Source: Nitrospirota bacterium
GTDB lineage: Bacteria; Nitrospinota_A; UBA7883; JACRGQ01
DNA length: 26,310 bases
NCBI GenBank assembly: GCA_024275955.1
Contig: JAJRYD010000006.1
Span: 1-26,310, forward strand
Direction of reading: 5' to 3'
Positions 1-26,310 of this stretch are shown one piece after another. The stretch's first letter is position 1, and each line of letters starts with the position of its first letter. Below the pieces are notes generated by a model, which was given only the letters and a program-made list of their open reading frames with translations, had not been told where the DNA came from and did not search any database. Made by a program: the position numbers and the translations under genes.

Positions 1-1
1 A

Positions 2-151
2 GATTTGGAAAAAGTGATACACAGATATATCAAACAGAATAATAAAAACCCAAAACCGTTCAGGTGGACAAAGTCCGCTGATGAAATCATACGAAAGGTT
101 AAGCGAGGAAAAGCTTTGCTGGAGACAATCCTGCTAGGTGCAGCAGTTTAG
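2..151 (+). CDS. IS630-family transposase, C-terminal end only (partial)
   Basis: The reading frame is open from the window edge for 49 codons and ends at TAG 149-151. It contains KPFRWTKSADEI, followed by a basic helix (RKVKRGKALLET). In IS630/DDE_3 transposases the pattern 'NPKPF.WTK.ADEI' lies in the last 30 or so residues, so this is the tail of a transposase that begins outside the window. The last residues after ALLET (ILLGAAV) do not look like a family C-terminus. They fall in sequence that also encodes the end of gcvPB on the other strand, with an 18-bp overlap, so the transposase may have lost its own stop at an insertion or deletion junction. The motif match is good; the exact element boundary is not visible. 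Confidence 0.75.
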   Translation, partial: DLEKVIHRYIKQNNKNPKPFRWTKSADEIIRKVKRGKALLETILLGAAV

Positions 152-1630
152 GTCGGGGTGTCGCGCCGCTTTTGTTTCGTCCATTCGTTTTACTTTCGCG
201 TTTAACGGCGCAGAGGTAATAGCCTCGGGGTCTGTTTTTGCAAGTTCCGCTATTTCTATCATCGCCTCAATAAACGTGTCTATCGTTTCTTTGCTTTCGC
301 TTTCGGTCGGCTCTATCATCATCGCCCCTTTTACTATCAGCGGAAAGTAGATGGTGGGCGGATGGAACCCACGGTCTATTAACGCTTTTGCTATATCTAG
401 CGTGGTAACGTGATGTTCGTTTTGGATTTTGTCGGATAAAACGCATTCGTGCATACAGTAGCGGTCGAACGGTATGTCGTAATAACCTTTTAGTTTTGCT
501 CTTACATAGTTTGCGTTTAGGACTGCCGCCTCGGAAATATCTTTTAAACCTGCGGCGCCCATGGTGAGGATATATGTGTACGCTTTTAGAAGCACGCTAA
601 AGTTGCCGTTAAACCCGTGGAACGCTCCGACAGAGTTTTTAGAATCCCATTTAAGAGAATATTTACCTTTGCTTTTTATAACGAGCGGAACAGGCAGAAA
701 AGGTTTTAACTCTTTTTTAACTAGACACGGCCCGCTTCCCGGCCCTCCGCCTCCGTGGGGGGTGGCAAAGGTTTTGTGAAGGTTCACATGGCAGACATCT
801 ATTCCCATATCGCCAAACCGCGCCTTGCCTAGAAGCGCGTTGAGGTTCGCCCCGTCGGAATATACAAGCCCGCCTTTAGCATGCACTATGGCGCATATCT
901 TTTTTATATCTTTTTCAAAAAGGCCGAGCGTGTTCGGGTTGGTAAGCATTAACGCCGCTGTATCTTTATCCATAGCCTCTTTTAGCTTTTTAATATCTAT
1001 AAGTCCGTCCGGTCCAGAGGGGATAGAGACTACATCGTAGTCGCATAGCGCCGCGCTTGCAGGGTTGGTTCCGTGCGCGGAGTCTGGCAGCAGAACTTTT
1101 TTTCTGGCGTTACCCCGTTTTTCTAGTAGAGCGCGTATAGCCATCATTCCGCAAAGCTCTCCCTGCGCTCCGGCGGCCGGCTGGAGCGTGCCGGCATCCA
1201 TGCCTGTAATATCGCAGAGAAGTTTTTCAAGCTCGAACATTACCTGCAGGGCCGATTGCGCCGTCTCGTCTGTCTGTAGTGGGTGAAGCCCCGCAAAACC
1301 TTCAAGCCCTGCCGCAAGCTCGTTTACCTTTGGGTTGTATTTCATCGTACAGGAGCCAAGAGGATAAAAGCCGCTGTCTACGCCAAAGTTCCATTGCGAG
1401 AGCCTTGTGAAATGCCGCACAACTTCCGGCTCGCTTACCTCCGGCATATCGGCCGCTTTTCCCCGTAAGAGAGACGCGCCTATCAGCTTTTCAGGCTTGG
1501 TAGATGGAAAAAGTTTTTCCGGCAGGTCGCAACCTGTTCGGCCTTTTTTTCCTTTTTTAAATATCAGCGGTTCGTTGAATATAAGCCCGCGTGCCGCTTC
1601 GCCTTTCATCAAATTACCTTCGTTAGACAT
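134..1630 (-). CDS. gcvPB: Glycine dehydrogenase (decarboxylating) subunit 2, GcvPB
   Basis: This is the catalytic PLP-binding half of the two-subunit P-protein of the glycine cleavage system. It decarboxylates glycine and passes the aminomethyl group to lipoylated GcvH. The 498-residue length is normal. The PLP lysine is about K286 in HVNLHKTFATPHGGGGPGSG. The LLPDSAHGTNPASA and YSDGANLNALLG segments are also typical of the family. The ATG at 1630 is supported by a strong ribosome site, GAAGGAGGAT, just upstream. The C-terminus runs through MDETKAARHPDL as in relatives, then ends in NCCT. That ending overlaps the transposase remnant on the plus strand, so the last few codons may be altered by the insertion. 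It is the last gene of the minus-strand gcv cluster, separated from gcvPA by an unusual gap of 147 bp. Confidence 0.95.
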   Translation of the reverse strand: MSNEGNLMKGEAARGLIFNEPLIFKKGKKGRTGCDLPEKLFPSTKPEKLIGASLLRGKAADMPEVSEPEVVRHFTRLSQWNFGVDSGFYPLGSCTMKYNPKVNELAAGLEGFAGLHPLQTDETAQSALQVMFELEKLLCDITGMDAGTLQPAAGAQGELCGMMAIRALLEKRGNARKKVLLPDSAHGTNPASAALCDYDVVSIPSGPDGLIDIKKLKEAMDKDTAALMLTNPNTLGLFEKDIKKICAIVHAKGGLVYSDGANLNALLGKARFGDMGIDVCHVNLHKTFATPHGGGGPGSGPCLVKKELKPFLPVPLVIKSKGKYSLKWDSKNSVGAFHGFNGNFSVLLKAYTYILTMGAAGLKDISEAAVLNANYVRAKLKGYYDIPFDRYCMHECVLSDKIQNEHHVTTLDIAKALIDRGFHPPTIYFPLIVKGAMMIEPTESESKETIDTFIEAMIEIAELAKTDPEAITSAPLNAKVKRMDETKAARHPDLNCCT

Positions 1631-1697
1631 AAATTTATCCTCCTTCGTGAAGCGTAAGGATGGGAATAAGTGGTGGTTTTTGTTGTATAACTGTTTC

Positions 1698-1715
1698 GTC
1701 CCGAAGTTGCGGGAC
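1698..1715. repeat. GC-rich hairpin in the gcvPA-gcvPB gap
   Basis: GTCCCG and CGGGAC are perfect 6-bp arms around a 6-nt loop (AAGTTG). The hairpin lies in the 147-bp gap between gcvPA and gcvPB. No U-tract follows on the minus strand, so it is not a standard intrinsic terminator. It could be an mRNA-processing or attenuation hairpin, or a small intergenic repeat. Confidence 0.4.
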
Positions 1716-1777
1716 AGCTTTCATTAAAGAAAAGAAGGAAACTAAGAGAGGCTTTATCTGTTTACGGCATTTCATCT

Positions 1778-3121
1778 TCAGCTCCCTAAAACTTTCATAA
1801 GTTTTTTAATGTCGTCCGGCATGGTGTTTTCAGTCGTAGCTAGTAGCATCATCTTTTTCATGCTCGGGTAGAAGCGCGATACATCCAGCCCTCCGGTTAT
1901 TCCCTCTTTTTCCAGCTTGCGGTTTAGGACGCTAGCATCCTTTTTTACTTTTACAAGCTTTTCGTTAAAAAACGGCAGGTCGAAAGCGGATGAAACTTTT
2001 GGCGATTTATCGACGGCGGTTTTTAAAGCGGCACCGGCATCGAACGATGCTCTTGCCACTTTTGTAAAACCTTTTTTGCCGGTAAGCGAAAGGTATATCG
2101 TAGCTCTAAGCGCGCATAACGCTTCGTTCGTGCAGATGTTGGATGTCGCCTTTTCTCTTCTTATATGCTGTTCTCTAGCGGCTAGTGTCAGCACGAATCC
2201 GTCCCTGCCGTCTTTGTCTACCGTCTTTCCGCAAAGCCGTCCCGGCATCTGCCTTATATACCTGCTTTTTGTGGCAAACAGCCCGAGGTAAGGCCCGCCG
2301 TAAGATTGATGAAGCCCGAGCGACTGTCCTTCGGCTACCACTATATCGGCTCCGCACTCGCCGGGAGGTTTTAGCATGCCAAGCGACATAGCTTCGGCCA
2401 CGCCGACTATAAACAGTATTTTCTTTTCCCTGCAAAGCTCGCCGATAGCTAAAAGGTCTTCGATGTTCCCAAAAAAGTTGGGCGACTGCACAACCAGCGC
2501 CGCCGTATCGTCGGTAATGGCGGAAGCTAGGCTTTTTACATCGGCTCGCCCATGAGGATGGTCAACAGTTTCGGTAAGCCGTATTCCAGAGTGATACCGC
2601 ACTAATGTTTTAGAAACATCTCTCCATCTTGGGTGTACAAGGTCGGACAGTACCACTTCGTTTTTTTTCGCTACGCGGCATGCCATCAGTATAGCTTCGG
2701 CCATAGCACTCGCGCCGTCGTACATCGAGGCGTTGGAAACTTCCATCGCCGTAAGAGCGCATACATAAGACTGAAATTCGTAAATAGCCTGAAGCGTTCC
2801 TTGGCTTATCTCGGGCTGGTAAGGGGTGTACGCAGAATACCATTCGGAGCGTGATGTAATATGGTCTACAGCCGATGGTATAAAATGATTGTAAGAACCT
2901 GCTCCAAGAAATGTTGGGCCGTTAGTTGCCGGTCTGTTTTGGGCGGCAAGGTTTTTTATATGTCTGGTTATTTCCGGCTCTGTCATAGGCGCGCCGGTTT
3001 TTAAAAGTTTTTTGAGCCGGTACTCCATTGGTATGTCGGAAAACAGCTCGTCGATGGAAGAAGCGCCAACGGCTCTAAGCATTTCATCTTTGTCGCCTTT
3101 TGTAAGAGGTATATATCTCAT
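1778..3121 (-). CDS. gcvPA: Glycine dehydrogenase (decarboxylating) subunit 1, GcvPA
   Basis: This is the partner of GcvPB in the split P-protein. It corresponds to the N-terminal half of single-chain GcvP and completes the dimeric decarboxylase. The 447 residues match the family length. Family signatures are RYIPLT at the N-terminus, FLGAGSYNHFIPSAVD near residue 80, YTPYQPEISQGTLQ near 97, and MYDGASAMAEA near 133. The start ATG at 3121 gives the usual MRYIPLT opening and has an AGGAA element upstream. The gene lies 40 bp after gcvH and 147 bp before gcvPB, in the order T-H-PA-PB. I see no disrupting change. Confidence 0.95.
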   Translation of the reverse strand: MRYIPLTKGDKDEMLRAVGASSIDELFSDIPMEYRLKKLLKTGAPMTEPEITRHIKNLAAQNRPATNGPTFLGAGSYNHFIPSAVDHITSRSEWYSAYTPYQPEISQGTLQAIYEFQSYVCALTAMEVSNASMYDGASAMAEAILMACRVAKKNEVVLSDLVHPRWRDVSKTLVRYHSGIRLTETVDHPHGRADVKSLASAITDDTAALVVQSPNFFGNIEDLLAIGELCREKKILFIVGVAEAMSLGMLKPPGECGADIVVAEGQSLGLHQSYGGPYLGLFATKSRYIRQMPGRLCGKTVDKDGRDGFVLTLAAREQHIRREKATSNICTNEALCALRATIYLSLTGKKGFTKVARASFDAGAALKTAVDKSPKVSSAFDLPFFNEKLVKVKKDASVLNRKLEKEGITGGLDVSRFYPSMKKMMLLATTENTMPDDIKKLMKVLGS

Positions 3122-3161
3122 CTGGTTCCTGTCATGAAGGTTTGGGGGTTTAAGCGGAAAA

Positions 3162-3548
3162 CTATTTTTGCGATTTTACAAACTCGCCATACTGCTCTGC
3201 CGTAAGCAGTCCGGCAAGCTCGCTTTGGTCGCTTATTTCAATTTTTATTATCCATCCTTTATCGTAAGGGGAGCTGTTTACCATCTCAGGTTCTGCTTCT
3301 AGGCCGCTGTTTATCTCTAGCACTTTGCCGCTTACAGGGGCGTAAAGGTCGGAAACCGATTTTACCGATTCAACCACCCCGAAAGGCTCGCCGGCTTTAA
3401 CGGAAGTGCCTTTTTCCGGCAGTTCCACGAATACCACATCGCCAAGCGCGTCTTGCGCGTAATCGGTAATTCCTATGGTAATGGCGCCGTCCTTCTCCTT
3501 TGTCCATTCATGTTCTTTGGTATACGAAAGTTCTTGCGGGCATTCCAT
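3162..3548 (-). CDS. gcvH: Glycine cleavage system H protein, GcvH
   Basis: This lipoyl carrier shuttles the aminomethyl intermediate from the P-protein to GcvT and the dihydrolipoyl group to the L-protein. The lipoylation site is K63 in ESVKSVSDLYAPVSG. The N-terminus LSYTKEHEW and C-terminal GWIIKIE segments are typical. I chose ATG 3548 (MECPQELSY, 128 aa) over an upstream in-frame start at 3590. It places YTKEHEW at the usual distance, and an AAGGAG box lies directly before it (GAAGGAGAAGCT-ATG). The frame extends to 3590, which would add 14 residues and overlap the restored end of gcvT. The gap to gcvT is 10 bp, so the two are probably translationally coupled. Confidence 0.95.
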   Translation of the reverse strand: MECPQELSYTKEHEWTKEKDGAITIGITDYAQDALGDVVFVELPEKGTSVKAGEPFGVVESVKSVSDLYAPVSGKVLEINSGLEAEPEMVNSSPYDKGWIIKIEISDQSELAGLLTAEQYGEFVKSQK

Positions 3549-3558
3549 AGCTTCTCCT

Positions 3559-4663
3559 TCAACCGTCTTTATAGACATTCGGTTCAACAAACGGCATTCT
3601 GCATATTTTGGCAGGCGCCTGCTTACCTCTTATTTCAATCTGGATGGTATCTCCAGCAGAGCGGAATTTCGCCTCTCCGTTTAGTTTAGAAATATATCCG
3701 ATACCGATAGGCTTTTGCAAAGATGGAGAAAAAGTTCCGCTTACCACTTTTCCCACCTCTATACCGTTGTTCATTATACGGTGTCCCTGCCGTGCCACGG
3801 CACGGCCCTCCATAATAAACCCTATCCGTTTTTTTTCTCTTTTTTTACCGTCAATCGCCGGTTTTCCTATAAAATCGGCAGAGCTTTTTTTTTACCGCCC
3901 ATTTTAACCCAGCATCTATCGGGTTTATATCTTCGGCTAGTTCATGCCCGTAAAGCGGATACCCAGCCTCTATACGCAAAAGATCCCGCACCGCAAGCCC
4001 GCACGGGGCGATACCGTCATCGGCGCCGGCATCGAGCAGAGCGTCCCATACGACACCTGCCTCTTTGGGCGCGATATATATTTCGAACCCGTCTTCGCCG
4101 GTATATCCGGTACGGGATATACGGCATGCTTTGCCGTTAACGGTTTTGTCGGTAAAACGGTAGTAGCTAAGGTTTTCCGGCAGGCCGGATATTTTTGAAA
4201 GGATAGAGTAGGCTTTAGGCCCCTGTATGGCGATAAGGGCATAGTCGGCCGAAAGATTTTTCAGTTCTATACCGCTACCCTCAGCCTGTTTTTGCATCCA
4301 CTCGAAATCTTTATCGCTGTTGGAAGCGTTTACAACCAGAAAAAAGCTGTCGTCGGCAATAGTGTAGACAAGGAGGTCGTCTATAGTCCCTCCGTTTTCG
4401 TTAAGCATTAGCGTGTAGGTTATCTCGCTTGGGCTTGTGGACAATATATCGTTGGTAACGAGCCGGTTCAAAAAGCTTCTCGCCCCTTTGCCGGTAATAG
4501 ATATTTCGCCCATATGGGAAATATCGAAAATCCCCGCGTTTTGCCGAACGGAGTTTTGCTCTTTTATAACGCCGGCATACTGCAGAGGCATCTCCCACCC
4601 GCCGAATTCCACCATCTTTGCACCTAGGCCGACGTGACGCTGGTAAAGCACTGTTCGTTTCAA
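3559..4663 (-). CDS. gcvT: Aminomethyltransferase GcvT, split by a +1 frameshift in an A9 run
   Basis: GcvT transfers the methylene from the H-protein-bound intermediate to tetrahydrofolate. The first frame carries the folate-binding N-terminal part (VEFGGWEMPLQY, FDISHMGEI, RTGYTGEDGFEI) and reaches GLKWAVKKK. It then runs off into LCRFYRKTGD and stops at 3851. The C-terminal barrel continues in another frame (ADFIGKPAIDGKK, then MEGRAVARQGHRI to AKICRMPF) and ends at 3559. On the minus strand the switch is at nine A's (plus-strand T9, 3885-3893). Reading eight A's gives a continuous protein of about 367 aa, the normal GcvT length. No ATG fits the N-terminus. The TTG at 4663 (LKRTVLYQRH) is the best start and follows GGGGGC; another in-frame TTG lies at 4696. 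The gene may be a pseudogene, a sequencing error, or rescued by slippage. Neighbours gcvH, gcvPA and gcvPB are intact. Confidence 0.85.
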
Positions 4664-4780
4664 TTTGCCCCCAAAATACAAACGGTTGGCATGCAAAAGC
4701 TACGCGCTACCGCAAATCAATAACCAAATTTATCGCCTACCTACCGGAATGCTCAGGAGAGGCGATTGCCGTTAGTTCAG

Positions 4781-5329
4781 CTACTTTCGTTCTTCTACTT
4801 TGCCGGAGAGAATGTAGACAGGTTTTAGCGGGTTGTCGCCTCTATCTCTTTCAACGCTTACGATTTTATCCATTACATCAAGCCCTTTAACAACTTTTCC
4901 AAAAGCGGAGTATTGGCCATCAAGATGCGGAGCGGTAACAGTCATTATAAAAAACTGGCTCGACGCGCTATCGGGGTTTTGCGAGCGGGCCATAGAGAGA
5001 ATGCCTCTAACATGCTTTGTATCGTTGAACTCTGCTTTTAGATTGGTGCCGGAGCCACCCATGCCGTCGTTGCCGCGGCTGTCGTCCTTCGTGTTAGGGT
5101 CTCCTCCTTGTATCATAAAGCCCGGTATTACCCTGTGAAAGTATGTACCGGTGTAAAAACCGGAAGATAGAAGCTTTTTAAAGTTGGCAACATGCTTAGG
5201 CGCCTTCTTGTCAAAGAACTCCACCTCAATAGTTCCAAGCGATGTCTTGATGATGCCTATCTCCGCGCCGAACGCCGGAGAGGCGAGCAAAAGCGCCATA
5301 GCTACTGTAATTCCCTTTAAAGCTTTCAT
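4781..5329 (-). CDS. Exported cyclophilin-type peptidyl-prolyl cis-trans isomerase
   Basis: This protein catalyses cis-trans isomerisation of prolyl bonds. A signal peptide (KALKGITVAMALLLASPAFGA, about residues 2-22) predicts a periplasmic or secreted location. The cyclophilin fold follows, with FHRVIPGFMIQGGDP (catalytic Arg in FHRV), NPDSASSQFFI and HLDGQYSAFGKV. The mature part is short, as in bacterial PpiA/PpiB enzymes, and the total is 182 aa. The ATG at 5329 is preceded by AAGGAGA at good spacing. It lies 24 bp after the lipoprotein gene and 117 bp before gcvT, so co-transcription with both is likely. The functional link to glycine cleavage, if any, is unclear. Confidence 0.92.
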   Translation of the reverse strand: MKALKGITVAMALLLASPAFGAEIGIIKTSLGTIEVEFFDKKAPKHVANFKKLLSSGFYTGTYFHRVIPGFMIQGGDPNTKDDSRGNDGMGGSGTNLKAEFNDTKHVRGILSMARSQNPDSASSQFFIMTVTAPHLDGQYSAFGKVVKGLDVMDKIVSVERDRGDNPLKPVYILSGKVEERK

Positions 5330-5353
5330 TTTAAAAATCTCCTTAAAATATAT

Positions 5354-5983
5354 TTATCTTGCCGTATCGACAACTACCCGCGCGTTGCTATCTCCCAGCT
5401 GTACGGCTGAGGAGCTTATGCCAAGATAGTCGCCTTTTTCCTTCGTCATCACGTCGCCGTCGCCGTCTATCCATATTTCTATCCGTAGCGGCATGCCGCC
5501 CTCGGGGAAAGCGTCGAGCATCATATGCTCTTCATAAAGCCCGAACTCAAAAGGGAAACTGCGCGCCTCGTACTTTGCTACCGCTATCGGCGGCCCTTTT
5601 TTTTCTGCATTCCACGCCGTTACATAGATAATGTGGTTAGCAAAATCTTTTCCCAGCACTTTACCGCCTGCCGCCACACTGCCGGAGACGATAAGCCTGC
5701 CGGGTACTGCCGCTGGCTGTTTAAGCTTTGCGTGGTTCGAGTCGTTTGGTGCTTTATCGTCCTTGTATATACTTGTGTGGTTTTTATCGTCGGGTGCTTT
5801 ACCGCTTTGGTAGCTGTCGGTTTTTACGAACTTTTCGGGCGGCGCCCCTTCGGCAAAGCTTTTACCATTGTCGTTGACAGCTCCGGGGAGTTCTATTTCG
5901 TCTGCCTTTTCAATCGGCACGAAGTGATGATCCTGACAGGCAGTGAAGATAAATATTGATATTATCGCTATAAACTTTTTCAT
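5354..5983 (-). CDS. Putative lipoprotein with a CcmH-C-terminus-like domain
   Basis: This 209-aa protein has a lipoprotein signal, with lipobox FTAC and lipidated Cys 16, so it should be anchored to a membrane facing the periplasm. Residues 20-95 are low-complexity and hydrophilic. They hold two near-identical units, GKAPDDKNH (61-69) and DKAPNDSNH (76-84), 15 residues apart. Residues 97-209 (GRLIVSGSVAAGGKV, then YVTAWNAEKKGPPIAV, then SFPFEFGL and MPLRIEIWIDGDGD) resemble the beta-rich C-terminal domain of cytochrome c biogenesis protein CcmH/NrfG. There the pattern is a 'GSV' strand, a 'GPPMPLAV'-like turn and an 'FPLEFTL'-like strand. That resemblance is from memory and unverified. The start overlaps the dys stop by 4 bp (ATGA), showing coupling. 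Its specific function is unknown. Confidence 0.8.
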   Translation of the reverse strand: MKKFIAIISIFIFTACQDHHFVPIEKADEIELPGAVNDNGKSFAEGAPPEKFVKTDSYQSGKAPDDKNHTSIYKDDKAPNDSNHAKLKQPAAVPGRLIVSGSVAAGGKVLGKDFANHIIYVTAWNAEKKGPPIAVAKYEARSFPFEFGLYEEHMMLDAFPEGGMPLRIEIWIDGDGDVMTKEKGDYLGISSSAVQLGDSNARVVVDTAR

Positions 5984-7073
5984 GCGGGTAATCCTCTTTC
6001 CTTATATTCTTTTCGTAGTTGTTCAACAAGTTGCTCTCGCTTATCGAAAAGCCTTTTATGTTTTCTTTTTTCACATTTGGAAATAACGTAGCTTGTAATT
6101 ATCGGCAACGCTATCGACACATCAGTATACGATACCACCGCGTCGCTTAGCATATCTGGGTTTATTTTGCCCCAGCTCACCGCCTCCGAAGGGGTAGCAC
6201 CGGAGAGACCTCCGGTGTCCGGCCTTGCGTCGGTTATCTGCATAAAGTAGTCGTGCCCCCCTATCGGTATTTCCATTATCTCGTCAAGCTGTGGAACAGT
6301 CTGTAAAAGAAAATTTTTAGGGCTTCCACCGCCGAGAATAAAGATTCCGTTTTCTCCTTTAAGGTGGGCATCGTACACTATTGCCGCTGTTTCATTCACG
6401 TCGCCGGTAATGTCGATGGTAAACGGTTCGTCGTAGTAAAGCTCCCTTGCCGCCATGTTTAAGCCTATCGTGCTGTCGCCCGGCGATGGGCAGTAAACAG
6501 GCAGGCCGGCACGGTAGGCCGCCGCTAAAACAGTAGCCCCTTTTCTATCATATTTTTCTTCCAGCTCCGCCATCTTCGCGCCGAGCATATGGTGTAGTTC
6601 GCTCGTCGTTAGTTTTTTCTGGTACTCTTTTTCGGAAAGCAGACGGTAAAGGTATTTGTCGGATTTTTGGAGTACATCAAAATCCATTATCACGTCGTAA
6701 ATCCTTACGAGGTTCTTTTTCTTAAGGTCAATATCATCGAAAAAGGCGAGCTTTTGTGGAGGTCCAGCCCCAGCCCGAAATGTATATCGTGATAAAGGTT
6801 TGCTCCGGTGGAAGCTATGTAGTCTATAAAACCGTTTTCTATTAAGGGGACGAGACATGAGGAGCCAAGCCCAGCAGGGGTAAGCGCGCCGGTAAGCGAA
6901 ACGCCAAGCGTCACATCTTTTTTTAAAACCTTGCTTTCCAGCAGGCGGCATATTTCGCTTAGCCGCGCGGCATTGTATGCGCCGAAATGGTTTTCCACCA
7001 GTTCTGTTACGGTGAGGTTTTTTCCTACCTGCTTAACGGGGATCTTTGCCCCTTTGTATCGGCAATGTTTCAT
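5980..7073 (-). CDS. Deoxyhypusine synthase family protein, split by a frameshift
   Basis: The family transfers the aminobutyl group of spermidine to a lysine. Bacteria lack eIF5A, and bacterial homologues are thought to act on other acceptors, for example homospermidine formation. The first frame (ATG 7073, MKHCRYKG) contains LTVTELV, VSLTGALTPAGLG and GANLYHDIHFGLGLDLHK. It then runs into an unrelated tail and stops at 6705. The second frame resumes at FFDDIDLKKKNLVRIYDV. It carries YCPSPGDSTIGLN, IDITGDVNETAAIVYDA and FILGGGSPKNF, where the Lys aligns with the catalytic lysine of the family. Adding one T to the T5 run (plus-strand A5, 6740-6744) joins the halves into about 364 aa, the normal length. 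This may be a pseudogene or an error. A TATAAT lies on the minus strand at 7097-7102, 23 bp before the start. The stop overlaps the next gene by 4 bp. Confidence 0.85.
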
Positions 7074-7205
7074 AAAAGCGCGGCTTTCTTTTCCCAATTA
7101 TAAGTTGAAAACGAAGGGAGAATTTTACCATATTTTCCAATATATAGGCGGTAAGGCTCAAGCAGTGATGAGGGGCGGAAATTTTATACGGTTTCTAAAA
7201 GGTTT

Positions 7206-8510
7206 TCAACAGGTTAGCCATTTTTTGAGGCTGGTTGTAAATTCGGGCAGAGAGCGGAATATCGCCAGAGATATTACGGCGTTTAGCACCGCTATTATGC
7301 CGAACATATCAGGGATGTTAAGCTTTGCCTCGAAAAACGCCGTCACCATGATAGCGGCTACCACCATGAAGAGAGCATTGAGTATATTGTTGCCGGCGAT
7401 AATCCGTGAGCGGTTAGAAGTTTTGCTTCTTTGCTGTATAAGGGTGTAAAGCGGAACGATAAAAAGCCCTGCAGAAATAGAGAGCAGAAGAAAGTCTGCC
7501 AATATCATTATGCCGCTTGGAGTTTTTAGGAACTCTATTATACCGACCATATCCGCTGTGCCGGAAGGTTCGCCGAGTACGCAAATACCAAGCGCGAAAA
7601 TGCTCATCCCGATAGCACCAAGAGGGACGAGGCCTGTTTTAAGCTTGTCGCCGGATAACTTTTCGCAGATTATAGAGCCGGCGCCGATGCCGATAGTAAA
7701 AAGTGCGAGGAAGAGGGTGGTGAGCTGTTCGTTTCCATGCAGGATATCTCTTGTGTATATCGGCAGTAGCGAGAGGATGCCAGCGCCGAAAAACCAGAAC
7801 CACGAGATGGCGATAACCGAGATAAGTACCGATCTATCTTTTCGCATAAGCCCAAAGCTTTCGATAGCTGGCGAAAAAGGCTCTATGCTTATCTTCAATC
7901 GTTTCAGTTCCGGCTCTGCTTTGTTTATGAGAACGCTTGAGAGAAAACCGAGTATTGCAAAGCCTATAAGAGCTGTAGATATAGCCGACGCTCCGTATGG
8001 TTCCATAGCTACAAGCATGCCGCCGATTATGGTGCCGATAAGTATCGCCGAAAAGGTGCCTAGCTCCAGTAGGGCTGTCGCGCCTACAAGCTCATTTTGC
8101 TTTATAAGCTGCGGCAGTATCGAATATTTTATAGGGCCGAAAAAGGCCGACTGCGTACCCATAAAGAAAAGAAGCACTATAAGCATCTCCCATCGTCCGG
8201 CCGTAAAGCAAAACGCGGCAAACAGCATCAAAGCTATCTCGGCAGTTTTTAGTATGCGGATTATTTTCGACTTTTCAAACCTGTCGGCAATCTGTCCGGC
8301 AACAGGGGAAAAGAGGAAGAAAGGTAAAATAAATATGCCGCCGCAAAGAGCGACCATCTTGGCAGAATCTACCCCGAATATCACGAGCGACTTGAAGGTG
8401 ATAAGTATTACCAGCCCGTTTTTTAAGATGTTGTCGTTAAGCGCGCCGAGAAACTGCGTCCAGAAAAAAGGCCAGAACCGCCTGTCATTTATAAGCTTTG
8501 CCGATTGCAT
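7206..8510 (-). CDS. MFS transporter, LplT/Aas N-terminal-like (lysophospholipid transporter family)
   Basis: This is a hydrophobic protein of about 434 aa with roughly 12 predicted membrane segments. Its N-terminus reads FWPFFWTQFLGALNDNILKN, the signature of the LplT branch also found fused in Aas proteins. The MFS loop 2-3 motif appears as AGQIADRFEKSK. LplT flips lysophospholipids across the inner membrane for reacylation. The acyltransferase/acyl-ACP synthetase partner is not next to it here, so the substrate is inferred from family only. The frame is open up to GTG 8585. I prefer ATG 8510 (MQSAKLINDRRFWPF) because relatives begin just before the RRFWPFF segment, but neither start has a good ribosome site. 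The upstream 8586-8992 stretch separates it from bcp. Confidence 0.85.
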   Translation of the reverse strand: MQSAKLINDRRFWPFFWTQFLGALNDNILKNGLVILITFKSLVIFGVDSAKMVALCGGIFILPFFLFSPVAGQIADRFEKSKIIRILKTAEIALMLFAAFCFTAGRWEMLIVLLFFMGTQSAFFGPIKYSILPQLIKQNELVGATALLELGTFSAILIGTIIGGMLVAMEPYGASAISTALIGFAILGFLSSVLINKAEPELKRLKISIEPFSPAIESFGLMRKDRSVLISVIAISWFWFFGAGILSLLPIYTRDILHGNEQLTTLFLALFTIGIGAGSIICEKLSGDKLKTGLVPLGAIGMSIFALGICVLGEPSGTADMVGIIEFLKTPSGIMILADFLLLSISAGLFIVPLYTLIQQRSKTSNRSRIIAGNNILNALFMVVAAIMVTAFFEAKLNIPDMFGIIAVLNAVISLAIFRSLPEFTTSLKKWLTC

Positions 8511-8585
8511 ACGCTTTAAGTCTAACCCTGCTTGGGGGAAATAGAAAAACGATTTAAGAGGAAGCAGGCTCGCTCTCTCTGTCAC

Positions 8586-8992
8586 GCATCGCGTGGAGCA
8601 GGTAATCGCTTATACCTTATCCACTTATATAGGTGGTGAGTGGCGGGGTTTAGAAGTTAGAAAAACTGTATCTCTCGCGCGCGGCCCACACTAGATTGGC
8701 AAATAACCGTAGAGGCGAAGAGGGGCCAGATTGCCGTTGCTGTTGTTGACTGATTCGGGGATGACTAAGGTAGAGCGTGTATCGTACCGTTAGCGCTCCG
8801 TCTGCAAGACTGCAACGGAAAATAGGCAAACTTTTTGTAAAGCTCAGAAAACTTTGTTCCCCGCCAGCGAGAACTGTTTCCACGCTTTGCGCGTCCCGCA
8901 TTAGCTCCGTCGGCTTTGCTTTCGCAGTTTCGTCTATAGGGGGAAAATTTTGTTCTGTTTTAGGCACAACTTTTCCTACATCCATTTTGAAA
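8586..8992. other. Intergenic stretch without a confident gene
   Basis: About 400 bp lie between the LplT-like gene and bcp. A 111-codon minus-strand frame (ATG 8985 to stop 8650) exists, but it has no ribosome site, no recognisable domain and a Ser/Gln/Arg-rich composition, so I do not call it a gene. The segment CTAGATTGGC at 8691-8700 resembles CTAGATTGCC at 9641-9650 in the next intergenic region, suggesting worn copies of a shared intergenic repeat. No clear terminator or promoter is visible. Confidence 0.5.
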
Positions 8993-9460
8993 CTACTTTA
9001 GCTCTTGTAGCTTTTCCTTTACCTTTTTTACATGGTCTTTCACTTTCACCTTTTCCCATATCTCCGCTATCTTTCCTTTGGGGTCTATAAGAAAAGTGGA
9101 GCGTACCACTCCCATATATTCTCTTCCGGCCATTTTCTTTTTCTGCCAGACAGCGTATTTTTCGCAAAGTTTTTTATCGCCATCGCTAAGAAGCGTAATG
9201 CCGAGATTTTGCTTATCGGTAAACCGGCAGTGGCTCTCCGGCGAATCCGGGCTTACGCCGAGTATTACCGCGCCAAGTTTCGCGAACTCTTTTTTCGCGG
9301 CGGTAAATTCTATCGCCTCCACCGTGCATCCCGGCGTACTGTCTTTCGGGTAAAAGTAGAGAACTACCCACTTGCCCAAAAAATTTTTAAGCGAAACTTT
9401 TTTCCCGTTCTTGTCGACCGACGTAAACGCCGGAGCTTTTCCATTTTTCTTCACTGCCAT
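8993..9460 (-). CDS. bcp: Thioredoxin-dependent thiol peroxidase, Bcp/PrxQ type
   Basis: This peroxiredoxin reduces hydrogen peroxide and organic hydroperoxides in the cytoplasm. It has 155 residues, the usual size. The peroxidatic cysteine is C45 in STPGCTVEAIEF, within the PxxxT(P)xxC context. The position used by the resolving cysteine in E. coli Bcp (C50, in PGCTxxxC) is isoleucine here, so the enzyme is either 1-Cys or uses another Cys (candidates in SHCRF and KLCEKY). VVLYFYPKD and VRSTFLIDPKG are typical family segments. ATG 9460 follows AGAGGAG at proper spacing. It is transcribed away from phoH, with its own likely promoter near 9506-9511. Confidence 0.95.
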   Translation of the reverse strand: MAVKKNGKAPAFTSVDKNGKKVSLKNFLGKWVVLYFYPKDSTPGCTVEAIEFTAAKKEFAKLGAVILGVSPDSPESHCRFTDKQNLGITLLSDGDKKLCEKYAVWQKKKMAGREYMGVVRSTFLIDPKGKIAEIWEKVKVKDHVKKVKEKLQELK

Positions 9461-9505
9461 AACCGCTCCTCTTTGGTAGTTCGTTAAACTTTAACTCCCG
9501 CCCTG

Positions 9506-9534
9506 ATTATAGCATCGTCTCACGCCCTCAAAAC
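9506..9534 (-). promoter_or_regulatory. Candidate promoter for bcp
   Basis: On the minus strand a perfect TATAAT -10 lies at 9506-9511. A weak TTTTGA -35-like hexamer lies at 9528-9533 with 16-bp spacing. The predicted start, about 9499, leaves a 5' leader of about 39 nt that holds the AGAGGAG ribosome site. Confidence 0.5.
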
Positions 9535-9675
9535 TTCGGTAGTGGCTAAGTAAATTATCGGCCTTGCCTTAACCTCATCACGAGGAGTGAGCGCAGTCGG
9601 CTACAGCCTGTCACGAGCGTAGCGTGGTGGCGGCACCCTGCTAGATTGCCACAGAATGTCAGTGCATTCATTAAG

Positions 9676-9801
9676 GGCCTGTTGCCAAATCCGATAGATT
9701 TGATTTCGTTTAAAATTGCCGATCGCTAAAACATCTATTTCGAAGAAGTTAAAAGATGAGTCTTTCCTTCAAATGCCACAAAAACCATTTCGGCAACAGC
9801 C
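9676..9801. mobile_element. MITE-like element: 126 bp, 11-bp inverted ends, 7-bp target duplication
   Basis: The left end GGCCTGTTGCC (9676-9686) and the right end GGCAACAGCCC (9791-9801) are inverted repeats with one mismatch. CATTAAG occurs directly outside both ends (9669-9675 and 9802-9808), as expected of a target-site duplication. A small hairpin, CAAATC-CGATA-GATTTG, lies at 9686-9702. No open frame fits inside, so the element is non-autonomous. The GG..CTGTTGC end resembles termini seen in IS6 and some IS5 groups, but I cannot assign the family. It lies in the intergenic region between divergent bcp and phoH, about 70 bp upstream of the phoH promoter. Confidence 0.75.
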
Positions 9802-9874
9802 CCATTAAGTAATGACAACTTTGCGAGCAAAAGTGACTTTTTTAAACTGGCATACTGCCAAGCTTTTGCGGGCA

Positions 9875-9902
9875 TTGCGTCTACCGCTGTTGATGGTATA
9901 AT
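9875..9902 (+). promoter_or_regulatory. Extended -10 promoter of the phoH cluster
   Basis: TGGTATAAT at 9894-9902 is a full extended -10 (TGn + TATAAT). TTGCGT at 9875-9880 gives a partial -35 with 16-bp spacing. Transcription should start near 9909, which places the in-frame TTG at 9908 outside the transcript and favours ATG 9941 as the phoH start. Confidence 0.7.
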
Positions 9903-9940
9903 TCTGTTTGACGGGGAATGAGAAAAACTTTCATCTATAT

Positions 9941-10984
9941 ATGATTGAAAAAAACATTAGAAAAACCATCCGCTATATGGAGGCTCAAGTCAGTTTGAAG
10001 ACTGAAACGGTTCCTGACCGCCAGACGATAGAAATCTCCGACTTTCCCCATTTCCGTGAATTTTGTGGTGTGAACGACCAGCAGATAGACTTTATCCAGA
10101 AAAAATACGGGGTAGAGATTTATGCCAGAAACGGGTCGATATTCGTTTCGGGGGGGTCGCCTATGGTAATGAAGTTCTCAAGTCTTTTCGCGCAGTATAA
10201 CGAGCTGGTCGATTCCGGCATCCGTATAAATCAGGACGACCTTAAATTCGCGATAAAATATTTTGTTAATCACGATAACGTTTCTCTCCACGATATGTTC
10301 GGCAAAGGGATAAGAACAGAAACTTCCCAAAAAGTTATCGTGCCAAGAAGCATGAACCAGCGGGCTTATGTATACTCCCTTTACAGGTCGACCATTATTA
10401 TCGGCGTCGGCCCGGCAGGCACCGGCAAGACATACCTTGCGATGGCTGTCGCTGTTTCGGAGCTTTTAAAAAAGAAGATAAACAAAATAATTCTTACACG
10501 CCCCGCTGTGGAGGCGGGTGAGAGGCTTGGGTTTTTGCCGGGCGACCTAGATGAAAAGATATCGCCGTACCTCCGCCCGCTTTACGATGCGATGTACGAT
10601 ACGCTGGGGGCGGAAAAATTGCAGACTATGATGGAAAACGGAGAAATAGAGGTTGCTCCGCTCGCGTACATGAGGGGACGGACGCTTAACGACTCATTTA
10701 TCATTCTCGATGAAGCGCAGAACTGCACATCGCAGCAGATGAAAATGTTTTTAACGAGGCTTGGCAAAAATTCCCGAATGGCGATAACGGGAGATATTAC
10801 TCAAAGCGATTTACCGCGCGAAAAGAGGCCGGGGCTTTTGGAGGTTAAAAATATCCTCAAAGGTATAGAGGGAATAGATATTATCAATTTTACGAGAAAA
10901 GATGTGGTGCGACATCCTCTGGTAGAAAAAATAATTCATGCCTACGAAAAGCTGGAAGACGGGCCAGAGCGGGGGGAAATATAG
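9941..10984 (+). CDS. phoH: PhoH family ATPase
   Basis: This is a cytoplasmic P-loop ATPase of the PhoH/PhoL family (347 aa). The family is linked to RNA metabolism and commonly sits beside ybeY, as here. An N-terminal KH-like region (ISDFPHFREFCGVNDQQ, KYGVEIYARNGSIFVSG) is followed by Walker A GPAGTGKT near residue 157. LTRPAVEAGERLGFLPGDL and Walker B FIILDEAQNCT come next, then a sensor-like AITGDITQSDLP. The frame is open to TTG 9908. I chose ATG 9941 because the strong extended -10 ends at 9902, so 9908 would lie at or before the transcription start. There is no clear ribosome site, and ATG 9979 is a further alternative. ybeY starts 17 bp after it. Confidence 0.92.
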   Translation: MIEKNIRKTIRYMEAQVSLKTETVPDRQTIEISDFPHFREFCGVNDQQIDFIQKKYGVEIYARNGSIFVSGGSPMVMKFSSLFAQYNELVDSGIRINQDDLKFAIKYFVNHDNVSLHDMFGKGIRTETSQKVIVPRSMNQRAYVYSLYRSTIIIGVGPAGTGKTYLAMAVAVSELLKKKINKIILTRPAVEAGERLGFLPGDLDEKISPYLRPLYDAMYDTLGAEKLQTMMENGEIEVAPLAYMRGRTLNDSFIILDEAQNCTSQQMKMFLTRLGKNSRMAITGDITQSDLPREKRPGLLEVKNILKGIEGIDIINFTRKDVVRHPLVEKIIHAYEKLEDGPERGEI

Positions 10985-11001
10985 CCTCTCCATTAGACAA
11001 C

Positions 11002-11424
11002 ATGGAGATTGCCGCGAGGGCGGGATTGAAAACGCCCAACCTTACCCGAATAAGGCGGCGGCTTTTAAAAATTTTTAAAAAGCTTGAAAATCCTAAAGGG
11101 GAAATATCAATTCTGCTTACGGGCGATGCCGAAATGAAGAAACTTAACAGCCGGTACAGGGGAAAACGCAAGACAACCGATGTTCTCTCCTTTCCTTCTG
11201 GCGATGGGCCGGGACCAAAAGTTATCGGCGATATAGTAATATCTGCGCCAAAGGCCCGCAGACAGGCGAAGAGTATAGGCAGTTCGTTTGAAAGGGAGGT
11301 TCTTTTTTTGATAGTGCATGGCCTTTTACACCTTTTGGGTTACGACCATGAAAAAAGCGAAAAGGATGCTGGGAAGATGGAAGAGATGCAAAGAGTGTTG
11401 ATGAAGACAGCTTACATAAAATGA
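11002..11424 (+). CDS. ybeY: Endoribonuclease YbeY (rRNA maturation factor)
   Basis: YbeY is a zinc-dependent single-strand endoribonuclease involved in 16S rRNA 3'-end maturation and ribosome quality control. It has 140 residues. The zinc motif HGLLHLLGYDHE (near residues 106-117) has all three His of the family H-x3-H-x5-H pattern. The SRYRGKRKTTDVLSFP segment is also typical. It begins 17 bp after phoH and its last 4 bp overlap the start of the HIT gene (ATGA). This supports a single transcript phoH-ybeY-HIT-mutS. Confidence 0.95.
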   Translation: MEIAARAGLKTPNLTRIRRRLLKIFKKLENPKGEISILLTGDAEMKKLNSRYRGKRKTTDVLSFPSGDGPGPKVIGDIVISAPKARRQAKSIGSSFEREVLFLIVHGLLHLLGYDHEKSEKDAGKMEEMQRVLMKTAYIK

Positions 11425-11906
11425 AACAGGTATGGGCGCCGTGGCGTCTTGAATATATCATCGCCCCTAAAGAGGGCAGGTGCGTTTTTTGCGCCATGCC
11501 AAAAGAGCAAAACGATGAGGAGAATCTTATCCTCCACAGGGGCGAGCATAATTTTATAGTCCTTAATAAATATCCGTACCTTAGCGGACACCTTATGGTG
11601 GTGCCTAATAGACATATTAAGGATATTACCAAGCTTAGCAGTGATGAGCGTAATGAGAACGGTTATCTTGTCTCTAAAAGCGTTGGGATATTAAAGGAGA
11701 GTTTTGGGCCGGAAGGTTTTAACGTCGGGCTGAATATAGGCAAGGCGGGCGGCGCGGGGATAAACGAGCATCTGCATACGCATGTTGTGCCGAGGTGGGT
11801 AGGCGATAACAACTTTATGCCGGTGATAGGAGATACCCGCGTAATGCCGCAGTATTTAAGCGACAGCTACAACGCGTTGGCTGAAAGTTTTAAAAACCTA
11901 AAGTAA
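11421..11906 (+). CDS. HIT family hydrolase (AP4A hydrolase/phosphorylase-like)
   Basis: This 161-aa histidine-triad nucleotide hydrolase belongs to a family acting on dinucleoside polyphosphates or adenylated substrates. It opens with VWAPWRLEYI and a CVFC zinc-type cysteine pair near residue 23. The triad HLHTHVVPRW lies near residue 117, with the active-site His being the middle one of HxHxH. LNKYPYLSGHLMVVPNRH is the conserved nucleotide-binding strand region. Translation starts inside the ybeY stop (ATGA overlap), so it is translationally coupled. mutS begins one base after its stop. The natural substrate cannot be read from sequence. Confidence 0.93.
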   Translation: MKQVWAPWRLEYIIAPKEGRCVFCAMPKEQNDEENLILHRGEHNFIVLNKYPYLSGHLMVVPNRHIKDITKLSSDERNENGYLVSKSVGILKESFGPEGFNVGLNIGKAGGAGINEHLHTHVVPRWVGDNNFMPVIGDTRVMPQYLSDSYNALAESFKNLK

Positions 11907-11907
11907 A

Positions 11908-14520
11908 ATGAGTTCTACCACACCTTTAATGCGCCAGTATACGGCGATAAAGAAAAACTACCCCGACTGCCTTCTTTTTTTCCGTATGGGCGATTTTTAC
12001 GAGCTGTTTCAGGAAGATGCCAAAATCGCGGCGAAAGCGCTAAATGTCGCCCTTACATCGAGAAGCAAGACAAAAAACGAACCGATGTGCGGCGTGCCTT
12101 ATCATTCTCTCGCCACATACCTTGAACGGGCGGTGAGGGCTGGGCATAAAGTCGCTATCTGCGAGCAGGTCGAAGACCCGAGACAGGCAAAAGGCATCGT
12201 AAAGCGTGAGGTGGTGCGTGTTGTTACGCCGGGTACGCTGACCGAAGATTATCTTTTGGACGAAAAAGAGCCGAACTACCTCGCTTCTATTTCTGTGGGA
12301 AGTGACAGCTTGGGACTGGCGGTGATAGATCTTTCGACAGGCACTTTTTTAGCAAGGGAGTTTGATGGTGATAAACGTATCGAAAAACTTATCGACGACA
12401 TCGCTAGGTTTTCTCCCAAAGAGGTAATTGTACCCGATGAGATTGGAACGGGTAACAAACGATTATTGGACGCGCTTGATATGGCCGGCCTGCGGTGCGA
12501 ACCGCTGGATGCTTTTTATTTTTCGCCGGAAGAGGCGGTAAGAGAACTAACAACTACGCTGGGTGTCGGCACGCTGGAAGGCTTTGGGCTTTCGGGTAAA
12601 AGAGATGCTGTCGGCGCGGCTGGGGCGGCGGTTAGTTATATAAGAAGAAACTCCCCAAGCTCTCTGGGTGCTGTTGATTCTATCCGTTTTGTTCCGGCTG
12701 ATGAAGGGATGGAGATAGATGCCGCCTCTGTCCGCAACCTTGAGCTGGTCTCCAACCTTTCAAACGGCAGTAGAGAAGGAACGCTCATCGAAATTATAGA
12801 CCAGACCAAAACAGGTATCGGCGCGAGGCTACTGCGTGAGCGGGTGGTAAAACCGCTTACCGGCAAAGATGCTATCTTAAAACGTCTCTCGCTTGTTACC
12901 GCTTTTTTCGAAGACTTTGCTTCTTGCGGAGAAATACGAAATATTTTGTCCGGCATGAGCGATTTCGAGCGGGCGTTTGGACGTATCGCCGGAAAAAACT
13001 TTAATCCGCGAGACTTTTCGTCGCTCTGCTATTCGCTGGAGCTGTTGCCAAAAATTTTGGAGGCTCTTGGAATTATGCTAGACAGCTCGATAAAAGAGCT
13101 GGCAAAAGAGTGGGATAATGTGGAAGAGCTTGCCTCTCTCCTGCAAAAAGCTGTCAACCGTTCGCACCCTGCCACATTTAGGGAGGTAGGTTTTATAAAC
13201 GACGGTTACAATGCCGAACTGGACGAACTCCGCTCTTTTGTGAGAAACGTAACCGGCACCATAAAAGGGATGGAAGAGACCGAAAAAATAAAAACCGGCA
13301 TACCGTCTCTTAAATTTAGCTACAACAAAATATACGGCTACTTCATAGAAATAACCAAAAAGCATGCCGACAAAGTGCCGGAGAGCTATATTAGAAAGCA
13401 GTCGCTTGTGAACTGCGAGCGTTTTGTTTCGCAGGAACTAAAAGAGCTTGAGGAAAAGCTGGCCGGGGCGGACGAAAAATCGAAAGAGCTTGAGGCTAGG
13501 CTAATAGATAAACTAAGGCTTGAAACGCTAAAGTATCTGCCGAGAGTGCGGAAAGCGGCAAAGCTTACCGCTAAGTTAGACATCTCGGCAGGGCTTGCCG
13601 AAACGGCAAGGCTTAACGATTACTCTTTGCCGGAAATTACCGAAGGACGCGAGCTAGAGCTTGAGTCGTCAAGACATCCGGTAATAGAAAGGCTGATGAT
13701 AGAAGAAACTTTTGTTCCAAACGATATATCAATCGGCAAAGAAAGCCGGCACCTTATGATAATAACCGGCCCTAACATGGCGGGAAAATCTACATACCTT
13801 CGGCAGGTCGCGCTTGCGGTTTTAATGGCGCAGATCGGCTCTTATGTTGCGGCAAAGAAAGCCGTCATAGGCATTGCCGATAGAATTTTTACGAGGGTCG
13901 GCGCGCAGGACAGGCTTCAAAAAGGGCTTTCCACTTTTATGGTGGAGATGGTGGAAACCGCAAACATACTTAATAACGCCACAGAGAGGTCGTTTGTAAT
14001 ACTCGATGAAATAGGACGAGGCACCTCTACTTTTGACGGTGTATCTATCGCTTGGGCCGTGGCAGAATTTTTAGCCAAAAGAAAAACCAGAACTCTTTTT
14101 GCCACGCATTACCACGAGCTGACAGACCTTACCGCAACGCAGGACGGCGTGGCCAACTTTAACGTATCGGCGAGAGAGTATAAAGACAAGCTGGTTTTTA
14201 TGAGAAAACTGGAGGAAGGGCCGGCGGATAAAAGCTACGGCATACAGGTGGCCCGTCTCGCGGGACTGCCAAAAGAGGTTTTGGAAAGCTCCAAACGTCT
14301 GCTTGCCGAGCTGGAGAAAATGGAATACGGCTCCGACGGCAAGCCGGTGTTAAAGGCGCAGGACCCTACGGACGACAAACAGTTTTCGCTTTTCGACGCG
14401 CGTAGCCACCCGGTTGTCGACGCATTAAGAGACGCAGATATAGACAGCATGACACCGCTTGAAGCGCTTAACCTTATAAACAAAATGCGGGATATGTTAG
14501 ACCCGCAAAGCGGGAGCTAG
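11908..14520 (+). CDS. mutS: DNA mismatch repair ATPase MutS
   Basis: MutS recognises mismatches and small loops and recruits MutL. The 870 residues are full length. The N-terminal domain holds the mismatch-reading motif in FFRMGDFYELF (F-x-E). Connector and lever/clamp regions follow. The ATPase has Walker A GPNMAGKST near residue 620, Walker B FVILDEIGRGTSTFDG, and the LFATHYHEL switch segment. The C-terminal tail LEALNLINKMRDML is the conserved dimer/tetramer end. ATG 11908 starts one base after the HIT stop, with no separate ribosome site, so coupling is likely. No disruption is seen, so mismatch repair should be intact and the nearby frameshifts are not explained by loss of mutS. Confidence 0.97.
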   Translation: MSSTTPLMRQYTAIKKNYPDCLLFFRMGDFYELFQEDAKIAAKALNVALTSRSKTKNEPMCGVPYHSLATYLERAVRAGHKVAICEQVEDPRQAKGIVKREVVRVVTPGTLTEDYLLDEKEPNYLASISVGSDSLGLAVIDLSTGTFLAREFDGDKRIEKLIDDIARFSPKEVIVPDEIGTGNKRLLDALDMAGLRCEPLDAFYFSPEEAVRELTTTLGVGTLEGFGLSGKRDAVGAAGAAVSYIRRNSPSSLGAVDSIRFVPADEGMEIDAASVRNLELVSNLSNGSREGTLIEIIDQTKTGIGARLLRERVVKPLTGKDAILKRLSLVTAFFEDFASCGEIRNILSGMSDFERAFGRIAGKNFNPRDFSSLCYSLELLPKILEALGIMLDSSIKELAKEWDNVEELASLLQKAVNRSHPATFREVGFINDGYNAELDELRSFVRNVTGTIKGMEETEKIKTGIPSLKFSYNKIYGYFIEITKKHADKVPESYIRKQSLVNCERFVSQELKELEEKLAGADEKSKELEARLIDKLRLETLKYLPRVRKAAKLTAKLDISAGLAETARLNDYSLPEITEGRELELESSRHPVIERLMIEETFVPNDISIGKESRHLMIITGPNMAGKSTYLRQVALAVLMAQIGSYVAAKKAVIGIADRIFTRVGAQDRLQKGLSTFMVEMVETANILNNATERSFVILDEIGRGTSTFDGVSIAWAVAEFLAKRKTRTLFATHYHELTDLTATQDGVANFNVSAREYKDKLVFMRKLEEGPADKSYGIQVARLAGLPKEVLESSKRLLAELEKMEYGSDGKPVLKAQDPTDDKQFSLFDARSHPVVDALRDADIDSMTPLEALNLINKMRDMLDPQSGS

Positions 14521-14529
14521 TTGTCGCCA

Positions 14530-14547
14530 CATGCCATGCATGGCATG
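14530..14547. repeat. 18-bp perfect palindrome after mutS
   Basis: CATGCCATGCATGGCATG is its own reverse complement. It begins 10 bp after the mutS stop. There is no loop and no following T-run, so it is a poor intrinsic terminator. A protein-binding site, or the core of a small repeat, fits as well. Confidence 0.5.
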
Positions 14548-14629
14548 GAGCTAGTAGCAACTCCGCCGGCGCAGTCGCCACGCGTTCCGCCTGTTTTTGC
14601 ATTTTAATCAAAGGCGTGGAAAACTATTT

Positions 14630-14635
14630 TATAAT
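14630..14635 (+). promoter_or_regulatory. Candidate -10 box immediately before the SemiSWEET gene
   Basis: A perfect TATAAT ends 7 bp before ATG 14643. Transcription would begin at or one base before the start codon, giving a leaderless message. No good -35 lies at normal spacing, so the call rests on the -10 and on the lack of any ribosome site. Confidence 0.4.
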
Positions 14636-14642
14636 AGCCAAA

Positions 14643-14912
14643 ATGAACGATACATATCTTAACCTGCTCGGCTTTAGCGCCGCCGTCCTTACCACTACCG
14701 CGTTCGTGCCGCAGGTGGTTAAGGTTGTAAAAACAAAATCGACAAAAGATATTTCGCTTTTGATGTATCTGCTCTTTACAGCTGGAGTGGCGCTATGGCT
14801 TATTTACGGTTTTGCCATCAGCTCTCTTCCGGTGATAGTTGCAAACGCTATTACCCTTTTGCTTTCCATCGTAATAATTGTATATAAGCTTAAAGGTAAC
14901 TCCAGCAGGTAG
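14643..14912 (+). CDS. SemiSWEET-type sugar transporter (PQ-loop/MtN3 family)
   Basis: This is a small three-helix membrane protein, 89 aa from ATG 14643. Helix 1 covers LNLLGFSAAVLTTTAFVPQV, with the PQ motif at its end. KTKSTKDISLLMYLLFTAGV leads into helix 2, and helix 3 is LPVIVANAITLLLSIVIIVY with the conserved Asn. SemiSWEETs work as dimers that carry sugars across the membrane. The frame is open upstream to GTG 14616, but that would add a segment lying over a TATAAT box. The ATG gives the normal family N-terminus. mnmA starts 23 bp downstream. The substrate is not predictable. Confidence 0.88.
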   Translation: MNDTYLNLLGFSAAVLTTTAFVPQVVKVVKTKSTKDISLLMYLLFTAGVALWLIYGFAISSLPVIVANAITLLLSIVIIVYKLKGNSSR

Positions 14913-14935
14913 GACTATTGTAGAATGGCCGGTAT

Positions 14936-16036
14936 ATGAAGGAAAAGGTGATGGTCGCTATGAGCGGCGGGGTTGATTCGTCGGTGGCCGCCGCCCTTTT
15001 ACAAGAGCAAGGTTACGAGGTTATCGGCATCACTATGCGGCTCTGGACAGTCGATAACGATTCTGCCAGACGGAGCTGTTGTTCGCTGGACGATGTGGAA
15101 GACGCGCGCCGTGTCGCCGATTCGCTTGGCATCCCCCATTACACCTTAAACATGAAAGAATCTTTTAGGGAAAATGTTGTCGATTATTTCGTTGACGAGT
15201 ACGAACGGGGTAATACGCCAAACCCATGTATCGCCTGCAACAGGGTTTTAAAGTTTGAAATGCTGATAGAAAAAGCGAAACAGATGGGGATAAAAAAACT
15301 TGCTACAGGACATTACGCACAGATTGAAAAACGTGGAGAGAGGTATCTCATAAAACGCGGAGTAGACCAGAATAAGGACCAGAGCTATTTTCTTTTTGAC
15401 ACTCCGCCTAAAAATCTTAGGTATATACTTTTTCCTATCGGCGGTTTGACAAAGGACGAAACGCGTGAAAAAGCAAAAAGGTTCGGCCTGAAAACGGCGG
15501 AAAAACAGGAGAGCCAAGAGATATGTTTTGTGCCGGAAGATGATTATAAAACTTTCCTTACCCGCTACGGCGTTAAGCATGAAAAGGGAGATTTCGTAAA
15601 TAGTAGCGGCGAGCCTCTTGGGAAACATTCTGGGGTTCCGTTTTACACGGTAGGGCAAAGACGCGGGCTTGGTATAGGGCATAGCCATAGGCTTTACGTC
15701 ACGGAGATAAAGCCAGAGAGTAATGTTATCGTGGTTGGCCCCGAAGAAGAGCTTTTGACCGAATCTATGGTAGCTACAAATACAACCCTTCATCTTCCTA
15801 TCGCCGATGGTGATACACTGCTGATAAAGGTGCGTTACAGGCAGGAGCCGGTAAAGGGGACCTTGCATCATCTGGCTGGCGGTGAAATTCGGGTTGATTT
15901 TATCGAACCTATAAAAGCGGTGGCGCCGGGGCAGGCGGCGGTATTCTATGCCGATGATATTCTGGTGGGGGGAGGATGGATAACATCCTTTGCGTCCTTT
16001 AGGGGAGAAGGTGGTAAATATGAAACAGCCGATTGA
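14936..16036 (+). CDS. mnmA: tRNA 2-thiouridylase MnmA
   Basis: MnmA inserts sulfur at C2 of U34 in tRNAs for Lys, Glu and Gln, using ATP. The 366 residues are normal. The PP-loop is SGGVDSS (residues 10-16). The catalytic cysteines are C101 in NPCIACN and C197 in ESQEICFVP, which match the active-site pair of the family. The N-rich segment GVDQNKDQSYFLF and GQRRGLGIG are also conserved. The start lies 10 bp after a TAGAAT -10-like element, with no ribosome site, so this message may have a very short leader. The last 17 bp overlap the following lipoprotein gene, which has its own ribosome site inside mnmA. Confidence 0.96.
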   Translation: MKEKVMVAMSGGVDSSVAAALLQEQGYEVIGITMRLWTVDNDSARRSCCSLDDVEDARRVADSLGIPHYTLNMKESFRENVVDYFVDEYERGNTPNPCIACNRVLKFEMLIEKAKQMGIKKLATGHYAQIEKRGERYLIKRGVDQNKDQSYFLFDTPPKNLRYILFPIGGLTKDETREKAKRFGLKTAEKQESQEICFVPEDDYKTFLTRYGVKHEKGDFVNSSGEPLGKHSGVPFYTVGQRRGLGIGHSHRLYVTEIKPESNVIVVGPEEELLTESMVATNTTLHLPIADGDTLLIKVRYRQEPVKGTLHHLAGGEIRVDFIEPIKAVAPGQAAVFYADDILVGGGWITSFASFRGEGGKYETAD

Positions 16037-16424
16037 ATACTCGATAAAGCTTATCGTGTTTATTTTATCTCTCTCCACTCTTTCCGGCTGTGATCTGATG
16101 CAACTTGGGGAATCGGACGGGGATAAGGCAAAAAAAGGCTGGTCGCTTTGGGTTCGGTCTGTCGATGAAAGCGGCAAAAGCTGGAAGCGAAAAGGCGGGT
16201 ACTCTACCGCCGGCAGGTGCGAAAAGGGGAAGAGGGAGGTATTTGAAGATAATAAAAGGTTTTCAAAAACCTTGACAGGTAAAAGGATAAAAGGAAAGTT
16301 TTACAAAAAGAAAAGCGTGTCAACAGAGTCTGACAAAATAGTTCGGCGGTATTTTGAAGATGGTTCGGCTTCGACGACATACTTTTACTGCTATCCAGAC
16401 AGTTACGACCCTACAAAACGCTAA
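16020..16424 (+). CDS. Small putative lipoprotein, function unknown
   Basis: This 134-aa protein has a signal peptide and lipobox LSGC (MKQPIEYSIKLIVF, then SLSTLSGC), so it should be lipidated and exported. The mature part is basic and rich in Lys, Ser and aromatic residues (SWKRKGGYSTAGRC, RIKGKFYKKKSV, STTYFYCYPD). It contains two Cys that could form a disulfide. I recognise no family. ATG 16020 is preceded by GGAGAAGGTGG, a strong ribosome site, and overlaps the end of mnmA by 17 bp. An in-frame upstream codon at 15990 would add residues before the signal peptide and is rejected. suhB begins 9 bp downstream. Confidence 0.8.
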   Translation: MKQPIEYSIKLIVFILSLSTLSGCDLMQLGESDGDKAKKGWSLWVRSVDESGKSWKRKGGYSTAGRCEKGKREVFEDNKRFSKTLTGKRIKGKFYKKKSVSTESDKIVRRYFEDGSASTTYFYCYPDSYDPTKR

Positions 16425-16433
16425 AAGACTTTA

Positions 16434-17213
16434 ATGACAAACAAAAAATTTTTAGACTTTTCCCAAAAAATTTCGTATGTAGCAGGGGAAATTCAAAAAG
16501 AGAGCTACGGCAAGACCGGCCTGCGCATCGAGCATAAAGGCAGGACAGACATTGTTACCGAGGTTGATATTAAATGTGAAAAGGCGATTATCGATTCAAT
16601 CGTCAGCGAGTATCCAAACCACGGCATACTGGCCGAGGAGGGTGGAGGCAAAAAGTCTGACGGAGAGTATCTTTGGATTATCGACCCATTGGACGGCACT
16701 ACCAACTACGCGCATGGTTTTCCGATTTTTTGCGTTTCCGTAGCTCTTGCTTGTAACGGACAGGTGATTGCAGGTTCGGTGTACGACCCGTTGCGGGATG
16801 AAATGTTTTCAGCGGCTCTGGGCGAAGGCGCTACACTTAATGGAAACCCGATAAAAGTTACAGTTGCCGCGAAGATGGAAGAGGCATTAATAGCTACCGG
16901 CTTTCCGTACGATGTTAAGACGAACCCCAAAAACAATATTGATAACTTCAAACGGGTAGTCATGGAATGTCAGGCGGTCAGACGGCCAGGCTCGGCCGCT
17001 ATCGACCTTGTGTATGTCGCGTGCGGACGGGTGGATGCTTTTTGGGAACAAAGGTTAAAGCCGTGGGATATGGCGGCGGGACAGCTTATCGTTTCCGAAG
17101 CTGGCGGAACAGTTACCGATATGAAAGGCGAACAGCTTGACCTTTACGGCGAGACGATATGCGTCGCCAATGCCACGCTCCACCCCCAGCTTTTAGCCTT
17201 GCTGGAAGACTAA
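16434..17213 (+). CDS. suhB: Inositol monophosphatase family protein (SuhB-like)
   Basis: This is a Mg-dependent sugar/inositol phosphate phosphatase of 259 aa. Metal-binding motifs are LAEEGG (E69), WIIDPLDGTTNYAHGFP (D84 and D87) and KPWDMAAGQLI near residue 215. Enzymes of this family hydrolyse myo-inositol-1-phosphate and related substrates. E. coli SuhB also works in rRNA transcription antitermination, but that role cannot be inferred here. It follows the lipoprotein gene by 9 bp and is probably co-transcribed with mnmA. There is no good ribosome site before ATG 16434 (TTTA-ATG). The gene symbol is family-level. Confidence 0.92.
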   Translation: MTNKKFLDFSQKISYVAGEIQKESYGKTGLRIEHKGRTDIVTEVDIKCEKAIIDSIVSEYPNHGILAEEGGGKKSDGEYLWIIDPLDGTTNYAHGFPIFCVSVALACNGQVIAGSVYDPLRDEMFSAALGEGATLNGNPIKVTVAAKMEEALIATGFPYDVKTNPKNNIDNFKRVVMECQAVRRPGSAAIDLVYVACGRVDAFWEQRLKPWDMAAGQLIVSEAGGTVTDMKGEQLDLYGETICVANATLHPQLLALLED

Positions 17214-17233
17214 CAAAACAGGCCAAAAGGCAC

Positions 17234-17249
17234 TAAAGAGGTCTCTTTA
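17234..17249. promoter_or_regulatory. Inverted repeat upstream of the peroxiredoxin gene (candidate operator)
   Basis: TAAAGAG and CTCTTTA are perfect 7-bp arms around GT. The repeat lies 93 bp before the peroxiredoxin start. Just downstream, TTGATT (17254-17259) and GAGAAT (17277-17282) sit 17 bp apart and could form a promoter. A redox or peroxide regulator site is a guess from context; the sequence does not match the PerR or OxyR consensus I know. Confidence 0.35.
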
Positions 17250-17341
17250 ATTATTGATTTCTCTTGCAGGATTTGAGAGAATGGGCAGGTTAGAGAGGTC
17301 GGGTATATCTTTAATTTTTAAATATGTTTTAGGAGAGAAAA

Positions 17342-17926
17342 ATGGCTGTATTAGTTGGACGAAAGGCGCCCGAGTTTAAGGCTGATGCCGTGGTTAACGG
17401 CAAATTTGAGAGTGTGTCACTTACCGATTACAAAGGTAAATATGTTATCCTTTTCTTTTATCCTCTTGATTTTACGTTTGTTTGCCCTACAGAGCTTCAT
17501 GCGTTTCAAGAAAAGCTGGAGCAGTTCAAAAAGCTTAATGCCGAGGTTCTTGGGGTATCTGTCGACTCCAAGTTTAGCCATTTTGCGTGGGTCACTACCC
17601 CTAAGAAGCAGGGCGGTATCGAGGGTGTAACTTATCCTCTTATCTCCGACCTCAATAAGACAATTTCTGCCGATTACGATGTTCTTGTAGAAGGTGCCGG
17701 TATAGCGTATCGCGGGCTTTTCCTTATTGATAAGGAAGGGGTAGTACAGCATCAGGTGGTAAACGCTCTTGGTCTCGGCCGTAGTATCGACGAGGCTTTG
17801 AGAGTTTTGGAGGCGCTACAGTTTACCGAGGAGCATGGCGAAGTCTGCCCGGCTAACTGGCAGAAAGGCGACGGCGGCATGAAGCCGAGCGATGACGGAC
17901 TTAAAGACTGGTTTAAAGATAAATAG
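17342..17926 (+). CDS. Typical 2-Cys peroxiredoxin (AhpC/Prx1 type)
   Basis: This cytoplasmic peroxidase has 194 residues. The peroxidatic C48 is in FTFVCPTE and the resolving C169 in HGEVCPANW, the full two-Cys arrangement. GGIEGVTYPLISDLNK and AYRGLFLIDKEG are typical of the Prx1 subgroup. ATG 17342 follows AGGAGAG, a strong ribosome site. A 128-bp leader with an inverted repeat separates it from suhB, and a good terminator follows, so it is likely a single-gene unit. No AhpF-like reductase is in the window, so the electron donor is unknown (thioredoxin is usual). Confidence 0.95.
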   Translation: MAVLVGRKAPEFKADAVVNGKFESVSLTDYKGKYVILFFYPLDFTFVCPTELHAFQEKLEQFKKLNAEVLGVSVDSKFSHFAWVTTPKKQGGIEGVTYPLISDLNKTISADYDVLVEGAGIAYRGLFLIDKEGVVQHQVVNALGLGRSIDEALRVLEALQFTEEHGEVCPANWQKGDGGMKPSDDGLKDWFKDK

Positions 17927-17957
17927 GTCTGTTTTTTAAAAGCTAACCGTATTTTAT

Positions 17958-17996
17958 GGCCGTTTGCCTATTAAAGGGTGAACGGTCTTTTCTTTT
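17958..17996 (+). terminator. Intrinsic terminator after the peroxiredoxin gene
   Basis: The arms GGCCGTTTGCC and GGTGAACGGTC form an 11-bp stem with G-T wobbles around an 8-nt loop. TTTTCTTTT follows. It lies 32 bp after the stop codon and before tRNA-Arg. Confidence 0.8.
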
Positions 17997-18024
17997 ACGG
18001 TAGACTATCCCGTCTGATGAAAGT

Positions 18025-18101
<77 letters not shown>

Positions 18102-18258
18102 TAAATTCAATAACTTAACTCATCAAGACCACCTACCAAAAGCTGTGGCCGTCACATGGCCGACACTGTTAGCTAAGTAACAGTCCCAATCTATTATTTT
18201 TATTAAGCTGGCCATCTCACTCTAAATTGAGCTTGCAGCACCCATTCTCTGCATGGAG

Positions 18259-18264
18259 TATAAT
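18259..18264 (+). promoter_or_regulatory. Candidate -10 box for hsdM
   Basis: TATAAT lies 30 bp before the hsdM start ATG 18295. The best -35-like hexamer (TTGCAG, 18233-18238) is 20 bp away, longer than ideal. The predicted start near 18271 leaves a leader of about 24 nt holding AGGGG before the ATG. Confidence 0.4.
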
Positions 18265-18294
18265 CCCCACTTAACTTTAGTATTTAGGGGTAGC

Positions 18295-19746
18295 ATGTTT
18301 GAGCAGTCATTTAAAAATATAGATAACATCCTTCACACAGACTCTGGGTGTGGAACAGAGCTCGACTATATAGAGCAAACCTCATGGATTCTCTTTTTGA
18401 AATATTTAGATGACCTTGAGGATACGAAAAAGACCGAAGCAGAGTTAGCAGGCAAAAAGTATGATCAAATTCTTAGCAAGCAATACCGTTGGGACAGTTG
18501 GGCTTGCCCAAAAGATTCAGCTGGAAAGCTAGATTACAATAAGGCCGATGATGGCGATGACCTCAAAGATTTCGTCAATCTAAAGCTTTTCCCATATCTC
18601 AAGAAATTCAGGTCAGAAGAGCCAAACACTATTGAATACAAAATCGGCGAGATCTTCCATGAGCTGAAAAACAAAATCTCTAGTGGTTACAAACTACGAG
18701 AAATTCTAAACATCGTGGACGGTATGCACTTTCGGCTAAGCAAAGAAAAGCACGAGCTCTCCGCTCTGTACGAAGACAAAATCAAGAATATGGGCAATTC
18801 TGGTAGGAACGGTGGCGAATATTACACACCACGCCCACTCATCAAAACTATAGTAAAGGTGGTCAATCCAAAGATAGGCGATAAGATTTATGATGGTGCC
18901 TGTGGCTCGGCAGGCTTTCTAGTAGAGTCGTTTGCCTACCTTACGGAAAATAAATCTAAGATTTCTTCCAGCCAGATGAAAAAGCTACAGACTAATACCT
19001 TCTACGGCAAGGAGGTTAAATCACTCGCCTACATTATCGGTATTATGAATATGATCCTGCACGATATCGAAGCACCCAACATCAGGCATATGAGTACGCT
19101 ATCAGAAAACATAAATGATATTCAGGAGAAGCATCGGTATAACATTATTCTAGCCAACCCTCCCTTTGGCGCAAAGATGGGACGGGAGATACAACAGAAC
19201 TTCCCGATAAAAACGGGAGAATCAGCATTTCTTTTCCTTCAACATTTTATAAAGATTTTAAAAGCAGGTGGGCAAGCAGGCATAGTTATAAAGAACACCT
19301 TTCTTTCTAATACAGATAACGCCTCAATAAGCTTACGAAAAATTCTGCTAGAGAGTTGCAACCTGCACACGGTGCTAGACCTCCCGGGTGGCACGTTTAC
19401 AGGTGCAGGGGTAAAAACGGTGGTACTCTTTTTCGAAAAAGGAAAAGCAACAAAGAAGGTATGGTTCTATCAGCTAAACTTAGATAGAAATCTAGGCAAA
19501 ACAAACGCTCTTAACGAAAAAGATTTAGCAGAGTTCGTAGCGTTGCAAAAAAAGAAAAAGGATTCCGAAAATTCTTGGAGTATTAATGTAGCCGATATTG
19601 ACCAAGCCACTTTTGATCTATCAGTGAAAAACCCAAACAAAAATAATGAAGTGGTGCTACGAGAACCAAAAGAAATCCTAGCAGAGATAAGAAAGCTGGA
19701 TAAAGAAAGTGATAAGGTTTTGGAGAAGGTAGGAACTTTGATTTAG
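18295..19746 (+). CDS. hsdM: Type I restriction-modification system methyltransferase subunit HsdM
   Basis: HsdM is the N6-adenine methyltransferase subunit of a Type I system and works in an M2S1 complex with HsdS. It has 483 residues. The N-terminal helical domain (FEQSFKNIDNILHTD, EQTSWILFLKYLDDLED) is followed by GGEYYTPRPLI. The AdoMet motif DGACGSAGFL lies near residue 200; the usual form is CGSGGF, so one Gly is Ala here. The catalytic NPPFGA motif lies near residue 289. The frame is open from 18253, but ATG 18295 gives the family N-terminus (MFEQSF) and has AGGGG before it; the upstream start would lie on the -10 box. The last 50 bp recur, diverged, at 20609-20658. It resembles Type IB (EcoEI/EcoAI-like) relatives. 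Confidence 0.96.
   Translation: MFEQSFKNIDNILHTDSGCGTELDYIEQTSWILFLKYLDDLEDTKKTEAELAGKKYDQILSKQYRWDSWACPKDSAGKLDYNKADDGDDLKDFVNLKLFPYLKKFRSEEPNTIEYKIGEIFHELKNKISSGYKLREILNIVDGMHFRLSKEKHELSALYEDKIKNMGNSGRNGGEYYTPRPLIKTIVKVVNPKIGDKIYDGACGSAGFLVESFAYLTENKSKISSSQMKKLQTNTFYGKEVKSLAYIIGIMNMILHDIEAPNIRHMSTLSENINDIQEKHRYNIILANPPFGAKMGREIQQNFPIKTGESAFLFLQHFIKILKAGGQAGIVIKNTFLSNTDNASISLRKILLESCNLHTVLDLPGGTFTGAGVKTVVLFFEKGKATKKVWFYQLNLDRNLGKTNALNEKDLAEFVALQKKKKDSENSWSINVADIDQATFDLSVKNPNKNNEVVLREPKEILAEIRKLDKESDKVLEKVGTLI
19684..19733 (+). repeat. Direct repeat copy 1: 3' end of hsdM
   Basis: This 50-bp segment encodes EIRKLDKESDKVLEKVG and matches 20609-20658 at 43 of 50 positions without gaps. Looser similarity continues through the ribosome-site region to the next start codon in both copies (TAGGTA...AACTATGAA here, AAGGTAGTTACTATGAA in copy 2). 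Confidence 0.9.
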
Positions 19747-19757
19747 GTATTTAAACT

Positions 19758-20597
19758 ATGAAAGATAAAACAAAGAAGCTCGTCATTTTCCAATCAAAAC
19801 AGATCCGCCGCACTTGGCATAATGACGAGTGGTATTTTTCGTTAGTCGATGTTATTGGCGCCTTAACTGACAGTGCAAATCCAACAGACTATTTAAAGAA
19901 AATCAGAAAAAGAGATGATAGTTTGAAAGAGTACCTAGGGACAAATTGTCCCCAGATAGAAATGCTCACAGAAACAGGAAAAAAGCGAAAAACATTGTCC
20001 GGCAATACAAAAGATGTTTTCCGCCTTATCCAGTCGATTCCCAGTAAAAAAGCTGAACCGTTTAAACGATGGCTGGCAGAGGTCGGCAAGGAACGGCTCG
20101 ATGAAATCGAAAATCCCGAGCTGGCGCAAGAGCGGATGAAGTCGCTCTACGAGCAAAAAGGCTACCCAAAAGATTGGATAGATAAGCGTCTGCGTGGAAT
20201 GGCAATCAGGCAAAATCTAACAGATGAGTGGCTGGAGCGGGGCATAGAAAGCCAAAAAGATTATGCGATTTTAACGGCAGAGATTTCCAAAGCTACTTTT
20301 GGCATGACACCTGCCGAGTACAAGAAATACAAAAACCTGTCCGATAAATCAAAAGTAAACCTTCGGGATAATATGACAGACTTAGAATTGATTTTTACAA
20401 TGCTGGGCGAAAAGGTAACAACAGAAATATCAAAGACTGAAAAGCCCAAAACTATGCCAGCAAATAAAAAAGCGGCAAAGCGGGGCGGTACTGTCGCAGG
20501 AAAAGCCAGACGTGATACAGAACGCGAGCTAGGAAGAAGTGTGGTCAGCACGGATAACTTTTTGGATGGCAATACAAAGAAAAAGCTTAAAAAATAA
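19758..20597 (+). CDS. Bro-N domain protein (DinD/phage-antirepressor-like) inside the hsd locus
   Basis: This 279-aa protein begins with a Bro-N-type domain (about residues 8-110: IRRTWHNDEWYFSLVDVIGA, NPTDYLKKIRKRDD, KTLSGNTKDVFRLIQSIPS, PFKRWLAEVGKERLDEI). That domain is found in phage antirepressors and virus BRO proteins and is thought to bind DNA. The middle part (GYPKDWIDKRLRGMAIR, ISKATFGMTPAEYKKYKNLS, NLRDNMTDLELIFTMLGE) is shared with DinD-like proteins. The Lys-rich tail (KKAAKRGGTVAGKARRDTE) may add DNA or RNA binding. Such genes are known in Type I loci, but their role there is unsettled; regulation or DNA-damage response is inference. It starts 11 bp after hsdM and lies between two copies of the hsdM 3' end, so it looks like an inserted cassette. 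There is a weak ribosome site (TAGGTA). Confidence 0.85.
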   Translation: MKDKTKKLVIFQSKQIRRTWHNDEWYFSLVDVIGALTDSANPTDYLKKIRKRDDSLKEYLGTNCPQIEMLTETGKKRKTLSGNTKDVFRLIQSIPSKKAEPFKRWLAEVGKERLDEIENPELAQERMKSLYEQKGYPKDWIDKRLRGMAIRQNLTDEWLERGIESQKDYAILTAEISKATFGMTPAEYKKYKNLSDKSKVNLRDNMTDLELIFTMLGEKVTTEISKTEKPKTMPANKKAAKRGGTVAGKARRDTERELGRSVVSTDNFLDGNTKKKLKK

Positions 20598-20602
20598 AAG
20601 CT

Positions 20603-20674
20603 ATGATGAAGATAAAAAAGTTGAATAAAGAGAGTGATAAGGTTTTGGAAAAGATAGGGAAAACTCTAAGGTAG
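20603..20674 (+). pseudogene. Orphan second copy of the hsdM C-terminus (23 codons)
   Basis: The short frame encodes MMKIKKLNKESDKVLEKIG and a few more residues. It matches the hsdM end (IRKLDKESDKVLEKVG) in phase. Several differences are synonymous (CTG/TTG, GAA/GAG, GAG/GAA) and the rest conservative, so it diverged as coding sequence. It is most simply the tail left from another hsdM allele after recombination. Its 3' end supplies the AAGGT ribosome site of the next gene. Confidence 0.75.
20609..20658 (+). repeat. Direct repeat copy 2 of the hsdM 3' end
   Basis: It matches 19684-19733 at 43 of 50 bases with no gaps. Together the two copies flank the Bro-N gene. Confidence 0.9.
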
Positions 20675-20679
20675 TTACT

Positions 20680-21657
20680 ATGAACGAACAACATATTGAA
20701 ATAATCCCAATACACTTCAATGTTCCAAACCATTATTTGCCATTGGTGGAATTCATTGAAACAGCCAATGATGTGGCGAATATTCTTGAGGATTTTAATT
20801 TAAAGTTTTTTGAGGGAAAGCTAAATATTCAGATTCTTGTTATGCCCTCAGAGGACGGGTCATTTCTTAAAAAGCTTGGTATTTCTGTGGTGCTAGCAAC
20901 GACTGTTTCGTGGGGCTTTATTGAAAGTGACACAGGAAAAGGATTTGTAAAAGGATTAACAGGTCACGAGCCGTCATATTGGGCTGAAAAAGCGGGCAAA
21001 AAAACTAAAGAGTTGCTAATTTTAAAAGAATCAACAACTGGTTTTTTAGAAAAGGACAACCAGACCCTAAATGATTTTGGAATACATGAAAACGATTTTC
21101 CATCAGCCTTCAAGGCACGGAATAGTTTTTATCGCATGTGTTTAGAAGATGCAGAGATAGCGGGTATTGAATTTAATGATTCCGGAGACTTTCCTATTAG
21201 CAGAGCTAATTTTGCTAACTACTTTACACCTGAAGTGGCTGTCGATGATGCTCCCCCTAAATCCGTTTATAAAATTCACCAACTTGACATTGTTGCACCT
21301 GTTATATGCGAGGGTAGTTCTGCACAATGGAGAACACGGGACGCAAAGACTTTGACACCGCTTAATTTCCACCTTAAAGATGACGAGTTTTTTCAAGGAA
21401 TTTTATCTGGCAAATACCCACTTAAAGAGACCAAGAAGAATGATGTCATTACAGTCTGCATTGAATACATAATAATGGAAGAAAATGGGGAGGAAAAAGT
21501 CTGTGAAAGAAACGCTATAAAAGTATATAAATTTAATGATGTTCTTATAGCTAAAGTTCCAGACGATATTGATTTCGAAGCGGTAATATGCCAGCAAACT
21601 CAAGAGGCGACAAAGGAAGATGATCGCCAAGTAGAGCTTCCACTGTCTGACTCTTGA
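20680..21657 (+). CDS. Unrecognised 325-aa protein between hsdM and hsdS, one likely membrane segment
   Basis: I do not recognise this family. Residues 1-60 look like a small alpha/beta domain (EIIPIHFNVPNHYLPLVEFI, then KLNIQILVMPSEDGSF). A hydrophobic stretch follows at about 66-82 (LGISVVLATTVSWGFIE), long enough for one membrane helix or a membrane-inserting hairpin. Next come the Gly-rich GKGFVKGLTGHEPSYWAEKAG and a mostly soluble part rich in Asp and Glu. The C-terminal 100 residues (KIHQLDIVAPVICEGSSAQW, YPLKETKKNDVITVCIEYII) read as a beta-rich domain, and the tail is acidic (KEDDRQVELPLSDS). ATG 20680 follows AAGGTAG at good spacing. The gene ends 13 bp before hsdS and is in the hsd transcription unit. 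A small alpha/beta domain followed by a membrane segment, inside a defence locus, suggests an accessory defence factor; that is inference. Confidence 0.75.
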   Translation: MNEQHIEIIPIHFNVPNHYLPLVEFIETANDVANILEDFNLKFFEGKLNIQILVMPSEDGSFLKKLGISVVLATTVSWGFIESDTGKGFVKGLTGHEPSYWAEKAGKKTKELLILKESTTGFLEKDNQTLNDFGIHENDFPSAFKARNSFYRMCLEDAEIAGIEFNDSGDFPISRANFANYFTPEVAVDDAPPKSVYKIHQLDIVAPVICEGSSAQWRTRDAKTLTPLNFHLKDDEFFQGILSGKYPLKETKKNDVITVCIEYIIMEENGEEKVCERNAIKVYKFNDVLIAKVPDDIDFEAVICQQTQEATKEDDRQVELPLSDS

Positions 21658-21670
21658 CCATCTTAATATT

Positions 21671-22795
21671 ATGAAGCACAACTGGCAAACAAGAAATTTT
21701 GAAGATTGTTTGAGCCAAATTGTTTATACAAAAAAGATTCCAAAGAAATATTTTTTAATTTCTGGAAAGTTTCCAATTGTTTCTCAAGAAGTTAACCTCG
21801 TTAATGGTTATTGGGACAATAAAAAAGATTTATTTAGGGCAGCATCACCTCTAATTTTATTTGGAGACCATACCAAAGTATTTAAGTATATTGATTTTGA
21901 TTTTGTGTTAGGAGCAGATGGTGTCAAGATTTTAAAACCAAAGGACATTCTTAATCCGAAGTTTTTTTACTACCAATTAACCGGATTAAGTTTAAAAGAC
22001 TTAGGGTATGCAAGGCATTTCAGGATACTAAAAGAAAAAATGATCACCTACCCATCTCTTTCCGAGCAAAGGCGGATTGTGGGGATACTTGATGAGGTTT
22101 TTGACAAGATCGAGGTAGCGAAAAAGAACGCAGAGAAAAACCTGCAAAACGCCAAAGAACTTTTTGAATCGTACTTGCAGAGTGTTTTTACAAATGGTGG
22201 GGATGATTGGGACAAGAAAACATTAAAAGAAATATCATTCGAATTTGCTCGTGGAAAATCAAAGCACCGGCCGAGAAATGATAAAAAACTTTACGGAGGA
22301 AAATATCCTTTTATTCAAACTGGTGATATAAGAAATTGTAATCATTACATAACAAAATATTCTCAAACCTATAATGAAATAGGACTTGCTCAAAGTAAAC
22401 TATGGTCAAAAGGAACGATTTGTATAACGATTGCTGCAAATATAGCTGAAACTGCAATTTTAGATTTTGATGCCTGTTTTCCCGATAGTGTTATCGGTAT
22501 TGTTGTTGACCCTAAAATTACAAATAATGATTTTGTCGAATATTTGTTGCAGTCTTTTAAGTCAATTATCAAGCAAAAAGGGAAAGGAAGTGCGCAGGAT
22601 AATATTAATTTGGCAACATTCGAACATGAATTATTTCCTTTCCCTCCTCTCAAAACCCAAAAACAAATTGTCGCTAAACTCGACAGGCTCTCCACCGCCA
22701 CTAAAAAACTCGAAAAAATCTATGAACAAAAAATCGCAGACCTAGAGGAGTTAAAAAAATCTATCCTCAACAAAGCCTTTGCCGGAGAGTTGTGA
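21671..22795 (+). CDS. hsdS: Type I restriction-modification specificity subunit HsdS
   Basis: HsdS reads the bipartite DNA target and joins HsdM and HsdR. In its 374 residues, target-recognition domain 1 covers about 1-130. A conserved helical spacer follows (LSEQRRIVGILDEVFDKIEV, then NLQNAKELFESYLQSVF). Recognition domain 2 covers about 180-320, with YPFIQTGDIRN at its start. The second helical repeat is LKTQKQIVAKLDRLS and KSILNKAFAGEL. This two-half layout is complete, so target recognition should be intact. ATG 21671 has no clear ribosome site and starts 13 bp after the preceding stop, so it may depend on coupled translation. The 252 bp after it hold a small hairpin (22832-22846, ACCCAT-CGC-ATGGGT) and no gene before hicB. 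Confidence 0.95.
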   Translation: MKHNWQTRNFEDCLSQIVYTKKIPKKYFLISGKFPIVSQEVNLVNGYWDNKKDLFRAASPLILFGDHTKVFKYIDFDFVLGADGVKILKPKDILNPKFFYYQLTGLSLKDLGYARHFRILKEKMITYPSLSEQRRIVGILDEVFDKIEVAKKNAEKNLQNAKELFESYLQSVFTNGGDDWDKKTLKEISFEFARGKSKHRPRNDKKLYGGKYPFIQTGDIRNCNHYITKYSQTYNEIGLAQSKLWSKGTICITIAANIAETAILDFDACFPDSVIGIVVDPKITNNDFVEYLLQSFKSIIKQKGKGSAQDNINLATFEHELFPFPPLKTQKQIVAKLDRLSTATKKLEKIYEQKIADLEELKKSILNKAFAGEL

Positions 22796-23047
22796 TTTAT
22801 GAAGCAGGTCACACACGCTCTCGCTGACCGCACCCATCGCATGGGTCGCTGATAATGACGGGTTGATTGTATTCCGTTTGGCTTCCACCTACTCCCAGCC
22901 ATCCAACAGCTCCCCCACTGCTTTACTTTTTGGGGTATTGGGGGTAGGCTCGACCCAGTAATGAGACGGGGGTTATTTAAAAAAAGTTTAAGAGTTCGGC
23001 TCTTTTGGGCGATAATATAGCTGTATAGAAATTTATAAGAGGTACGA

Positions 23048-23389
23048 ATGCAATTAGTAGAGTTTAAGGCAATTTTCCCAGCCATTCTCAAGAAGAAGAA
23101 AAAGCATTGGGTAGCCCGTTGTCCTGTTTTGGATGTCTTATCGCAGGGAGAAACTAAGACAAAGGCATTGGATAACCTAAGTGAAGCTGTGCAGGTCTTT
23201 CTTACCTCCTGTTTCGAAAGAGGTGTTCTTGATGAGGTTTTGCGGGATTTAGGCTTTAAGTCTAAAGCCGAGGTCAAGCGGACGGCTCGGGTAACGCCGT
23301 TACCTAAAAGAAAATTTGAATATATTGAAGTTCCTCTCCCGCTTCTTGCCGCCTCCCACCATTCCCGCTTGTCGAATTGCCACGAATAA
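23048..23389 (+). CDS. hicB: HicB-type antitoxin
   Basis: The HicB family antitoxin fold is recognised in residues 1-55 (VEFKAIFPAILKKKKKHWVA, then SQGETKTKALDNLSEAVQVF), a partly degraded RNase-H-like domain that normally binds HicA. The 113 aa end in a basic, Pro-rich tail (RVTPLPKRKFEYIEVPLPLL), without an obvious helix-turn-helix or ribbon-helix-helix. AAGAGGT before ATG 23048 is a good ribosome site. Its last 13 bp overlap the hicA start. The antitoxin comes first, the reverse of the common hicA-hicB order, which would favour antitoxin excess. The pair lies between hsdS and hsdR. Confidence 0.85.
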   Translation: MQLVEFKAIFPAILKKKKKHWVARCPVLDVLSQGETKTKALDNLSEAVQVFLTSCFERGVLDEVLRDLGFKSKAEVKRTARVTPLPKRKFEYIEVPLPLLAASHHSRLSNCHE

Positions 23390-23607
23390 CACCAGTTCAC
23401 TGGAAAAAATTAGTCAAAATCTTTGAGGCTGTTGGGTACGAACACGATAGGACAGAGGGGAGTCACATGGCTTTTGTCAGGAAGGGTACTCCTCGACCAG
23501 TGATTATTCCTAGGTATAAGGAAATAGATGTTGACATCATCACGGGTCTAATGAAAACAGCCTGTATGAGCAGGGGGAAATATTTTGAACTTTTGAGCAA
23601 GCTTTAA
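23377..23607 (+). CDS. hicA: HicA-type toxin (mRNA interferase)
   Basis: This is a small 76-aa double-stranded-RNA-binding-fold protein of the HicA/YcfA family; HicA toxins cleave mRNA. The opening (PRITPVHWKKLVKIFEAVGY) is the usual first helix. The catalytic His is H30 in TEGSHMAFVRKG, and VIIPRYKEIDVDIITGLMK completes the fold. The start is TTG 23377, inside the end of hicB (13-bp overlap), because no ATG precedes the conserved N-terminus. A TTG start in an overlap would keep toxin output low. All key elements are present, so it should be active. Confidence 0.85.
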   Translation: MPRITPVHWKKLVKIFEAVGYEHDRTEGSHMAFVRKGTPRPVIIPRYKEIDVDIITGLMKTACMSRGKYFELLSKL

Positions 23608-23632
23608 TTTTTGCTACCTGTTCAAGCCTATA

Positions 23633-23682
23633 TTATTCTAGAAAACCTGCCTAAACTAGAATAACTGGTTGTCTTATTCCAG
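23633..23682. promoter_or_regulatory. Three related half-sites upstream of hsdR (candidate operator)
   Basis: TTATTCTAG (23633-23641) and CTAGAATAA (23656-23664) are perfect 9-bp inverted arms 14 bp apart. A third, near-identical copy TTATTCCAG lies at 23674-23682, inside the spacer of the candidate hsdR promoter. Spacing between sites suggests cooperative binding of a repressor such as HicB, the Bro-N protein or another regulator. The arms could also form a hairpin after hicA, but no U-run follows. Confidence 0.5.
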
Positions 23683-23696
23683 ACTTTAAGTATAAA
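23669..23696 (+). promoter_or_regulatory. Candidate hsdR promoter
   Basis: TTGTCT (23669-23674) and TATAAA (23691-23696) are 16 bp apart. The predicted start near 23703 is two bases before the hsdR ATG at 23705, so the message may be nearly leaderless. No ribosome site is visible. The third half-site of the putative operator overlaps this promoter. Confidence 0.5.
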
Positions 23697-23704
23697 ATTC
23701 CTTT

Positions 23705-26097
23705 ATGAATGAAGCGGAAACACGAGCAGAACTACTAGACCCAGCACTGAAGGAAGCTGGCTGGGGTATTGTGGAAGGCTCACGAATTTGCGGGAACGTA
23801 GTGCCTACAAAATTACCGAGGGAAGAATTCTATCAGGTGGTAAGCGAGCAAAACCGGAAATAGCTGACTACATTCTTGTTTATAAAAACCTCAAAATCGG
23901 CGTAATTGAAGCGAAGAGAGATGAACTAGAAGTTGGTGAAGGTGTGGCACAGGCAAAATCTTATGCTGAGAAACTTCAGATAGATTACACATATGCCACT
24001 AACGGCAAGGTAATCTATCAGATTTCTATGAAGAGTGGTGAAGAGGGTGAGATTGACTGCTTTCCTACACCAGATGAATTGTGGAATAAAACCTTTTTTG
24101 GCCAAAACGAATGGAAAGACAAGTTTTCAGATGTTCCATTTGAAAATGTAAACGGTACAAAGGGTGCTAGGTATTATCAGGAGATAGCCGTCAATAACAC
24201 CATGACTGCTATTGCTGAAGAAAAAGATCGCATGTTGTTAACTCTTGCTACTGGTACTGGTAAAACCTTCATTGCCTTTCAAATTGCTTGGAAGCTTTTT
24301 CATTCACGTTGGAACCTTAAAAGGGACGGTAAACGTAGGCCACGCATTTTGTTTTTAGCTGACAGAAACATACTTGCTGACCAAGCTTTCAACGCTTTCT
24401 CTGCTTTTGACCAAAATGCTTTAGTCCGCATTAGCCCTCATGATATTCGTAAAAAAGGTACTGTTCCTATGGGCGGGTCTGTTTTCTTTACTATCTTCCA
24501 GACCTTTATGAGTGGGCCAGATGGCACCCCTTATTTTGGTGAATACCCGCCTGATTTTTTTGATTTTGTCATTATTGATGAGTGTCATCGAGGTGGTGCT
24601 AATGATGAAAGCAACTGGCGAGACATTATGAAACATTTTTCTCCGGCTGTTCAACTTGGCTTAACTGCTACCCCAAAACGGAAAGACAACATCGACACCT
24701 ACAAATATTTTGGCGAGCCGATTTATATCTATTCTCTCAAAGAAGGTGTGAATGATGGGTTCCTAACGCCGTTTAAGGTAAAACGGATTCAAACTACGAT
24801 GGACGATTACATTTATACATCTGATGACAAGATAGTTGAGGGCGAGGTAGAGAAAGGTAAGATTTATGAGGAATCAGACTTTAACCGGATAATCGTAATC
24901 AAAGAGCGTGAAGCAAAACGAGTACGAGTGCTACTGGGCGAAATGAACCAGAAAGAAAAAACTATTATCTTTTGTACTACCCAAGACCATGCGGCGGCGG
25001 TGCGAGACTTGGTTAATCAGATGAAAGATGGCACTGACCCTAATTACTGTGTGAGGGTAACGGCCAATGACGGTGCACGAGGAGAACAGTATCTGCGTGA
25101 ATTTCAGGATAATGAAAAGATAATTCCAACAATTTTAACTACATCCTAAAAATTATCAACTGGGGTGGATGCACTAAATATCAGAAACATCGTCTTAATG
25201 CGTCCTATTAACTCTATGGTGGAGTTTAAACAGATTATAGGGCGTGGCACGAGGCTCTTTGACGGCAAAGAATACTTTACGATTTATGATTTTGTAGATG
25301 CCTATCACCATTTTAATGATCCAGAATGGGATGGCGAGCCTATTGAACCAGAGATTTGTGCTAAGTGCTCTCAAGACCCTTGCATCTGCGAGAAGAAGCC
25401 TACGGAGCCTTGCCCTATATGCGGCAAACGTCCTTGCGAGTGCGAGAAATCTACCGAGCCTTGCTCTATATGCGGTGAGGAACCTTGTGTCTGCAAGAAG
25501 AAGGGTAAACTTAAAATCAAGCTTCGTGATGGCAAAGAACGTGAAATCCAGCATATGATTTCAACTTCGTTTTGGAGCGTGGACGGTAAGCCTATGTCTG
25601 TGCAAGAGTTTATGGACAATATGTTTGGAGCGATGCCGGAGTTTTTTAAAAGTGAAGAAGAGTTGCGCAAGATTTGGTCAAATCCTATTACTAGAAAAGT
25701 TTTTTTAGAAAAGATTGCTGAGCTTGGTTTTGGCAAAGACGAATTAGAAACATTGCAAAAGATGGTTGATGCTGAGCAGAGCGATCTGTTTGATGTTCTC
25801 TCATACATTTCTTTTGAAACCCCTCCTATATCGAGAACAGAAAGAGTTGAGCAGGCAAAAGAGCAAATCCATCAAGGGCTAGACGATAAGCAGGTAGAGT
25901 TTTTGGATTTCGTTCTATCCAAATATGAAGATAAAGGTGTCGAGGAACTTGGTGAAGAGCGATTACCAGTTCTTTTAAATCTAAAATACCATGCCACTGC
26001 TGATGCTGTACGAGAACTTGGTAGCGTTGACAAAATTCGTTCTACCTTTTTTAATTTCCAAACATCTTTATATCAAGATTTTAGTGCGAATATTTAG
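23705..26097 (+). pseudogene. hsdR: Type I restriction endonuclease subunit HsdR, disrupted twice
   Basis: HsdR translocates and cleaves unmodified DNA. The ancestral protein of about 797 aa begins at ATG 23705 (MNEAETRAELLDPALKEAGW). One missing T near 23787-23789 shifts the frame at about codon 28, and the correct frame resumes with RERSAYKITEGRIL. The nuclease core ADYILVYKN...IGVIEAKR, Walker A ATGTGKT, DECH box IIDECHRGG and LTATPKR follow. An in-frame TAA at 25147-25149 interrupts TTS-KLSTGVDA where relatives have Gln (CAA); the second half holds IIGRGTRLFDG and the C-terminal domain. Residues encoded by about 25357-25500 form three tandem C-x2-C-x3-P-C-x-C units. With both lesions no restriction is expected, leaving methylation only. 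EcoEI-like (Type IB) family. Sequence error remains possible, although a nonsense change does not fit homopolymer error. Confidence 0.88.
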
Positions 26098-26169
26098 CTA
26101 TCGTCGACAAGACAAACATAATCATAGTTTGTACTTCAAATATTTCTTTTTAACCTCTCTTTGATAATC

Positions 26170-26194
26170 TGATCTTCCCCCGAAAAAGCGGACA
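26170..26194. repeat. Terminal inverted repeat of the IS3-type element (one end)
   Basis: The sequence starts TGATCTTCCCCC and continues GAAAAAGCGGACA. It starts with TG on the outer side and lies just beyond the transposase stop, as expected of an IS3-family terminus. The opposite end is outside the window, so the match is untested. Confidence 0.55.
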
Positions 26195-26199
26195 CACAG

Positions 26200-26310
26200 T
26201 TAAGCAACTTTTGCCGCCTGTTCAAATTCCGATGGAGAGCAATATCCAATGGTTGAGTGTTTTCTGACACGATTATAAAACACTTCTATATATTCAAAAA
26301 CAGACCGCCT
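26200..26310 (-). CDS. IS3-family transposase OrfB, C-terminal end (partial)
   Basis: Thirty-six codons are open from the window edge to the stop at 26200-26202. They read [20 protein letters not shown] and SPSEFEQ. The pattern 'F.YIE.FYNR.R.HS.(L/I)GY.SP..FE' is the standard end of the IS3 integrase-core transposase. The gene starts outside the window. It marks the right edge of the hsd island. Confidence 0.9.

Follow-up and report, generated by a model that had tools for sequence, protein, structure and literature searches.

The window analyzed here, a stretch of 26,310 nucleotides from a Nitrospirota bacterium, is one whole contig of a draft genome and carries, in this order, tRNA-Arg, hsdM, a Bro-N gene, a short hsdM-like remnant (hereafter the stump), orfY, hsdS, a small gene with a HicA toxin gene, and hsdR; hsdM, Bro-N, the stump, orfY, hsdS and hsdR are on the forward strand. 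The tRNA-Arg gene (18,025 to 18,101) ends about 150 nt before the restriction locus starts at 18,253, and tRNA genes are common sites of genomic islands. The hsdM gene (18,253 to 19,746) encodes a Type I DNA methylase subunit with matches to Pfam N6_Mtase (8e-63) and HsdM_N and to PADLOC MTase_I (7e-155), and its relatives are 70–83% identical. Because homologues start near residue 15, its true start may be 18,295. HsdS (21,671 to 22,795) has two Methylase_S stretches (Pfam, 1e-31) corresponding to two target recognition domains, which together with the N6-methylase domain of HsdM fits a Type I (IB-like) locus. HsdR (23,705 to 26,097) has an EcoEI-type C-terminus and lies in pieces with ResIII and EcoEI_R_C domains (open reading frames 23,705–23,863, 23,788–25,149 and 25,165–26,097). 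As assembled it is not intact, since its N-terminal part (23,705–23,863) is in another frame and an in-frame TAA (25,147–25,149) falls inside the segment TTS*KLSTGVDA; these lesions may mean that restriction was lost, leaving a methylation-only locus, or may be errors of the draft assembly.

Two genes lie between hsdM and hsdS. The first (19,758 to 20,597) encodes a protein of 279 residues with a Pfam Bro-N domain (1.1e-11) that matches the PADLOC candidate PDC-S13 over its full length (5.6e-112), giving this gene embedded in a restriction operon a candidate defence function. The second, orfY (20,680 to 21,657, 325 residues), has no Pfam match and weakly resembles PADLOC PDC-S42 and PHROG 3243. 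The HicA gene and the small partner gene 5' of it (23,048–23,607) stand between hsdS and hsdR, so that the operon has cargo in a second slot too.

The strongest direct repeat in the 16–24 kb part of the window pairs 19,685–19,733 with 20,610–20,658 (43 of 49 bases identical, 88%, spacing 925). A first-pass annotation had described it as 43 of 50 identities without gaps between 19,684–19,733 and 20,609–20,658, and that count is exact because the fiftieth base is a mismatch. The run scores 37, compared with 11–12 in shuffled downstream DNA, and with 119 hsdM loci as the database its blastn E value is 4.9e-10. Beyond the 49 bases the copies continue to match in frame up to the stop codon with one codon inserted (EIRKLDKESDKVLEKVG-TLI and stop vs KIKKLNKESDKVLEKIGKTLR and stop). 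Similarity had been claimed to reach the following ATG in both copies; it does run in frame to the stop, but after it is weak, only ACTATGAA being common to both. The first copy is the 3' end of hsdM itself (19,684 to 19,746, EIRKLDKESDKVLEKVGTLI and stop). Judged from its sequence, the second (20,609 to 20,674, KIKKLNKESDKVLEKIGKTLR and stop) comes from a second copy of hsdM, of which it is the 3' stump, and is situated between Bro-N and orfY. With 20,603–20,608 included, it can be read as 23 open codons followed by a stop, and a whole-genome search with a profile of hsdM tails recovered it with an E value of 5.9e-4.

We surveyed the interval between hsdM and hsdS in 80 fetched loci with an hsdM about 70–83% identical to that of the window, a sample biased to close relatives, and in 40 further regions, nearly all from drawn genomes. 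This gave 113 non-redundant Type I loci with a related hsdM, 97 of them with an identifiable hsdS. The interval was empty in 36 loci, with hsdS at most 60 nt after hsdM and stop and start usually overlapping, and held at least one gene in 71 and at least two in 40. These counts support the view that the interval is a cargo slot, as the first-pass annotation had supposed, and provide the contrast of empty and occupied loci it had called for.

Searching all sequence 3' of hsdM with the tail profile, we found clear in-frame stumps on the operon strand in the window and in three other loci (L005, L030, and L008). Reverse-strand matches reached E values of about 3 to 8 at best. DNA comparison added stumps in L053 (46 nt, 89% identical to the L079 tail) and L010. 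Repetition of the hsdM tail around different cargo genes, which had been proposed as a check, is thus present in five loci besides the window, all in distant bacteria. The neighboring genes encode RhuM and DUF2130 proteins in L030 and L010, an AlbA_2/Schlafen protein and an AAA ATPase in L008, a DUF4062/HATPase protein in L005, and a PD-(D/E)XK protein and HsdS in L053. Stump length differs among loci. Apart from L010, which has an internal deletion, and L008, with its ragged end, each stump finishes as an hsdM C-terminus would, its stop codon lying a short way ahead of the next gene. Like the window, the named loci with stumps are metagenome assemblies, and six in-frame stumps at gene borders make mis-assembly an unlikely source. 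The hsdM loci of randomly drawn genomes contained no stumps, suggesting that such scars are left rarely or decay fast.

Stump-like matches just before hsdS in L063, L073, L113, and L116 were read as the C-termini of the cargo proteins themselves and left uncounted; that these C-termini (just before +860 to +960) resemble an hsdM tail may be a graft or a coincidence. Matches in L033 and L125 were rejected as not being tails in their context. In L053, a 109-bp direct repeat (91%) lies on both sides of the stump at +414 to +666 after hsdM, beside the PDDEXK_3 gene, and the flanked stump may belong to a repeat-bounded mobile unit. Two loci (L020 and L107, the latter from the randomly drawn genomes) have, between two cargo genes at about +1442 to +1506 after hsdM, a stub of the first ten codons of hsdS without an hsdM stump. 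The reverse strand, over 139 kb of intervals, gave no match to the hsdS-start motif, and we regard these stubs as a second kind of scar that also speaks for splicing.

The origin of the stump could be resolved in three loci. L030 is collinear with L023 across hsdM and RhuM (74.5% over 2460 nt, up to +950) and at the RhuM stop codon switches to collinearity with L064 (88.6% over 1347 nt). The L064-like part starts 105 nt inside the L064 hsdM, passes its stop codon and enters DUF2130, and L064 itself has the unspliced form, with DUF2130 3 nt after hsdM. The HsdM proteins of L030 and L064 are only 73% identical. The switch can be placed to within a few bases, and the two parents overlap there by only a short A/T-rich stretch, which gives no indication of homologous exchange at the tail. 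Over its last 50 nt (L030 +901 to +950), RhuM is identical to that of L023, though the blocks are 74.5% alike overall. L010 is of L011 type on the left and of L064 type on the right; its RhuM is 40% identical to that of L030 and its stump differs as well, so that it probably arose in an independent event. In L008 the start of hsdS (MKTNWQTVK) is directly 5' of the stump, and the sequence after the stump matches L006, a locus with the AAA gene immediately behind hsdM.

These comparisons indicate that in L030, L010, and L008 the stump is part of the downstream operon and marks a weld between two operons. Because hsdM in L030 and L010 differs throughout from that of the unspliced locus, it appears to have come along with the cargo, making the upstream partner a whole hsdM plus cargo. 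The first-pass annotation had taken the tail for the flank of an incoming cargo cassette, exchanged by homologous recombination at the repeat. Neither idea agrees with these loci: the tail in L030 and L010 goes with the downstream gene, as part of its L064-type operon, and at the right-hand joints an hsdM tail is entered midway, straight from the stop codon of a cargo gene or from the start of hsdS. A foreign hsdM allele, which it had also proposed, is borne out in L030, the best-resolved case, but the window stump is nearest to its own hsdM.

By analogy with the resolved loci we infer the same history for the window, and consider it likely that its stump is the scar of a weld joining a block of hsdM and Bro-N to the operon of orfY. 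The stump would then be the last ~22 codons of an hsdM formerly directly 5' of orfY, and the present hsdM with its Bro-N cargo would have been joined to the orfY operon as the upstream block. The right-hand joint would lie between the Bro-N stop codon (20,597) and 20,609, at 20,598 to 20,608, as hsdM similarity begins at 20,609/20,610, and the last codons and stop of the old hsdM would survive behind it. In keeping with this history, the window has the same anatomy as the resolved loci, and its stump keeps frame and stop, with five of nine codon changes synonymous. Against it stand the lack of a donor or recipient of the window operon among the loci found, the overall scarcity of stumps, and a left end of the joined block that was not located; either of the two blocks may have been the newcomer.

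A likely route would be a crossover in or upstream of hsdM with a right-hand joint made with little homology, that is, homology on one side at most. In homology-facilitated illegitimate recombination (PMC3240628), one end is joined by homology and the other without, and such a process would yield joints like those of L030, L010, and L008. L030, the locus in which this was tested, has the expected joint with little or no homology. The likeness goes only so far, as the homologous end was not located in our loci and the events are old: no breakpoint or switch of relatives was seen inside hsdM, and the flanks upstream of hsdM are unrelated between the compared loci. A cut inside the end of the old hsdM would keep the native start region of the next gene and so leave the spliced operon expressible. 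L030 preserves the TAATTATGAATAA start context of L064 exactly, and this retention is a likely reason why such joints survive. The related claim that the repeat supplies the ribosome site of the next gene is thereby made plausible, on the strength of L030. Repeated events of this kind would pile up cargo between hsdM and hsdS.

The main alternative, to which we give a minor but real chance, is a local duplication in which the window's own hsdM gave rise to a copy of its tail 3' of Bro-N, which then decayed, for example by tandem duplication of the hsdM–Bro-N end followed by deletion. It owes its standing to the absence of a parental locus from the loci found and to the fact that, of all tails compared, the one closest to the stump is that of its own hsdM. 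The substitutions also allow it: the 49-base core differs at six positions, each by a transition, and read from copy 1 to copy 2 five of these run towards A/T, as decay would produce; a neutral simulation matches the observed synonymous pattern in 6.8% of runs. Taken alone the substitution pattern cannot arbitrate between a foreign allele and decay, and GC3 was discarded as a marker of the joint, the difference between hsdM and hsdS in the window being typical. The preserved frame and stop, the insertion of a whole codon and the five synonymous changes argue against mere decay of a copy, as do the stumps of L030, L010, and L008, which come from the downstream operon and not from the local hsdM. 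The substitutions thus lean towards two coding alleles, at 6.8% only; the earlier claim that copy 2 evolved as part of a real hsdM tail is compatible with them, but not proven.

We consider it improbable that Bro-N and the hsdM tail travelled as a mobile cassette, inserted by homologous exchange or as an integrative element that restores the end of the gene it enters. Some integrative elements do restore gene ends in this way, the cargo is flanked by a gene-end direct repeat, and empty and filled slots both occur. However, only Bro-N and no integrase lies between the window repeats, which at 88% identity are diverged and not near-identical attachment repeats; stump length varies among loci, the whole hsdM was replaced in resolved cases, L030 and L010 differing throughout hsdM from the unspliced locus, and the L008 stump is fused to an hsdS start. 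Most improbable of all is that the stump works as a short open reading frame or translational coupler kept for orfY expression, because, although an ATG lies 5 nt after the Bro-N stop and the stump's stop codon 5 nt before the orfY ATG, the stumps of L005, L030, and L010 have no in-frame start codon and are decayed or internally deleted, so that the peptide is not conserved.

Of 379 genomes sampled from the phylum to which L003 belongs, 80 contain relatives of the window Bro-N protein. No window-type hsdM lay within about 1.5 kb on either side in any of 35 Bro-N loci, and in L083, L084, and L088 a relative lies next to some other methylase or restriction gene. The closest relative (80%) of its C-terminal part is found in L063 at +2056 to +2719 after hsdM, in a gene whose 5' half looks broken; it lies 3' of hsdS and not of hsdM, indicating that the Bro-N gene occupies different slots. 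Plasmids, phages, viral contigs, 241 relatives and the 379 genomes yielded no close relative of orfY, the only results being a weakly similar plasmid protein and a single marginal match, and no locus with orfY directly after hsdM. Among 23 genomes of the window's phylum no other full hsdM tail was found, and the viral contigs contained one partial hsdM relative.

Genes embedded in Type I restriction operons are known. TgvAB in VPI-2 of V. cholerae and RloF in C. jejuni are examples (PMC11411939), as is DarTG2 in enteropathogenic E. coli (PMC12255303), and embedded genes are the subject of a preprint (Payne et al., 2024, bioRxiv), here taken as cited in PMC11411939. Like Bro-N and orfY, these are accessory defence-type genes between hsd genes; their slot is between hsdS and hsdR, whereas that of the window is between hsdM and hsdS, with scars of a second operon at the joint. 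Neither hsdM-tail nor hsdS-start scars were described in the literature searched, a search that left out preprints and most subscription journals, and these scars would be the new part. We give about even chances to the broader proposition that the 3' end of hsdM serves again and again as a splice point between Type I operons of different lineages, where welding stacks defence cargo and leaves readable hsdM-tail and hsdS-start scars that record the assembly of multi-gene defence operons.

How embedded genes enter restriction operons is not well documented. The scars are direct joints that, in the resolved cases, reveal which parts of two operons were combined: the methylase gene travels with the cargo, and the start of the next gene is preserved. 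A systematic search for them is possible and would open the assembly of defence operons to tests by sequence. The occurrence of hsdM stumps in five distant bacteria suggests that Type I operons acquire passenger genes through the crude splicing of one operon to another.
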